A stretch of DNA of 64,000 nucleotides from an uncultured Pelagibacteraceae bacterium (GTDB lineage Bacteria > Pseudomonadota > Alphaproteobacteria > Pelagibacterales > Pelagibacteraceae): positions 1 through 64,000 of the forward strand of contig CACKXS010000004.1 in the NCBI GenBank assembly GCA_902604305.1. Reading direction: 5' to 3'. A program made the translations under genes and the position numbers. Below the pieces are notes generated by a model. That model did not search any database. It had not been told where the DNA came from and was given only the letters and a program-made list of their open reading frames with translations. Below are positions 1 through 64,000 of the stretch, piece by piece. How positions within the stretch are numbered: the first letter of the stretch is position 1; each line of letters starts with the position of its first letter.

Positions 1-405
1 TTCCCAAATATATTCTCCGGTAAAACCATTTTTTATTGAAAAATAACCATAGACTGATTTATTAGTAGATATTATATCTAATTTATCACCATCATTAAGT
101 GTAAATGTTTGATAACAAACACCTTCATCAATTTTAGAATTTTTTCTAATAATGTTAAAAGTTACATTTCCAGTTATTGATCCAGTTACTTTTCCTGAAT
201 AAAGTTTCATTAATGGTCCTTGATAAGCAAATTCTAGGGATGGCTCATTTAATTTATTACCCAATAGTTTGTTGCTAATTAAATAGTTTCTTTTATCCAT
301 AGAGCCACTAAAAGGAATGCCTATATGGTATTGATTACTTCTGCCTAAATCTTGCAATGTAGAATGAATACCTGGTCTTATTATTTCAAAATATGCTTTA
401 CTCAT
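1..405 (-). CDS. pxpC: 5-oxoprolinase subunit C (KipA / biotin-dependent carboxyltransferase family), partial at window edge
   Basis: This gene is absent from the ORF track because it runs off the left edge. The reverse strand reads from an ATG at 405 with no stop to base 1, giving 135 residues beginning MSKAYFEIIRPG. The early stretch GIHSTLQDLGR is the signature N-terminus of the KipA / PxpC / allophanate-hydrolase-subunit-2 family, and the following FSGSMD fits it too. PxpC works with PxpA and PxpB to hydrolyse 5-oxoproline to glutamate using ATP. Its start overlaps the pxpB stop by 8 bp (ATGAGTAA), implying translational coupling. About 60 percent of a typical 310-330 residue protein should lie outside the window. 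Urea amidolyase-type proteins share this fold, but the pxpB and pxpA neighbours favour oxoprolinase. Confidence 0.85.
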   Translation of the reverse strand, partial: MSKAYFEIIRPGIHSTLQDLGRSNQYHIGIPFSGSMDKRNYLISNKLLGNKLNEPSLEFAYQGPLMKLYSGKVTGSITGNVTFNIIRKNSKIDEGVCYQTFTLNDGDKLDIISTNKSVYGYFSIKNGFTGEYIWE

Positions 406-1072
406 TAAATTCTAAATATTGATCTTTATTAATTTCATAAAAAATAACTCTATCCCCTGGATTAATTATTACTGGATTTTTTTCATTTGATTTATCAAAA
501 ATTTTTATTGGAGTATTTCCAATAATGTTCCATCCTCCTGGGCTTTCGAAAGTGTAAATATTGCAAAATTGCTCAGTAATTCCTACAGATCCTTTTGGAA
601 CTTTTACTCTTGGTGTTTCTAATCTATTTAGTCTTATATTTGAATTAATGTCCCCCAAGAAAGGCATTCCTGCAATAAAACCTGTCATATAGCAGAAATA
701 TTCTTTGTTAAGAAAATATTTAATAATTTGTTCCTTTTTAATTTTTAATTTTTCAGACAACCTATTTAAATCTAAGGAAAATTCATTATTTATACAAATA
801 GGTATTTTTACTATTTTTTTTTCTTTACTTTCTATTTTGTTTAATTCCAAACCGTTTATTTTTTCTTTTAAATCTTTAAATTTAACAATTGATAAGTCGT
901 ATGAAATAATTAATTTATTATATGAGGGTGTAATGTTTGTAATACCTTTTAAATTTAATTTTTGTAGATTTTTAAAATACTTAATAACATGTGAATTAGT
1001 TTCTTTGTTAATTTCATTGCCAAAATCACAATATAAGGCTGCGTCACCAAGATTTGATATATTTTTTAGCAT
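398..1072 (-). CDS. pxpB: 5-oxoprolinase subunit B (KipI family)
   Basis: This 224-residue protein matches the KipI / allophanate-hydrolase-subunit-1 family in length and motifs. It opens with a GDAALYCDFG segment, and the C-terminal half carries the conserved run GFIAGMPFLGDI, then PRVKVPKGSVGI and ESPGGWNIIGNTP. The last two are family hallmarks near the nucleotide/substrate site. The expected role is one half of the PxpBC ATP-dependent partner of PxpA in cytoplasmic 5-oxoproline cleavage. It is translated into pxpC (8 bp overlap) and is divergent from pxpA, with only 27 bp between the two start codons, so its promoter must overlap coding DNA. In Bacillus the homologues KipI/KipA affect a sporulation kinase; that role does not apply here. 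Confidence 0.9.
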   Translation of the reverse strand: MLKNISNLGDAALYCDFGNEINKETNSHVIKYFKNLQKLNLKGITNITPSYNKLIISYDLSIVKFKDLKEKINGLELNKIESKEKKIVKIPICINNEFSLDLNRLSEKLKIKKEQIIKYFLNKEYFCYMTGFIAGMPFLGDINSNIRLNRLETPRVKVPKGSVGITEQFCNIYTFESPGGWNIIGNTPIKIFDKSNEKNPVIINPGDRVIFYEINKDQYLEFNE

Positions 1073-1099
1073 GCCATGTTATAATTCATAATTATTAGT

Positions 1100-1873
1100 A
1101 TGGAAATTAATATAAATTGCGATTTAGGTGAAAAATCAAAACATCACTCAAATCATAATGATCCTAAATTATTAGATATTGTTAATTCGGCTAATGTTGC
1201 CTGTGGATATCATGCCGGTGACGATGAATCGATGAATCAAGTAGTAAAAATTTCAAAAAAAAATCAAGTTAGCATTGGAGCTCATCCTTCTTTTAATGAT
1301 CCTGAAAATTTTGGAAGAAAAAGAATGGATTTACCTCCATCAGAAATAAGAAAGTTAATAATTGATCAATATGCTATTTTACAAAATATAGCCTCTAATC
1401 ACGGAGAAAATGTTACTCATATTAAGCCTCATGGAGCTTTAAATAACATGGCCTGTGAAGATATTGCGCTAGCTACAACAATAGCTAAAGCAATATACGA
1501 GATAGATAAAAATTTGATTTATCTGGTTCCTACTGGCTCTAAAATGGAGTTGGCTGCAAAAAAATTAAATATGAATATAGCTTGTGAAATATTTGCAGAT
1601 AGAAACTATGAGGACGATGGCAATTTAGTTTCAAGATCTAAATCACATGCTCTGATTACCGATCCAGAAGAAGCAAAAAAACACGTGCTCTCTATGGTGA
1701 AAAATCAGGCTATAAATTGTCACAGTGGGAAACAAATACCTTGTGAAATAGATTCTGTGTGTATACATGGAGATAACGAAAGTTCACTAGCGACAGCAAA
1801 ATCTATAAAAGAAAACTTGATAGAAAATGGACTTAAATTAAAACCTTTAAACACAATGAAAAAATTTGCTTAG
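1100..1873 (+). CDS. pxpA: 5-oxoprolinase subunit A (LamB/YcsF family)
   Basis: This is a 257-residue LamB/YcsF-family protein of normal length. The N-terminus reads INCDLGE, followed by ANVACGYHAGDD, the conserved metal and substrate pocket of the family. Later come GAHPSFNDPENFGRK, HIKPHGALNN, an EIFADRNYEDDG stretch and CIHGDN, all family hallmarks. PxpA supplies the catalytic subunit that opens the lactam ring of 5-oxoproline (pyroglutamate), a spontaneous damage product of glutamine and glutamate, returning glutamate to metabolism. It faces away from pxpB/pxpC rather than sitting in one operon with them. A TPR protein gene begins 3 bases after its stop. Confidence 0.92.
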   Translation: MEININCDLGEKSKHHSNHNDPKLLDIVNSANVACGYHAGDDESMNQVVKISKKNQVSIGAHPSFNDPENFGRKRMDLPPSEIRKLIIDQYAILQNIASNHGENVTHIKPHGALNNMACEDIALATTIAKAIYEIDKNLIYLVPTGSKMELAAKKLNMNIACEIFADRNYEDDGNLVSRSKSHALITDPEEAKKHVLSMVKNQAINCHSGKQIPCEIDSVCIHGDNESSLATAKSIKENLIENGLKLKPLNTMKKFA

Positions 1874-1876
1874 ATT

Positions 1877-2362
1877 ATGAAAAAAATTTTCTTTATATTA
1901 TTTATCATTTTTTCACTAGCTAACAGTTCGTATGCTGCGGGTTCTTCTTCAAATACAAAAACTAATACATCTAATTATGATAAAGCTGTAAAATTAATTA
2001 AGTTTGCAAAAAAATATGAAAAAAAGGGTAAAGTTGATAAAGCAAATAAAAGATATGAAAAAGCTCTCGAATTATTATTAAAATCTAATAAAAAAAAACC
2101 AAATAATGCTGACATTTTAAATTACTTGGGATTTACGACCAGAAAACTTGGAGATTTTAAAAAAGGTGAAAAGTATTATCTTGAAGGTTTGGCCATCGAA
2201 CCAGGTCACATAGGTATTAATGAATATTTAGGCGAGTTGTATGTTGCTACTAATAGAGTGGGCCTTGCAAAAGAAAGGTTGGCAATCTTAAAAGACTGTA
2301 ATTGCGAAGAATATAAAGAGTTGAAAGAAATTATTGATGGTACAAAAAAATCTAAATATTAA
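1877..2362 (+). CDS. Secreted or periplasmic TPR-repeat protein
   Basis: This 161-residue protein begins with a typical signal peptide: a lysine-rich start, a hydrophobic core (FFILFIIFSLANS) and a likely cleavage after SYA. The mature part has tetratricopeptide-like helices, visible as ANKRYEKALELLLKSNKKKPNNADILNYLGFTTRKLG and then KYYLEGLAIEPGHIGINEYLGELYV. The end is lysine-rich with two cysteines (DCNCEEY). TPRs act as protein-binding scaffolds, so a periplasmic adaptor role is inferred; the partner is unknown. It starts 3 bases after pxpA and is probably cotranscribed with it, but nothing links it functionally to oxoproline metabolism. Confidence 0.8.
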   Translation: MKKIFFILFIIFSLANSSYAAGSSSNTKTNTSNYDKAVKLIKFAKKYEKKGKVDKANKRYEKALELLLKSNKKKPNNADILNYLGFTTRKLGDFKKGEKYYLEGLAIEPGHIGINEYLGELYVATNRVGLAKERLAILKDCNCEEYKELKEIIDGTKKSKY

Positions 2363-2379
2363 TTAATAGATGAATTTTC

Positions 2380-2757
2380 ATGCATATTGTTGAAGCTTTT
2401 GGAAGAATTTTTATTTCCTCACTTTTTATCTTTGAAGCATTTAAAAAATTCTCGTTAAAAGAGGAGACTATTTTTTATATGGTGGATTATGGTGTTCCTG
2501 AAATCTTATTTTATCCAGCTTTACTATTTGAAATGATTTTTCCAATCCTGCTAATTATAGGCTATAAAACTAAAATTTCTGCATTTGCTATGTTTATATT
2601 TACTATTGTCATTACAATAATCTTTCATAGTGACTTTGGTGATCAAATGCAACTAATGGCATTTTTAAAAAACCTAGCAATAGCTGGGGGATTTTTAATA
2701 ATATCTGCTAATGAACCCAAAGTTTGTACTTTGGATTACTATTTAAAAAATAAATAG
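2380..2757 (+). CDS. DoxX-like family membrane protein
   Basis: This 125-residue inner-membrane protein has about four hydrophobic segments. The N-terminus (GRIFISSLFIFEAFKKF) and the FPILLIIGYKTKISAFAMFIFTIV segment match the DoxX family pattern, and the protein ends with a short charged tail. DoxX proteins are small four-helix membrane proteins, some linked to quinone- or thiol-related redox chemistry, but the substrate here cannot be read from sequence. It follows the TPR gene by 17 bases on the same strand and precedes the TerC-like gene, so the run 1100-3408 may be one transcript. Confidence 0.75.
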   Translation: MHIVEAFGRIFISSLFIFEAFKKFSLKEETIFYMVDYGVPEILFYPALLFEMIFPILLIIGYKTKISAFAMFIFTIVITIIFHSDFGDQMQLMAFLKNLAIAGGFLIISANEPKVCTLDYYLKNK

Positions 2758-2796
2758 ATTTGAATTATTTAAATTTTTTAATATTATAATTATAAA

Positions 2797-3408
2797 TTGA
2801 TTGAACAAGCAATAATATTAACCCAAATAATATTTATAGATATAATTTTAGCAGCTGATAATGCTATAATTATTGGTTTAATTGCAGCAAACTTTGTTCC
2901 AAAAAATCGGAAAAAAATAATATATTGGGGTGTAGCAGGAGCTCTGATATTTAAAATCATATTTGCATTATTTGCTACATATTTATTTAAATTTTATTTT
3001 ATAAAAATTCTTGGAGGTTTACTTTTAATATGGATAGTGAATGATCTTAGAAAAGATTTGTTTGAAATAAAAAAAATTAAATCTCCAACGAAGAAATCTA
3101 AGGAACCTTCTTTTATTCAAAGTGTTTATAAAGTTTTGCTTGCTGATATAACTATTAGTTTTGATAACGTAATAGGGGTTGTGGGCGCAGCGAAGGGATA
3201 TTTTGAATTTATGATATTTGGCCTTGTTTTATCTGTTGTGTTAACTGGTGCATTGGCAACATATCTGGCAAATTATATACAAAAACATATTTGGATAGCC
3301 TATATTGGTCTCGGCTTTATTTTGTTAATTGCAATACAATTAATAATTGGTGGTCTTGCTGATTTTGGAATACTAGAAATAAATAAAAATTTTTTAAAAT
3401 ACTTTTAA
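2797..3408 (+). CDS. TerC/YjbE-family integral membrane protein
   Basis: This 203-residue polytopic protein starts at TTG; no in-frame ATG would preserve the first helix. It carries the TerC family hallmarks: an acidic intramembrane motif IDIILAADNAIIIGL in helix 1 and a matching repeat ADITISFDNVIGVVG in the second half, which suggests an inverted-repeat transporter fold. About seven membrane segments are visible. TerC-family proteins are implicated in metal handling, notably manganese efflux or metalation of exported proteins; that role is inferred. Its last four bases (TTAA) are shared with the panB stop on the opposite strand, so no intergenic terminator is possible here. Confidence 0.82.
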   Translation: MIEQAIILTQIIFIDIILAADNAIIIGLIAANFVPKNRKKIIYWGVAGALIFKIIFALFATYLFKFYFIKILGGLLLIWIVNDLRKDLFEIKKIKSPTKKSKEPSFIQSVYKVLLADITISFDNVIGVVGAAKGYFEFMIFGLVLSVVLTGALATYLANYIQKHIWIAYIGLGFILLIAIQLIIGGLADFGILEINKNFLKYF

Positions 3409-4181
3409 TAAGAATGTTTTTTTCTAGGATATTTTTTATTTAATACGTCTTTTCGAAATCTCTTAACAGCTAGTTGAATATTTTTCCTAATATTCCCAAA
3501 TTTTTTAACAAACTTTATTTTAGTCTCATTTAATCCAATTAAATCATCTAAAACTAAAACCTGTCCATCGCAATGAAATGATGAGCCGATACCAATAGTT
3601 GGAATTTTCAATATATTTGTAATTTGCTTTGAAAGTGTTTTTTCTACACATTCTAAAACAATAGAAAATACTCCAATATTTTGTAACATCTTAGCATCAC
3701 CTAAAATTTTTTTTTTCTGTCTAGGATTTTTGCCTTTGGATTTAAATTTTCCTTTTTCGCTTTGAGGTAAAATTCCTAGATGTCCCATAACAGGAATTTT
3801 ATTCTTTACCAAATGCTCTATAATTCTTGAAATTGAAGAACCTCCTTCAAGTTTAACACCATCACATTTAGTTTTTTTCATAATTATTTTTGCATTTTTT
3901 AGAGCTATTCTTTTATTTGTGTATGTTCTGTATGGCATATCAACAATCATTAAACTATTTTTGATTCCCAATCTGGCACTTTTGGCATGATCTATCATCT
4001 TATTTAAAGTTACTTTTCTTGTAGAGTTATAATTATAAAGAACTGAACCTAAAGAATCGCCTACCAATATAATATCTGAATATGGATCAATGGCTTCAGC
4101 AAAATTTTTAGAATATGCTGTTAAACATATAATCTTAGATTTATTTTTTTTATTTAATATTTTTTTTATTTTAGAAATCAT
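3405..4181 (-). CDS. panB: 3-methyl-2-oxobutanoate hydroxymethyltransferase (ketopantoate synthesis)
   Basis: This 258-residue protein is the normal PanB size. It contains [26 protein letters not shown] near the N-terminus (magnesium-binding VGDSLG), then [18 protein letters not shown] and [18 protein letters not shown], all PanB signatures. It transfers a hydroxymethyl group from methylene-tetrahydrofolate to 2-oxoisovalerate, the first committed step to pantothenate and CoA. panC is not in the window. Its start overlaps the guaA stop by 4 bp, so it is the last gene of the guaB-TPR-guaA-panB run. The insert [16 protein letters not shown] is unusually lysine-rich, as is common in A+T-rich genomes. 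Confidence 0.93.
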
Positions 4182-5752
4182 TCTAGTTCAATAGTACTTG
4201 GTGGTTTTGATGTTACGTCGTAAACCACTCTATTTATACCCTGTATATTATTGATTATTTTGTTTGTTACTGTTTGCATAAATTTTTTATTAAAATTATA
4301 AAAATCAGCAGTCATACCATCTTCTGATGTAATTGCTCTAAGCAAACATATATATTCGTAAGTTCTGTTATCTCCCATTACTCCAACAGTTTTAACTGGC
4401 AATAAAGCTGCATAGGCTTGCCAAATTTTGTTATATAAATTATGTTTTTTTAATTCTTCAATATAAATAAAATCAGCTTCCTGAAGAATTTTTATTTTTT
4501 TATTTGTAATAACACCTGGAATTCTTATGGCAAGTCCAGGTCCAGGAAATGGGTGTCTTAAAACAATTTCTTTTTTTAACTTTAACTCTAAGCCTAATTT
4601 TCTAACTTCATCTTTAAATAAATATTTCAATGGCTCTACTAGTTTAAGTTTCATTTTTTTTGGTAAACCTCCAACATTATGGTGCGATTTTATTTTTGAT
4701 GTTTGACTACCAGTTACAGATTTACTCTCAATTAAGTCAGGATAAAGAGTTCCTTGAGCTAAAAATTTTATATTTTTTATTTTTTTTGCATATTTTTCAA
4801 AAATTTGAACAAATAAATTTCCAATAATTTTTCTTTTTCTTTCAGGGTCTGAGATATTTTTAAGCTTTTTTAAAAATATTTTTTTAGCATCTACGTAGAT
4901 TAGATTAATTTTAAATCTTTTTTTAAACGTATTAATAACTTGTTTTTCTTCTCTTTTTCTTAGCAATCCTGTGTTTACAAATAAACATACTAAATTTTTT
5001 CCTATTGCTTCTTTCAAAAGCTTTGCGACAACGCTGCTATCAACTCCTCCTGATAAAGCACAAATTACTTTAGATTTTTTAACTTCTTCTTTAACATGAT
5101 AAATTAGTTTTGATTTTAATTTTTTAGGTGACCAATTTTTTTTAGATTTACAAATAGAAAAAATAAAATTTCTTAATATTTTTTTACCATTTTTTGTATG
5201 TGTTACTTCGGGATGGAATTGCATTCCAAATATATTTTTTTTTGGATTTTCAATCATTGAAAATTTTGAATTTTTGCTTGAAGCAATAACTACAAAATTT
5301 TTTGGAAGTTTTGATACTTCGTCAGAATGACTCATCCATACGTCACAAAAACCTTTTTTATCGAAAAAATCTCTAGTTAATACACTTTTGTTTTTCTTTT
5401 TAATTTTAGCTAAACCAAACTCTCTTGATTTAGATTTTTTTACTTTTCCACCTAACTCTTTAGATAATATTTGATGTCCAAAACATATTCCTAAAATAGG
5501 AATCCCTAAATTTAAAATTCTTTTATCAAATTTTATTTTATTTGATTGATAAACATTTAGTGGACCTCCTGATAAAATCAATCCACGTACATGTTTGCTT
5601 GATATGTTACTTAATTTAACTCTTTTATGACTAATTATTTCTGAATAAACACCAAGCTCTCTAATTCTTCTCGCAATTAGTTGTGTGAATTGTGATCCGT
5701 AATCTATGATTAAAATCTTTGTAAGATTTTTATCAAGATTAATTTTTAGCAT
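4178..5752 (-). CDS. guaA: GMP synthase (glutamine-hydrolysing)
   Basis: This 524-residue enzyme has the full two-domain GMP synthetase layout. The class I glutamine amidotransferase domain comes first, with nucleophile Cys90 in GICFGHQ and the His/Glu pair in QFHPEVTHT. The ATP-pyrophosphatase domain follows with the P-loop SGGVDSS, and the dimerisation/XMP domain is at the end ([25 protein letters not shown]-like terminus). It converts XMP to GMP and sits directly downstream of guaB, which makes XMP, with a small TPR gene between them. Its 5' end overlaps that TPR gene by 14 bp and its 3' end overlaps panB by 4 bp. Confidence 0.97.
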
Positions 5753-6164
5753 TAATATTACTCAATCTTTCATCGATTGACTCGATCTTTGAGCATAGTG
5801 AGTTGCAAATAATTTTAAATTTTTCTCTAAGCTCTTCTGCTTTGCTGATATCAGATTTTTCTAATTTAATATCAATCAACATAAACATTGCTTCTTCATT
5901 ATTTGGTTCTAATAAAAGTGTAGTATTTATATTTTTTTCCTCTTCAAATTCATTTTCCTCTTTTTCAAATATTTTTGCTAAAAATAAATATGATTTAGAA
6001 TCTTTAGGGTTAAAAACTATATTTCTTTGAAAAAGAAATTTTGATTCTTCTATCTTGCCTTGATCAAATAAGATTTTTGCTTCTTGAAAAAAATTTTCTT
6101 TAGCAAAAACATTAATTGTTAATGAAATAAAAATTATTAAAAAATATTTTATTATTTTCTGCAT
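5739..6164 (-). CDS. Small exported TPR-like protein between guaB and guaA
   Basis: This 141-residue protein has an N-terminal hydrophobic signal ([15 protein letters not shown]) with likely cleavage after VFA. The rest is helical with tetratricopeptide character: [45 protein letters not shown], followed by a further repeat containing [23 protein letters not shown]. No catalytic motif is visible. It is nested in the purine operon, starting 5 bases after guaB and overlapping guaA by 14 bp, so expression is coupled to GMP synthesis. The predicted export argues against a direct role in that pathway. Function unknown. Confidence 0.78.
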
Positions 6165-6169
6165 ATATT

Positions 6170-7234
6170 TTATTTTAAAACTTGGTCTATATTATGTACC
6201 ATACTTTCATAAAAACCAGCTTTAGTTATTTTAACAAAACTAGGTTTGTTTCTTAAATCTTTTATATTTTTTGATCCCAAGTATCCCATTGACGATTTTA
6301 ACCCTCCTATTAATTGATAAATAATTTTTTTAATTGATCCTTTATATTTCACCAAACCTTCAACGCCTTCGGGAACATATTTGGAAGGATCTTTTTGTTT
6401 TTTTTGAAAATATCTATCCGCAGAACCTTTGTTCATAGCACCTATTGAACCCATTCCTCTAAAACTTTTAAAATATTTCCCATTTTTTTTTATTTTTTTT
6501 CCAGGAGACTCGCTTGATCCAGCAAATAATGATCCTATCATTACAGCATCAGCTCCTGCCGCTAATGCTTTTGATATATCACCTGAAAATTTAATTCCAC
6601 CATCAGCAATAAGTTTAATATTCTTTTTACCTAAACCCCGTCTTGCATCTAAAATTGCGCTCAATTGTGGAACTCCAATTCCAGCTACAAGTCTAGTTGT
6701 ACAAATTGAACCTGGACCGATACCAACTTTAATTGCATCAACACCTAATTTAGATAAAAATTTAGCAGCCTCTGCTGTTGCAATATTTCCTGCACATAAG
6801 GTAGTTTTTTTTGATTTTAATATTTTGATTTTTTTTATTATTTCAGCTACTTTTTTTGTATGGCCGTGTGCTGTATCAACAACAATTAAATCAATTTTTT
6901 CATTAAGTAGAGCTTCTGCTCTTTTAATTTCAAATGGGCCAGCTCCAACAGCGGCACCGACTTTTAAATTTTTAGATTTGACTTTTTTAATTTCTAATAT
7001 TTGTTTTTTTATATCTAAATTTCTATGTATAACTCCTATTCCTCCTAACTTTGCAATTTCAATAGCCATACTTGACTCGGTTACCGTATCCATTGCTGAG
7101 GAAATTATGGGTATTTGAAGATTTAAATTATTTGATAGTTTTGTTTCTGTTCTGGTTTCTGATGGAAGAATTTCGGAGTATTTTGGTGTGAGCAAAACAT
7201 CGTCATATGTAAGAGCTTCTTTAATAGGACCCAT
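6170..7234 (-). CDS. guaB: IMP dehydrogenase lacking the CBS (Bateman) regulatory domain
   Basis: This is a 354-residue IMP dehydrogenase, well short of the usual 480-500. The catalytic barrel is intact: the N-terminal LTYDDVLLTP, substrate loop GIGPGSICTTR with catalytic Cys178, ADGGIKFSGD, and the mobile flap with an RGMGSIGAM stretch followed by RYFQ. The paired CBS domains normally inserted between strands 2 and 3 of the barrel are missing. The chain passes from GVIHRNLDIKKQI through KKVKSKN straight to LKVGAAVGAGP at about residues 68-100. The enzyme oxidises IMP to XMP for GuaA. Loss of the Bateman module should remove purine-nucleotide allostery; this is an inference. No frameshift remnant of CBS sequence is seen, so it looks like a clean domain deletion. 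Confidence 0.95.
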   Translation of the reverse strand: MGPIKEALTYDDVLLTPKYSEILPSETRTETKLSNNLNLQIPIISSAMDTVTESSMAIEIAKLGGIGVIHRNLDIKKQILEIKKVKSKNLKVGAAVGAGPFEIKRAEALLNEKIDLIVVDTAHGHTKKVAEIIKKIKILKSKKTTLCAGNIATAEAAKFLSKLGVDAIKVGIGPGSICTTRLVAGIGVPQLSAILDARRGLGKKNIKLIADGGIKFSGDISKALAAGADAVMIGSLFAGSSESPGKKIKKNGKYFKSFRGMGSIGAMNKGSADRYFQKKQKDPSKYVPEGVEGLVKYKGSIKKIIYQLIGGLKSSMGYLGSKNIKDLRNKPSFVKITKAGFYESMVHNIDQVLK

Positions 7235-7273
7235 AATATTGTATATATGATTCTTTATAAAAAAAAAGTGTAA

Positions 7274-7885
7274 CTAACGTAGCATGCTAGAAATTATGAA
7301 ACTTTCCTTAGACTCTTTTCTACTCGCGGGTGGTTTAAAAACTTTATTTTTTCTAAAAATTTTTTTGGATTCTTCTATTATTTCATTAAATGTAGATCCT
7401 ATAAATATTTTGGATACAAATACTCCATCTTTTTTTAATACTTCTTTGGAAAATCTCATAGCATCAAGGCATAACTCACTTGTTTGAATAGAATCTAAAT
7501 TTTTATTTCCTGTAGTATTTACTGCCATATCAGATAAAACTATATCTATCTTTTCTTTAAAAAAATTTAAAATTTTTTTTTTATAGATATCATCTGTAAA
7601 ATCACCCTCGATTTGATATGCATTCTTAATTTCGTCAAACTTTTTTAGATCAATCGATGCTAATTTGATATTTTTATAATTCTTTAATATATACTGGGAC
7701 CAACTCCCAGGAGCAGCACCTAGATCTAAAACGGAAGCACCACTATGAAATATTTTAAATTTTTGATTGATTTCTTCTAGCTTATAAACAGCTCTTGATC
7801 TATATCCTTCTATTTTAGATTTTCTAACGTAAATATCTTTTCTTTGTCTGTTGATCCAATTTTTAGAAATTTTATTTTTTTTCAA
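7274..7885 (-). CDS. rlmE: 23S rRNA (uridine-2'-O)-methyltransferase RlmE/FtsJ
   Basis: This 203-residue protein has the RrmJ/FtsJ fold. The N-terminus has RSRAVYKLEEINQKF, with the first catalytic lysine. The SAM-binding motif VLDLGAAPGSWSQYI follows, then EGDFTD, the catalytic Asp in VLSDMAVNTTG, and a late lysine in FVSKIF, giving the K-D-K-E methyltransferase tetrad. It methylates the 2'-O of U2552 of 23S rRNA in E. coli (family knowledge), a late large-subunit assembly step. It is directly abutted by the upstream glycosyltransferase gene with no gap and precedes guaB by 39 bases. Its usual FtsH partner is not adjacent here. Confidence 0.93.
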   Translation of the reverse strand: MKKNKISKNWINRQRKDIYVRKSKIEGYRSRAVYKLEEINQKFKIFHSGASVLDLGAAPGSWSQYILKNYKNIKLASIDLKKFDEIKNAYQIEGDFTDDIYKKKILNFFKEKIDIVLSDMAVNTTGNKNLDSIQTSELCLDAMRFSKEVLKKDGVFVSKIFIGSTFNEIIEESKKIFRKNKVFKPPASRKESKESFIISSMLR

Positions 7886-8797
7886 CTAATTATTATACCT
7901 TAAACTTTTTAAGATTATTCTGTTTTTTAGTGTTTGAATTTCAATTTCAACACTTTTGTCAATTCTCATATCTTTATTATTTTTCCATAAACCAGCGGCC
8001 AAATGCATAATTCCTATTTTATGATTTGGCAAATATGGCTCAACAAATGTTTTGTTGTGTTCGTCGAATTTTGGTAGCAGATTACTTGCTATCCAATTAC
8101 AATTTAAAGGAAGAAACTCTGTATCTACTTCATCAATATAAACGCTCATATTGATAGCTAAACCTTCTGATCCAAAAATTTTTCCAGAACTTAAAGTTAT
8201 TTTTAAATTTTCTTGCCAGCTTTTCCAGCAAGGGGAGTGTTCTTCTAACGAAAAAACTCCTATATTTATATGTGGTGCAAAAGCAAGTTTTCTCGCTTTA
8301 TCTATTCCAATATTTGAACTTACTGCATGTTTAAAATTTTGAGATTTAATTATTGCAAACTTGCCATATAACCATTTTACTTTTGACATTATCCTATAAC
8401 CGGGACCCATTGTTTGCGTTATACCCAATTTTCCACCTTCACATGCTTTAAAATATAATTCTACTGAAGACCAATCATTTACCCATGCATCACAATCGAT
8501 CCATAAATACTTTTTATAACCTGGAAAATATTTTGGTAAAAAGGCTCTTGATACTTGGCTTTTTAGCCATTCTTTTTCTCCAACTTTATAACCTGGTACT
8601 TCTATATCCCATTCTGCTTTTTTTATATCTTTTACTTTTGTTGATAGAATGTTTTTTTGTTCATTTGATAATCCCGCATCAAGTATACATATATCCACTT
8701 CTTTACTTTCAGAAAATTTTAAAATTGAATCTACTAGTTCATTTAATAGATTAAAATAATTTGAGTCTGCTAAAGAAACTATTGTATTATTTTTCAT
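7886..8797 (-). CDS. Putative GT-A fold glycosyltransferase (GT8-like)
   Basis: This 303-residue cytoplasmic protein has no membrane segment. It opens with NNTIVSLADSNYFNLLNELVDSI, a nucleotide-sugar-binding type strand-loop-helix, and has a DxD metal motif in KYLWIDCDAWVND at about residues 98-110. Further on are NIGVFSLEEHSP and a histidine late in the chain (IGIMHLAAGLWK), the layout of GT8-like retaining transferases. Donor and acceptor are not identifiable. It is sandwiched without gaps between pssA and rlmE, in a run that begins with psd, so a lipid-linked or surface-glycan acceptor is possible but not shown. It could be a more general nucleotide-diphospho-sugar transferase family member. 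Confidence 0.65.
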   Translation of the reverse strand: MKNNTIVSLADSNYFNLLNELVDSILKFSESKEVDICILDAGLSNEQKNILSTKVKDIKKAEWDIEVPGYKVGEKEWLKSQVSRAFLPKYFPGYKKYLWIDCDAWVNDWSSVELYFKACEGGKLGITQTMGPGYRIMSKVKWLYGKFAIIKSQNFKHAVSSNIGIDKARKLAFAPHINIGVFSLEEHSPCWKSWQENLKITLSSGKIFGSEGLAINMSVYIDEVDTEFLPLNCNWIASNLLPKFDEHNKTFVEPYLPNHKIGIMHLAAGLWKNNKDMRIDKSVEIEIQTLKNRIILKSLRYNN

Positions 8798-9595
8798 CTA
8801 CAAGATGTCTTCATGCTCTTCGTTTGAAATGTTTTGCTCTTTAAATTTTTTACTCATACTATTATAATGCATAAAACTTATCGGTATCATTATAAAATAC
8901 ATCAATCCTGATATTACTATTGCGTTAAAAGTATAAATTAATAATAAACCAAAATATAAAGCTACGGCGAGCAAAAGAAATATTGTCATATTTCTAGGAA
9001 CAGATATTTTTTTTAATGCATAAGTTGGAACTTTGCTTATTAATAAAATTGAAACTAGTACAAATAATATTGGTACAAAATAATCATAATTTATACTAAA
9101 TATTTGAATTTCGCTTAGACTATATACAAGTGGCATTAAAACTATTACTCCACCAGCAGGCGATGGAACACCTTCAAAAAAATTATCTCTCCATGATGGT
9201 TCCTTTCCAGAATTTACGTTAAATCTCGCTAACCTTAAAGCTACACAAACAACATAAATTAAACAGATTAACCAACCAATTCTGCCAAGTTCATTTAATT
9301 TCCAAAAATACATTATAAATGCTGGTGCCACTCCAAAACTTATAACATCTGTCAATGAATCTAATTCTTTTCCAACCTTTGATGTTCCTTGAATAAGTCT
9401 AGCTATTCTGCCGTCTAAACCATCTATGATTGCTGCAACTATTATTGCAATAATTGACAAAGTAAATTTGTCATCAAAAGCAAACTTTATCGAACTTAAA
9501 CCAATACATACTCCAATAAGAGTAAACATATTCGGTAAGATTACCCTTGTCTTCTTATCGCTTACTATTTTAAAGTTTTTTTTTTGTTGTTCCAT
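8798..9595 (-). CDS. pssA: CDP-diacylglycerol-serine O-phosphatidyltransferase
   Basis: This 265-residue membrane protein carries the CDP-alcohol phosphotransferase signature. The stretch DGLDGRIARLIQGTSKVGKELDSLTDVISFGVAP matches D-G-x2-A-R...G-x3-D-x3-D, about 65-100 residues from the start. Seven or eight hydrophobic segments follow. It makes phosphatidylserine from CDP-diacylglycerol and serine at the inner membrane. psd lies 3 bases upstream, so the two consecutive steps to phosphatidylethanolamine are coexpressed. It is the type II (Bacillus/alphaproteobacterial) membrane enzyme, not the E. coli phospholipase-D-like form. The end is charged and probably cytoplasmic. Confidence 0.95.
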   Translation of the reverse strand: MEQQKKNFKIVSDKKTRVILPNMFTLIGVCIGLSSIKFAFDDKFTLSIIAIIVAAIIDGLDGRIARLIQGTSKVGKELDSLTDVISFGVAPAFIMYFWKLNELGRIGWLICLIYVVCVALRLARFNVNSGKEPSWRDNFFEGVPSPAGGVIVLMPLVYSLSEIQIFSINYDYFVPILFVLVSILLISKVPTYALKKISVPRNMTIFLLLAVALYFGLLLIYTFNAIVISGLMYFIMIPISFMHYNSMSKKFKEQNISNEEHEDIL

Positions 9596-9598
9596 TTA

Positions 9599-10246
9599 TT
9601 ATTTTTTTGCTAATAAAGTTTCTCCTGCAATAGTTTTTTGATTAACTTTTACTAATGGTTTATAATTTTCAAAATAAATATCTGCTCTACTCCCAAATCT
9701 AATCATTCCAACTCTTTCTCCTTGTTTAATTTCTTGACCTTCATGAGATTCGTTTACAATTCTCCTTGCAATCAATCCAGCTATTTGAACTAATATTACA
9801 TCCTCGCCAGAACTATTTTGAATTTTATAATAATTTCTTTCATTTTCTTCACTTGCCTTATCAAGTGAAGCATTAAAAAATTTTCCAGGTTTATATAAAA
9901 TTTGTAAAATTTTTCCTGAACAAGGAGTTCTATTTACGTGGCAATCAAATACATTCATAAAAATACTTACCTTAGTAAATTTTTTATTTTCAAGTTCAAG
10001 TTCTTTTGGACCGTTGGTTTCTTGTACTTGCAAAACTAAACCATCAGCTGGACTTGTTAGAAAATTATCATCATCAATTGAAACTCTATCTGGATCCCTG
10101 AAAAAATAATAAACCCATATTGACAAAACAAGACCTATAAAACCTAGAAATCCATGAATAAAATATAAAATTATAGTTGCAGCTACAAATATAACTAAAA
10201 ACTTATATCCTTCAGTGTGTATTTTTGGGAAGATCTTATCTAGCAT
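9599..10246 (-). CDS. psd: Phosphatidylserine decarboxylase proenzyme (short type)
   Basis: This 215-residue protein is the short, Psd-A type decarboxylase of alphaproteobacteria. Near the start are hydrophobic membrane-associating segments (LVIFVAATIILYFIHGFLGFIGLVL). The core has SPADGLVLQVQE and FMNVFDCHVNRTPCSGK, and near the C-terminus RFGSRADIYF. The GS pair there is the self-cleavage point whose serine becomes the pyruvoyl cofactor. It decarboxylates phosphatidylserine to phosphatidylethanolamine. pssA follows 3 bases downstream. It diverges from icd across a 76 bp gap. Confidence 0.94.
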   Translation of the reverse strand: MLDKIFPKIHTEGYKFLVIFVAATIILYFIHGFLGFIGLVLSIWVYYFFRDPDRVSIDDDNFLTSPADGLVLQVQETNGPKELELENKKFTKVSIFMNVFDCHVNRTPCSGKILQILYKPGKFFNASLDKASEENERNYYKIQNSSGEDVILVQIAGLIARRIVNESHEGQEIKQGERVGMIRFGSRADIYFENYKPLVKVNQKTIAGETLLAKK

Positions 10247-10257
10247 AATTATTTCTT

Positions 10258-10286
10258 TTGATAATTTTTAGGTTAATATGTATATA
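10258..10286 (+). promoter_or_regulatory. Predicted sigma-70-type promoter for icd
   Basis: TTGATA (-35) and TATATA (-10) are separated by exactly 17 bases in the psd-icd divergent gap. The predicted start point would be about 30 bases before the icd ATG. In such A+T-rich DNA a -10-like hexamer is common, so the spacing and the good -35 are the main support. Confidence 0.5.
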
Positions 10287-10322
10287 AAAACTTGAAATTC
10301 AATTACTTAGATACATCTAAAT

Positions 10323-11537
10323 ATGAGCAAAATTAAGGTAAAAAACCCAATTGTTGAGTTGGATGGTGATGAAATGACCAGAGTCATATGGGACTTCATC
10401 AAAAAAAAATTAATACTTCAATATTTAGACTTGGGTATTGAATATTATGACCTGGGAATGAAAAGTAGAGATGCAACAAATGACCAAATCACAATAGATT
10501 GTGCAAAAGCAATTAAAAAAAATGGTGTTGGGATTAAATGTGCAACTATTACACCTGATGAAGCAAGAGTAAAAGAATTCAATTTAAAAAAAATGTGGAG
10601 ATCACCTAATGGTACTATAAGAAATATTTTAGGAGGAACAGTTTTTAGAGAACCAATCATCTGTAAAAATATTCCTAAATTGGTTCCAAGTTGGACTAAT
10701 CCAATTTGCATAGGTAGACATGCATTTGGAGATCAATATAGAGCAACAGATTTTAAAGTTCCTGGAAAAGGAAAATTAGAAATAAAATGGACTTCGGAAG
10801 ATGGTAGTGAAAAAAAAGAATTTGAGGTATTTAATTTTCCAGGTTCAGGTGTTGCGCTATCAATGTATAACTTGGATCAATCAATAAAAGATTTTGCTAG
10901 AGCCTGTATGAATTATGGACTTAATAGAAAATGGCCAGTTTACCTTTCAACAAAAAATACGATACTAAAAAATTATGACGGTCGATTTAAAGATTTATTC
11001 CAAGAAGTTTTTGATAAAGAATTTAAAGAAAAATTTAAAGAAAGAGAAATAACTTATGAACATAGGCTTATAGATGACATGGTGGCATGCGCTATGAAAT
11101 GGAATGGAAACTATATTTGGGCCTGCAAAAATTATGATGGAGATGTACAATCCGATACGGTTGCTCAAGGATTTGGGTCTTTGGGCCTTATGAGTAGTGT
11201 TCTAATGACACCTGATGGAAATACTATAGAAGCGGAAGCTGCACATGGGACTGTTACTAGACATTATAGACTGCATCAACAAGGAAAAGAAACATCAACA
11301 AATCCAATAGCGTCTATATTTGCATGGGCAAGAGGCCTTTATCATAGAGGAAAGATGGATAATAATGAGGAACTTAAAAAATTTGTAAAAACTTTAGAAA
11401 AAGTCTGCATTGAAACAGTTGAAAGTGGCTTAATGACAAAAGATTTAGCAATTTTGGTTGGTCCTTCAAGCAAATATCTCACGACAAATCAATTTTTAGA
11501 TGTGATTGATGGAAACCTTAAAAATAAGCTAAATTAA
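10323..11537 (+). CDS. icd: NADP-dependent isocitrate dehydrogenase
   Basis: This 404-residue protein belongs to the dimeric, eukaryote-like NADP-IDH subfamily common in alphaproteobacteria, not the E. coli type. Visible signatures are [16 protein letters not shown] at the start, [33 protein letters not shown] (substrate-serine and arginine loop), the [28 protein letters not shown] metal-binding region and [14 protein letters not shown]. It oxidatively decarboxylates isocitrate to 2-oxoglutarate in the TCA cycle and supplies NADPH. It has its own predicted promoter. Its last 9 bases overlap the alaS stop on the other strand. Confidence 0.97.
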
Positions 11538-14195
11538 AGATTTAATTTGGTCGATAGCATTATCTATTTTTGAACTATCAATTCCACCAGCCTGAGCAAA
11601 ATCAGGTCTGCCACCTCCTCCTTTTCCTCCAATAATTTCCGATCCAATTTTTACTAATTTAACAGCATCATATTTTTTTGTTAGATTTTCAGTAACACCA
11701 ATTGCTAATCCAATTTTTTCATCTTTAATTGCAAAAATAACTATAACGCCTTCGGTTAGTTCTTTTTTTCCATTATCAACTAGTTTTCTTAAATCTTTAG
11801 GAGGTAAATCAATTACTTTTTGAAATCTAACTTTGACATTATTTATAGTTTTATCATTAATAATATTTTTTGATTTATCGCTTAAAGTTGACTGGACTAA
11901 AAGTTGTTCATAATGCCTTGTTAAATCTTTAATTAAAGTTTGCTGATTTTCATTAGTGATATTGGGTTTGCCCCCTAATTTAATTATTTTTTCAGATAAA
12001 TCTTTAATTGTTTCTTCACTTTTTTCATTTTCAAGGTCACTGAGTTTTTCTTTTTTATTTAAATATTCTTGTAATTGCTTATCTCTTAAAGCTTCCACTC
12101 TTCTCACCCCTGCTGCTATAGAAGATTGGCTAACAATCTTAAATTTTCCTATATCGCCAGTATTTCTTACATGTGTCCCACCGCATAATTCTGTTGAGAA
12201 ATAACGTTCTTTTTCACTTCCCATTGATAAAACTCTAACTTCATCTCCATATTTTTCACCAAAAAGAGCTAATGCACCATTATCAACTGCCTCTTTTGGT
12301 GTCATAATTCTTGTTTTAACTTCAGATTTTTTTTCAACCATAGAATTTACAAAATTTTCTATTTTTTTTATTTCATCGTTTGAAATAGGCTTCATGTGAC
12401 TAAAATCAAATCTTAATCTATTAGGTTCAACTAGAGAACCTTTTTGGGTTACATGAGTACCGAGTACTCTTCTTAATGATTCATGCAATAGATGTGTTGC
12501 TGAATGATAAGCTCTAACATCGTTTCTTCTATTTACATCAATTTTCATTTCAACATTATCATTCACTTTAATAGATCCATTGATTACTTTGCCATAATGA
12601 ACAAATAAGTCTCCTAACTGTTTTTGTACATCATGTACTTCAAATTTAAATTCTCCAGAGGTAATTTCTCCGGTATCTCCAACTTGGCCACCAGATTCTC
12701 CATAAAAAGGTGTTTGATTTGTAATTATCATTCCTTCATCATTACCGGATAAGCTTTTTACTTCTTTGTTATCTTTTAATAATGACAAAATCTTTCCTTC
12801 AGCATGGTCAGTTTCATAACCTAAAAATTCTGATGGGCCTAATCTATCTTTAATTTCAAACCATATCTTATTGACTGAACTATCACCTGATCCTTTCCAA
12901 TTTTTCTTAGCAAGTTCTCTACTTTCATTCATTAAAGTTTCAAATTTTTTATTGTCTATTTTTAATGACTTATTTTTTAAAATATCTTCAGTTAAGTCTA
13001 GAGGAAATCCGTATGTGTCATATAATTTAAAAGCTATTTCACCAGGTAAAACTTTATCAATTTTTGAAATTTCATCATTTAAAATTTTCATCCCTCTTTC
13101 TAATAAAACTAAAAATTTTTCTTCTTCTGTCTTTAAAGTTTCTTTAATTAACGACTCTGCTCTTACAAGTTCAGGATAATTTCCTGACATCTCATCCATT
13201 AAAGTTTTAAAAATATTATAAAAAATTGGTTGTTTCGATCCTAGTAAATGAGAATGTCTCATCCCTCTTCTCATAATTCTTCTTAATACATAACCTCTTC
13301 CTTCGTTTGATGGCAAAACACCTTCTGCAATTAAAAATGAACTTGCTCTCAAATGATCTGCGATTACTCTAAAACTAGAAACATTTTTTTCATCAGGTTT
13401 AACTTTAACTGCTTCAGAAATTGAATTTATTAATTTTTTAAAATGATCTGTTTCATAATTATCATGTGTGCCTTGTAGCAAAGCTGCAATTCTCTCTAAA
13501 CCCATTCCTGTATCAACAGAAGGTTTTGGTAAATTTATTCTTTTTTCTTTAGAAATTTGTTCAAATTGCATAAATACTAAATTCCAAATTTCGATGTATC
13601 TATCGCCATCTTGATTTTTTGTACCAGGCAATCCACCTTTTAGGTGATCACCATGATCATAAAATATTTCTGAGCAAGGACCACAAGGTCCTGTTTCACC
13701 CATGGACCAAAAATTATCTGATGTTGCAATCTTAATAATTTTATCTTCTCCCAACCCTGTTATTTTTTTCCAAAGATTAAGTGCTTCTTCATCTTCGTTA
13801 AAAACTGTAAAATAAAGCCTATTTTTGTCTAAATCAAAGTCTTTGGTTACCAAATTCCAAGCTAGTTCAATAGCTCTTTCTTTAAAATAATCTCCAAATG
13901 AAAAATTTCCAAGCATCTCAAAAAATGTATGGTGCCTTGGTGTATAACCAACATTTTCGAGATCATTATGCTTTCCTCCAGCTCTTACGCACTTTTGGGA
14001 TGTGGTTGCTGTTTTATAATCTCTTTTTTCTAACCCAGTAAAAACATTTTTAAATTGAACCATTCCTGAATTTGCAAACATTAATGTTGGGTCGTTATTA
14101 GGAACTAAGTTACTAGAGTCCACAATTTTATGACCATTCTTCTCAAAATATTTGAGAAAAGTACTTCTTATTTCATTAAGCGTTTTGTCTGCCAT
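11529..14195 (-). CDS. alaS: Alanyl-tRNA synthetase
   Basis: This 888-residue protein has the full AlaRS layout. The class II catalytic core is at the N-terminus (motif 2 around [32 protein letters not shown]). The tRNA recognition part is next, then the editing domain with zinc-binding [11 protein letters not shown] and CGGTHV, and finally the C-Ala tail with [16 protein letters not shown]. It charges tRNA-Ala and clears mischarged serine and glycine. recA lies upstream on the same strand, but a strong terminator between them indicates a separate transcript. The 3' end overlaps icd by 9 bp. Confidence 0.98.
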
Positions 14196-14242
14196 ATTTC
14201 TAAAATACAGCTTTTTTATATGATGTCTATATATCTGTAGGG

Positions 14243-14270
14243 AAAAAAGGCGCCCAAAAGAGCGCCTTTT
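14243..14270 (-). terminator. Rho-independent terminator after recA
   Basis: The inverted repeat AAAAGGCGC / GCGCCTTTT (9 bp, GC-rich core, 8-base loop) lies 20 bases past the recA stop. On the minus strand it runs into a T tract (GCGCCTTTTTT). It is one of the few clear intrinsic terminators in this A+T-rich window. Confidence 0.9.
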
Positions 14271-14289
14271 AATAACTAAAAGTTATATG

Positions 14290-15405
14290 CTAATTTTTTT
14301 TCGTAGGTACTTCCTCTGGAGATTCTGCCTTTTCTTTCTCAATCGGATTACCTTCAATTTTTTTAGAAATAAGACCAGCTTTTTCTCTTATTGCCATTTC
14401 TATTTCTGCTGCAGCCTTAGGATTTTGTTCAAGGAATAATTTTGCATTTTCTTTTCCTTGGCCAATTTTTTCGCCCTTGTAAGCATACCAAGCACCTGAT
14501 TTTTCAACTATCTCTGCTTTTGCCCCAAGATCAATCAGTTCTCCAGTTTTACTTATTCCTTTTCCATACATTAGGTCAAATTCAACTACCTTAAATGGTG
14601 GCGCAACTTTATTTTTAACAACTTTTACTCTAGTTGCGTTTCCAATAATTTCATCTTTATCTTTGATGGCACCTATTCTTCTTATATCCATTCTAACTGA
14701 TGAATAAAATTTCAGTGCATTTCCTCCAGAGGTTGTTTCTGGACTTCCAAACATTACACCAATTTTCATTCTAATTTGGTTAATGAAAATAACCATTGTA
14801 TTTGTTCGAGAAACAGATCCGGTTAATTTTCTTAATGCCTGACTCATTAATCTTGATTGAAGGCCTACATGATGATCTCCCATCTCTCCTTCAATTTCAG
14901 CTCTTGGTGTTAATGCTGCAACAGAATCAACCACAATAACTGACATTGATCCTGATTTAATTAAAGTATCAGTAATTTCTAAAGCTTGTTCACCAGTATC
15001 TGGTTGAGAAATTAATAGTTCTTCAGTATTAACGCCTAATTTTTTTGCATAAACTGGATCTAATGCATGTTCTGCATCAACAAATCCACAAATACCACCG
15101 GCTTTCTGTGCTTCAGCTATAACTTGTAAAGCTAGTGTTGTTTTTCCAGATGACTCTGGCCCATAAATTTCAACAATTCTTCCTTTTGGCAATCCTCCAA
15201 TACCAAGCGCAAGGTCTAAACTTAGAGATCCTGTTGAAACAGACTCTACATCCATAGCTTTTTGTTGACCTAGCTTCATCACAGAGCCTTTTCCAAAGTT
15301 ATCTGTAATTTGGCTAATTGCTGCTTCTAGAGCTTTATTTTTTTCTTTGTTTTCCAATTCTTTATCTTTAGTGGATTTCACCACTTTTAAGTTATTTTTA
15401 GTCAT
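14290..15405 (-). CDS. recA: RecA recombinase
   Basis: This 371-residue protein has all RecA core motifs: Walker [14 protein letters not shown] at about residues 84-96, Walker [13 protein letters not shown], loop L1 region [23 protein letters not shown], and loop L2 with [30 protein letters not shown]. The first 20 residues are a lysine-rich extension and the C-terminus is acidic, as usual. It forms filaments on single-stranded DNA, drives strand exchange and promotes LexA/UmuD self-cleavage. The start has a good ribosome site (GAGG, 6 bases from ATG). Upstream is a predicted SOS operator matching the one at umuD; a terminator follows the gene. Confidence 0.99.
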
Positions 15406-15451
15406 TTTTTGCCTCTTTTTTTAGGTTTTTTAACAGTCGAATCATATTTTA

Positions 15452-15479
15452 AATGTACACATTTTGTTCTCATTGGCAA
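15452..15479 (-). promoter_or_regulatory. recA promoter with embedded predicted LexA/SOS operator
   Basis: On the minus strand TTGCCA and TACATT are 16 bases apart. Between and overlapping them sits GAAC-AAAATGT-GTAC (15455-15469), one base off the alphaproteobacterial SOS box GAAC-N7-GAAC. The site begins 50 bases before the recA ATG. The first 9 bases are identical to the umuD operator (GAACAAAAT), which supports a shared repressor. Confidence 0.7.
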
Positions 15480-15513
15480 TAAAAATATTTCTTTAGCTCA
15501 AAAAAACCCCAAT

Positions 15514-16809
15514 TTATTTGATTTTTAAATAGTCGCTATTAAGCAATCCTATTGATTTTAAGAGATTAAATTGGGAAAGAAGATAGTTTCTTTCTGAATT
15601 AGCTAATGAAATTTGTGCATTCAGCAAAAAAGAATTTGATTGAATAACATCAAGAGTTGTTCTTCCTAGGCCACTTTCGTACTCAGCTGTAATTCCTTCG
15701 TTTGCTATTTCTGCAGCTTTAACTTGTAGTTCAACTGAGTTTAACAAACTTTTACTAGATTGAAAATTTGACCAAGCACTTGCAACATTTGTGTCATTTG
15801 TCTTAGTTGTGTTATTTAAAAGTAATCTTTTTCTAGCTTGTAAATTTATATTTTTTTTGTATTTAGCTCTATTTTTACCTCCTGTATAAAAAGGCCAAGA
15901 TACTGTTGCTTTTAAAATATCTTTTTCTCTATCATTATAAGTAGAGCTTAAATCTTCACTGTAAGATCTTTCAAAAGATAATTTAGCAGTTGGCGATAAG
16001 TCTGATTTTGCAATTATTGTATCTTTCTCAGATTGTTCATATTCTAGTTTAGCAATAATTAAATCAGGATTATTTTTTTTTGATAATTCAATTGCTGAAT
16101 TTAAATCTGTTGGCATTATGAAATTTAGTTTTGAATTTTTTTCTAATATATTAGAATTTGATAGTGGTCCGATAATATTTTCATAATTTAATTTACTTGT
16201 TAAAACTTCATTTTCAGCTTGAATAAATTTTGCCTGGGCTTCGGCCAAAGAGGATTCTGATTGAGCAACATCTGATATAGTTACCTGTCCTCTTTCAAGT
16301 CTAATACTGTCCGTCTCAACTTGTCTTTCCAATAAGTTGACATTTACTTTATTAATTTCAAATTTTTCATTTGCCAAAATAAGCCCAGAGTAAGCTTCTA
16401 TTGCTTTATACAAAATATCTTGTTCTTTTTTTAGGAGTTTTGCTATTGCAAGTTTGATGCCAATTTTATTTTTTTCGTACTCAGCGCTTCTTCCAGAATC
16501 AAATAATGTTTGTTCTATAGTTATCGTAGTTGTTTGGGGATCTACATCTGTAACAGCAGCATCACCTCCTGACTGATTTGTTAATTTATTTGTATCTTCT
16601 CTGCTTTTACTTCCACTTAAAGTTAGAGTTGGATGATATTCTCCTTTAGAAATATTTAAATCTTCTTCAGAAACTTTAATATTTTCTCTTTCAGCATTTA
16701 ACTCAGTGTTATTGTTATAAGCTTGAGTAAGAGCCTCAGAAATAGTTACTGCAAATACCTTGGGTATAAAAAAAATTAACGAAATTATAATTAAAATTAC
16801 TTTTTTCAT
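15514..16809 (-). CDS. TolC-family outer membrane efflux protein
   Basis: This 431-residue protein begins with a signal peptide (VILIIISLIFFIPKVFA) and then shows the duplicated outer-membrane-factor pattern. It has ISEALTQAYNNNTELNAEREN at the start of the first repeat and SAIELSKKNNPDLIIAKLEYEQSEKD at the second. The long heptad-rich helices form the periplasmic tunnel, and the strand-rich parts (TTTITIEQTLFDSGRS, ATVSWPFYTGG) form the barrel. A trimer in the outer membrane would serve type I secretion or RND pumps. No inner-membrane partner is adjacent. It abuts the kinase gene upstream with no gap. Whether it is the sole TolC of the genome cannot be seen here. Confidence 0.9.
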   Translation of the reverse strand: MKKVILIIISLIFFIPKVFAVTISEALTQAYNNNTELNAERENIKVSEEDLNISKGEYHPTLTLSGSKSREDTNKLTNQSGGDAAVTDVDPQTTTITIEQTLFDSGRSAEYEKNKIGIKLAIAKLLKKEQDILYKAIEAYSGLILANEKFEINKVNVNLLERQVETDSIRLERGQVTISDVAQSESSLAEAQAKFIQAENEVLTSKLNYENIIGPLSNSNILEKNSKLNFIMPTDLNSAIELSKKNNPDLIIAKLEYEQSEKDTIIAKSDLSPTAKLSFERSYSEDLSSTYNDREKDILKATVSWPFYTGGKNRAKYKKNINLQARKRLLLNNTTKTNDTNVASAWSNFQSSKSLLNSVELQVKAAEIANEGITAEYESGLGRTTLDVIQSNSFLLNAQISLANSERNYLLSQFNLLKSIGLLNSDYLKIK

Positions 16810-17733
16810 CTATCTAAATTTAATTGAATTAATTTGATGATTACTATTTAATTTCATTACAATCGAGGCATATTTTGGCGCATCTTTAAACATTCTTTGG
16901 GTAGTTCTTTGGTATGTTTGCATAAAATTTATTATATCACTTCTATTCATAATTCTTAAATTTCTTTTATTTTTTGATTTTAACCAAAGCATTTTTTCTT
17001 GTTTTATTCTCCATTTTTGAAGCATTTTAAAATTATTAGCCCTAAGATAAATTAATTCATTAATTTGTTTAAATAAATTTTTATAATGCGTTTTCAATTG
17101 AATATTAACATAATTTCTCCAAACTAAATCTGGGTCTTCTATTTTTTCTAATGAATTTATAGATCTAACAAGCTCTGAATTTTTTTGAGCTTTTGCACCA
17201 ACACACCAGCCTTCAAAAATTATTACATCTGGTCTTGAATTAATTTTATACCATAACTTTTTGTGGCATCTATCGTCTTTAGATTTATCAAATTTTGGTA
17301 ATCTTAATTTACTAAATTTTTTATTTTTAATTTTTTTAAAGAATTCATAAATAATTCTATAATCATGAGTTCCTGGCACTCCCCTTGTCATTAATAAAGG
17401 ATGCTTAGTGATCGATAATTTTTTTCTATCTTTTCTAGTTTTATAAAAATCATCAATAGAAATTTTAAAAACTTTAAGTTTAAAATATTTTTTTAATATC
17501 AAAGATATTATTGTAGTGATTGTAGTTTTTCCTGTTCCTTGTCCTCCTGCTAAACCAATAATCAATGGAGATTTTTTATTTAATTTATTTGCTATCCAAA
17601 AACTTGTGGGTATTAAATAAGATTTAAGCATCTTATTTTTATTTTTAAATTTATTTGTTTTTGTTTCTTGTAAATTTATAAATTTAAAACAATCATTTTT
17701 TACTTTCTTATAACACTCATCAATTGACTGCAT
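16810..17733 (-). CDS. P-loop kinase, D-glycerate 3-kinase-like
   Basis: This 307-residue P-loop kinase has Walker A GLAGGQGTGKTTITTII at about residues 79-95, then FKISIDDFYKTRKDR and the loop HPLLMTRGVPGTHDY. After these is VIIFEGWCVGAKAQ, the arrangement of plant-type D-glycerate 3-kinase and related PRK/uridine-kinase-like enzymes. The C-terminal half has WRNYVNIQLKTHYKNLF and YQRTTQRMF. The expected reaction is ATP-dependent phosphorylation of D-glycerate to 3-phosphoglycerate, feeding glycolysis or serine synthesis; substrate identity is by family only. It abuts the TolC-like gene and sits 6 bases after the GFA gene. Confidence 0.78.
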   Translation of the reverse strand: MQSIDECYKKVKNDCFKFINLQETKTNKFKNKNKMLKSYLIPTSFWIANKLNKKSPLIIGLAGGQGTGKTTITTIISLILKKYFKLKVFKISIDDFYKTRKDRKKLSITKHPLLMTRGVPGTHDYRIIYEFFKKIKNKKFSKLRLPKFDKSKDDRCHKKLWYKINSRPDVIIFEGWCVGAKAQKNSELVRSINSLEKIEDPDLVWRNYVNIQLKTHYKNLFKQINELIYLRANNFKMLQKWRIKQEKMLWLKSKNKRNLRIMNRSDIINFMQTYQRTTQRMFKDAPKYASIVMKLNSNHQINSIKFR

Positions 17734-17739
17734 ATAAAA

Positions 17740-18108
17740 TTATTTTTTTTGATCTAGAGGATGGTTTTCTCCATCATTAACTGGAACATTTTCTATCTCG
17801 AATGGCTTAATGCCTTCAATGCAAGCAATATTTACACCATAGATTTTTGGATTACTTCTTGGTCTGTTATGTGTATGAATGCCACAAACTTTACAAAAAT
17901 AATGTTGAGCAGTTTTTGTTTTAAATTGATAAAGTGTTAAAAGATTTTCTCCTTTAACTAGTTTAAAATCATCTGGTCCTGTAACTCCTATGATGTATCC
18001 TTTTCTTTTACAGATGGAACAATTGCAACGCATAATCTTTTGAAATCCATTTTCAGGAACATTAACTTCTGCTTCTACTCCTCCACAATGGCAAGTTAGT
18101 TTTTTCAT
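17740..18108 (-). CDS. GFA-domain zinc protein (glutathione-dependent formaldehyde-activating family)
   Basis: This 122-residue protein has the cysteine pattern of the GFA / CENP-V family. It shows CHCGGVEAEV at the start, MRCNCSICKRKG in the middle and YFCKVCGIHTHNRP later, giving CxC, CxxC and CxxC zinc ligands. Family members include S-(hydroxymethyl)glutathione synthase, which is disputed as an enzyme, and many of unknown role. Formaldehyde detoxification would suit a methyl-oxidising marine bacterium but is inferred. It is the central gene of a tight minus-strand run with the kinase and two small proteins. Confidence 0.85.
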   Translation of the reverse strand: MKKLTCHCGGVEAEVNVPENGFQKIMRCNCSICKRKGYIIGVTGPDDFKLVKGENLLTLYQFKTKTAQHYFCKVCGIHTHNRPRSNPKIYGVNIACIEGIKPFEIENVPVNDGENHPLDQKK

Positions 18109-18148
18109 TTATATTTCTCCTTTAATATATTATTTCCTAAAAGTTTTT

Positions 18149-18325
18149 TCATTCAATTCTATTATCGTAATTGCTAAAAAAGTATTTTTCTACGCCAGTC
18201 CAAAGTATTATACCCGCACCTATCCACGTTAAGTGATAAGGTCCAATACCTAGCAAGCCTATCATTCCAATAATAAAACCAACTGTGTTTCCTCTAGCAA
18301 AAGGTGTTTTAAAAAGTTTTTTCAT
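18149..18325 (-). CDS. Small two-helix membrane protein (58 aa), hypothetical
   Basis: This ORF is below the track cutoff. Reading from ATG at 18325 to TGA at 18149 gives 58 residues starting MKKLFKTPFARGNT. Two hydrophobic stretches, VGFIIGMIGLLGIGPYHL and WIGAGIILWTGVEKYFF, could form a helical hairpin in the membrane. The start lies 3 bases after the stop of the upstream exported protein gene, and the GFA gene begins 40 bases downstream, consistent with an operon. I do not recognise the family. The regular codon use and tight packing favour a real gene. Confidence 0.6.
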   Translation of the reverse strand: MKKLFKTPFARGNTVGFIIGMIGLLGIGPYHLTWIGAGIILWTGVEKYFFSNYDNRIE

Positions 18326-18328
18326 TTT

Positions 18329-18577
18329 TTAAGGTATCCAACAAGTGGCAACGTGTTTTTCTACACTATAAACACAAGTGATTAATCTAAACTTACTACC
18401 AGATCCATCACTTATTAAATTATATTGATAATATCCTGATTCAATTATGTTTGTTGAATGTAGCTCATAACCTTCTTCTAATAATGTATTAATTTTTTTG
18501 AAACCTATCATTGGAAGTGAACTTGCACTTCCTGCAAAAAATAAACCCAGAACCACGATCCCTAAAATTTTTTTCAT
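18329..18577 (-). CDS. Small exported protein (82 aa), hypothetical
   Basis: The track start at 18589 is a TTG. The in-frame ATG at 18577 is preferred because GGA sits 7 bases before it and it opens a normal signal peptide (KKILGIVVLGLFFAGSASS). The mature part of about 60 residues includes NTLLEEGYELHSTNIIES, SGSKFRLITCVYSVEKHVATCWIP and two cysteines that could form a disulfide. This resembles the many short periplasmic proteins of marine alphaproteobacteria whose C-terminal half is a beta-rich 'gyelk' type fold. Function unknown. It is the first gene of the minus run 18577-16810, divergent from umuD. Confidence 0.7.
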   Translation of the reverse strand: MKKILGIVVLGLFFAGSASSLPMIGFKKINTLLEEGYELHSTNIIESGYYQYNLISDGSGSKFRLITCVYSVEKHVATCWIP

Positions 18578-18610
18578 ATTAGTATCCAACGAAACTATCC
18601 TTGGTTGAAG

Positions 18611-18671
18611 TTATCCACAAGCATACAAAATGTGGTTTCAATGTTCACGTTTTGATTCACTTTTGATTCAC
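18611..18671. other. Isolated DnaA-box match and tandem 11-bp repeat upstream of umuD
   Basis: TTATCCACA at 18611-18619 matches the DnaA box consensus exactly. Downstream, TTTTGATTCAC occurs twice in direct tandem (18650-18660 and 18661-18671). The gap lies between the divergent small exported gene and umuD. A single DnaA box without clustering does not make an origin. It may be chance or a regulatory DnaA site. Confidence 0.35.
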
Positions 18672-18695
18672 TTCCAGACTCAAAATACAACCTGA

Positions 18696-18724
18696 TTGAC
18701 ACTACTGAATAACTTATATATTAA
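18696..18724 (+). promoter_or_regulatory. umuD promoter
   Basis: TTGACA is a perfect -35 hexamer, followed after exactly 17 bases by TATTAA as -10. The predicted start point at about 18731 falls inside the SOS box immediately downstream, which is the classical layout for LexA repression. Confidence 0.75.
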
Positions 18725-18727
18725 TTA

Positions 18728-18742
18728 GAACAAAATAAGAAC
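18728..18742 (+). promoter_or_regulatory. Predicted LexA/SOS operator of umuDC
   Basis: GAAC-AAAATAA-GAAC is a perfect match to the alphaproteobacterial SOS box (GAAC-N7-GAAC, equivalent to GTTC-N7-GTTC). It begins 3 bases after the -10 hexamer and ends 5 bases before the ATG. Bound repressor would cover both the transcription start and the ribosome site. Confidence 0.85.
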
Positions 18743-18747
18743 ATTTT

Positions 18748-19143
18748 ATGAAGCTAACTATACCTTATTATTTACACAAAGCCGGCGCGGGTTTTCCATC
18801 CCCTGCAACAGATTATATTGAGGAAGATATTGATCTAAATATTCATTTGATCAAAAATGTTCCAGCAACCTTCATCATAAGAGTTCAAGGAAAATCAATG
18901 GTCGATGTTGGTATTAATGATGGCGATCTATTAGTTGTTGATAAGAGCTTAACACCAAAAAACTTTTCAACAGTTATAGCAAATGTTCATGATGAACTTG
19001 TAGTTAAAAGTTTTGTTCAAGAAAGAGATAAAAAATTTTTAACATCTGGATCTAAAAATTTTGAGGATAGAATTTTAATTAATGAAGAAGAAGATATTTT
19101 TATTTGGGGGGTTGTAACTTATGTCATCCATTCAACGTACTAA
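18748..19143 (+). CDS. umuD: UmuD, SOS-cleaved error-prone polymerase subunit
   Basis: This 131-residue S24-family protein matches UmuD in order and spacing. The self-cleavage region is [14 protein letters not shown], with the scissile bond predicted at Ala14-Gly15. The catalytic serine is Ser50 in [18 protein letters not shown] and the general-base lysine is Lys87 in DELVVKSF. The Ser-Lys spacing of 37 equals that of E. coli UmuD (60/97). The arm before the cleavage site is about 10 residues shorter than in E. coli. RecA-stimulated cleavage would produce UmuD', which joins UmuC as polymerase V. It has no LexA DNA-binding domain, so it is not the repressor. It overlaps umuC by 23 bp. Confidence 0.93.
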
Positions 19144-20401
19144 AAAAATAGCACTAGTTGATTGTAATTCTTTCTATGTTTCATGTGAAAGATTATTTAA
19201 TCCTAAAATAAGAAAAAAACCTGTTGTTGTCTTATCAAATAATGATGGGTGTATTGTTTCAAGATCTAATGAAGCAAAAGCATTGGGAATAAAAATGGGA
19301 GAACCTTATTTTAAAGCAAAAGATATTATTATTAAAAATAATGTTCAAGTTTTTTCATCTGGTTATTCTCTATATGGAGATATTTCAAGAAGAGTTATGC
19401 GAACTTTAAAACGTTTTAATTCTGATATAGAAGTTTATTCAATTGATGAGGCCTTTCTAGATTTATCAAATTTTTCTGATGACGAAGTAGAAGATGTTGG
19501 AAAAGAAATTAGAAGCACAGTTTTACAGTGGACTGGTATTCCAACAAGTATTGGTATTGCTAAAACAAAAACCTTAAGCAAAGTTGCAAATCATATTGCT
19601 AAAAAAAAAGAATCAGGAGTTACAAGTTTAATTGGAATTGAAAATATTGATCCAATATTAGAGAAGGTAGAAATAAATGATGTCTGGGGTGTTGGAAAAC
19701 AATTAACTAAATTTTATCACCAAAATGGAATTTATAATGCTAAACAATTAAAAAATATTTCTAATACTTGGATTAAAAAAAGTTCTAATGTCTTAAGTTC
19801 AAGAACTGCAATGGAACTTAGAGGTATTTCTTGTATTGATATTGAAAAAACTGTATCAAAAAGAAAAAGTTGTGTAGTATCACGTTCATTTGGCCAAAGA
19901 GTAGAAAAGTTTCAAGAATTAAAAGAGGCTATTTCAAATTACTGTTTGAATGCTTCAGAAAAAATTCGATCAGAGTCTTTAATTGCAAAATCAATAACTG
20001 TTTTTATTAGAACAAGTCCTTTCCAAAGTAAGTTTGGATATTATTCAAATTCAAAAACAATTGATTTTCCAGTTGGAACAAATAATAGTATTGAAATAGT
20101 TAAGACTGCCTTAACTGCTTTAGAAAATATTTTTAAAAATGGTTATCGTTATCAAAAAGCAGGCGTATTACTAACAGGACTGTCAAATGACGAAGGAAAA
20201 AAGAATTTATTCTCATCAGAAAAAGATGAAAAGATAAGTAGTTTAATGAAATCAATTGATAACACAAATTATAGGTATGGCAGATCTGCTATAAGTCTTG
20301 CTAGCGCAGGAGTTCAAAAGAGATGGAATATGAAAAGAGAACACTCTTCTAGAATAGATACGGCAGATTTTCATTTATTACCAACGATTAGAGCTATTTA
20401 G
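19121..20401 (+). CDS. umuC: UmuC, Y-family DNA polymerase V subunit
   Basis: This 426-residue Y-family polymerase has [19 protein letters not shown] at the N-terminus (first catalytic Asp and the cysteine-type steric gate region). Next are [20 protein letters not shown] and the catalytic [11 protein letters not shown] at about residue 107. The helix-hairpin-helix region with [16 protein letters not shown] follows, then the little-finger domain. The C-terminal DUF4113-like part ends [26 protein letters not shown]-style, as in UmuC. With UmuD' it performs translesion synthesis. It is translated in overlap with umuD under the same SOS-type control. Its last 8 bases overlap the alginate-lyase-like gene on the other strand. 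Confidence 0.95.
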
Positions 20402-21578
20402 TGAAATGACAGTAAGGTTCAACCACTGTCCAGGAAGCACTGCCAAATCCTCTTTTTGATATATTCTCAAATACAGTGAGTATTTTTCTTTGATAATTAT
20501 TAAGATTATTTTTATTTTCATACCATTGTTTTAATCTTTGAATATTTTCATGATCTGGAAATCTTGAAGCGTAAGCGTACAGCCAGCCCCAGTTACTTCC
20601 TGAATTTGATTTAAGATCTTGAACTTTATAATTTTTTGCTGGTCCCGGAAATCTATTTTCTTTGGCATATTTAAAAACAATTTCATTATTCTCCGTAAAA
20701 TCTATAAAAAATTTAACTAAATTGTGATAATTTTTTCCTTTAAAATCTAAATCCCAAATATTGTAACCCTGATGTTCAGCAATAATTGCTATTACAGCAA
20801 GAGCGTTCATTGCTCTTCCTTGATAAAACATAGCTCTTCCTCCTCTTCTTACTTCAATAGGTAAACTACCATCCTTTCTTTGATATCTAATTGTTGCTTC
20901 ATAATTTCTAAATGCTTTTTTAAACTCTTTATCACTATCAATAAGTATACCGAGTTGCATGTGAGCAACAGCAGAAGATAAAGCGTGGTTATGAGCTCTT
21001 TTTGGGGTTCCACTAGCACCACCGGAATCATAAGTTTTGTCATACAATAAATGTTGATTTTTTTTTACAATTTTTTTGAACCAATCTTTAATAATTCTAT
21101 CTTCTTCTTCAGGTACGCTTGTAACTTGCTTAGCAAATGAGTAAGCAGCTAACATCGGTGAAGCAACATACAAGTTTACTGTTAATGTATCATTCCAATG
21201 TCTTCCCTCATGGTCTGATGGTCCAGTTCTTTTTGCTGCATCTGCTTTTGCCCAATTTAAAATTGTATTTTTTACATGCACACAAGCCTCTTTATTTCCA
21301 CCACTGCATGGAAATGTGAAATTTGTAAATCTGCTTAATGCATAATCATATCTATCGTCTAATCCATATCCAGTTGGTGCTTTAACTTTTAAAATTGGTT
21401 CAATTTTATTTAGTTCTGGACTTACATAAAGTTTGGTTTGGCAATTTTTAAGATTTTTTGGAATTGGAAAAATTATTTCTGGTTTATTTACTTCAGCTTT
21501 TTTTTTGATTTCTCTAAAATTTGCAGAAGAATTGGAAGTAAAAAATAATATTAATACTATTATTGATAATTTTTTCAC
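20394..21578 (-). CDS. Alginate lyase-like (PL5 / AlgL-type) exported protein
   Basis: This 394-residue protein starts with a signal peptide ([16 protein letters not shown]). The mature chain is helix-rich with the alpha-barrel pattern of the alginate lyase family: [21 protein letters not shown], then [20 protein letters not shown] with the NH.A pair expected in the active site, and [26 protein letters not shown] with an arginine-rich tract. Such enzymes cleave uronate polysaccharides in the periplasm. The substrate here is not predictable and the role could be cell-envelope glycan turnover rather than food use. It sits 1 base from the serA stop frame and overlaps umuC convergently by 8 bp. 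Four cysteines are spaced to allow disulfides. Confidence 0.75.
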
Positions 21579-22513
21579 TAAACAGTGTTAATTTTAACAC
21601 CTTTTAAAAGAAAATCCGATAGCTGATTTGCAACCATTTCGGCAACAACTATTGATGCTTCAGTTGTAGAAGCTGCTATATGTGGAGTTACAATTACTTT
21701 TGGATTATTAAACAATATATTTTCTTTTGCTGGTTCTTTTGAAAAAACATCTACAGCTGCTCCAGCTATTAAACCCTCATTTAAAGCTTCATTTAAATCT
21801 TTTTCATCAACAATATTGCCACGTGCAGCATTAATTATATAAGATGTAGGTTTCATTTTCTTATAATGCTCTTTACTAATCATTGGCTTTCCATCCTTAG
21901 GGGCTTTACAATGAAAACTTATAATATCGCTTTTGCTTATCAAATCTTCAAAACTTACATTTTCTACGTGCAGGTAATCTTTTTTTCTAGATTCTAGAGA
22001 TTTTGAATTCACAAGTATCTTCATATCAAAACCTTTTACAAGATTACTCAATCTTACTCCTACATTTCCAAAACCTACTATTCCTAATGTTTTTTTAGAA
22101 AGTTCAGTTCCCTTAATATTTTTTTTCTCCCACTGACCCTTGTGTGTTGTTTCATTAGCAAAAGGAATTCTTCTAAGTACAGACATTATTAATGCAAATG
22201 CATGTTCGGCTGTTGCATTAGCATTTCCACCAGGTGTATTCATAACAATCATATTTTTTTCTTTTGCCACTGGTACATCTATATTATCTACACCAGCGCC
22301 AGCTCTGCCAATTACTTTTAAGTTTTTTGCAGCCTCAATTATATCTTTAGTAACTTTGGTTGCTGATCTTACAACCATACCATCGTATTCAGGAATAATT
22401 TTAATAATTTCTTCTTCTGATAAACCTGTTTTTACATCAACTGCAATGTTGTTTTTTTCAAAAATTTTTTGAGCAACATTGCTCATTGAATCTGAAATTA
22501 AAACTTTAGGCAT
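21578..22513 (-). CDS. serA: D-3-phosphoglycerate dehydrogenase (short form)
   Basis: This 311-residue D-2-hydroxyacid dehydrogenase has the NAD-binding motif GIVGFGNVGVRLSNL, the catalytic Arg in IINAARGNIVDE, the Glu in DVFSKEPA and the His in TPHIAAST. The substrate-domain run GRAGAGVDNIDVPVAKE is typical of SerA. The C-terminal ACT/regulatory domains of long SerA forms are absent, so serine feedback inhibition by that route is not expected. It starts inside the end of serC (8 bp overlap), which supports the phosphoserine pathway assignment over other hydroxyacid dehydrogenases. It oxidises 3-phosphoglycerate to 3-phosphohydroxypyruvate. Confidence 0.9.
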   Translation of the reverse strand: MPKVLISDSMSNVAQKIFEKNNIAVDVKTGLSEEEIIKIIPEYDGMVVRSATKVTKDIIEAAKNLKVIGRAGAGVDNIDVPVAKEKNMIVMNTPGGNANATAEHAFALIMSVLRRIPFANETTHKGQWEKKNIKGTELSKKTLGIVGFGNVGVRLSNLVKGFDMKILVNSKSLESRKKDYLHVENVSFEDLISKSDIISFHCKAPKDGKPMISKEHYKKMKPTSYIINAARGNIVDEKDLNEALNEGLIAGAAVDVFSKEPAKENILFNNPKVIVTPHIAASTTEASIVVAEMVANQLSDFLLKGVKINTV

Positions 22514-23660
22514 TATTTTTTACAGAATTATATGCCCAATCAATCCAGGGTAAAAGAGCTTTCATATCACTGTTTTGTACAGTCGAACCACCCCAAATCC
22601 TTATGCTAGGCGGTGCTTTAGGATAACCATTAATATCATTAGCAACACCTTCTTTTTCAAGAAGTGAGAATAATTTTTTTAATACTCCTCTTTGATCTTC
22701 TTCATTATGTTTTGTAAACCATTCATCTTTAATTAAAACGGTTATACTTGTTGAAGATCTAATATTTTTATCTTCACACATAAATTTAAAATTATCACTT
22801 TTATCAATCCAATCTTCTACAATTTTTAAATTTTGATTTGAAATATTTACTAATTCTTTAGTACCGCCTACTGACTCAACCCAATTCAAAGCATCAAGAC
22901 CATCTTCAACGCAAATCATTGAAGGTGTATTAATTATTCCTCCCTCAAATATGCTTTTAATTATTTTTTTCTTATTTGCTAATCTAAATAATTTTGGAAT
23001 TGGCCAGGATGGTATATGATTTTCTAATCTTTCAACAGTTCGTGGAGAAATTGCTATCATTCCATGAGCAGCTTCTGCGCCCAAAACTTTTTGCCACGAC
23101 CACGTGATTACATCTAACTTACTATAATCCATATCCATAGCAAAAATACCAGACGTAGCATCACAAATTGTTAAACCTTCTCTATCTTCAGGTATCCAAT
23201 CACCATTTGGAATTCGGACTCCTGCTGTTGTACCATTCCAAGTAAAAACTACATCATTTTTAAAATTCACTTTAGATAAATCAGGAAGAATTCCATAATC
23301 AGTTACATGACTATTTACATCTTTTATTTTTAATTGATCAAGAATATCTATAACCCAATCTTTTCCAAAATTTTCCCAAGCTAAAACATCAACACCTTTA
23401 CAACCTAAAAGAGACCAAAGAGCAGCCTCTAAAGCTCCCGTATTTGAACCAGTCATTACACCTACGTGGTAATCTTCTGGTAATTGAAGAATTTTTTTTG
23501 ATTTAACAATTACTTCATTTAATCTTTCTTTGCATACTTTGTGTCTATGAGACCTTCCTATAGGTGTATTTTTTAATGCATCTATAGTCCAACCTGGGCG
23601 TTTAGAGCAAGGTCCGCTAGAAAAATTTGGATTACTAGGTTTTGAGCTTGGCTTTTCCAT
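22506..23660 (-). CDS. serC: Phosphoserine aminotransferase
   Basis: This 384-residue class V aminotransferase resembles the archaeal/alphaproteobacterial SerC type. It starts with PSNPNFSSGPCSKRPGW, has GVMTGSNTGALEAALWSLLG, and places the PLP lysine in TWSWQKVLGAEAAHGM. The acidic partner is in LTICDATSGIFAMDMDY. It transaminates 3-phosphohydroxypyruvate with glutamate to phosphoserine. serA overlaps its end by 8 bp and a DUF1015 gene lies 126 bp upstream. No phosphoserine phosphatase gene is in the window. Confidence 0.94.
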   Translation of the reverse strand: MEKPSSKPSNPNFSSGPCSKRPGWTIDALKNTPIGRSHRHKVCKERLNEVIVKSKKILQLPEDYHVGVMTGSNTGALEAALWSLLGCKGVDVLAWENFGKDWVIDILDQLKIKDVNSHVTDYGILPDLSKVNFKNDVVFTWNGTTAGVRIPNGDWIPEDREGLTICDATSGIFAMDMDYSKLDVITWSWQKVLGAEAAHGMIAISPRTVERLENHIPSWPIPKLFRLANKKKIIKSIFEGGIINTPSMICVEDGLDALNWVESVGGTKELVNISNQNLKIVEDWIDKSDNFKFMCEDKNIRSSTSITVLIKDEWFTKHNEEDQRGVLKKLFSLLEKEGVANDINGYPKAPPSIRIWGGSTVQNSDMKALLPWIDWAYNSVKNNA

Positions 23661-23675
23661 AAAATTAAGTTTTTA

Positions 23676-23703
23676 GATATATTTGTTTTTAAAAAGATAT
23701 ATC
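23676..23703. other. A+T-rich inverted repeat upstream of serC
   Basis: GATATAT and ATATATC are separated by 14 bases about 16 bases before the serC start, in a 126 bp gap that otherwise holds only A+T-rich DNA. It could be a weak hairpin in the leader or chance. No riboswitch structure is recognisable. Confidence 0.2.
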
Positions 23704-23786
23704 ACTATTTTTTTTATATATATTTTTTAGCAATAAATAACGAACAATTGACGCAGGAACAGAACATAAATAGAAAATAATAAATT

Positions 23787-24989
23787 TTATTCAAAATCAT
23801 ATGCAACTAGACCATCTAAAGGTTTGGGATCAAACCAAGTCGATTTGGGAGGCATATTTAATTTTTTATCTGCAAAGTTAATTACATTTTCCATTTGAGT
23901 GGCAAACAAAGCAAAACCAACTTTTGCTTCACCTGAGTCTACCTTTTTTTCAATACCTTCTAGTCCATGAAAACCTGCTAAAAAATCAATTCTATTATCG
24001 TATCTAGGGTCTCCGATTCCTAAAGTGGGTTCTAATAAATAGTAGTGCAATAGATTTATATCTAAATTAATTATATGAAATAAGTTTTGATGGGGTTTTT
24101 CTTTTAGTTCCAAAGAATACCATTGTTTTTCTAAATACATTCCAAATATTTGAGATTTTTCAGGTTTGTATGAAGAGCTTTGCTTTTCGACTTTAAATTT
24201 TTTTTTAACTTCTTTAATAAAATCTGAAGGTGAATATCCATATAAATCTTTTATAAGTCTATTATAATCAAGGATCCTTGCCTGGCTTGTTGGAAAAATT
24301 GCTATCATAAAATAATTGTATAATTCACTTCCATTATGATCATGATTTTTATGTTGTTTAAATTTTGAGAGTTTTAATAATGCATCCATCCTATGGTGTC
24401 CATCTGCAATATAAATCCTATTTATAGAATTAAATAAATCAGATATTTTTAAAATTTTATTTTCATTGTCAACAACCCACATCTCGTGTTTACTTCCATC
24501 CATACCATCAAAAGAGTATTCTGGAGAACTAATTAACTCTTTTTCTACCAAATCGTTAAGTTGTTTATTGTCGGGATAAACAGCATATATAGGACCTATT
24601 TGCGCATTTAAATTATCCATTTGTTTCATTCTTTTTTGAGATCTTTCAAAAAAAATTTCTTCATGGCCTCTGATGTGTAAATTGTCGTAAGCAGATAATT
24701 TGGCAGTTCCAACTATCCCTACTTGTGAATGATCTACAGTTGATATTTTATAAATATAAAACGAATTTTTTTTATCCTTCATTAAGATTGATTTTTTTTT
24801 CATTAATTCAAATTGTTCTTTAGATTTAGAGCTATCTTTTTCACCAAAAACATTTAAATAACTCCAAGAATTATTATTTTTATGATCTACAACAGAATCT
24901 TTTGATAAATGATCGGTGCTTGATACGGCTACTGATGAAGCATTTTCTTTTGTCGGCCTCAAACCTTTAAATGGATTTATAAAATACAT
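23787..24989 (-). CDS. DUF1015 family protein
   Basis: This 400-residue soluble protein matches the DUF1015 family. It opens INPFKGLRPTKENASSVA, contains FYIYKISTVDHSQVGIVGTAKLSAYDN, and has the conserved YIADGHHRMDALLKL centre followed by IAIFPTSQARILDYNRLIKDL. The family function is not established. In many genomes it lies beside serA and serC, as here, so a link to serine or one-carbon metabolism is suspected. The D-G-H-H-R segment looks like a metal or nucleotide pocket, but this is a guess. It is codirectional with serC, 126 bp upstream of it, and follows the TrpB2-like gene. Confidence 0.8.
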   Translation of the reverse strand: MYFINPFKGLRPTKENASSVAVSSTDHLSKDSVVDHKNNNSWSYLNVFGEKDSSKSKEQFELMKKKSILMKDKKNSFYIYKISTVDHSQVGIVGTAKLSAYDNLHIRGHEEIFFERSQKRMKQMDNLNAQIGPIYAVYPDNKQLNDLVEKELISSPEYSFDGMDGSKHEMWVVDNENKILKISDLFNSINRIYIADGHHRMDALLKLSKFKQHKNHDHNGSELYNYFMIAIFPTSQARILDYNRLIKDLYGYSPSDFIKEVKKKFKVEKQSSSYKPEKSQIFGMYLEKQWYSLELKEKPHQNLFHIINLDINLLHYYLLEPTLGIGDPRYDNRIDFLAGFHGLEGIEKKVDSGEAKVGFALFATQMENVINFADKKLNMPPKSTWFDPKPLDGLVAYDFE

Positions 24990-25013
24990 GCAGTTATTTA
25001 ATTAATAGAACGG

Positions 25014-25030
25014 AATAGAGCAACTCTATT
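25014..25030. other. Short hairpin in the gap between trpB2-like and DUF1015 genes
   Basis: AATAGAG-CAA-CTCTATT is a perfect 7-bp stem with a 3-base loop, followed by TTTTT on the plus strand only. Both flanking genes are on the minus strand, where no T tract follows, so it does not fit as their terminator. It may be a leader hairpin of the DUF1015 gene. Confidence 0.25.
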
Positions 25031-25067
25031 TTTTAGATATAATTAGTAATATTATTGATTAATTTTT

Positions 25068-26429
25068 TTATGCAATTTTAGGTAGTTTTTCTAAAGCTTT
25101 ATTTGCATCAGCCTCATTATATTTGTCATCTGAAAGCTTATTATTGAAGTAATCTCCATAGGCTTGCATATCAAAATGACCATGACCACATAAATTGAAA
25201 AGAATAGTTTTCTTTTCACCATTTTTTTTACATTCAAGTGCAGCATCTATTGCGCCCTTAACAGCGTGTGTAGCTTCCGGCGCCGGAACAATACCTTCGG
25301 CATTTGCAAATTTTACACCTGCTTCAAAGCACTCTTTTTGTCCAAATGCTTTTGGTTCTATAGCACCTATGTCAGTTAAATGACTAACCATTGGAGCCAT
25401 ACCATGGTATCTTAAGCCACCCGAGTGGGTTGATGGTGGCATAAATTGAGATCCTAAAGTATGCATTTTGACTAATGGCGTACGCATTCCTGTGTCTCCA
25501 AAATCATATGCAAACTTACCTTTGGTTAAGGTAGGGCAAGACTTTGGTTCACAAGCTATTACTTTAACATCCTTTTTTTCTCTAAATTTTTTTCCAAGAA
25601 AAGGAAATACTAATCCTGAAAAATTACTTCCTCCTCCTGTACATCCAACCAATATATCAGGATAATCATTTGCCATTTCCATTTGCATTATTGCTTCATT
25701 GCCAACAATTGTTTGGTGCATTAAAACATGATTTAAAACACTTCCAAGAGAATATTTTGTATGATCGTCTTGTGCAGCCATTTCAACTGCTTCGGATATA
25801 GCTATACCTAAGCTTCCTGTATTGTTTGGATCTTTTTCTAAAATTGCTTTACCTGTTGGAGTTCTGTTTGATGGACTAGCATAACAATTTGCTCCGAATG
25901 TTTGCATAATCATTTTTCTATATGGTTTTTGTTCATAACTAACTTTAACCATGTAAACATCAAGTTCGATTTTAAAAATTGAACAAGCAAAAGCTAGAGA
26001 GCTTCCCCATTGCCCCGCACCTGTTTCAGTTGTAATTTTTTTTGTACCTTCTTCTTTATTGAAAAAAGCTTGAGCAACAGCTGTGTTTGGTTTGTGACTT
26101 CCTGTTGGACTAACACCTTCATATTTATAATAAATTTTAGCTGTTGTATCTAATGCTTTTTCTAGTTTTCTTGCTCTATACAATGGTGAAGGTCTCCATT
26201 GTTTGTAAATTTCTCTAACTGGTTCTGGAATTTCAATTTCTCTATCTTGTGAAACTTCTTGTCCAATAAGTGCCATTGGAAATAATGGAGCTAAATCATC
26301 TGGTCCAATTGGTTTTAGTGTTCCAGGATGAAGAACCGGTGAAAGTGGTTTTGGAAGATCGGCTGCAATATTATACCAAGTTTTTGGCATTTTGCTTTCT
26401 TCAAGAAAATATTTAATTCTATCTGACAT
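25068..26429 (-). CDS. TrpB2-like PLP enzyme (tryptophan synthase beta-like)
   Basis: This 453-residue fold-type II PLP enzyme matches the TrpB2 subfamily. It has an extended N-terminus with WYNIAADLPKPLSPVLHPG, then RPSPLYRARKLEKAL, the PLP lysine in SPTGSHKPNTAVAQAFF, TETGAGQWGSSLAFA, and the phosphate-binding glycines in LVGCTGGGSNFSG. TrpB2 enzymes condense indole with serine, or with phosphoserine in some archaeal members, usually without a TrpA partner; no trpA is nearby. The serC/serA genes follow downstream, so a serine-using role fits. Whether it is the main tryptophan synthase cannot be told. Confidence 0.87.
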   Translation of the reverse strand: MSDRIKYFLEESKMPKTWYNIAADLPKPLSPVLHPGTLKPIGPDDLAPLFPMALIGQEVSQDREIEIPEPVREIYKQWRPSPLYRARKLEKALDTTAKIYYKYEGVSPTGSHKPNTAVAQAFFNKEEGTKKITTETGAGQWGSSLAFACSIFKIELDVYMVKVSYEQKPYRKMIMQTFGANCYASPSNRTPTGKAILEKDPNNTGSLGIAISEAVEMAAQDDHTKYSLGSVLNHVLMHQTIVGNEAIMQMEMANDYPDILVGCTGGGSNFSGLVFPFLGKKFREKKDVKVIACEPKSCPTLTKGKFAYDFGDTGMRTPLVKMHTLGSQFMPPSTHSGGLRYHGMAPMVSHLTDIGAIEPKAFGQKECFEAGVKFANAEGIVPAPEATHAVKGAIDAALECKKNGEKKTILFNLCGHGHFDMQAYGDYFNNKLSDDKYNEADANKALEKLPKIA

Positions 26430-26506
26430 ATTTTATAAAAGTATTTTCTTAACTTATTTAATAAAATGCAAGCTCAAAATAAGACCTGTTCATTTGTCTT
26501 TCTTAC

Positions 26507-27301
26507 TCAATATATTGTAATTCTATGCATTATCCTATCACCTTTAAAAGGAGTAGCTTGATGCAACATTGATCTATTATCCCAAATGGCTAATTGATTT
26601 TTTTCCCACTCCAAAGAGTACTGAAATTTCTTTTTAATTTGATGTTTAAATAAAAACTTTTTTAATTTTATTTCTTCTTTTTTATTTAAATTATTAAAGC
26701 CTATAAAATGACCAGGACTACAAAATATACTTAATTTTCTATTAATTTTTTTTATTATCTTATGTCTAGAAATTAATTCGTTTTTTTGTTTACCTTTTTC
26801 TTTTGCTCTTTCTTTTGTTGTGATCGATATAGGTCCTTCTGAAGAGTAGATTGCTTTTAAATTTTTTAATTTTTTTTTTAGACTATAAGGCAAGTTTTCA
26901 TAAGCTAGATATTGTGAAGAAAACTCTGTATTAGCCTGTCCTTTTCTAGGTACTAATTTTGATAATAACATTGTAAATCTTGGTGGTTTTTTTGTGTAAA
27001 TTGAGTCTGTATGAAATTGTTCACCAAAACTTGGTCCTTTATCTTTAGATTTTCTTTCTACTACTGTTATTTTAGTAAATTTAGAATTTAGACCTTTTAA
27101 TCGAGGATAGTCAGCTGGAACTCCTAATTTTTTAGCAAATTTAAAATAATTTCTTGAAGATAAACTTTGATTTCTGAAATAAATCATTCCATATTTTTGA
27201 AGAGAATATTTAATTTTTTTAATATGATTTTTTTTTATTTTTTTAAGATCACAAATAATTTGTGCACCAATTTCTTTTTTTCCAGGAATAATTTCAAACA
27301 T
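26507..27301 (-). CDS. TauD/TfdA-family 2-oxoglutarate-dependent dioxygenase
   Basis: This 264-residue protein shows the iron-binding facial triad of the TauD family: HxD in EQFHTDSIYTKKPP at about residues 90-103, and the distal His in SMLHQATPFKGDRIMHRI near the C-terminus. The arginine that binds 2-oxoglutarate lies in that last stretch. The start IPGKKEIGAQIICDLKKI is also family-typical. These enzymes hydroxylate sulfonates, alkyl compounds, carnitine-like amines and others; the substrate is unknown. It overlaps the next gene (alpha/beta hydrolase) by 8 bp and belongs to a three-gene cassette with the hydrolase and a PhyH dioxygenase. Confidence 0.85.
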   Translation of the reverse strand: MFEIIPGKKEIGAQIICDLKKIKKNHIKKIKYSLQKYGMIYFRNQSLSSRNYFKFAKKLGVPADYPRLKGLNSKFTKITVVERKSKDKGPSFGEQFHTDSIYTKKPPRFTMLLSKLVPRKGQANTEFSSQYLAYENLPYSLKKKLKNLKAIYSSEGPISITTKERAKEKGKQKNELISRHKIIKKINRKLSIFCSPGHFIGFNNLNKKEEIKLKKFLFKHQIKKKFQYSLEWEKNQLAIWDNRSMLHQATPFKGDRIMHRITIY

Positions 27302-28169
27302 ATTTTTTAAAAAAAATTTTTAAATGCTTAATAGTTTCTTTAGGGTTTTGCTCTGGTATAAAATGACCAGATTTAATACCAGCTCCATAAACTTTTTTTT
27401 TTGTATATTTTCTCCATATTTTTAATGAATTAAATTGCTTACCAACTACTCCATTTTTTCCCCACAATACTTGAATAGGAATATTTAATAGTTTTTTTCG
27501 ATCTTTTTTATCATGTTCTAAGTCAATTGTAGCTGAAGCTCTATAATCTTCACATGTTGCGTGAATTCTTTTCATTTGTCTAAAGGCTTTGAAATAAATT
27601 TCTTCTGTTTTGCCAAATTTATTTTTTCCAGACCATTTGTCTAAACAACTTTTCATCCATTTTCTTGCATCACTTTTAATCATTCTCTCAGGAAGCCATT
27701 TGGGCTGTATTAAAAAAAACCAATGAAAATATGCTTTGGCAAAATTCTTTTCTGTTTGTTCATACATATCTATAGTTGGACAAATATCCAAAACACTCAT
27801 CGCAATAACTTTTTTTCTGTGATCTCTGGCTAATCTATGTGCCACTCTTCCCCCTCTATCGTGACCAGCTATAAAGAATTTTTTAAATCCAAGCTTATCC
27901 ATTAATTGAGCCATATCTTTTGCCATTTCTCTTTTAGAATAATTTAAATGTTTATTGTCACTTTTTATAACAAAGCTTGACCCATAACCTCTGAGATCAG
28001 CAGCTACAATCGTAAAGTTCTTTGCAAGTTCATTTGCTGTTTTATGCCAAATAACATGTGTTTGAGGGTAACCATGTAATAATAACAAAGGAGGGCCCTT
28101 GCCACCAATCCTACAAAATATTTTTCCTTTATTAACTTTGATAAATTTTTTTTTAAAACCTTTAAACAT
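27294..28169 (-). CDS. Alpha/beta hydrolase, haloacetate dehalogenase-like
   Basis: This 291-residue alpha/beta hydrolase has LLLLHGYPQTHVIWHK (oxyanion HGYPQ), ADLRGYGSS, and an aspartate nucleophile in FIAGHDRGGRVAHRLARDH rather than a serine. The late acid and the catalytic His in SGHFIPEQNP complete the triad. An Asp nucleophile with HDRGGR and a WHKTA/W-rich cap is the fluoroacetate dehalogenase / epoxide hydrolase pattern. It would cleave a carbon-halogen or epoxide bond by a covalent ester. It sits between two oxygenases, overlapping one by 8 bp and lying 6 bases from the other. Confidence 0.82.
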   Translation of the reverse strand: MFKGFKKKFIKVNKGKIFCRIGGKGPPLLLLHGYPQTHVIWHKTANELAKNFTIVAADLRGYGSSFVIKSDNKHLNYSKREMAKDMAQLMDKLGFKKFFIAGHDRGGRVAHRLARDHRKKVIAMSVLDICPTIDMYEQTEKNFAKAYFHWFFLIQPKWLPERMIKSDARKWMKSCLDKWSGKNKFGKTEEIYFKAFRQMKRIHATCEDYRASATIDLEHDKKDRKKLLNIPIQVLWGKNGVVGKQFNSLKIWRKYTKKKVYGAGIKSGHFIPEQNPKETIKHLKIFFKKYV

Positions 28170-28175
28170 TGCTAT

Positions 28176-28967
28176 TTATCTGCTCCAAACAACTGGAAAC
28201 CAGTCAGTCCTTAAAGCATCTCCTGTCTTTAAATTAATATCAGTAAATGGTGGAGATGTTTCTCCGCCACGATCTATATAACGTACATCATCGCCTATAA
28301 AACGCATCGAAAAAGCACGCCTTCTATCTTGAGAATTATTTCCAGATGCTCCGTGAACTATCTTAAAATTAAATAAAACAGCATCACCTAGTTTAAGATC
28401 AGGTATCATTATTTTATTATTTAAAGTTTCAAAGCTAGGCATTTCCATGAAAACATTTTTATTCTTATACCAAGGTTTATCATTCGACCATTTTGTAGGT
28501 TGAACAAGTCTAGGCCATTTATGAGAGCCTAATATTAATTTTAAAGTATTTTCTTTATTAACTTCGTCGAGAGGCATCCAATAACTTCCTGTATCCTCTC
28601 CATCAACGCAATAATATGGCATATCTTGGTGCCAAGGAGTTGGTTTGCTTGTGCTAGGCTCTTTTACAAAAATATGATCATGAAATACTTGTATTGATTT
28701 TGAATTTGTAGCTTCTGCAACAATTTGTGCTGCTGGAGATTCTTTTGCAAATTTTTTAAACTCTGGAATTCGATCCCAATTACAATAATCTTCAAAAAAA
28801 CGACCACTTTCGTTAACACTTGTATTTTCACGAGCATGGGGTCCTGGGTTTTTTAAAACTTTCTCAAACCCTTGTCTTAAAATATTTATCCAAGGTTTAA
28901 ATATATCTCTAATAATTATTACACCTTCTTTTTTATAAGACTCAACTTGTTTTTGATTTAAGATCAT
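28176..28967 (-). CDS. Phytanoyl-CoA dioxygenase (PhyH) family protein
   Basis: This 263-residue PhyH-family oxygenase has the Fe(II) triad in TPWHQDMPYYCVDGED (HxD, about residue 118) and VLFNFKIVHGASGNNSQDRRRAFSMRF (distal His plus the 2-oxoglutarate arginine). The start VESYKKEGVIIIRDIFKPW is family-typical. Bacterial members act on varied small molecules including ectoine, alkylphosphonates and fatty acyl groups; the substrate is not predictable. It opens the PhyH-hydrolase-TauD cassette, and the GT2 gene upstream ends on its first base. Confidence 0.85.
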   Translation of the reverse strand: MILNQKQVESYKKEGVIIIRDIFKPWINILRQGFEKVLKNPGPHARENTSVNESGRFFEDYCNWDRIPEFKKFAKESPAAQIVAEATNSKSIQVFHDHIFVKEPSTSKPTPWHQDMPYYCVDGEDTGSYWMPLDEVNKENTLKLILGSHKWPRLVQPTKWSNDKPWYKNKNVFMEMPSFETLNNKIMIPDLKLGDAVLFNFKIVHGASGNNSQDRRRAFSMRFIGDDVRYIDRGGETSPPFTDINLKTGDALRTDWFPVVWSR

Positions 28968-29836
28968 TATTTTAAACTATCAATATTTGAAATATTTAAT
29001 AATGAATTATTCAATTCTTCCAAGCTTTCTCTTTTAGATATCGAAAATACTGAAACTATCATTATGAAAACTAGTATGATTGGAATTGCCATTACTATTG
29101 TTATATTTTGTTGAATTAAAAATAAATAAACTAATAAAAACAATATAGATCTAATTAAAACATTTATTTTAAAAACACCAACAATAGATAGTGAATGAAT
29201 TAATAAGTTTTTAAAACTCATTTTAGATGGACCAAAATATCTTGTTCCTCTTTCAGATGAAATTGTAGCCCTATCTTTTTCAACTTTTGCAAGTGAACCT
29301 GAAAAACTGCTCCAAGTAGCTTTTTCGTTAATCATTTTCTCTACAGTTGATTTTGGCAAACAAGTATAATTGCCATATTTTATAGACTGTCCTGTAAAAG
29401 TAGAAGTTATTATCTTATGAACAAAATAACAAAATTTAAAAAAAATTCCCTCTGATCTCTTAATCCTTTCTCCAACAATAGGTTTATCAGGGTGATAATT
29501 TAAATTATCTATAAATTGTTTGATTTCTTCTGGTCTATCTTCCCCATCACCATCCATTGGAATTACATAATCGAAATCTTCATTTTCAAAAATATGCTTT
29601 AATCCAGCAGCATTACATCTTGCATGACCTCTATTCTCTTTCATATTAATTATTTTAATAGAATTTAAATTATCCAAACTATTAGATAATTCAGGCCTAG
29701 ATTCTGTTGAAACATCATTTACAATAATTACTGAAAACTCATGGCCTAGATTTGAAATCTCATAATTTATATTTTCTAAGAGTTTAAAGGCTGACTGCCA
29801 GTCGTTATAAACTGGTATTAATATTTTTATTTTCAT
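28967..29836 (-). CDS. Glycosyltransferase family 2 (DPM1-like) with C-terminal membrane helices
   Basis: This 289-residue GT2 protein opens KIKILIPVYNDWQSAFKLLENI and has the first acidic motif in VIIVNDVSTES and the DxD in IPMDGDGEDRPEEI, typical of dolichol- or undecaprenyl-phosphate sugar transferases. The C-terminus carries two hydrophobic segments (INVLIRSILFLLVYLFLI and IVMAIPIILVFIMIVSVFSI), giving membrane anchoring. It probably makes a polyprenyl-phosphate sugar used by the PMT-like enzyme encoded two genes upstream. A 39-residue membrane peptide gene overlaps its start (TAATG). Confidence 0.85.
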   Translation of the reverse strand: MKIKILIPVYNDWQSAFKLLENINYEISNLGHEFSVIIVNDVSTESRPELSNSLDNLNSIKIINMKENRGHARCNAAGLKHIFENEDFDYVIPMDGDGEDRPEEIKQFIDNLNYHPDKPIVGERIKRSEGIFFKFCYFVHKIITSTFTGQSIKYGNYTCLPKSTVEKMINEKATWSSFSGSLAKVEKDRATISSERGTRYFGPSKMSFKNLLIHSLSIVGVFKINVLIRSILFLLVYLFLIQQNITIVMAIPIILVFIMIVSVFSISKRESLEELNNSLLNISNIDSLK

Positions 29837-29955
29837 TAGCTAGCAGAGCTTATCAGTCTAAGTAAAGATGCAATTATCCCAAAACCTGAAAACTCAATTA
29901 CCCCAACAATTACTATAACGAATAATATTTTTTTCCATTTATCGCTTATATTCAT
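29836..29955 (-). CDS. Tiny single-helix membrane peptide (39 aa), hypothetical
   Basis: This ORF is too short for the track. It runs from ATG at 29955 to TAA at 29836, giving 39 residues starting MNISDKWKKILF. The one hydrophobic helix is ILFVIVIVGVIEFSGFGIIASLL. Its stop shares a base with the GT2 start (TAATG), the classical coupled-translation arrangement, and the PMT-like gene ends 39 bases upstream. I do not recognise a family. It could be a small subunit or regulator of the glycosyltransferases, or only a coupling leader. Confidence 0.5.
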   Translation of the reverse strand: MNISDKWKKILFVIVIVGVIEFSGFGIIASLLRLISSAS

Positions 29956-29994
29956 AATTCATCTTTATCATATTAATTCATTTTCAATCATAAT

Positions 29995-31302
29995 TTATTT
30001 ATATGGAAAGCATCTTCGGTTATTACCCTCACCACAAAGATAAATAGAGTCCTTAAGTTCTTTAAATTCAGATGTCCACTCTGGTCTATCTTTTAAATGA
30101 TAAGACAAATTACCAGCTTCCCATTCGTTTCCTATAACTAAAGTTATTTTGCCTCCATAATTATTGTTCCACCATTTTTGGACTATTTTAGCTTTCTCTT
30201 TTCCAGGATAATCTGTTCTCTTATCCGTTTGAGTAATAGAAACATAAGCATAAGCAAAAGGAGAAAAAATAAATAAAATTACAAAGACTATGCTAAAGCC
30301 TTTTAGTTTATTTAAATTTATTTGAGATTGAAAAATATAAATTACTAAAACGCCAAAAAATAAATAAAATGGTGTCATCCACATTGTTCTAATCTTAACT
30401 CCCATAATCATTGAAGTTAAGAATACCAAAGCTATTGGAACAATATTAATTGTTAATAAAAATAATAATTTATTATCTTTAAAGTTAAATTTAGTTTTAA
30501 ATTTATTGCTTAAAAAAAATAGCATTAAAAAGAAAGGTATTAATATTCCAATTTGTTTTCCTAAAAAGACTAATGGATGAATTATGTGATCTAAGAAATT
30601 TTGATCACCAGTTCCTGTTCTATCAAGGCCATAGGTAATCGTTATATAATTATTTTCGGTTAGCCAAATTAAATGGGGCAATAAAACTATTAAAAAAGAT
30701 AAAATTGATACAAGACATTTAAAATCAATTTTCTTTTTATAAATCATGTAAATTAAAAAAATATCAATTCCAAAGCCTAAATAGATAAGTAAGTATTTTG
30801 ATAAAAAACCAAATCCTGCAAATAGACCAAGTAATAACCAATCTATAATTTTATTATCTTTAAAACCTTTCCATAAATATAGAACTGTTAATGACCAGAA
30901 AGGCATTAAACAAACGTTCACATTAAATTCAGGAGTTGTAAAATTATAAAAATAAATTCCTTCTAATAATAAAACTGATAACAGACTAAAAAATTTATTT
31001 TCAAAAAAATCTTCTGCAAGTTTAAAAACAACAAAAAAAGAAATAATTACACAAATTTGACTTAATAAATAATAAACCCAATCCTGAGGACCAAAAATTT
31101 GATAAAAAATTTCAACTAAAAACGCACTCATTGGCGGATGTTTATTAAATCCCCAATCCAAATTACTTCCCCAAGCTAAAGCTTCAATTATATCTAAAGG
31201 TAAATTGTTATTTGTTAAAGATGGAATCAAAGTCCAAACAATTAGATGAGTTGTAATAAAAATGTAAAATAAATTGTTAATATTTTTTTTAATTTCTGCC
31301 AT
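29995..31302 (-). CDS. PMT/GT39-like polytopic glycosyltransferase
   Basis: This protein of about 435 residues has roughly 10 to 12 membrane helices and a C-terminal soluble tail with three cysteines. The N-terminal loop contains SLTNNNLPLDIIEALAWGSNLDWGFNKHPP, the acidic first-loop motif of PMT/ArnT-like GT-C enzymes, followed by PEFNVNVCLMPFWSLTVLYLW. It would transfer a sugar from a polyprenyl-phosphate donor to a periplasmic acceptor such as lipid A. The track starts at a TTG (31320); the ATG at 31302 is preferred because the first hydrophobic segment stays intact and the TTG lacks a ribosome site. It is the first gene of a three-gene run ending with GT2. Confidence 0.8.
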   Translation of the reverse strand: MAEIKKNINNLFYIFITTHLIVWTLIPSLTNNNLPLDIIEALAWGSNLDWGFNKHPPMSAFLVEIFYQIFGPQDWVYYLLSQICVIISFFVVFKLAEDFFENKFFSLLSVLLLEGIYFYNFTTPEFNVNVCLMPFWSLTVLYLWKGFKDNKIIDWLLLGLFAGFGFLSKYLLIYLGFGIDIFLIYMIYKKKIDFKCLVSILSFLIVLLPHLIWLTENNYITITYGLDRTGTGDQNFLDHIIHPLVFLGKQIGILIPFFLMLFFLSNKFKTKFNFKDNKLLFLLTINIVPIALVFLTSMIMGVKIRTMWMTPFYLFFGVLVIYIFQSQINLNKLKGFSIVFVILFIFSPFAYAYVSITQTDKRTDYPGKEKAKIVQKWWNNNYGGKITLVIGNEWEAGNLSYHLKDRPEWTSEFKELKDSIYLCGEGNNRRCFPYK

Positions 31303-31331
31303 TTTGTTTAATTTATACAATTAATGGTTTC

Positions 31332-31359
31332 TTGACACCTATTTATTCATGAATATATT
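31332..31359 (+). promoter_or_regulatory. Predicted sigma-70-type promoter for dksA
   Basis: TTGACA is a perfect -35 hexamer and TATATT lies 16 bases downstream. This puts the start point about 16 bases before the dksA ATG, so the leader is short. The -10 overlaps the perfect palindrome GAATATATTC (31351-31360), which could be an operator. Confidence 0.6.
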
Positions 31360-31381
31360 CAGCCACGTTTAAAATTTAAGT

Positions 31382-31798
31382 ATGGTTAAAATCTCTAAAA
31401 CTTATATTCCAAAAGAAAAAGAAAAATATATGTGTGCAAAGCACTTGGCTTTTTTCAAACAAAAATTAACTGATTGGAAAGCAGATTTAGTAAAAACAAA
31501 TAACGATGCGTTATATAATAGTTCTATGGATGATAATAGTACTTCTGCTGATATCGTAGATCAGGCTAGCTCTTATACAGAAAAAAATGTTGAGATGAGA
31601 GCTATTAATAGACAAATTAAATTAATTTCAAAAATAAACTCAGCTTTAACAAGAATAAAGGATGGAACTTATGGTTTCTGTCAAGAAACTGGAGAGCCAA
31701 TTGGTTTAAAAAGATTGATGGCGAGACCTGTTGCAACACTTTCAATTGCCGCACAAGAAAAACATGAAAAAGAAGAAAAAGTATTTGCTGACGACTAA
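31382..31798 (+). CDS. dksA: DksA-type RNA polymerase secondary-channel regulator with degenerate zinc finger
   Basis: This 138-residue protein has the DksA layout: an N-terminal helix, a coiled coil, and the C-terminal zinc-finger region and helix. The coiled-coil tip retains the D-x-x-D-x-A motif (DIVDQA, residues 57-62), required for action on RNA polymerase with ppGpp. In the finger GFCQETGEPIGLKRLMARPVATLSIAAQ only Cys100 survives. The other three zinc cysteines are Thr103, Ser121 and Ala124, so zinc is probably not bound. DksA represses stable-RNA and activates amino-acid promoters under starvation. It has its own promoter and its last four bases overlap the GST stop. Confidence 0.9.
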   Translation: MVKISKTYIPKEKEKYMCAKHLAFFKQKLTDWKADLVKTNNDALYNSSMDDNSTSADIVDQASSYTEKNVEMRAINRQIKLISKINSALTRIKDGTYGFCQETGEPIGLKRLMARPVATLSIAAQEKHEKEEKVFADD

Positions 31799-32421
31799 GG
31801 CTTAGGAATTATTTCTCCTTTTTTCATAAAGTTATAACCTTTAATGACTGCCTCTCTTTCAGCTATTTCTAAATACCATCTTGAAAGATTTTTATAATTT
31901 TTTAAACCTATATCATGCCACTCATGTCTGGCTATCCATGGCCAAGTTGCAATATCAGCAATGGTATACTTTTCTCCTGCTAAATATTTTGATTTTGCCA
32001 ATCTTTCATCTAAATCTGAATAGAGTGTCTTAGTAATTTTGAAATATCTTTCTTCTCCAAATTCACTTTTGCCTGGATTGTAATGATGAAACTGGTGATG
32101 TTGACCAATCATTGGTCCAATCAACCCCATTTGTGCCATTAACCATTGGTTAATGATTAATCTTTCATTTTGATCATAAAATTTATTACTTTTTTCACCA
32201 AGATAAATAAGTATAGCTCCAGACTCAAATACAGTCTTTTTATTATCATGATCAATTATTGTAGGAATTTTACTAAAAGGACTTATGATTCTAAATTCTG
32301 GTTTAAATTGATCACCTTTGGAGAGATCAACTTTTGTTACTTTGTACTCAAAATTAATCTCCTCGAGCATAATACTAATTTTTTTTCCGTTTGGTGTATC
32401 TGCAGAAAATAATTCAATCAC
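31795..32421 (-). CDS. Nu-class-like glutathione S-transferase
   Basis: This 208-residue protein has the thioredoxin-fold N-terminal half starting IELFSADTPNGKKISIMLEEINFEYKVTKV. The TPNGKK motif is typical of the bacterial nu class (YfcG/YghU), which has disulfide reductase activity with glutathione. FESGAILIYLGEKS supplies the glutathione-binding ESGAI loop. The C-terminal helical half holds YTIADIATWPWIARHEW. It overlaps the ferredoxin reductase gene by 4 bp and is the last gene of the proteorhodopsin-ferredoxin-reductase run, so redox or stress protection is likely. Overlap with dksA is 4 bp. Confidence 0.9.
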   Translation of the reverse strand: MIELFSADTPNGKKISIMLEEINFEYKVTKVDLSKGDQFKPEFRIISPFSKIPTIIDHDNKKTVFESGAILIYLGEKSNKFYDQNERLIINQWLMAQMGLIGPMIGQHHQFHHYNPGKSEFGEERYFKITKTLYSDLDERLAKSKYLAGEKYTIADIATWPWIARHEWHDIGLKNYKNLSRWYLEIAEREAVIKGYNFMKKGEIIPKP

Positions 32422-33434
32422 TCTTTAATACCAAGTCTATCTTTAATAGATTTTGAAGAAGTGGTAAATTCAAACCTATATTTTTCATTTGGCCTCGCCA
32501 ATTTAAAACATGCTCTGGCTGCTAGCGCCCCTTCATGGAAGCCCGACAAAATAAGTTTTAATTTTCCAGGATAAGTACATATATCTCCAACAGCATAAAT
32601 TCCGCTCTGATTAGTTTCAAATTTTTCTGTATCAACACTAATTGTTTTTTTATCAATATTTAAACCCCAATTAGCTATTGGTCCAAGTTGCATGATTAAT
32701 CCAAAAAAGCCCAAAACATAATCTGTTTTTATATTTTTAATCTCTTTATTATCGTGTTCTATTTCAATGCTTTCCAAATTATCTTTACCTTTAGCATTTT
32801 TTATTTGGTATTTTGTAAATAAGTTTATTTTTCCACTTTTAACCAAATCATTCATTTTTTCTACAGTTGCTTGCGCTCCTCTAAACTCATCTCGTCTATG
32901 AATTAAATTTACTTTTGAATTTTTTGATAATTCTATTGCCCAATCAAGAGCACTATCACCACCCCCAAATATAGATACAATTTTTCCTTTAAAAATAGAC
33001 TTATCTTTTATTGAGTAAAATATGGATTTATTTTCAAATTTTTCACATTCTTTAGGGCTAAATTTTCTTGGCTCAAAAGAACCAACTCCTCCGGCTATTA
33101 TTATGTTTGGTGTGCTAAATTCTGTTCCTTTATTTGTTTTTACTTCCCAATTTTCTTTATTTTTTTTTACTTCTTCTACTCTTTCGCTTAAATGAAATTT
33201 AATATCAAAAGGTTTCAATTGGTTAATTAAATTATTTGTTAATTCTTCTCCTGTGCATTCAGGAATTGCAGGAATATCATAGATTGGCTTATCCGGGTAA
33301 AGTTCAATACATTGTCCTCCGATCTTATCAAGGTTATCAACTATTTCACAACTTAGACCAATTAATTTTAATTGATGTGCTGTAAATAAACCTGTTGGAC
33401 CTGCTCCAATTATTAATGCGTCCGTTTTAATCAT
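32418..33434 (-). CDS. Ferredoxin-NADP+ reductase (thioredoxin-reductase-like type)
   Basis: This 338-residue flavoprotein belongs to the YumC-type ferredoxin/flavodoxin-NADP reductases. The FAD motif is ALIIGAGPTGLFTAHQLKLIG, and the short link KIGGQCIELYPDKPIYDIP replaces the redox-active CxxC of thioredoxin reductase, so thioredoxin activity is not expected. The NADPH motif is VSIFGGGDSALDWAIELS, and the C-terminal FAD contact is YAVGDICTYPGKLKLILSGFHEG. It moves electrons between NADPH and the ferredoxin encoded just upstream (1 base overlap). Its position downstream of proteorhodopsin is suggestive of light-linked redox balance, but this is inferred. Confidence 0.9.
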   Translation of the reverse strand: MIKTDALIIGAGPTGLFTAHQLKLIGLSCEIVDNLDKIGGQCIELYPDKPIYDIPAIPECTGEELTNNLINQLKPFDIKFHLSERVEEVKKNKENWEVKTNKGTEFSTPNIIIAGGVGSFEPRKFSPKECEKFENKSIFYSIKDKSIFKGKIVSIFGGGDSALDWAIELSKNSKVNLIHRRDEFRGAQATVEKMNDLVKSGKINLFTKYQIKNAKGKDNLESIEIEHDNKEIKNIKTDYVLGFFGLIMQLGPIANWGLNIDKKTISVDTEKFETNQSGIYAVGDICTYPGKLKLILSGFHEGALAARACFKLARPNEKYRFEFTTSSKSIKDRLGIKE

Positions 33435-33754
33435 TAAACTTGTTTTTCTGGAAGATTAACAACTAATCCTTCAAGTTGATCTGTAACCATTAGTTGGCAA
33501 CTTAATCTACTATTTTTTTTTGGTTCAAATGCCATATCAAGCATATCTTCTTCCCCATCTTCTTTTTTTGGTAATTTATTAAACCATTCTTCTTTGACAT
33601 AAACGTGGCAAGTGGCACATGCCATTGACCCTCCACAATCAGCATCTATTCCAGGTATGTTATTTTGTACAGCGCCTTCCATTACGCTTAAACCATTTGC
33701 AATTTCTATCGTATGAGATTTTCCGTCATGTTCTATGTAGGTAATCTTTGGCAT
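33434..33754 (-). CDS. 2Fe-2S ferredoxin (adrenodoxin/Isc-type)
   Basis: The track starts at 33802, but the ATG at 33754 gives the normal 106-residue ferredoxin beginning [18 protein letters not shown]. The extra 16 residues in the track are hydrophobic and overlap the proteorhodopsin terminator region, so they are unlikely to be translated. The cluster cysteines are in [17 protein letters not shown] plus SRLSCQL, the C-x5-C-x2-C...C pattern. It is a soluble one-electron carrier and natural partner of the reductase that follows. It may serve an oxygenase or Fe-S assembly enzyme elsewhere. It probably depends on readthrough or its own promoter, since a strong terminator lies immediately upstream. 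Confidence 0.92.
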
Positions 33755-33770
33755 TAATTTATATATAAGG

Positions 33771-33813
33771 ATAAAAAAAAATAGGGCAAGTATGTAAAAC
33801 ATACTCGCCCTAT
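33771..33813 (-). terminator. Rho-independent terminator after proteorhodopsin
   Basis: The stem AATAGGGCAAGTATG / CATACTCGCCCTATT (14 to 15 pairs with one internal A-C mismatch) closes a 5-base loop. On the minus strand it is followed by nine T residues, about 18 bases past the rhodopsin stop. It is one of the strongest intrinsic terminators in the window. Confidence 0.93.
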
Positions 33814-33831
33814 TAAATATTACTTAGATAT

Positions 33832-34599
33832 TTACTTTCTTGCGCCTTGTCCACTCATTGCAGCAGCCCAGATAATTAGACCAAATGCAATTTTGTTGAT
33901 AAAGTCAGCTAAGTTGTAAATCACGTTTAGTGACTCAGCATCTACTCCACCTGTTAGGTAACCAAATACGTAACCTAATGGGTAAATAGCCCAACCTACA
34001 GTAACTATCATTCTTAATGCGCTGAAAGCAGTTGAAAGTGCTTTGTTACCACTTTTCGCTGCAGCTTTTCCAGCTTCACCAGAGAAGATTTCATATAATA
34101 CATAAATCCATCCAGCCATACCAATGATAAAGCCAAGCATAGCATTAATGTATCCTGCTTCTCCTAGGTAACCACCTACAAGCATTACTGTTGAACCAAT
34201 TAACAGTCTCCAGAATATGCCTGATGGCACTTTTCTAACAGCTGCTAAGATTAAGTAAAACTCTACCATCTGTAATGGCACAGTGATTAACCAATCAATA
34301 TATCTATAAACAGTTGGTGAATCTCCAGTTTGAACCCATACACCTCTCATGTACATGTAGTGAATGAATGCAATACCAGTGATTAAACCTGCTACTGTTA
34401 CTGATGTTCTCCAGCCTGCAGCTACCGAACCTCTCTCCATAAAGAAGAAGGCTGTAGCAGCTAACATACCCATTGAAATTACCCAAAACGAAATTCCAAC
34501 AAAGTCATCAGAAGCCAATAGAACTGTCTCTGCGTTTGCTGCACCTGAAAAGCCCAAAAGAGCTAAAGCTGCAAGAGCAAACAATTTAAGTTTTTTCAT
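33832..34599 (-). CDS. Proteorhodopsin, blue-absorbing type light-driven proton pump
   Basis: This 255-residue protein has a signal peptide (LFALAALALLGFSGAANA) and seven membrane helices. The retinal Schiff-base lysine is Lys236 in ADFINKIAFG (position 231 in the reference green protein). The proton acceptor is Asp102, the Thr is 106, and the donor is Glu113 in YIDWLITVPLQMVEF. This is the DTE pump motif. His80 pairs with the acceptor. The tuning position, reference residue 105, is Gln110, which predicts blue absorbance. It pumps protons outward in light. The start has a strong ribosome site (GGGAG, 6 bases from ATG). It is followed by a strong terminator and then the ferredoxin gene. Retinal synthesis genes are not in the window. 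Confidence 0.97.
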   Translation of the reverse strand: MKKLKLFALAALALLGFSGAANAETVLLASDDFVGISFWVISMGMLAATAFFFMERGSVAAGWRTSVTVAGLITGIAFIHYMYMRGVWVQTGDSPTVYRYIDWLITVPLQMVEFYLILAAVRKVPSGIFWRLLIGSTVMLVGGYLGEAGYINAMLGFIIGMAGWIYVLYEIFSGEAGKAAAKSGNKALSTAFSALRMIVTVGWAIYPLGYVFGYLTGGVDAESLNVIYNLADFINKIAFGLIIWAAAMSGQGARK

Positions 34600-34630
34600 A
34601 AAAAACTCCCTCTCAGTTGTTTTTTTTTTA

Positions 34631-34644
34631 GTTTAAATTTAAAC
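34631..34644. promoter_or_regulatory. Perfect 14-bp palindrome upstream of proteorhodopsin
   Basis: GTTTAAATTTAAAC is a perfect 14-bp inverted repeat, 32 bases before the proteorhodopsin ATG, in the 181 bp divergent gap. It could be a dimeric repressor or activator site in or next to the promoter. In A+T-rich DNA the chance of such a palindrome is not negligible. Confidence 0.4.
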
Positions 34645-34707
34645 CATGAGCCTATCCGCAATAGACCCAAAGCATGGTGCTAAATAACAAATTAATTTAG
34701 GTAATAG

Positions 34708-34756
34708 AAGAGTTTTTTTACTCTTATTTGTATTGATTTTATTAACTTTTTAAAAT
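34708..34756 (+). promoter_or_regulatory. Candidate acyl-CoA synthetase promoter with adjacent hairpin
   Basis: TTGTAT and TAAAAT are 17 bases apart (34728-34756), ending 25 bases before the track start of the synthetase. Just upstream AAGAGT/ACTCTT encloses a six-T loop (34708-34725). In A+T-rich DNA such matches arise by chance, so the call is weak. Confidence 0.3.
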
Positions 34757-34780
34757 TAAATACAACTTAAGACTTAAATT

Positions 34781-36709
34781 TTGAACAAAAAACAAATCAA
34801 AATAAAAAATAAAATGAATCCAGATTTTGAAAAAATTTATAAAAAATCAATAAAAAACCCAGAAGAATTTTGGAAAGAAGTTGCTGATGATATGTTCTGG
34901 TTTAAAAAACCTTCAAAGATATTAAATAAATCTAACCCACCATTCTACAAATGGTATGAAGACGGTGTTACGAACACTTGTTATAACGCTTTAGATTTCC
35001 ACATTGATAATGGAAGAGGAGAAAGAACTGCTTTAATCTATGATAGTCCTATAACTGGTAATAAAAAAAAATTTTCCTATAAAGAATTAACAGAAAAAGT
35101 TTCGAAATTTGCTGGAGCATTACTAAACCAAGGAGTAAAAAAAGGAGATAGAGTTATAATTTATATGCCTATGATTCCTGAAGCAGTTGTTGGTATGCTC
35201 GCTTGTGGAAGAATTGGCGCAATTCATTCGGTGGTATTTGGTGGTTTTGCTTCAAATGAATTAGCGAGTAGAATAGATGATAGCAAAGCAAAAGTTTTGC
35301 TTACAGCCTCTTGCGGATTTGAGCCAGGAAGAATAGTTCAATACAAGCCTCTTGTTGATGAAGCTATAAAATTAGCATCTCACAAAATTGAAAAACTAAT
35401 ACTATTTCAAAGACCAGATAATGAAGTAAAATTATATTCTCCAAATGAAATTAGCTGGGAAGAAGCATTATCGAATGCAAAGAATGTTGATTGTGTTGAA
35501 ATGAATGCAAATGAGTTTGCATATATTTTATACACATCAGGAACAACTGGAATTCCAAAAGGGATTGTAAGAGATATTGGTGGTCACATTGCTGCTCTTA
35601 AGTGGACTATGAAAAATATTTATAACATTGATCAAGATGATGTTTGGTGGTCAGCCAGTGATATCGGATGGATTGTTGGTCATTCTTATATTGTATATGC
35701 ACCATTGTTTAAAGGTTGCACAACAGTCTTATTTGAAGGTAAACCAGTTGGAACACCAGACGCAGGAGCTTTTTGGAAAATTATTTCTGACTATAGGGTA
35801 AAATCATTATTTACAGCACCTACTGCATTTAGAGCAATCAAAAAAGAGGATCCTGAAGGTAAATTTTTTTCTAAGTATGATTTAAGTTCATTTGAAAGTT
35901 TATTTCTAGCAGGAGAAAGAGCTGACCCAGATACTATCAAATGGGCAGAGTCACTTTTAAAAGTTCCTGTAATTGATCATTGGTGGCAAACTGAAACTAG
36001 TTGGGCAATAAGTTCAAATTGTACTGGCATTGAAATGATGAAAATAAAATACGGGTCAGCCTGCAAAGCAGTACCTGGCTATGATGTTAAAGTTATTAAA
36101 CCAGATCAGACTTTAGCTAAGCCAAATGAAATGGGAGATATCGTTGTTAAACTCCCTTTGCCTCCTGGAACTTTCCCAACTTTATGGAATGCTGATGAAA
36201 GATACAAAAAAACATATATGAAAAATTATGAAGGATACTATCAAACTTATGATGCAGGCCATATTGATGATGATGGGTATATTTGGATTATGTCTAGAAC
36301 TGATGACATAATTAATGTTGCAGGTCATAGACTTTCAACTGGTGCAATAGAAGAGGTTTTGTCAGAACATCAATCAGTTGCTGAATGTGCAGTTATTGGT
36401 ATTACAGATAAATTAAAAGGACAATTACCAATTGGTTTAATAGCTCTTAAAGCAGGAGTTCAAAAAGATAATGAAACAATATCAAAAGAATGTATTCAAA
36501 TGGTTCGAGACAAAGTTGGTCCCGTTGCAGCCTTTAAAACAACTATTGTTGTAAAAAGATTGCCAAAAACACGCTCTGGAAAAATTTTAAGAGGAACTGT
36601 TAGAAAAATTGCTGATAAAGAAGAATATAAAATGCCAGCAACAATAGATGATCCAGCGATTTTAGATGAAATAAAACAAGATTTAATAAAAAATAATATT
36701 TTAAAATAA
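34781..36709 (+). CDS. Propionyl/acetyl-CoA synthetase-like (PrpE-type) acyl-CoA ligase
   Basis: This 642-residue ANL-superfamily enzyme has the AMP-binding P-loop YILYTSGTTGIPKGIVRD, the SASDIGWIVGHSYIVYAPL core, DHWWQTETSWAISS (A5 motif), and the C-terminal catalytic lysine in LPKTRSGKILRGTVRKI. The RDIGGHIAALKWTM stretch is typical of PrpE. It forms acyl-CoA from short-chain acids with ATP via an acyl-adenylate. The track uses a TTG start; the ATG at 34814 (MNPDFEKIYKKS) matches family starts better, but neither has a clear ribosome site, so the wider coordinates are kept. The stop overlaps the SMR gene start by one base. Confidence 0.88.
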   Translation: MNKKQIKIKNKMNPDFEKIYKKSIKNPEEFWKEVADDMFWFKKPSKILNKSNPPFYKWYEDGVTNTCYNALDFHIDNGRGERTALIYDSPITGNKKKFSYKELTEKVSKFAGALLNQGVKKGDRVIIYMPMIPEAVVGMLACGRIGAIHSVVFGGFASNELASRIDDSKAKVLLTASCGFEPGRIVQYKPLVDEAIKLASHKIEKLILFQRPDNEVKLYSPNEISWEEALSNAKNVDCVEMNANEFAYILYTSGTTGIPKGIVRDIGGHIAALKWTMKNIYNIDQDDVWWSASDIGWIVGHSYIVYAPLFKGCTTVLFEGKPVGTPDAGAFWKIISDYRVKSLFTAPTAFRAIKKEDPEGKFFSKYDLSSFESLFLAGERADPDTIKWAESLLKVPVIDHWWQTETSWAISSNCTGIEMMKIKYGSACKAVPGYDVKVIKPDQTLAKPNEMGDIVVKLPLPPGTFPTLWNADERYKKTYMKNYEGYYQTYDAGHIDDDGYIWIMSRTDDIINVAGHRLSTGAIEEVLSEHQSVAECAVIGITDKLKGQLPIGLIALKAGVQKDNETISKECIQMVRDKVGPVAAFKTTIVVKRLPKTRSGKILRGTVRKIADKEEYKMPATIDDPAILDEIKQDLIKNNILK

Positions 36710-37041
36710 TGACAAAAGCTTACTTTTTTATGTTTATTGCAATTTTTTGTGAAGTTGCGGGTACTTTACTTCTTCCTTCTACTCAAAATTTCACAAAAAT
36801 AGCCCCAACAGTTATAGCTGCTACTTGTTATTTATCAGCTTTATATTGTCTTACTCATGTATTACATAAAATTCCCATTGCTATTGTTTATGCAACTTGG
36901 AGTGGATTAGGAATATTTACAATTGCAATATTCGGATACTTCTTTTTTAAACAAAGTCTTAGTTGGCAAGCAGTTTTAGGATTATTTTTTATAGTTGTTG
37001 GTGTTGTTTTAGTTAATAGTTTTTCTTCAAGAGTTATTTAA
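36709..37041 (+). CDS. Small multidrug resistance (SMR/EmrE) family transporter
   Basis: This 110-residue protein has four membrane helices and the conserved intramembrane glutamate at position 15 (FMFIAIFCEVAGTLLL), which binds substrate and protons in EmrE. The ATWSGLGIFTIAIFGYFFFKQSLS region matches helix 3 and loop. It would act as an antiparallel dimer exporting cations, quaternary amines or guanidinium by proton exchange; the substrate is unknown. Its ATG shares a base with the stop of the acyl-CoA synthetase, indicating coupled translation. The last 8 bases overlap the dihydroorotase stop. Confidence 0.92.
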   Translation: MTKAYFFMFIAIFCEVAGTLLLPSTQNFTKIAPTVIAATCYLSALYCLTHVLHKIPIAIVYATWSGLGIFTIAIFGYFFFKQSLSWQAVLGLFFIVVGVVLVNSFSSRVI

Positions 37042-38341
37042 ATTTCATTGGTGTTCCATCCGGTTCTCCAATTATCTTTCCATCTTTCATTTTAATTTTA
37101 CCATTAATTATTGTTGCAATAGGAGTTCCTTTAAATTTATATCCATCAAAAGGAGACCAGCCACATTTGCTCTCAATATTTTCATTTTTAATCTCAATTA
37201 TTTTATTCATATCAACAATTGTGAAGTCCGCATCATATCCTTCTTTTATAAATCCTTTATTTTTAATACCAAAAATCTTAACTGGATTTTCACAAACAAG
37301 GTTCATCAACTGATTTAAAGATAATTTTCCATCATTTATATGATTAAGCATAACAGGAATAAGAGTTTGTACTCCTGGCATACCAGATGGTGAGTTGGGA
37401 TATTCTTTTTCTTTATTTACTTTTAAATGTGGAGCATGGTCTGATCCAATTGTATCATTTAAATTATTTTTAACCGCATACCATAACCTATCATAATGAG
37501 ATTTATCTCTTAAAGGAGGGTTCATTTGAGCATAGGTTCCAAGTTTATCATAACAATCAGGAGCATAAATTGTTAAATGCTGAGGGGTAATCTCGAATGT
37601 AATATTGCCTTTATGTTGTGATAAAAAATCAATTTCTTCTTTTGTCGTTATATGAAGAACATGAGCTTTTTTGCTATATTTTTCCGCAATTCTGACAATT
37701 CGTCTAGTAGAAGACATTGCACACTCAACACTTCTCCAAATAGGATGGGAGTGCACATCTCCATTTTTAATTAATTTTTTGTTAATATTTAAAATCGCTT
37801 CATCTTCAGAGTGAACAGCTACAACTTTTGAACTATTTTTAAACACTATGTCTATATCATTTTCATCGGCAACTAAAAGATTGCCAGTTGAAGATCCTGC
37901 AAAAAGTTTAATACCACAACATCCTTCTAGATTTTTTAAATCAGCTAATTCACTCGCATTATCAGCTGTTGCGCCAAAATAAAAAGCGTAATTGCAATAC
38001 ATCCTATTTTTAGCCAGGTCTAATTTTCTCTGAAATTCAGTCTTAGTCGATGTTGGTGGATTAGTATTTGGCATCTCAAACACACTAGTAATTCCTCCAA
38101 CGATTGCCGCTCTACTTCCAGAATGTAGATCTTCTGTATCGGTTGATCCAGGTTCTCTAAAATGGGTTTGCGTATCTATACATCCAGGTAAAACAGTTTG
38201 TCCTTCTGCATTTACTATATCTTTTGCTTCGTCTGAAATTTGACCAATCTGTTGAATTTTTCCATCTTTAATAGCAACATCAACATTTTTTAGTTCACCA
38301 TTTATGTAACATTGTCCATTTCTTATTATTAGATCTAACAT
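37034..38341 (-). CDS. pyrC: Dihydroorotase (PyrC, class I)
   Basis: This 435-residue amidohydrolase has the zinc motif in IDTQTHFREPGSTDTEDL, the carboxylated-lysine region GIKLFAGSSTGN, HILHITTKEEI-like histidines, and the SDHAPH loop near residue 300. The length and HFREPG tract are typical of class I dihydroorotases. It closes carbamoyl-aspartate to dihydroorotate in pyrimidine synthesis. Related dihydropyrimidinase-like enzymes share the fold, but the RDPG-type arginine motif supports dihydroorotase. It is convergent with the SMR gene (8 bp overlap) and divergent from ygfZ with a 43 bp gap. Confidence 0.92.
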   Translation of the reverse strand: MLDLIIRNGQCYINGELKNVDVAIKDGKIQQIGQISDEAKDIVNAEGQTVLPGCIDTQTHFREPGSTDTEDLHSGSRAAIVGGITSVFEMPNTNPPTSTKTEFQRKLDLAKNRMYCNYAFYFGATADNASELADLKNLEGCCGIKLFAGSSTGNLLVADENDIDIVFKNSSKVVAVHSEDEAILNINKKLIKNGDVHSHPIWRSVECAMSSTRRIVRIAEKYSKKAHVLHITTKEEIDFLSQHKGNITFEITPQHLTIYAPDCYDKLGTYAQMNPPLRDKSHYDRLWYAVKNNLNDTIGSDHAPHLKVNKEKEYPNSPSGMPGVQTLIPVMLNHINDGKLSLNQLMNLVCENPVKIFGIKNKGFIKEGYDADFTIVDMNKIIEIKNENIESKCGWSPFDGYKFKGTPIATIINGKIKMKDGKIIGEPDGTPMKFK

Positions 38342-38384
38342 TTTTCAGAAAAGTAACTATATTATAAATGGCTTACTTTCAATT

Positions 38385-39269
38385 ATGAATAAAAAAAAAG
38401 TTTATATATTAGAAGATCGAGGAGTATTATTTATCCAAGGTAAAGATACGAGAGAATTTTTACAGAATTTAATAACTAATGATATTGATAAAGTTAATGA
38501 AACTAGTAGTTGCTTTGCTTCTCTTTTAACACCTCAAGGAAAATATCTTTTTGATTTTTTAATTATTAAGCATAAAAATGGATATTTGCTAGATTGTGAA
38601 AAATTACAAATTGAAAATCTTTATAATCAATTAGATCTATACAGGCTTAGATCTAAAGTTGAAATACTTAATCTAAGTAACGAATTCGTGGTAGCTGCAT
38701 TAAGCAATGAAAGATTTTTAGAGTTTGAAAGTGCTAAAAACCTACCTGGGTTCACAATCAAATATAGAGAAGATCCTATATTTTTAGACCCAAGAAAAAA
38801 AGAATTAGGTGCAAGAATTGTTGTTAATTTGGAAAAACTATATTTATCTTTAAAAAAATTAGATTTAAGTACTTCAAATATTGATGAATACTATAAGTTT
38901 AGTCATGAAATTGGAATTGCTCAAAAAAATACTGATCAACTGAAGAACAAAATATTTGGTATAGAGTGCAACTTTGAAGAATTAAATGGTATTGATTTTA
39001 AAAAAGGTTGTTACGTTGGACAAGAAAATACAGCAAGAATTAAATTAAAAAATAAACTATCGAAAAGACTGTTACCAATACAATTAATTAAAGGTGAGCT
39101 AAAAGATGAGATTATTAAATATAATGATTATGAGATTGGCAAAGTTTTAATAAAAAATAAATTTCCTTTTGCTTTGATCAAATATTTAAATGAAAACTTT
39201 AATGAAAAAAATGAATTTAATTGTGGTAATGCAAAAATAAAAATTATCAAACCTAGTTGGATTAAATAA
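38385..39269 (+). CDS. ygfZ: YgfZ/GcvT-fold folate-dependent Fe-S assembly factor
   Basis: This 294-residue protein is related to GcvT T-protein. The FIQGKDTREFLQNLITNDI start and the key KGCYVGQENTARIK motif (K-G-C-Y-x-G-Q-E, about residue 208) identify the YgfZ family. YgfZ uses folate in maturing some 4Fe-4S enzymes, such as MiaB and succinate dehydrogenase (family knowledge). There is no glycine-cleavage gene nearby. A 7-base gap separates its end from the convergent MazG-like gene, the only convergent pair here that does not overlap. Confidence 0.92.
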   Translation: MNKKKVYILEDRGVLFIQGKDTREFLQNLITNDIDKVNETSSCFASLLTPQGKYLFDFLIIKHKNGYLLDCEKLQIENLYNQLDLYRLRSKVEILNLSNEFVVAALSNERFLEFESAKNLPGFTIKYREDPIFLDPRKKELGARIVVNLEKLYLSLKKLDLSTSNIDEYYKFSHEIGIAQKNTDQLKNKIFGIECNFEELNGIDFKKGCYVGQENTARIKLKNKLSKRLLPIQLIKGELKDEIIKYNDYEIGKVLIKNKFPFALIKYLNENFNEKNEFNCGNAKIKIIKPSWIK

Positions 39270-39276
39270 ATTTAAT

Positions 39277-39645
39277 TTATAAAAATTTACTTAAATCAGG
39301 TTTAAAATAATTTGGACCTTTCATAACTTTTCCAGATTCGTTATAAATTGGTTTTCCGTCAGAACCTAATTTACTCATATTCGATTCTTGTACTTCTTTA
39401 AAACATTTGTCTAAATTTATTCCAAATGCATGGCCAGCTCCATATGCAACATATAAAATATCTGTTAAAGCATCCGCTACCTCCAAAATATCATTGTCCT
39501 TAATTGCTTTTTTCAATTCTTCTAGTTCCTCATTGATTAAGCTTATTCTAAGCTCATTTATTTTATCATTGCTAAGTTCAGCTTTTGTTTTAACTTCTTG
39601 TCCAAATGTTTTCATGAAGACACCTACTTTTTCAAAATTTGTCAT
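39277..39645 (-). CDS. MazG-like / PRA-PH family nucleotide pyrophosphohydrolase
   Basis: This 122-residue all-alpha protein has the ExxE...ExxD metal-binding pattern: LINEELEELKKAIKDNDILEVADALTDILYVAYGAGHAFG, with Glu and Asp ligands on two helices. The last third has the stretch SNMSKLGSDGKPIYNESGKVMKGPNYFKPDL. It belongs to the PRA-PH / MazG-like superfamily that hydrolyses nucleoside triphosphates or phosphoribosyl-ATP. HisE is unlikely, since no his genes are near. A house-cleaning NTP pyrophosphohydrolase is the best guess. Confidence 0.8.
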   Translation of the reverse strand: MTNFEKVGVFMKTFGQEVKTKAELSNDKINELRISLINEELEELKKAIKDNDILEVADALTDILYVAYGAGHAFGINLDKCFKEVQESNMSKLGSDGKPIYNESGKVMKGPNYFKPDLSKFL

Positions 39646-39714
39646 ATTGCTCCTATTTGATTCTTGCGAAACTTAATGTATAAGAAATATGGCATTACAT
39701 TCAAAATCTAAATT

Positions 39715-41103
39715 ATGAAAAATAGAAAAGAATATGACAGTATTGGTCAAATTAATGTGCCTGTGGATAAGTATTGGGGCGCATCCACACAAAGATCAAG
39801 CAAATATTTTGATATTGGAGATTTTTTAGTTAGACCAATAGTAATTAAATCAATCGCAATAATTAAAAAAGCTGCGGCAATCGTAAATGCAAAAAATGGT
39901 GATTTAGATAAAAAAATAAGCAAAACAATTATTAAAGCATCAAATGAAGTTATTTCTGGAAAATTAATTAATCATTTTCCCCTAAAGGTATGGCAAACAG
40001 GCTCGGGAACTCAAACAAATATGAACGTTAATGAAGTTATTGCTAATAGAGCTATTGAAATTTTAGGTGGGAAAAAGGGATCTAAAAAACCAGTCCATCC
40101 AAATGACCATGTAAATAAATCTCAATCAACTAACGATGTTTTTCCTACTGCAATGCATATGGCAATAGCAATAACAGCAACTGAAAAATTAATTCCAAGT
40201 CTAAAATTACTTAATTTGCAATTAAAGAAAAAATCAAAAGAATTTAAAAAAATTGTTAAAGTTGGCAGAACTCATTTACAAGATGCTACACCTTTAACTT
40301 TAGGTCAAGAATTTTCTGGTTATCATTTCCAATTAACAAAATGTATTGAAAGAATAAAAAATGCTCTTCAAGAGATATATTTTTTAGCACAAGGTGGTAC
40401 TGCTGTGGGAACTGGTCTAAACACGAGGAAAGGTTTTGACAAAAAAATAGTTTCTGAGATAAAAAAAATTACAAAACTTCCTTTTAAACCCTCTCCAAAC
40501 AAATTTGCTTCATTAGCAGCTCACGATGCTATAGTTAATTTTTCTGGAACAATGAATACAACTGCAGTTTGTTTGATGAAAGTTGCAAATGATATCCGAT
40601 TCCTAGGATCAGGACCTAGAGCTGGATACGGAGAACTTATTTTACCAGAAAACGAACCAGGCTCTTCTATTATGCCTGGAAAAGTTAATCCAACTCAATG
40701 TGAAGCTGTAACTATGGTATGCGTGAAAGTAATTGGAAACCACAATGGAATAACCATGGCAGGGTCTCACGGTCATTTCGAATTAAATGTTTTTAAACCA
40801 TTAATTATTCATAATATTTTGCAATCAATTCATATAATGTCAGACTCAGCGAAGAGCTTTGGGAAATATTGTGTTTCTGGGCTAAAGGCTGACAAAAAAA
40901 GAATTAAAGAATTATTAGATAATTCACTAATGTTAGTAACAGCTTTGGCTCCACATGTTGGATACGATAACGCAGCAAAAATTGCAAAAAGAGCTTTAAA
41001 GAATAAAACAACATTAAAAAAAGAAGCTTTAAAATCAGGATTAATCAGTGAAAAAGATTATAATAGAATAGTGGATCCAAAAAAAATGACTAGTCCAACT
41101 TAA
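39715..41103 (+). CDS. fumC: Fumarate hydratase class II
   Basis: This 462-residue enzyme has the class II fumarase/aspartase motifs: the N-terminal [50 protein letters not shown], and the signature [15 protein letters not shown] at about residue 316, which carries the catalytic serine loop. It hydrates fumarate to malate in the TCA cycle, oxygen-stable and iron-free. It uses its own transcript. Its last 14 bases overlap the AsmA-like gene, the longest convergent overlap in the window. Confidence 0.97.
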
Positions 41104-42514
41104 TTTTTTTAAATTCTTTTGAAATTACAGTATTTAACTGTTGAAAATTATTTATTTCATAAAAATTATCTGTTTGTTCAATGTTTTCAGTAAAATTAAT
41201 ATCTGACAAATAATAACTGCCTTCATCGATATTATATTCAAGTTCAAAATATACTTTATTTAAATCTATTCTATTTTGTCTTGGTATAAGAAATCTTTTA
41301 TATAACTCCTGCTGATCATAAACATCAAATGTAATTTTTGATTTTGCAAATATTTTTTGATTTTTCTCATAAATCTTTGGATCTGAAAAGTTTATTTTTC
41401 CAATTTTTTTTAAATTTAAACTCGATTTATTTAAATTTATTTTTTCTTCCAAAAAATTTATATTTAATACTAGATTTTCAAATAATCTATTATTAATTTG
41501 ATTTAAATTTATTTTCAAATTTCCATTAAAATTTAAATGTGAAGACTTATCTAATTTATATAAATTTAAAAAAATATTATTTAGAACTGTTTCAATACTT
41601 ATGCCTGATAAAATTAAATTTAAATCAAAAAAAAAGGGATCTAGATTAATATTTCCAATTAATTTAGATTGATTAAATTTTTTGCTTTTATCATCAAAAA
41701 GTTCAATATTATTATTATTTAACTTATAATTTAAATCTAAATTATTTGTCAAAAAATTTATACTTGTTTGTGAATTAATAAAATTTTCATTATTTCTATC
41801 AAAATTATTTAAAATATTTAAATTCGGATTATCAAATTTAATATTACTTTTTGATATATATGGATTAGAAAAATCTTTTTCCCAGTTAAATTTAAAATTT
41901 GATCCAAATAAATTTCCAAAAATATTTAATTTTTTTGCTTTATTTTGTAAATCAAAAAAATATTCAAATTTTTTTATTTTCGATATAGATATTATTTCTT
42001 CATTTTTATCTCTAAAGAACAAATTGCTATTATCAAAGTAAATGGGTTTAGAAATGTTATATTTTAAATGATTGTAAAAGTTTTTTATATCAACAAATTT
42101 TAAATCTAAATCAATTTTATTTAAATGAATATTCTTTAATTCTATTTTTTCTTTTTTATGTAAATTTTTAGAAAAAAGATGAATTTTCAAATTTTTTGAT
42201 TTTAGGATTTTTTTCTTTGGACTATTTGAAAAATAAATGTCGCATTCTTCAATCAAAAAGTGTGGGGTGGGTAGAATTAAATAAGTAATACTAGAAATAT
42301 TCTTTAAATTTAATTTAAAATCTTTAGATATTTTTTTTTGAATTTCTTTATCGTAATTCTCATAATTATAGAAAGCAGGTATAGTAAAATATAATAGTAA
42401 CAAAAAAACTATAATAATTGATAATATGATTGTACTAAAAGGATTTTTCTCTTTAAAAGTTAAAAAATACTTTTGAAAGTTTGAATTTTTTATTTTGGAT
42501 AAGTAATTTTTCAT
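41090..42514 (-). CDS. AsmA-like large periplasmic protein, hypothetical
   Basis: This 474-residue protein has one strong N-terminal membrane helix ([21 protein letters not shown]) with the rest predicted in the periplasm. The mature part is repetitive beta structure rich in Asn, Lys, Ile and Leu, for example [33 protein letters not shown] and [19 protein letters not shown]. The opening [18 protein letters not shown] matches the start of AsmA/TamB-like chains (a short motif linking a pre-membrane segment to beta repeats). AsmA-family proteins help move lipids to the outer membrane; this role is inferred. It is divergent from uvrD with a 37 bp gap. Confidence 0.6.
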
Positions 42515-42551
42515 AGTTGCCGAAAATAGGATTTACACTAAAAATAGTAAA

Positions 42552-44582
42552 ATGTTAAATTTAGAATATTTAAAAAATCTCAATGAAAAACAAAAAGAGG
42601 CTGTTTTATCTCTTGAGGGACCACTTTTAATAGTAGCAGGTGCTGGTTCGGGAAAAACAAAAGTGCTAATCTCAAGAATAGCAAATATAATTGATAACAA
42701 AAAAGCATACCCTAACCAAATACTGGCAGTAACATTTACCAATAAAGCTGCAAAAGAAATGCAAGATAGAATTAGTAAAATTCTAAAAAAAGGAGTAGTT
42801 GGGCTTGCATGGCTTGGCACTTTCCACTCTGTCTGTGCAAAGCTTTTAAGAAAACATGCAAGAGCTGTTAATTTAAATTCAAACTTTACGATAATAGATC
42901 AAGACGACCAAGTTAAACTAATTAAAAATATATCTAAAGCGGAAAACATAGATACAAAAAAAATATCACCTAAATATATCCTTTCAATAATTGATCAATG
43001 GAAAAATAAAGGATGGTATCCCGAAGATGTAGTATTAAAAAAAACAGAAGTCTTAGAAAAAAATTTTTTAAATATTTATAAAATTTACCAGTCTAAATTA
43101 CTTGATCTAAATGCCTGTGATTTTAGTGACTTAATATTACATTCGGTAAAAATTTTTGAAAGAAATCCTGATATTACAGAAATGTATTCTAAGAATTTTA
43201 AATATATTTTGGTTGATGAATATCAAGATACAAATTTAATTCAAAGTAAATGGCTTAATTATTTAGCAAAGCATAATCAAAATATTTGTTGTGTGGGTGA
43301 TGATGATCAATCTATTTATAGTTGGAGAGGAGCTGAAATAAAAAATTTTTTAGAATTTGACAAAATATATAATAATACAAAAATAGTTAGGCTTGAAAGA
43401 AATTATAGATCAACTCAAAATATATTATCAGTAGCGTCAAAAATAATATCAAATAATGAAGCTAGAGTTGGTAAAAATCTTTATACCGAAGGTGAAAATG
43501 GAGATCTAGTTTCATTAAATTGTTTTAGAAATGGAAAAGATGAGGCTATAGGAATAAGTGATGGAATTGAAAAATTAAAAAAAAAATATTCCCTAAATGA
43601 TATATCAATTTTAGTAAGAGCTATATTTCAAACTCGAGAGTTTGAAGAACGTTTTTTAAAAATTGGAATACCATATAGAATTATTGGAGGTACAAAATTT
43701 TATGAACGTGCAGAAATAAAAGATTGTATCGCATATCTTAGAAGTGTGCATCAAAGTAAAGATGATCTTTCATTTGAAAGAATCATAAATACTCCAAAAA
43801 GGTCAATTGGTGAAACCACAGTCAAACAGATAAACGAATACGCTAAGTACAATCATTTATCTTTAGAAAAATCTGCAATTTCTCTAATTCAAGAAAATAA
43901 AATAAAACCAAAGACAAAGTTAGGATTGAGCTCTTTATTAAATTTACTTGCAAAATGGAGAAATGATTTATCAAATAAAAAAATAGGTCATATAAAATTA
44001 ATACAAACTATTTTAGATGAGTCTGGCTATAGTCAAATGTTAAAAGACAAAAAAGATTTAGAAAATGAGAATAGGCTTGAAAATATAAAAGAATTAATTA
44101 ATGCAATGAAAGAGTATGATAATTTAGAAAGCTTTTTAGAACATGTTGCTCTAGCAACTTCTCTCGATCAAGATTGGGAAGATAAAAAAGTTAATTTAAT
44201 GACCATGCATGCATCAAAAGGATTAGAGTTCGATGTTGTTTTTTTACCAGGCTGGGAAGAAGGTTTGTTTCCTCATCAAAAATCAATTGAAGAAAAAGGT
44301 CAAAAAGGATTGGAAGAAGAGAGAAGATTGGCTTATGTTGGAATCACTAGGGCAAAAAAGCAAGCAATTATATCATTTTCGATGAATAGATTTTATCAAG
44401 GTGATTGGATTGATAGTTTGGCATCAAGGTTTATTGATGAATTGCCACATGAAAATATTAAAAAAAATAACTATTTTGAAGAAAATAATGAAGATGATTT
44501 TGAATTTAACCAAGATGTAGATTTCGAAGAAGAAATTAAAAGCCCTGGATGGATAAGGTATCAAAAAAAATTAAAAAGGTAA
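42552..44582 (+). CDS. uvrD: DNA helicase II / UvrD-PcrA family
   Basis: This 676-residue SF1A helicase has all core motifs in order: Q-motif LNEKQKEAVL, Walker A VAGAGSGKTKVL, motif Ia AVTFTNKAAKEM, Walker B VDEYQDTN, motif III DDDQSIYSWRGAEI, motif IV VRLERNYRS, motif V VNLMTMHASKGLEFD, motif VI EERRLAYVGITRAKKQ. It unwinds DNA in nucleotide excision and mismatch repair. The C-terminus is shorter and more acidic than in E. coli. No SOS box is present upstream, so unlike recA and umuDC it does not look LexA-controlled here. pepP follows 6 bases downstream. Confidence 0.95.
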   Translation: MLNLEYLKNLNEKQKEAVLSLEGPLLIVAGAGSGKTKVLISRIANIIDNKKAYPNQILAVTFTNKAAKEMQDRISKILKKGVVGLAWLGTFHSVCAKLLRKHARAVNLNSNFTIIDQDDQVKLIKNISKAENIDTKKISPKYILSIIDQWKNKGWYPEDVVLKKTEVLEKNFLNIYKIYQSKLLDLNACDFSDLILHSVKIFERNPDITEMYSKNFKYILVDEYQDTNLIQSKWLNYLAKHNQNICCVGDDDQSIYSWRGAEIKNFLEFDKIYNNTKIVRLERNYRSTQNILSVASKIISNNEARVGKNLYTEGENGDLVSLNCFRNGKDEAIGISDGIEKLKKKYSLNDISILVRAIFQTREFEERFLKIGIPYRIIGGTKFYERAEIKDCIAYLRSVHQSKDDLSFERIINTPKRSIGETTVKQINEYAKYNHLSLEKSAISLIQENKIKPKTKLGLSSLLNLLAKWRNDLSNKKIGHIKLIQTILDESGYSQMLKDKKDLENENRLENIKELINAMKEYDNLESFLEHVALATSLDQDWEDKKVNLMTMHASKGLEFDVVFLPGWEEGLFPHQKSIEEKGQKGLEEERRLAYVGITRAKKQAIISFSMNRFYQGDWIDSLASRFIDELPHENIKKNNYFEENNEDDFEFNQDVDFEEEIKSPGWIRYQKKLKR

Positions 44583-44588
44583 TTTTAA

Positions 44589-46286
44589 ATGATTAGTTTA
44601 TTAAAAAAATTAATGGATAATAAGAATATTGATGGCTACATAATACCTAAAAATGACGAGTTTTTTTCAGAATATTCTTTTCCTAACAGATTAAAATCTA
44701 TATCAAACTTTTCTGGCTCAGCAGGTATGGCAATAATTTTAAAAGATAAAAACTTTTTATTTGTTGATGGCAGATACACTGAGCAGGCAAGCATCGAAAG
44801 CGGAAAAAATTTTAAAATATTTGAAGTTCCAAAAACTAGACCATTTAATATATTAAAAAAAAGAAAAGATAAGATAAAATTAGGTTTTGATCCTAAATTA
44901 TTTACTGAAATAAGCCTGAAATCAAATTTTAGAGATAGCTGTGATCTAATCCCAATTAGTAATAATTTAATAGATGAAATTTTTAATTTAAAAAATAATT
45001 ATAAATCAAAAGAATTCTACTGTTTAAGTAAAATTGCAGCTGGTGAGAAAATAGACTCAAAATTAAAAAAGTTGTCTTCAATACTTAAAAAGAAAAGAAT
45101 ACAAAATATATTTATCAGTGCACCTGAAAATTGTGCTTGGTTACTAAATATAAGGGGATTTGATAATCCAAATAGTCCTATACCAAATTGTCAAATAATT
45201 ATAAATAACAAAAATATACACTTTTTTTCAGATATTAAAAAAATAAAAAAAATTAAAAATAAAATAAATTATAAAAAAATTAAATTTTATGAATTTAAAG
45301 AATTTATAAATGTAGTAAACAGTCTGAAAGGTAACAATTTCTCTATCGATAAAAATAGTTGTTCTATTTTTAATAAAAGTATTATTTTATCAAAATTTAA
45401 TATTTTAAATGAAGTTGACCCCTGCTATGCGTTAAAAGCAATAAAAAATAAAACAGAAATTAGAAATACGATTAATGCTCACATAGCGGATGGTGCTGCT
45501 TTAACAAAATTTTTATATTGGATAAAAAGTAAAAAAAATTTTAATTTTACTGAGATAGATGCTGAAAAAAAACTAGAAAAATTTAGAAAAAATAATAATA
45601 ATTTTTTATATCCAAGTTTTAATACTATTGCAGGCACGGGGCCAAATGGATCAATAATTCATTATAGAGCTAATAAAGATTCAAATAGAAAAATTAATAA
45701 AAAAGATATCTTTTTATGTGATTCTGGAGGACAATATAAATATGGAACAACAGATGTTACAAGAACTATTTGTTTCTCAAAACCTTCTTCGAAAATTAAA
45801 AATATTTTTACTAGAGTTTTAAAAGGTCATATTGCTGTTTTTAATACTAACTTAAATAAACTTAATACTGGCATAGAAATTGATAAAAGAGCTAGATTTT
45901 TTCTTAAAAAAGTTAATTTAGATTATGGACATGGTACTGGCCATGGTGTTGGTTATTTTTTAAATGTTCATGAAGGCCCTCAAGCTATCTCGAAATATAA
46001 TAATGTAAAAATTTTACCAGGCATGATTCTAAGTAATGAACCAGGATACTATGAAAAAAAAAAATTTGGTATTAGAATAGAAAATTTAATTTATGTAAAA
46101 AAAAATAAAAATAAAATATTTTTTGAAAATTTAACTTTAGCACCTATTGATACAGACTTAATAAACTATAAAATGTTAAATACTTCCGAAAAAAAATATT
46201 TATTTAATTATCATATGGATACTTATACAAAAATATCAAAATTTTTAAATTCTAATGAAAAAAAATGGCTTTTAAATTTAATTTAA
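44589..46286 (+). CDS. pepP: Xaa-Pro aminopeptidase (aminopeptidase P)
   Basis: This 565-residue pita-bread metallopeptidase is longer than E. coli PepP and has the three-domain eukaryotic-like layout. There are two N-terminal creatinase-like domains, with NGDGRYTEQAS-like and FDPKLFT stretches, then the catalytic domain. The two-metal ligands are Asp in LCDSGGQYKYGTTDVTR, His in GHGTGHGVGYFLNVHEGP and Glu in SNEPGYYE and IRIENL. It removes the N-terminal residue before proline from peptides. It is cotranscribed with uvrD. The 3' end overlaps ligA convergently by 9 bp. Confidence 0.93.
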   Translation: MISLLKKLMDNKNIDGYIIPKNDEFFSEYSFPNRLKSISNFSGSAGMAIILKDKNFLFVDGRYTEQASIESGKNFKIFEVPKTRPFNILKKRKDKIKLGFDPKLFTEISLKSNFRDSCDLIPISNNLIDEIFNLKNNYKSKEFYCLSKIAAGEKIDSKLKKLSSILKKKRIQNIFISAPENCAWLLNIRGFDNPNSPIPNCQIIINNKNIHFFSDIKKIKKIKNKINYKKIKFYEFKEFINVVNSLKGNNFSIDKNSCSIFNKSIILSKFNILNEVDPCYALKAIKNKTEIRNTINAHIADGAALTKFLYWIKSKKNFNFTEIDAEKKLEKFRKNNNNFLYPSFNTIAGTGPNGSIIHYRANKDSNRKINKKDIFLCDSGGQYKYGTTDVTRTICFSKPSSKIKNIFTRVLKGHIAVFNTNLNKLNTGIEIDKRARFFLKKVNLDYGHGTGHGVGYFLNVHEGPQAISKYNNVKILPGMILSNEPGYYEKKKFGIRIENLIYVKKNKNKIFFENLTLAPIDTDLINYKMLNTSEKKYLFNYHMDTYTKISKFLNSNEKKWLLNLI

Positions 46287-48299
46287 AAGTTTTTTCCATT
46301 CTGGCTGACTAATAACTTTTATATTTAATTCTTCTGCTTGTTTTATTTTCTTAACAGTAGGTTTTTCCCCTATTACTAAATAATCAAGTTTTTTACTCAC
46401 GTTACTCAGAATTTTTCCTGAATTTTCTTCTGTCAAAGATTTTGCTTCAGCCCTACTTATATTTGATAGTTTACCTGTAAACATAAATGTTTTGTTTTTT
46501 AATTTACCTTTTTTATTTTCAATAACATTTCTTATGTTTAAAATTGAAATTAGTTTTTTAACTACATTTAAATTGATTTGGTCTGAAAAAAAATTTTTAA
46601 GTGAATTTATTTGAGTCTCACCCATGCCGTCTAAATTAGCAAGAGAATTAAAATTAAAATCTTTTGTCATATTATTAAAATTTTCTATATTTAAAAAAAA
46701 TTGGGACAAAAGTTTTGCATTTTCTTGACCTATATGCCTTATACCTAGAGAAAATATAAATTTATCTAAATTTATATTTTTTGAATTTCCAATTGATTCT
46801 TTTAAATTATTTGCTGATAATCTTCCCCAGCCATCCAATTTTTCAATTTTTGAATAATTTAAATCAAAAATATCATAGGGTAATTTTATAAAGCTTAGAT
46901 CCCAAAATTTTTCAACAACTTTTTTTCCTAAGCCCTCTATGTTAAATGCTTCCTTTGATACAAAATGTTTTATTTTTTCAATAGCAATTTTTTCACATTT
47001 GTATCCTTCGCTTGAACACCTTTGTACAGCATCATATTTTTTTGTAATTTTATTATAATCTTTAATTACTTTAGATCCACAAGATGGACATTCTTTGGGA
47101 AAGATAAATTTTTTTGTATTACTAGATCTTTTTTTTATATCAACTGAAAGCACATGGGGTATTACATCTCCTGCTCTTTCAATATTAACAGTATCTCCAA
47201 TTCTAATATCTTTTCTTATTATTTCTTCTTCATTGTGAAGAGTTGCATTTGAAACCACAACTCCTCCAATATTAACAGGTTTAATTTTGGCAACTGGTGT
47301 TAAAGCTCCTGTACGTCCTATTTGAATTTCAATATTTAATATTTTTGAAAATGAACTATCTGCAGAAAATTTATGTGCAATTGCCCATCTTGGCGCATTT
47401 GCTACAAAACCTAATCTTTTTTGTAAATCTAAATTATTTATTTTGTAAACCAATCCATCTACATCAAAATTTAAATCATATCTTTTTTTTTCAAATTCTT
47501 GATGGTTTTCAACCAAATTTTCTATACCAGTTACAATTTTATTATGAGAGTTTGTATTAAAGCCCCATGCCTTAAGAAGACTTAAAAACTCTGATTGCTT
47601 CTTAAAATTTAAATCACTGCAATATCCAAAGGTATAAGCTATAAATCTTAGTGGTATTTTTTTTGTTTCATTAGGATTTTTTTGTCGAAGCGATCCTGAG
47701 GCTGCGTTTCTTGGGTTAGCAAATCGATCTTTTATTTTTTCAAAATCTTTTTTTCCAATATATACTTCGCCTCTTATATCAATATCGTTAGGAAAATTTT
47801 TTTTTTTTATTAATATTGGAATATCTTTAATAGTTTTTAGATTATCAGTAATAATCTCACCTTCAATACCATCTCCTCTTGATAATCCCAAAATAAATTT
47901 TTTATTTTTATAAGTTAATGATGCCGAAATTCCGTCTATTTTAGGTTCAACACTATATTCAATTGAATTATAATTATTTAAATTTAGATAATTTGATATT
48001 TTTTTTTCAAAATTTTTTAAATCATTTAAATCGAAAGCATTAGATAAAGACAGCATTTTAACTCTATGCTTAGATTTTAAAAAATTTTTAGATGGTTTTG
48101 AACCTATAGATAATGATGGTGACTCTTTACTTTTTAAAAAATTAAAATTATTTTCTAATTTTATTATATCTTTTTTTAATTTATCATATTCAGAGTCTGT
48201 TATTATTGGACTGCTATCATCATAATAAAGTTTATTATGTTTTTTTAATTTTTTAATTTTTAATAAATATTCTTTTTCAATTAAATGCCTACTTTTCAT
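46278..48299 (-). CDS. ligA: NAD-dependent DNA ligase
   Basis: This 673-residue LigA has the N-terminal Ia domain (YYDDSSPIITDSEYDKL), the adenylation domain with the active-site lysine in VEPKIDGISASL, and the NAD-binding RGDGIEGE. The OB fold follows, then the zinc finger (CPSCGS...CSSEGYKCEK), the HhH repeats, and the BRCT domain at the end (KNKTFMFTGKLSNISRAEAK). It seals nicks in replication and repair. bamD lies upstream and overlaps the start by 11 bp. It is the last gene of the dcw-lpxC-bamD run. Confidence 0.98.
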   Translation of the reverse strand: MKSRHLIEKEYLLKIKKLKKHNKLYYDDSSPIITDSEYDKLKKDIIKLENNFNFLKSKESPSLSIGSKPSKNFLKSKHRVKMLSLSNAFDLNDLKNFEKKISNYLNLNNYNSIEYSVEPKIDGISASLTYKNKKFILGLSRGDGIEGEIITDNLKTIKDIPILIKKKNFPNDIDIRGEVYIGKKDFEKIKDRFANPRNAASGSLRQKNPNETKKIPLRFIAYTFGYCSDLNFKKQSEFLSLLKAWGFNTNSHNKIVTGIENLVENHQEFEKKRYDLNFDVDGLVYKINNLDLQKRLGFVANAPRWAIAHKFSADSSFSKILNIEIQIGRTGALTPVAKIKPVNIGGVVVSNATLHNEEEIIRKDIRIGDTVNIERAGDVIPHVLSVDIKKRSSNTKKFIFPKECPSCGSKVIKDYNKITKKYDAVQRCSSEGYKCEKIAIEKIKHFVSKEAFNIEGLGKKVVEKFWDLSFIKLPYDIFDLNYSKIEKLDGWGRLSANNLKESIGNSKNINLDKFIFSLGIRHIGQENAKLLSQFFLNIENFNNMTKDFNFNSLANLDGMGETQINSLKNFFSDQINLNVVKKLISILNIRNVIENKKGKLKNKTFMFTGKLSNISRAEAKSLTEENSGKILSNVSKKLDYLVIGEKPTVKKIKQAEELNIKVISQPEWKKLLN

Positions 48300-49140
48300 T
48301 TTTTAATAATGATTTTATTTTATCTAAAGTAGATTTTTTATTTTTTACTTTTTTTCTTTTTGAAATTCTTTCATAATCTTTATTGAAAACTTTATATGAT
48401 TCTCTATACCAATCACTAGATTGATAATTGTACCCTAGTAAAGCTGCATATTTTTTAGACTCTTCTACTAAACCAATTTTATAGTGAATTTCTACTAATC
48501 TATGAAGTGCTTCTTCTACATAAATTGAGGTTTCATAATTATTTATTACATTCTTATATCTGTTAATTGCTGGTATCCATTTTTCCCTTTCAATATAATA
48601 TTTTGCTAAATACATTTCCTTTGATGCTAAAATTTCCTCTAAAAGCTCTAATTTAAATTCTGCATCTAATGCAAATTCTGAATTAGAAAAATTATTTATT
48701 ACATAATTAAAGTTTTTTTTTGCATCTACAATTGAGCCTAAATCTTTTTTCTCGTCAGCAATTTGTTCATAATAACACATTCCTAATAAATAATATGCAT
48801 AATCAATTCTTTCATGATTTGGATAAATTTTTAAAAATCTTTTTAACTCTTCAATTGCATTTATATAGTAAGATTGATTATAATATGAATATGCTGACAT
48901 TAGCGATGACCTTGGGGCCCACAAAGACTGAGGATACAGCAATTCTGCTTCTGTAAATTTTTTTGCAGCAGATAGTCCATCTCCTTCATCTAAAAGTTTT
49001 AAACCCTCGCTGTACGCTTCAATCATTTGAAGATCCAAATCTTTCTCTTTTAAAACAGAAATATTTTCCTCATTATTATTTTTACATGCAAAAATAAATA
49101 GAAAGCTTAAAACTAAAATAAATTTTAGAAATAAATTCAT
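48289..49140 (-). CDS. bamD: Outer membrane assembly lipoprotein BamD
   Basis: This 283-residue protein has a lipoprotein signal with lipobox LFIFAC (Cys19). The mature part consists of TPR-type repeats: MIEAYSEGLKLLDEGDGLSAAKKF, ELLYPQSLWAPRSSLMSAYSYYNQSYYINAIEELKRFLKIYPNH, AYYLLGMCYYEQI and later repeats. This is the BamD/YfiO architecture; it binds BamA and helps insert outer membrane proteins. The C-terminus carries a lysine-rich extension beyond typical BamD. The lpxC gene lies 39 bases upstream, the usual order in alphaproteobacteria. Confidence 0.93.
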   Translation of the reverse strand: MNLFLKFILVLSFLFIFACKNNNEENISVLKEKDLDLQMIEAYSEGLKLLDEGDGLSAAKKFTEAELLYPQSLWAPRSSLMSAYSYYNQSYYINAIEELKRFLKIYPNHERIDYAYYLLGMCYYEQIADEKKDLGSIVDAKKNFNYVINNFSNSEFALDAEFKLELLEEILASKEMYLAKYYIEREKWIPAINRYKNVINNYETSIYVEEALHRLVEIHYKIGLVEESKKYAALLGYNYQSSDWYRESYKVFNKDYERISKRKKVKNKKSTLDKIKSLLKNEK

Positions 49141-49179
49141 TTAAAATTCTTATCAGAATTTAAAAAAATATTCTAATTA

Positions 49180-50100
49180 TTATGCGATAGATTTTAGTAT
49201 TGATTTATTGATAAAAGTGTATGGAAGAGATTTTTCCTTTATCTCAAATATTGAATAATTATTTTTATCTTTAAATACTTTTCTTAATAGTTGGTTTGTT
49301 AAACTATGCCCTCCTTGCGAGCATTTTATAGACCCAATTATTTTATATCCCGAAAGATACAAATCTCCTATACAATCCAAAATTTTATGATTAACAAATT
49401 CTAATTTATTTCTTAATCCTTCTTTATTTAAAACTTCGCTATCTTTTACAACAATTGCGTTATCTAAGTTTCCACCTTTTGCTAATCCCATGTTTCTCAG
49501 TTTTTCAACATCTTCATACAAACAAAATGTTCTTGAATTATATACATCTGATAAATCATTTTCATAAATATTTATTTTATTTTTCTGATTACCAATAAAA
49601 GAATTTGAAAAGTTTATTTCAAAATATATATCTAAGCTTACGTTAGATTTATCAATTCTTATATATTTTGATCCATCTTTAATCTCTACTTTATTTGTAA
49701 TTTTAATTAATTTAATTGGTACTTCGCTGGTATCAAAACCAACCTCTAAGAACTTTTCTACAAAAACTTTTGCCGAACCATCCATTATTGGAACTTCCTG
49801 TGAATCTATTTCTACTAGTGCATTATCTATACCTAGGCCATAAAGTGCACCCATTAAGTGCTCTATTGTAGAAACTGAAACTCCATAATCATTTGATACA
49901 GTTGTGCACAGAGTTGCGTTTGTTACATTGTAAACATTTGGTATAATTAAATTGTTGTTTTTAAGATCTATTCTTTTAAAAGTTATTCCACTGTTTGGCT
50001 TTGAAGGAAATATTGTCATTAATACATTTTTTCCAGTATGCAATCCAATACCTTTGAACTTTATTGGTCTTGTTAAAGTTTTTTGATTAAGAATAGACAT
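49180..50100 (-). CDS. lpxC: UDP-3-O-acyl-N-acetylglucosamine deacetylase
   Basis: This is LpxC, with EHLMGALYGLGIDNA (zinc His), PIMDGSAKVFVE, VVKDSEVLNKEGLR, and HKILDCIGDLYLSG containing the other zinc ligands and the catalytic histidine region. It removes the acetyl group in the first committed step of lipid A synthesis. The track begins at a TTG (50130). The ATG at 50100 (MSILNQKTLTRPI) is preferred because it aligns with known LpxC starts, giving 306 residues. It sits after ftsA with no ftsZ in between and before bamD. A terminator-like hairpin in the end of ftsA may set its level. Confidence 0.93.
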   Translation of the reverse strand: MSILNQKTLTRPIKFKGIGLHTGKNVLMTIFPSKPNSGITFKRIDLKNNNLIIPNVYNVTNATLCTTVSNDYGVSVSTIEHLMGALYGLGIDNALVEIDSQEVPIMDGSAKVFVEKFLEVGFDTSEVPIKLIKITNKVEIKDGSKYIRIDKSNVSLDIYFEINFSNSFIGNQKNKINIYENDLSDVYNSRTFCLYEDVEKLRNMGLAKGGNLDNAIVVKDSEVLNKEGLRNKLEFVNHKILDCIGDLYLSGYKIIGSIKCSQGGHSLTNQLLRKVFKDKNNYSIFEIKEKSLPYTFINKSILKSIA

Positions 50101-50165
50101 AATCAAAAGATACATTGATAATTTCTTCAAAAGAATTCAACAAATGTTACAAGAAAATACAGATT

Positions 50166-51332
50166 TTAATTAAAAAAGTGAAAAAATTTCTCAAAAAAAC
50201 CCTTATTTTTGGGTTTTTTTGTTTGGAAGCTAACTTCTTGAGAATTTTCCGACTGCACGAAATTAAAACCTGATTCACAAATTAAATTAGTATTTTCTTC
50301 AAAAAAACTAATTTCATTAAAAAAATCAAATTTTTCTTCTAAATATATTGAGTTTTTATTTAATATTTTTGATCCATCACCAATAAAAATTAAAATACAT
50401 TTCTCTTTATTTCGAAAAAAAGCATTAAAATATTCATCAGCTAAGTTTAATTTAATTATTTCATCAACTCGCGCAAAAATAACTTTTTTTGATAACTCAG
50501 CATCTTCTAATTGATTACTATTATCAATTTTATTTTCAAATACGATTTCTGATTGATTTAATTTTTTCTTTATTTTTTCTGCATCATCTTGATTAATTTT
50601 TAATAATATTGAAATATCATTGGTTATATGCCTTCCTCCTACTGGCAGCATATTAAAGTATAATATTCTACTATCCTGAAAAACAGTTATTGCACTTTTT
50701 CCATAACCTATATCTAAAATAATTTTTTTACTATAATCGTTAAATAAGGAACTGTAATTATTTGATCTTATATAACTTGAACAATAAATATTATCTATTT
50801 TTAAGTAATTATTATTAAAACTATTTTGTAAATTTTTCCAAATATTATCAGCAAAACAGATGAATTTTAATTCAATTATCAGTGAAGTGTAATTAATTTT
50901 TTTTTCAGGGATTTTAAAAAATTCTTCATCATCAAATATAAATTTTTTAACAATTGTATGAATAATTTTTTTATCAAAGTAATTTTTTTGAATTAGACTT
51001 TTTGCTTCGTTTAATAATAAGCTAATATCATTGTTTGAATAATTATTACTGTCAGAAATTTTTTTTATAGAAATATCTATAGAAAACATATCAGGAGTAT
51101 CAATCATAAGATTGATATTTTTAATATGCTTATCAACATTTTTTTCTGCTGATTTAATTAAATCTATTATAACTTCATTTGAATTTTTTATATCAAAATT
51201 TTTTAAAGTAAAATTAGAGATGCATTCTTTTTCAGAAATAAAAACATTTTTTTTTGTTTCATTATTATATACACCCAATCTTATTTTAGATGATCCAAAG
51301 TCTATAAAAACATTTAAACTTTTTTCATTCAT
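50166..51332 (-). CDS. ftsA: Cell division protein FtsA (divergent)
   Basis: This 388-residue actin-like protein begins NVFIDFGSSKIRLGVY (phosphate-1 loop), has the second phosphate loop KIILDIGYGKSAITVF, and LILFIGDGSKILNKN-like adenosine motif near residue 320. Between them FtsA's 1C domain is very divergent. The C-terminus ends KNKGFFEKFFHFFN, a short amphipathic helix typical of the FtsA membrane anchor. It links FtsZ polymers to the membrane. Position after ftsQ (8 bp overlap) supports the call. Unlike the normal order, ftsZ does not follow; lpxC does. Confidence 0.85.
   Translation of the reverse strand: MNEKSLNVFIDFGSSKIRLGVYNNETKKNVFISEKECISNFTLKNFDIKNSNEVIIDLIKSAEKNVDKHIKNINLMIDTPDMFSIDISIKKISDSNNYSNNDISLLLNEAKSLIQKNYFDKKIIHTIVKKFIFDDEEFFKIPEKKINYTSLIIELKFICFADNIWKNLQNSFNNNYLKIDNIYCSSYIRSNNYSSLFNDYSKKIILDIGYGKSAITVFQDSRILYFNMLPVGGRHITNDISILLKINQDDAEKIKKKLNQSEIVFENKIDNSNQLEDAELSKKVIFARVDEIIKLNLADEYFNAFFRNKEKCILIFIGDGSKILNKNSIYLEEKFDFFNEISFFEENTNLICESGFNFVQSENSQEVSFQTKKPKNKGFFEKFFHFFN
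50193..50220 (-). terminator. Terminator-like hairpin inside the 3' end of ftsA
   Basis: AAAAAAACCC and GGGTTTTTTT form a perfect 10-bp inverted repeat with an 8-base loop, in the last 55 bases of the ftsA coding sequence on the minus strand. In the minus-strand transcript the hairpin ends in seven Us, as an intrinsic terminator should. The same bases encode the KPKNKGFF region at the membrane-anchor helix. Confidence 0.6.
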
Positions 51333-52014
51333 TGGATAAAATTAGCTGATTTGATACTCTTAAATCAATTACATTATTATTAAATTCATTATTATTTATT
51401 ATTTTATTTGCAATACTCAGAGCATTTTTTAAATTTTCAATTGGAAATTTAATTAATATATTATCTTTATTTTTTATATCTATTCTTCCGCTTGGAAAAA
51501 AGAAAATCTCTTTGATATCATTATAATTGAAATCAGATTGATTAAGAGTTTTTTTAAATGATACAAATTTTTTGGCAGAGAATTTTCCAAATACTATGGG
51601 TAAATCTTCATAATTATTAAATTTTTGAGTATGTATAAATTTGTTGTTTGATCCAATTAGAAATATTTCATTATCTTTTATTGTTTGAGCTAAAAAATCA
51701 GTTTTTTGTAATTTTAAAATAATTTTTGAAGGATATAATTTTATAATATTGTATGTTTCGATAAAATTATATTTGTTGAGTTGATCTTCCAAAATTTGTT
51801 TATCAATAAAGAATATGTTGGTATTTATCAAAAAATTTAAATTTTTTTCTATTTCCAAATTTATTGATTTTTCAAGTCCTTTCACCTCTATATATTGTAA
51901 ATTATAGAATGAATTTTTTTTCTCTACAAATAATTTACTATTAATTGATGATAAAAATAAAAGAATAAAAAAAAGAAATAAAAATTTTTTTTTTTTACCT
52001 ATGTATTGATGCAT
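51325..52014 (-). CDS. ftsQ: Cell division protein FtsQ
   Basis: This 229-residue single-pass protein has a lysine-rich N-terminus, one membrane helix (FLFLFFILLFLSSINSKLFV) and a periplasmic POTRA-like domain (LQYIEVKGLEKSINLEIEKNLNFLI), followed by the beta domain with KIILKLQKTDFLAQTI. It joins FtsB/FtsL at the divisome. The sequence is highly divergent, so the assignment rests on position between ddl and ftsA plus topology. It overlaps ddl by 20 bp and ftsA by 8 bp. Confidence 0.87.
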   Translation of the reverse strand: MHQYIGKKKKFLFLFFILLFLSSINSKLFVEKKNSFYNLQYIEVKGLEKSINLEIEKNLNFLINTNIFFIDKQILEDQLNKYNFIETYNIIKLYPSKIILKLQKTDFLAQTIKDNEIFLIGSNNKFIHTQKFNNYEDLPIVFGKFSAKKFVSFKKTLNQSDFNYNDIKEIFFFPSGRIDIKNKDNILIKFPIENLKNALSIANKIINNNEFNNNVIDLRVSNQLILSNE

Positions 52015-52912
52015 CTTTTATTATCCAGTCAATTAAATTTAAAAAAGAAATATTCTTGAATCTTGCTATTTCAGGAACCAATGAAAGTGAGGTCATTCCT
52101 GGCTGAGTATTAATTTCTAAAAGATAAAATTTATCTTTATAAAACTTAAAATCTGATCTAGTTACACCTTTACACCCAATAATTTTGTGAGCTTTTGACG
52201 CAATATTTAATACTTCGTTTAATTTTTTGTTATTTATTTTAACTGGAATAATATGTTTAGTTTTTGATTTTGCATTATATTTTGCTTGATAATCATAAAA
52301 TTTTCTTTTCGGCACTAATTCTATAGCACCTAATTTTCTTTTCCCCATAATTGCGACTTGAATCTCTCTTCCAGGAATATATTTTTCTATCATTACTTCT
52401 CTGTAAGGTAAAAGTTTATTTAAATTTTTAAAAAAATTTTTCTCACTACATATATATACTTCTACACTCGAACCTTCATTAAAAGGCTTTATTACGACTG
52501 GAAAACTTAATTTAGCTTTAATTTTTTTTATTAATTTATGTTTTTTTATAGATTGGTTGAATCTAAACTTAATATACTTGGGAGTTAAAATATTATTTTT
52601 AATAAATATTTTTTTTGATAATTCCTTATCAATTGCAATTGAAGAAGACAATACACCTGAGTGAGTATATTTTATTTTTTCAGACTCTAAAATTGATTGT
52701 ATATATCCATCTTCACCATATCGACCATGTAATGCATTAAAAACTACATCAGGTTTAAATGATCTTAAATTTTTAATTAAATCTCCGTTAGGTTCAAAAA
52801 TTTTAACATGATATTTTTTTTTAATCTCTTTAAAAACTCCCTTAGCAGTTTTTAGACTAATTTCCCTTTCTCTTGAAAAACCACCAGCAAGAATTAGAAT
52901 TTTTTTTTTCAT
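51995..52912 (-). CDS. ddl: D-alanine-D-alanine ligase
   Basis: This 305-residue ATP-grasp enzyme begins KKILILAGGFSREREISLKTA (Ser/Glu substrate loop) and has NALHGRYGEDGYIQSILE, PVVIKPFNEGSSVEVYI (ATP lid), GVTRSDFKFY and LLEINTQPGMTSLSLVPEIA with Asp/Glu/Asn magnesium ligands. It joins two D-alanines for the peptidoglycan stem peptide. It lies directly downstream of murB with no gap, normal for the alphaproteobacterial dcw order murC-murB-ddl-ftsQ. Confidence 0.97.
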   Translation of the reverse strand: MKKKILILAGGFSREREISLKTAKGVFKEIKKKYHVKIFEPNGDLIKNLRSFKPDVVFNALHGRYGEDGYIQSILESEKIKYTHSGVLSSSIAIDKELSKKIFIKNNILTPKYIKFRFNQSIKKHKLIKKIKAKLSFPVVIKPFNEGSSVEVYICSEKNFFKNLNKLLPYREVMIEKYIPGREIQVAIMGKRKLGAIELVPKRKFYDYQAKYNAKSKTKHIIPVKINNKKLNEVLNIASKAHKIIGCKGVTRSDFKFYKDKFYLLEINTQPGMTSLSLVPEIARFKNISFLNLIDWIIKDASIHR

Positions 52913-53800
52913 TTATTCAACTAAAACTATTTCTAGATCTAAATTAATTCCTGTTTTTTTTCTTACATTTTCTTTTACAAAATCAATTAATTTTTTCATA
53001 TCTTTATAATTTGCATTACCTTTGTTAATAAAAAAGTTTGCATGCTTATTTGATACAATTGCGTCACCAAATTGTGTATTACTTGGTATTGACTCTTTTA
53101 TTATTTCCCAAACTTTTTTATCTGTTTGTTTTATTGGATTCTTAAATGTACTTCCACCAGTTTTGACTCTAGTTGGTTGGGCTTCCTCTTTTTTACTTTT
53201 TAATTTTTTTATTTTTTCTTTAATTTCTTCTTTTTTTTTTTTATTTCCTTTAAAAGAAGCGCTAAGAAAAATTAGATCTTTCGATAAATTACAAGACCTA
53301 TAGTCGAAAACTATTTCTTTTCTTGGAATTGTTAGAACTTGGCCGAATCTGTTAATGGCTTGAACTGAAATCAAAATATCCTTGAATTCACTTCCAAAGC
53401 ATCCTGAATTCATTCTTATGCCTCCTCCTACAGTTCCTGGGATACAGGACAAAAATTCAAAACCACCTAAATCATTTTCAGCAGCAAACTCAGATAGTGA
53501 TTTATCTAGGACAGCACTACCTGCAACTATAGTATTTTTATTAAGCAATGAAATTCTTGAAAAATTTTTACTTAGTTTAATTACTGCTCCTTCAAATATA
53601 TCATCTTTGAATAAAACATTGGATCCAGCACCTAAAACAAAAAAATTTTTCTCATTTTGATATAATTTTAAAAATTCTATTAAATCTTGAAGAGCGTCCG
53701 GTTTGAAATAAATTTTGGCAGAACCTCCAATATTAAACCAATTAAGGTTTTTAATACTATAATTAAAATAAATTTTTCCATTTAAATTTTTATTATCCAT
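52913..53800 (-). CDS. murB: UDP-N-acetylenolpyruvoylglucosamine reductase
   Basis: This 295-residue FAD enzyme has NLNWFNIGGSAKIYFKP and VLGAGSNVLFKDD (FAD/pyrophosphate binding), SCIPGTVGGGIRMNSGCFGSEF, DYRSCNLSKDL, and GGSTFKNP with the catalytic serine. The late glutamate is in the C-terminal LDLEIVLVE. It reduces enolpyruvyl-UDP-GlcNAc to UDP-MurNAc. The order and length match other alphaproteobacterial MurB. Its start overlaps the murC stop by 1 base. Confidence 0.97.
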   Translation of the reverse strand: MDNKNLNGKIYFNYSIKNLNWFNIGGSAKIYFKPDALQDLIEFLKLYQNEKNFFVLGAGSNVLFKDDIFEGAVIKLSKNFSRISLLNKNTIVAGSAVLDKSLSEFAAENDLGGFEFLSCIPGTVGGGIRMNSGCFGSEFKDILISVQAINRFGQVLTIPRKEIVFDYRSCNLSKDLIFLSASFKGNKKKKEEIKEKIKKLKSKKEEAQPTRVKTGGSTFKNPIKQTDKKVWEIIKESIPSNTQFGDAIVSNKHANFFINKGNANYKDMKKLIDFVKENVRKKTGINLDLEIVLVE

Positions 53801-55197
53801 TATTTAATATATTTTGGTAAATCTCTAATCCAATTAGAGATTGATCCAGCGCCCATTCCTATTACTATTTTATTGCCATATATATTTTGTTTCACATATT
53901 TTATTAAATCTAAATTATTATTAATTAATATTAATTTTACTTTTGAATTTTTAATTATTTTTTTGGCAAAGCTATTATAACTAAATCCTAATTTTATATT
54001 TTCACCTGCTTTATATATTGGGCATAAAATCAAAGTATTTGCTTTTTTAAATGATTTTGAAAATTCTTCATTTAAATTTTTTACTCTAGAAATTCTATGA
54101 GGTTGAAATATACATTCAATTTCTTTATCTTTATAAACATTTCTTACACCTTCAAGAACTTCGGAAATCTCTGTTGGATGATGTGCATAATCATCAAAAA
54201 ATGTAACATTTTGATATGAAAAAACTTTAGTAAATCTTCTTTGAACTCCAGAAAATTTTTTTAAACCTTTTTTTATAATATTAATTGGTATACCAACTGA
54301 AAATGCAACAGCTGCGGCTGCAGTTGAATTTCTTATATTGTGTAAACCAATAAGAGGTATTTTTATATTTTTAATAAAATTAATTTTTGTTCCAGGTAAA
54401 TTTATTTTTATGTCAAATTTTGAATAATTTTCATTTTGTGAAATATTAAATATTTTAAAATTTGACAATTTATTTGTACCATAGGTATTATAATTTAAAT
54501 TCTTAATTTTTTTTATTACATCTCTATTGTTTTGATCATCAAAGCATATGAAAGTTTTTCCAAATGATGGTGTTTTTTCAATAAAATTAATAAAATTTTT
54601 TTTTAGAACATCTAAAGATTTATAATAATCTAAATGCTCTTTATCAATATTTGTAACTATTGAGTAAGTTGACGGAATTTTTGTGAAACTTCCATCAGAT
54701 TCATCTGACTCTAAAATACACCAATCACTTTTCCCTAATTTTGCAGAACCGCTAAATGAATTTAAAACTCCACCATTAATTACTGTTGGATCTATTTTTG
54801 CATGTGTAAATATACTTGATATTAATGAAGTGGTAGTAGTTTTGCCATGTGATCCTGCTACTACAACATTTTTCATTAAGGAGACAACGTTTGCCAACAT
54901 TTCTCCTCTTTTATAAATTGGAATTCTTTTTTTTTTTGCAAATAATAATTCAGGATTATTTTTTTTAATGGCAGATGAAATGACTAAAATAGTCGATTTA
55001 TTAATGTTTTGTATTTTATGTCCTATGTATACCTTAATTTTTTTTTGTTTAATTCTTTCAATATTCTTATTATTAGCAATATCACTTCCTTGTACTTTAA
55101 AGCCTAAGTCTTTCATTATAACTGCTAAACCACTCATGCCAATTCCACCAATTCCAACAAAATGGATTAATTCTGATTTTGCTAATTTAATTTTCAT
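53800..55197 (-). CDS. murC: UDP-N-acetylmuramate-L-alanine ligase
   Basis: This 465-residue Mur ligase has the NAD-like start LIHFVGIGGIGMSGLAVIM, the ATP P-loop VVVAGSHGKTTTTSLIS, SDESDGSFTKIPSTYSIVTNIDKEHLDYY, GVQRRFTKVFSY and the DDYAHHPTEISEVL motif. It adds L-alanine to UDP-MurNAc, the first amino acid of the peptide stem. It overlaps murG by 11 bp and murB by 1 base. Normal length and all motifs present. Confidence 0.98.
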   Translation of the reverse strand: MKIKLAKSELIHFVGIGGIGMSGLAVIMKDLGFKVQGSDIANNKNIERIKQKKIKVYIGHKIQNINKSTILVISSAIKKNNPELLFAKKKRIPIYKRGEMLANVVSLMKNVVVAGSHGKTTTTSLISSIFTHAKIDPTVINGGVLNSFSGSAKLGKSDWCILESDESDGSFTKIPSTYSIVTNIDKEHLDYYKSLDVLKKNFINFIEKTPSFGKTFICFDDQNNRDVIKKIKNLNYNTYGTNKLSNFKIFNISQNENYSKFDIKINLPGTKINFIKNIKIPLIGLHNIRNSTAAAAVAFSVGIPINIIKKGLKKFSGVQRRFTKVFSYQNVTFFDDYAHHPTEISEVLEGVRNVYKDKEIECIFQPHRISRVKNLNEEFSKSFKKANTLILCPIYKAGENIKLGFSYNSFAKKIIKNSKVKLILINNNLDLIKYVKQNIYGNKIVIGMGAGSISNWIRDLPKYIK

Positions 55198-56266
55198 TTA
55201 TTATAGCTAATAACTTTTGATTTATATTATTCCAGGTGTTTTGATAAGAAAATTCACACATATTGTTTTTTTTTTCAAAATAATTTTCAGAATTTTGTAT
55301 TATATTTAGAATAAGTTGTTTTAAATTATCTTTACTGTAATCTGACTGATTAACTATCCAACAAAATTTTTTATCATAATAATTTTTAGCATTAAAAAAT
55401 TGATGATTATCTTTCGATTTGGGAAGAGGTATCGCAATGAAAGGAATTTCAAAAAAAATTAATTCTGAAATTGTAGAAGCTCCCGATCTTGTAATTGCCA
55501 AATCTGCTCTACTATATTTTTTAAAAATTTGTTCATCAAAACTAAATAGTTCATTTTCTAATTCATTTTCCTCATATTTTTTTTTAAGTAATTTTTTTTT
55601 ATTTTCGTCTGTTATTTGTTGAATTAATGAAATTTTATAATTTTTAGACAAATTAATCATTAGTTCACTGATTTCATTATCAAAAAATTCTGATCCTTGG
55701 CTACCTCCTATGATTAAAATTGTAAATTTTTTTTTAATTTTATTTTTAATTTTTTTTTTTTCTTCATAAATCTCTTTTCTTAACAATGGATTAATTACTG
55801 CTAATTTATTTTTATATTTCTCAGGAAAATTGATTAATTTATTTGAATAACAAATAATTTTTTCAGAAAACTTGAGAAAATATTTATTTGATCTACCTAT
55901 TACCATGTTGGGTTCAAATAAATAAGTTTTAATATTTAATACTTTTGCAGACAAGCATAAAGGTAAAGACATATATCCACCAGTGCTAATTAAAATGTCA
56001 ATATTATTTTTTTTAATAAAAAAAAATGATTTAAAAAATGAAATTATTAAAAAAAATATTATGTTAGGTATTTTAAATAAGTTTTTTGAAATTCTTGGTA
56101 TCTCAATTAATTTAAAATTATAATCCTTATTATTAATAAATTTAGATCCTCTTTTATCTGATGTTAAAAATATATCATAATCATTCTTAAGATGTTCGTA
56201 TAAAGTAATTGCAGGAATGGTATGTCCACCGGAACCTCCTGTGCTAATTAATATATTTTTTTTCAC
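55187..56266 (-). CDS. murG: UDP-GlcNAc:lipid I N-acetylglucosaminyltransferase
   Basis: This 359-residue GT28 protein begins NILISTGGSGGHTIPAITLYEHL (glycine-rich loop 1). It has STGGYMSLPLCLSAK, TILIIGGSQGSEFFDNEIS (loop 2), and ADLAITRSGASTISELIFFEIPFIAIPLP with the UDP-GlcNAc-binding acidic residue. It makes lipid II at the inner face of the membrane. The sequence is very lysine- and isoleucine-rich, as elsewhere in this genome. It overlaps ftsW by 1 base and murC by 11 bp. Confidence 0.97.
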   Translation of the reverse strand: MKKNILISTGGSGGHTIPAITLYEHLKNDYDIFLTSDKRGSKFINNKDYNFKLIEIPRISKNLFKIPNIIFFLIISFFKSFFFIKKNNIDILISTGGYMSLPLCLSAKVLNIKTYLFEPNMVIGRSNKYFLKFSEKIICYSNKLINFPEKYKNKLAVINPLLRKEIYEEKKKIKNKIKKKFTILIIGGSQGSEFFDNEISELMINLSKNYKISLIQQITDENKKKLLKKKYEENELENELFSFDEQIFKKYSRADLAITRSGASTISELIFFEIPFIAIPLPKSKDNHQFFNAKNYYDKKFCWIVNQSDYSKDNLKQLILNIIQNSENYFEKKNNMCEFSYQNTWNNINQKLLAIINEN

Positions 56267-57387
56267 TAACTTATTTTTCTTCTCGTTAAATTTAATATAA
56301 TTCCAGCCAATATAGATGTACTTATTATCGAAGAACCTCCATAACTTAAGAAAGGCAATGTCATTCCGGTAGTTGGTAATAATCTAATATTAACTCCAAT
56401 ATGAATAAAAGTTTGGAACAAAATAATTGTAGTTATTCCAACTAAAATTAATTTAACCTTATCTTCATTCTCATTATCTGTTTTTTTTAATATACAATAA
56501 GAAAGTATTAAAAAAATCATCATAATTAGTAAAACAATTATTACTCCAAATTCTTCTGAGATTACTGAAATAATATAATCTGTGTGAGCTTCTGGTACTT
56601 TTGAATTTAAAGTGCCTTCGCCTATACCTTGTCCAAAAAAACCACCATTAGATATAGCTTCGGAAGCCCTTTCAGATTGATAATTATTTCCTGAGGTTGG
56701 ATTTATAAATGAAAATAGTCTTTGTTTTATGTACTCAAATTTTGAAACATACAATATCAGATAAGTTAATACTGAAAAAGTTAATGTAAAAAAAACAAAC
56801 AAGAATAATAAATTAATTCCTGATACAAATATTAAAGAAAACCAAGTAAGTATTATTAGTATAGTTTGTCCTATATCAGGTTGAGAAATCAAAAACAAAA
56901 TTACTGGTATAATTATCAATAAACTAAATAAATATTTAAAATAAAGATGTTTTTCATAATTAAGAGTAAAAATAGTTGAAATTATAATTATCAAAAAAGG
57001 TTTAAGAATTTCAATTGGCTGAAACCTTGGCATCATGGGTAGATCTATCCATCTCGCTGATCCTTTTACTTCTTCACCTATAAATGGAACTAAAGCTAGA
57101 AATATAAAAAAAATAAAAAATAAATATTTAGAAATTTGAAATAATTTTTTTTGTTCAATAGCAGAGAATGTAATTAAAATAAAAACTCCTAGAATAATAA
57201 AGAATAAATGTTTTATAAAAAAATAATAAGTATTAGTATTTAGTTTATCTGAAGCAATTATTGAAGTTGAAACTAATGAAAAAAATAAACCAAGGCCAAA
57301 AAGTAACAGAATTAAAAATAAAATGAATTTATCAATATTTTTCCACCAGCCATAATACAAATTAAATATTTTGTTTAAATCAAGCAT
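56266..57387 (-). CDS. ftsW: Peptidoglycan glycosyltransferase FtsW (SEDS)
   Basis: This 373-residue SEDS protein has about ten membrane segments. Signatures include WIDLPMMPRFQPIEILKPFLII, ISQPDIGQTILIILTW, NYQSERASEAISNGGFFGQGIGEG (large periplasmic loop with the catalytic Asp region), LPEAHTDYIISVISEE and GMTLPFLSYGGSSIISTSI. It polymerises lipid II at the septum with FtsI. The AHTDFI-type loop and FLSYGGSS motif distinguish it from MurJ. It overlaps murD by 8 bp and murG by 1 base. Confidence 0.96.
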   Translation of the reverse strand: MLDLNKIFNLYYGWWKNIDKFILFLILLLFGLGLFFSLVSTSIIASDKLNTNTYYFFIKHLFFIILGVFILITFSAIEQKKLFQISKYLFFIFFIFLALVPFIGEEVKGSARWIDLPMMPRFQPIEILKPFLIIIISTIFTLNYEKHLYFKYLFSLLIIIPVILFLISQPDIGQTILIILTWFSLIFVSGINLLFLFVFFTLTFSVLTYLILYVSKFEYIKQRLFSFINPTSGNNYQSERASEAISNGGFFGQGIGEGTLNSKVPEAHTDYIISVISEEFGVIIVLLIMMIFLILSYCILKKTDNENEDKVKLILVGITTIILFQTFIHIGVNIRLLPTTGMTLPFLSYGGSSIISTSILAGIILNLTRRKIS

Positions 57388-58672
57388 TTATTTTTTTTAT
57401 AAATTTATTTTTCTTTATTAAATAGTTAAAATAATTTCCTCTATCTTCAAAGTTTTTAAATTTATCAAAAGATGCTGCGGAAGGGCTAAATAAAATATAA
57501 GAATGCTTATATTTTTCTAATTTAATTTCTTGAGCTATTTTTTTTAAAATATTTTCTAAATTTTTATATGTATTTGATTTTATTTTATTATTTAATTTTT
57601 TTTCAAAAAAATTCTTATCTTTTCCAAAAATATAACCTTTAATATTTTTATAATATTTAGATGATAGCTCAAGTTTATCACCTTTTTTTGATAATCCACC
57701 AAGTATCCAAAAAATATTCTTATATGATTTAAGTAAATTTACACTTGAAGAAAAGCTTGTAGATTTTGAATCATTTATAATAGTAACAAAATTATTTTTA
57801 TAAATAACTTGTTGTCTAAAATCTAAACCTTTAAATCTATTTACTGTATTAAATAATCTCGATTTATTTAGTTTATAAACTTTTGCAAACTCAAGTATAA
57901 AAGATAAATTTGTTAAATTATTAATATTGTCAAAATAGCTATTAGAAATTAATTTTTTTATCTTATTAAAATTTGTGTTTACCTTAATAATTTTTGAGTT
58001 AATTTTATGTTTTCTGATTTGTTGATTTAAATATTTATTATTTTCTACAAAAGAATAAAAATTTTTATTTTGATTTAGTATAAGTTTAAATTTAGCACTT
58101 GCATAATTTTGAATTGTTTTATGCCTTTCCAAATGATCTGGTCTAATATTTAATATAAACGCATAATCAGTCTTAAAATATTGGCTATAATCAATTTGAT
58201 AAGAAGAAGCCTCTATTACAAAAATAGTGTTAGGGTTTATTTTAATTCTAGATAAAACTGGTATGCCAATATTTCCAATAAGTTTAACATCTTTATTTTG
58301 TTCTTTTAAAATTTTAAATAGTAATTTTGCTGTTGTTGATTTTCCATTTGTACCTGTAATAGTAATTTTCAAATTTTTTGGATTATTCAAATGAAAAATA
58401 TCAAGATCAGTAACTATTTTTTTTCTGTTCTTTTTTATATAATTTTTTAATTTGCATTTATTTATATCAATCCCTGGGCTTAAAACTATATAATCAAATT
58501 CTGATATTCTTATCTTTTTAAAAGAAATAGAAGATTTTTTAACTTTTTTAATATCGTCATAAATCGAAATTTTATTATTTTTTTTTAAATATTTAAAAGA
58601 AGCTTGCCCACTTTTACCATAACCATAAATAAGAATTTTTTTATTTTTTAGATTATCTTTTAAATTAAACAT
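57380..58672 (-). CDS. murD: UDP-N-acetylmuramoylalanine-D-glutamate ligase
   Basis: This 430-residue Mur ligase has the start KILIYGYGKSGQASFKYL, P-loop ITITGTNGKSTTAKLLFKIL, IGNIGIPVLS, NIRPDHLERHKTIQNYASAK and the late INDSKSTSFSSSVNLLKSY with the C-terminal domain. It adds D-glutamate to UDP-MurNAc-L-Ala. The start overlaps mraY by 1 base and the end overlaps ftsW by 8 bp. All expected motifs are in order, though the linker regions are unusually lysine-rich. Confidence 0.96.
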   Translation of the reverse strand: MFNLKDNLKNKKILIYGYGKSGQASFKYLKKNNKISIYDDIKKVKKSSISFKKIRISEFDYIVLSPGIDINKCKLKNYIKKNRKKIVTDLDIFHLNNPKNLKITITGTNGKSTTAKLLFKILKEQNKDVKLIGNIGIPVLSRIKINPNTIFVIEASSYQIDYSQYFKTDYAFILNIRPDHLERHKTIQNYASAKFKLILNQNKNFYSFVENNKYLNQQIRKHKINSKIIKVNTNFNKIKKLISNSYFDNINNLTNLSFILEFAKVYKLNKSRLFNTVNRFKGLDFRQQVIYKNNFVTIINDSKSTSFSSSVNLLKSYKNIFWILGGLSKKGDKLELSSKYYKNIKGYIFGKDKNFFEKKLNNKIKSNTYKNLENILKKIAQEIKLEKYKHSYILFSPSAASFDKFKNFEDRGNYFNYLIKKNKFIKKINA

Positions 58673-59757
58673 TATCTTAATTTAAGAGTAGCCAATCCTA
58701 TCATTGCTAAAATGATTGATATGATCCAAAACCTTACAACCACAGTTGATTCTGCCCATCCTTTTTTTTCAAAATGGTGGTGTATCGGTGCCATTTTAAA
58801 AATTCGTTTTCCTGTTAACTTAAACGAAATAACTTGTACTATTACCGAAACCGCCTCCAAAACAAACAAACCTCCTGTTATTGCTAGAACAATCTCATGT
58901 TTGGTTATTATGCCTACTGCTCCTAAAGAGCCGCCTAAAGCCAGTGAACCTGTATCTCCCATAAATATTTTTGCTGGTGGAGCATTAAACCAAAGGAAAC
59001 CAATGCATGCACCTATAATTGAACCACAAAAAACGGCTACTTCTCCAACATCTTTAATGTAAGGAATATGCAAATATTCTGAAAATACTATGTTTCCTGT
59101 AACATAACTTATAAATGCAAAACAAGATGCAACCAATATTATTGGAACAGTGGCTAATCCATCTAAACCATCTGTTAAATTAACTGCATTTGAAGATCCA
59201 ACAATTATAAATAAATAAAATGGAATAAAAAACCAACCAAGATTAATTACTAAATTTTTAAAAAATGGGAAATAAAGATTTTTTAATTCAGCAGAATTTG
59301 CGTGATAAGTAAGTATATAAATTCCAATTAAAGCTATTATAATTTGTGAAGTCAGTTTAAATCTAAATGAAACTCCACCAGAGTTACCACTCTTAATTTT
59401 CTTGTAATCATCGTATGCTCCTAGAATTCCTAGGCCACCTACAATAAATATTAAAAACCAATTATAAGGATTTGATAAATCAGACCACAACAATACACCT
59501 GAAAAAATTCCTATCAATATGAGAACGCCCCCCATTGTTGGTGTTCCAATTTTTTTTACAATATGGTCAGACGGACCGTCAGACCTAATTGGATTATGAA
59601 TTTTTTTACTTGAAAAATAATTAATTATTGGACTCCCAATTAAAAAAACTATCAACATTGAAGTAAACATTGATAAACCAGTTCTTACTGTCAAATATCT
59701 AAAAACATTAAAGATAGGGTAGTTATCTACGAGGTTTGTAAATAAACTATACAGCAT
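58672..59757 (-). CDS. mraY: Phospho-N-acetylmuramoyl-pentapeptide transferase
   Basis: This 361-residue enzyme has ten membrane helices and the MraY loops: GTPTMGGVLIL, GAYDDYKKIKSGNSGGVSFRFK, NLTDGLDGLATVPI (metal-binding Asp pair), MGDTGSLALGGSLGAVG, and APIHHHFEKKGWAESTVVVRFWI. It transfers phospho-MurNAc-pentapeptide to undecaprenyl phosphate to form lipid I. Its start overlaps the murEF stop by 11 bp, so coupled translation within the dcw cluster is expected. Confidence 0.97.
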   Translation of the reverse strand: MLYSLFTNLVDNYPIFNVFRYLTVRTGLSMFTSMLIVFLIGSPIINYFSSKKIHNPIRSDGPSDHIVKKIGTPTMGGVLILIGIFSGVLLWSDLSNPYNWFLIFIVGGLGILGAYDDYKKIKSGNSGGVSFRFKLTSQIIIALIGIYILTYHANSAELKNLYFPFFKNLVINLGWFFIPFYLFIIVGSSNAVNLTDGLDGLATVPIILVASCFAFISYVTGNIVFSEYLHIPYIKDVGEVAVFCGSIIGACIGFLWFNAPPAKIFMGDTGSLALGGSLGAVGIITKHEIVLAITGGLFVLEAVSVIVQVISFKLTGKRIFKMAPIHHHFEKKGWAESTVVVRFWIISIILAMIGLATLKLR

Positions 59758-62593
59758 AAATTTTTCCTTTTTTTATATTTAAAGCAACACTATTAAGGCC
59801 AGTAGAATTGGAAGCTTTTATCATTAAATGATCATTATTATTTAAATCGTTTTTAATCAAATGATATATTTCATTTTTATCTCTTAAAATTCGACCTCTT
59901 TTTTTTCTATCAATAGCATAAAAAGTTTCTTTTATGTCATTTCCAATTACATAAACTTTTTTTATTGAAGTTTTATTGATAATTTTAGACATTTTTTTGT
60001 GCAATTTTTTTGAAAATTTTCCAAGCTCGAGCATATCTCCTAATATTAAATATTTATTACTTTGATTTTCTTTATTAAAATTTTCGACAGCGAACTTTAA
60101 AGAAAGAGGGTTAGAATTATAGCTTTCATCAGTTAAGTAAATTACTTTATCATTAAGCCTTACTTTTACTATGTCGCCTCGAGAAGATGGTATTTTAAAG
60201 TTATAAAATAATTTTTCATCAATATAATTTAAATCATAAAATTCAGAAATTATAGCTATTGATGCTAAAATATTGTTCAAATAAGGATGTAAATTTTTTT
60301 TAATTAAAAAACCTTTAGTTTTATTTTTATTTTTAATAAAAATTTTAGAATTAGTTTTATTTGATATTATTTTTTTAATATATACATCAGATAAAGAATT
60401 TTTTTTACTAAAAGAAATAACATTAATATTTTTTTTTATTGCAATTTTTTTTATAAAGTAAAAATAATCATCATCTTGATTAAGTATAACTTTTCCACCT
60501 TCTGTTATATTATTAATGATTTCAGATTTTGCCTTTGCAATTCCTTCAAGACTATTAAAATTTTTAATGTGCGCATATGATATATTGGTAATTATACCAA
60601 AATCTGGTCTTATTATTTTTGTCAAATAATCAATTTCACCTGCTTTATCCATTCCGGCTTCAAGAACTGCGAACGTATCATTTTTTTTTACATTAAATAA
60701 ACTTAGTGGAACACCATATTTGTTATTAAAGGAATTATTTGATTTTGTAGTTGGTGCCAATTTACTTAAACAGAATGCTAGTAAATCCTTTAAAGACGTT
60801 TTTCCTGAGCTGCCAGTAATAGAAATAAATTTTGCATTTGAAATTTTTCTTACATCTTTAGATGCATTAATTAAAACTCTAAGTGTATTATTTATTTTAA
60901 TTTTTTTTAATTTATTTAATTTTCCTAATTTATTTACTATTGCTAAAGAAGCACCTTTTTTAATTGCTTCATCTGCGTAATTATTTCCATCGTTTTTAGG
61001 CCCTTTAATTGCAAAAAAAATATCATTTTTTTTAATATTTTTTGAATTTATTGATGCCTTGTTAATTTTCAAATTTTTACTTACCGAATTTAAATTGCAT
61101 TGCTCGTGCAAGATATTCGCTTTCCAATTTTTAAATAATTTTTTATTTTTTAAATTAATTGCTTTTAAAATACATTTTTTGTCTGAAAAAAATTTTTTGT
61201 TTCCTTTATATTCTTGATAGATTTCATGACCTTTGCCTGCAACTACTAATATATCTCCGGATTTTAAACTTTCTATTGCCATTTTTATTGCTTTTTCTCT
61301 CGATGCAATTTCAACTAATTTAAATCTAGATATTTTTTTTTTTATTAGATTTCTTATTTTTTTTGGATTTTCATATCTTGGATTATCATCTGTTAAAAAT
61401 ATCTTGTCGCAATAATTATTTGCAATTTTACCCATTATAGATCTTTTATCTTTGTCTCTATCTCCTCCACATCCAAAAACAATTCTTATAGAGCTATGAC
61501 TAAACTGTTCTTTTATACTTTTCAAAGTATGCTTTAATGCATCTGGTGTGTGGGCATAGTCTAGAATTACTTTTGAGTTATTTTTTATATTACCAACATT
61601 CTCTAATCTTCCTTCAACAGCCTTTATTTCACTCATTAACTCAATTATTTTGCTAAATTTAATTTTACTTTTACTTGCTGCTAAAGCTGCAAATAGAAGG
61701 TTTCTAACTTGAATTTTTCCAATTAAATTTGTGGTAAATGAGTATTTTTGTTTATTAAATTCAATTTCAATTTTTTGAAAATTTCCTAAATACTCATGTT
61801 TCTTTATTAATAAATTAGATTTTTTTTTTCCAATAGTTAATGATTTTAGATTTTTCTTTATACAGATTTTTTTAAGTATTTTTGATTCAGAAATATCATT
61901 ATCATATATTATATTTCCACCTTTTTTTGTAAGTTTATTGAATAGTATTAATTTAGAATTTAAATAATCTTTATACGTTTTATGGTAATCTAAGTGATCA
62001 CGAGATAAATTTGTAAAAATTGTTGTATCAAATCTTAATCCATTTAATCTATATTGTTTTAAACCATGGCTAGATGCCTCTAAAATAGTATTTCTTATTT
62101 TTTTTCTCTTTAATAGTGAAAGTGTTTTATGAATAGTGATAGAATCTAATGTTGTATTATCTGTTAACTTATTACTATTATTAGTTTTTATACCAAGAGT
62201 TCCAATTGTAGCAACCTTCAATTTTTTATTATTAAGTATTTGAAAATAGAAATTTGCTATTGAAGACTTGCCATTTGTTCCTGTTACAGCAACTAAGTTG
62301 GTTGGAATATTTTTATAATATTTTGAAGCGATTTCTGAGACTAATTTTCTAACATTTTTGTTATTAATAAATAAAATATCTTCTTTTTTTCCTTGAAAAT
62401 TTAAATCAGATACAATTGTTTTCGCACCATTATTAATCGCGCTATTAATAAATTTATTTCCATTTTTTTTTACCCCTCTTATTGAAAAAAAAATATCACC
62501 CTGTTTACATTTTCTGCTATCTAAACTTAAATTATTAAATTTATGTAAATAATATTCTTTAGGTAAGTTCTTGAATAATTTTCCAATGTACAT
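59747..62593 (-). CDS. murEF: Bifunctional MurE-MurF Mur ligase fusion
   Basis: This 948-residue chain joins two complete Mur ligases. Residues 1-485 are MurE: P-loop AVTGTNGKSS (105-111), TNLSRDHLDYHKT, DYAHTPDALK, meso-diaminopimelate selector DDNPR (402-406) and KGHEIYQ. Residues 487-948 are MurF: SKNIKKNDIFFAIKGPKNDGNNY, P-loop ITGSSGKTSLKD (594-602), NNSFNNKYGVPLSLF, LEAGMDKAGEIDYL and DESYNSNPLSLKFAV. The DDNPR motif predicts diaminopimelate-type peptidoglycan. The steps (adding diaminopimelate, then D-Ala-D-Ala) are adjacent in the pathway, and separate genes are the norm. There is no internal stop or ribosome site at the junction in the reading frame, so it is a true fusion. The start is 17 bases from ftsI. 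Confidence 0.95.
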   Translation of the reverse strand: MYIGKLFKNLPKEYYLHKFNNLSLDSRKCKQGDIFFSIRGVKKNGNKFINSAINNGAKTIVSDLNFQGKKEDILFINNKNVRKLVSEIASKYYKNIPTNLVAVTGTNGKSSIANFYFQILNNKKLKVATIGTLGIKTNNSNKLTDNTTLDSITIHKTLSLLKRKKIRNTILEASSHGLKQYRLNGLRFDTTIFTNLSRDHLDYHKTYKDYLNSKLILFNKLTKKGGNIIYDNDISESKILKKICIKKNLKSLTIGKKKSNLLIKKHEYLGNFQKIEIEFNKQKYSFTTNLIGKIQVRNLLFAALAASKSKIKFSKIIELMSEIKAVEGRLENVGNIKNNSKVILDYAHTPDALKHTLKSIKEQFSHSSIRIVFGCGGDRDKDKRSIMGKIANNYCDKIFLTDDNPRYENPKKIRNLIKKKISRFKLVEIASREKAIKMAIESLKSGDILVVAGKGHEIYQEYKGNKKFFSDKKCILKAINLKNKKLFKNWKANILHEQCNLNSVSKNLKINKASINSKNIKKNDIFFAIKGPKNDGNNYADEAIKKGASLAIVNKLGKLNKLKKIKINNTLRVLINASKDVRKISNAKFISITGSSGKTSLKDLLAFCLSKLAPTTKSNNSFNNKYGVPLSLFNVKKNDTFAVLEAGMDKAGEIDYLTKIIRPDFGIITNISYAHIKNFNSLEGIAKAKSEIINNITEGGKVILNQDDDYFYFIKKIAIKKNINVISFSKKNSLSDVYIKKIISNKTNSKIFIKNKNKTKGFLIKKNLHPYLNNILASIAIISEFYDLNYIDEKLFYNFKIPSSRGDIVKVRLNDKVIYLTDESYNSNPLSLKFAVENFNKENQSNKYLILGDMLELGKFSKKLHKKMSKIINKTSIKKVYVIGNDIKETFYAIDRKKRGRILRDKNEIYHLIKNDLNNNDHLMIKASNSTGLNSVALNIKKGKIYAV

Positions 62594-62610
62594 TTGATAA
62601 ATTTAAAATC

Positions 62611-64000
62611 TTAATATTTTGTGGCTAAAATAGGTCCAATATTTTCTATAATTTGACCTGTAACCTCAACAGTAGTCCAGCCAGCAGTATTAAATGGGGT
62701 GCCCTTATATTTAATGTTTGAACCATCCCTATAATGATAAATATAATCTTTATTTGTTTTTGGCTCATCCAGCATTACTGCTAATACAAATTTTGGATTA
62801 GATGTAGGAAATATAGATACAAAGGTATTTATTTTTTTTTTTGAATAATTGCCAGCTATACTTTTTTGAGCAGTACCAGTTTTTCCCCCAATTTCATATC
62901 CATTGACATTGGCCAAGGAAGCAGTTCCTTCTTTTGTTGTTACAATCTTTCTTAAAATAGGCAGAATTTTTTTAGATACTCCATCATTTAAAATTTTTTT
63001 TTTATCATTTAAATTTCTAGTTTTTACAATTGTAGTTGGATTAATCTCATATCCGCCATTAGTAATTATTGCATAAGCTTTGGCTAACTGAATTAGTGTT
63101 GTTGTAATACCATGACCAAAAGAAGCAGTTGCAAGTGGACATTTTCCCCAATTAAATTTAATTGGTTTTCCAACTTCTTCAATGTCAAAATTAATCTCAT
63201 CTAAAACACCAATTTTTGATAAAAATAATTTAAATTTTTCTTCTCCTATTTTTTGACCGATTCTGACTGAACCTATATTTCCAGATCGAACTAAAATTTG
63301 TTCAGCTGTCAAATTTGTAGGTATTTTATTGTCATATTCTCTTATTGGAAATCCAGCACAAGTTAAAGATTTTGGTAAATCAATAAATTCTGTTTGTGGT
63401 TCAATAATCTTTTCATCAAAAGCTGCGGCCAACGTAAAAGTTTTAAAAACAGAACCAAATTCATAAACTCCTTTTGTCGCTCTATTAATAAAATTTATAT
63501 CTGAAATTTCTTCTCTTTTATTTAAATTAAAATCTGGAAGTGATACTAGAGAAATTATATCTCCAGAATTTACATCCATCAATATTGCAGCACTTCCTAA
63601 ATTTTGAAAAATTTCTTCATATTTTTTTAACTCTTCTCTTATGAGATATTGAATATCTGTATCTAGAGTAAGTTTTAAAGGTAAATAGTTTTTTTTTAAT
63701 TCATTATTAAAAGATTTTTCAATACCAGAAATCCCGTTATTGTTATCATCAATCTGACCAATTATATGGCTAAATAAATTTTCATGAGGGTAAATTCTAG
63801 ATATTTTATGCTCTATAATTATTGATTTATCTCCCAACAAAATTAATTCTTCTAATTTTTCTTGGCTTATTTTTTTCTTTATATAAAAAAATTTTTTAGC
63901 ACTTAAATTTTTTTCAATTTTATCAAATTCAGCTTTTTTTTTTTCAGGAAATATTAATTTTAAATTTAATAATAATTTTCTTTTGTCTATTGCCAAATTA
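62611..64000 (-). CDS. ftsI: Septal transpeptidase FtsI (PBP3), partial at window edge
   Basis: The 461 residues in the track are the C-terminal portion of a class B penicillin-binding protein. The reading frame continues open off the right edge, so the TTG at 63996 is not a real start. The transpeptidase domain shows the catalytic motifs SVFK (in YEFGSVFKTFTLAAAF), SGN (in ILVRSGNIGSVRIGQ) and KTGT (in GYEIGGKTGTAQKS). The N-terminal part includes an ISRIYPHENLFSHIIGQIDDNNNGISGIEKSFN dimerisation-type stretch. FtsI cross-links septal peptidoglycan with FtsW. The missing N-terminus should hold the membrane helix. It precedes murEF with a 17 bp gap. Confidence 0.96.
   Translation of the reverse strand, partial: NLAIDKRKLLLNLKLIFPEKKKAEFDKIEKNLSAKKFFYIKKKISQEKLEELILLGDKSIIIEHKISRIYPHENLFSHIIGQIDDNNNGISGIEKSFNNELKKNYLPLKLTLDTDIQYLIREELKKYEEIFQNLGSAAILMDVNSGDIISLVSLPDFNLNKREEISDINFINRATKGVYEFGSVFKTFTLAAAFDEKIIEPQTEFIDLPKSLTCAGFPIREYDNKIPTNLTAEQILVRSGNIGSVRIGQKIGEEKFKLFLSKIGVLDEINFDIEEVGKPIKFNWGKCPLATASFGHGITTTLIQLAKAYAIITNGGYEINPTTIVKTRNLNDKKKILNDGVSKKILPILRKIVTTKEGTASLANVNGYEIGGKTGTAQKSIAGNYSKKKINTFVSIFPTSNPKFVLAVMLDEPKTNKDYIYHYRDGSNIKYKGTPFNTAGWTTVEVTGQIIENIGPILATKY

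Follow-up and report, generated by a model that had tools for sequence, protein, structure and literature searches.

A predicted LexA operator at the umuDC promoter and a small putative SOS regulon in Pelagibacteraceae

Introduction

A direct repeat of the form GAAC-N7-GAAC lies immediately upstream of umuD in a 64,000-nt stretch of Pelagibacteraceae DNA (hereafter the window), and raises the question of whether the umuDC genes of SAR11 bacteria are controlled by LexA. The operator recognized by alphaproteobacterial LexA has been described as GAAC-N7-GAAC (PMC2248561), which is equivalent to GTTC-N7-GTTC (PMC8565304). SAR11 bacteria are among the most abundant marine cell types and are known for having few regulators. 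A preliminary description of the locus interpreted the repeat as an SOS box on the umuDC transcription start. Here, that interpretation was examined by establishing the operator sequences and promoter geometry, identifying the genes and measuring conservation.

Results and Discussion

The umuDC promoter and its box

The genes downstream of the repeat (Table 1) had the layout of a UmuDC, or DNA polymerase V, operon: a UmuD protein that lacked an HTH in a domain profile search was followed by an overlapping reading frame encoding a Y-family UmuC with DUF4113. The top NCBIfam model for UmuC was NF002955 (UmuC), at 406 bits and below the cut-off of 431. The nearest named relatives of UmuD were from Pelagibacteraceae, SAR11.

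The repeat was verified letter for letter, as were the positions of the TTGACA and TATTAA elements that had been reported to precede it. The start site, predicted approximately 7 nt past TATTAA, would land inside the box, in agreement with the preliminary description, and 5 nt separated the box from the umuD ATG at 18748. The claim that the box also covers a ribosome-site region did not hold; the leader from this promoter would be only about 17 nt long, no Shine-Dalgarno sequence was visible in it, and the box simply fills it. Among the relatives, a TTGACA/TTGACT-like hexamer was located approximately 30-37 nt 5' of the umuD box in most genomes of genera g1-g6, and TATAAA or TATTAA was present at the equivalent -10 place in many. 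One complete g12 genome (L100; G040:C1:796892-797206) carried an internal TAA in the umuD frame together with an intact operator; umuDC is possibly decaying in that genome.

Table 1. Positions of the genes, predicted promoter elements and boxes. Unprefixed coordinates are those of the window; C1 and C3 are contigs of the assembly that holds it (G000), and L numbers denote individual loci.
Feature	Location	Strand	Basis or remark
Rfam RF01827 'SAR11_0636 sRNA'	18603-18692	-	cmscan 112.4 bits, gathering 67; adjoins the umuDC promoter, outside the SOS switch
umuDC -35 element TTGACA, predicted	18696-18701	+	read from sequence
umuDC -10 element TATTAA, predicted	18719-18724	+	17-nt spacer after -35
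umuDC SOS box, predicted LexA operator, GAAC-AAAATAA-GAAC (GAACAAAATAAGAAC)	18728-18742	+	sequence and conservation
umuD, Pol V autoproteolytic subunit, 131 aa, S24 peptidase	18748-19143	+	PF00717 E 8.5e-22; NF007621 140 bits (cut-off 110)
umuC, Y-family Pol V catalytic subunit	19121-20401	+	PF00817, PF11799, PF13438
recA	14290-15405	-	TIGR02012 559 bits, PF00154
recA -10 TACATT, predicted	15452-15457	-	16-nt spacer from -35; overlaps the GTAC half-site
recA predicted LexA operator GAAC-AAAATGT-GTAC	15455-15469	-	GAACAAAATRTGTAC box upstream of recA in 28/28 genomes
recA -35 TTGCCA, predicted	15474-15479	-	invariant TTG in 28 genomes, 10 nt 5' of the box
lexA	G000:C1:69162-69839	-	PF01726 54.6 bits (HTH), PF00717 109.3 bits (S24)
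lexA boxes, predicted	C1:69862-69876 and C1:69841-69855	- and +, respectively	
nrdA box, predicted	C3:95209-95223 (L170 3210-3224)		between nrdA and the divergent phosphomannomutase gene
mraZ boxes, candidate	L157 1493-1507; L160 1511; L161 1522; L301 1501; L378 1002		

Motif counts and conservation

GAAC-N7-GAAC occurred three times in the window compared to 0.73 expected, a count that was reached in 4 of 100 shuffles, and the other two matches were in coding sequence, one of them within umuC. The whole assembly (860,642 bp, 72% complete) contained seven matches compared to 18 for a reversed control pattern, and genome-wide counts of the bare motif were in general at or below the reversed control. 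Since the genome-wide count was 7 against 18, the bare motif count proves nothing by itself. A refined motif, GAACAAADNNNGWAC, picked out umuD and recA in the window and umuD, recA and lexA as its three matches in the whole assembly, where the control gave none. The frequency of a random match in the 158-nt umuD leader was approximately 0.6% when simulated at the leader's own composition and approximately 0.14% at window composition.

Upstream regions of umuD, recA and lexA were gathered from at least 13 Pelagibacteraceae genera. The umuD box was present in all 37 genomes, representing at least 13 genera, at 0-6 nt before the gene start and nearly always in the form GAACAAA(A/T/G)-N3-GAAC; it also was present in 80 of 80 additional named Pelagibacteraceae loci. 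Over the 37 genomes, each box position carried on average 1.84 bits of information compared to 0.54 in the preceding 25 nt, with flanks that drifted while the bases of the box were near-invariant. Position and conservation, and not the motif count, decide for the umuDC box, and conservation is the strongest evidence. The repeat could have been a chance match in AT-rich DNA, with umuDC outside LexA control, as the lack of genome-wide enrichment and the two coding matches in the window might suggest. That explanation is already refuted by the family-wide conservation, and it also is at odds with the boxes of this kind that precede lexA and recA; next to no probability attaches to it.

LexA and the boxes at lexA and recA

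The lack of a LexA homologue had been named in the preliminary description as evidence that would overturn its interpretation; a lexA gene was found in the genome. Its product was the only HTH-bearing S24 protein detected in the 72% complete assembly, UmuD being the only other S24 protein. The DNA-binding domain was near-identical to those of alphaproteobacterial LexA proteins, and the HTH segment SKSGIHRLI-ALEERGFI was identical to that of the Sinorhizobium meliloti and Cereibacter proteins, whose lexA genes likewise have GAAC-N7-GAAC upstream. When compared to the same two proteins, IAAG (110-112; Ala-Gly cleavage), GDSM (catalytic S146) and LKR (catalytic K184) were invariant. All 127 near-complete genomes of the family gave matches in searches for UmuD and LexA, a few of them perhaps through the shared S24 domain only. 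In genus g2, unlike the genus of the window, lexA and umuDC were within approximately 2 kb of each other (G015:C1:22715-25244; G024:C7:18764-21293).

Two boxes were present between the -35 element and the ATG of lexA in 30 of 30 genomes, an arrangement on the gene's own promoter that is consistent with predicted autoregulation. The first, GAAC-N7-GAAC, was located 21-24 nt before the ATG, over the predicted -10 element. The second was inverted, ended 0-2 nt before the ATG and mostly carried a GTAC half-site, which was weaker in g5, g7, g9 and one g12 genome.

The recA gene, 3.3 kb from umuDC in the window, was preceded by a variant box that an exact GAAC-N7-GAAC search misses. This box was 39-56 nt 5' of the recA ATG, inside the promoter, and the ACATT that follows it was nearly invariant in the 28 genomes. 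Because the TTG of the -35 element is invariant and TACATT overlaps GTAC, the second half-site probably owes its A-to-T change to the needs of the -10 element. The regulon of umuDC and recA anticipated in the preliminary description was therefore represented by this variant box in the same window, with the two lexA boxes in addition, and its SOS-box reading is supported by these boxes together with the family-wide conservation.

Two further explanations were considered. A repressor other than LexA might bind the boxes, namely an S24 regulator of the UmuD or phage type comparable to UmuDAb, given that UmuD homologues of Acinetobacter are described as repressors (PMC3978071). The UmuD encoded in the window has no HTH, however, the only HTH among the two S24 proteins found in the 72% complete assembly is that of LexA, and boxes sit on lexA's own promoter, so that we regard this explanation as very unlikely. 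Alternatively, the conserved stretch might act chiefly in the transcript, where it would signal translation initiation or RNA stability, as would fit boxes that abut the start codon at umuD and, for the second box, at lexA. In contrast, the recA box is too far upstream and lies inside the promoter, the nrdA box (see below) is approximately 90 nt upstream of its gene, and the second lexA box is oppositely oriented; a role in the mRNA is thus extremely unlikely. The box at umuDC is very probably a LexA operator of the canonical alphaproteobacterial class.

From these features we infer that LexA binds and represses these promoters and that damage induces them. In the undamaged cell, a LexA dimer bound to GAAC-N7-GAAC would occlude the umuDC start site and block transcription. 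RecA filaments formed on single-stranded DNA would bring about LexA self-cleavage, which would release recA, where the box between -35 and -10 covers the spacer and the -10 element, and lexA, where one box lies over the promoter (-10) and the second between start site and ATG. The umuDC genes and nrdAB, the latter with its box over the -10 element, would be released upon the same cleavage, and RecA would turn UmuD into UmuD', giving active Pol V.

Extent of the putative regulon

Across 20 genomes GAACAAADNNNGWAC matched at umuD, at recA, usually at the second lexA box and at few other places, and most of the leftover matches were in coding sequence. When coding matches were removed from the nine complete genomes, intergenic GAAC-N7-GAAC remained only at umuD, lexA, nrdA and, in three genera, mraZ. 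One other intergenic match, in L314, was rejected as apparently a gene-calling gap within a synthetase-like coding region.

Each of 10 genomes, that of the window among them, carried the nrdA box as GAACATTTATAGAAC or a close variant of it (Table 1; further loci L316, L328, L331, L349, L361, L300, L372, L380 and L391). Pfam searches confirmed NrdA, NrdB and the divergently encoded phosphomannomutase. In six g1 genomes, a promoter reading toward nrdA was visible as a TTGATA-like hexamer, 16-17 nt and TATAAA or TATATA, with the -10 element inside the box. The repeats that follow the box we take to be NrdR-like. These arrangements suggest that nrdAB, which encodes ribonucleotide reductase, is apparently under LexA and probably belongs to the SOS circuit of SAR11.

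The case for mraZ was weaker than the others. Its boxes, in g5, g9 and g12, directly followed the RNase P RNA region, with a TTGAC-type promoter downstream of them, and ftsZ follows mraZ. This box is a candidate SOS target only, with a possible link to the cell division genes. Judged by its operators, the streamlined regulon would comprise about four operons: lexA, recA, umuDC and nrdAB.

Comparison with known SOS systems and expression data

The testable defining features of an alphaproteobacterial LexA SOS system all were found at the level of sequence: the half-sites, their spacing, a nearly identical LexA HTH, a lexA box on its own promoter and recA as a predicted target. The SAR11 boxes differed in having a common A-rich core, GAACAAAA, and in accepting a GTAC second half-site at recA and lexA, which at recA is apparently due to the overlap with the -10 element. 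No perfect GAAC-N7-GAAC was among the intergenic matches upstream of uvrA in the nine complete genomes, a result that concerns perfect boxes only, whereas uvrA-ssb regulation, to judge by a title cited in PMC1839093, has been studied in S. meliloti. As with Pol V of Escherichia coli, umuD and umuC form an operon, in SAR11 predicted to be under LexA, and UmuD is of the cleavable kind. Unlike the E. coli LexA operator, the palindrome CTGT-N8-ACAG, the SAR11 operator is a direct repeat. The N-terminal arm of UmuD presumably is shorter than that of E. coli, with approximately 14-15 residues before the AG/FPSPA site.

An SOS switch in SAR11, called notable in the preliminary description, is not a surprise, since co-expression and induction of its genes had been published. 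In microarrays of P. ubique, lexA, recA and mucA are reported to characterize one expression cluster in late iron stress (PMC2864753). During infection by phage HTVC027P, recA, lexA, umuD and umuC are reported to increase, as are nrdA (3.1-8.9 fold), nrdB (2.5-5.8 fold) and uvrABC, and the induction of nrdAB is read there as phage nucleotide demand and not as an effect of LexA (PMC12753301). These published data agree with the proposed switch. The same genes (recA, lexA, umuD (mucA), umuC and nrdAB) are covered by these transcriptome papers, in the available portions of which expression is given without operators (PMC2864753; PMC12753301). The induction of uvrABC is not explained by the proposed regulon, and the published inductions, in late iron stress and phage infection, come from conditions that change many genes.

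The predicted operators would provide a sequence-level explanation for four operons rising together in the published infection data, and the one at nrdAB a direct reason for the rise of these genes. We propose, with an even chance of being right, that the SAR11 SOS regulon (lexA, recA, umuDC and nrdAB, with mraZ-ftsZ in some genera) is among the smallest known, without a perfect excision-repair operator, and that the rise of nrdAB in pelagiphage infection is LexA derepression feeding dNTPs to the lytic phage and not a phage-specific effect. A complete and conserved LexA switch would mean that streamlining kept inducible mutagenesis while the regulon was cut to about four operons. The operator map is precise and yields a short list of promoters. 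This map, the GTAC half-site, the nrdAB operator and the limited size of the regulon were not found in the literature searched and are considered new, SAR11 operators apparently having been unmapped until now; the SOS genes of SAR11 were known before, and the kind of system is ordinary.

The neighbouring RF01827 element

The RF01827 element has been proposed to be an sRNA, and its authors report no covariation for the main stem (PMC2704228). Exactly three GANTC sites were present in each of the 29 copies inspected (L252-L281), with a middle base that varied at two of them, and a DnaA-box-like TGTGGATAA was present in nearly all copies. GANTC was depleted in the window (96 compared to 155 expected), yet three sites occurred within 28 nt at 18654-18681. 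Because the GANTC sites and the DnaA-like box are retained, and methylation at GANTC is known from Pelagibacter (PMC9516812), a methylated DNA element is a serious competitor to the sRNA reading; the pattern suggests a DNA element related to CcrM/DnaA, either in place of an RNA or in addition to one. A replication origin at this block was considered and rejected, as GC skew, sampled along a complete genome of 1,308,759 bp (G026), did not switch nearby and some g4 genomes had two copies. Where umuDC has moved away, as in g2 and in part of the g4 genomes, a copy of RF01827 stays approximately 3 kb from recA.
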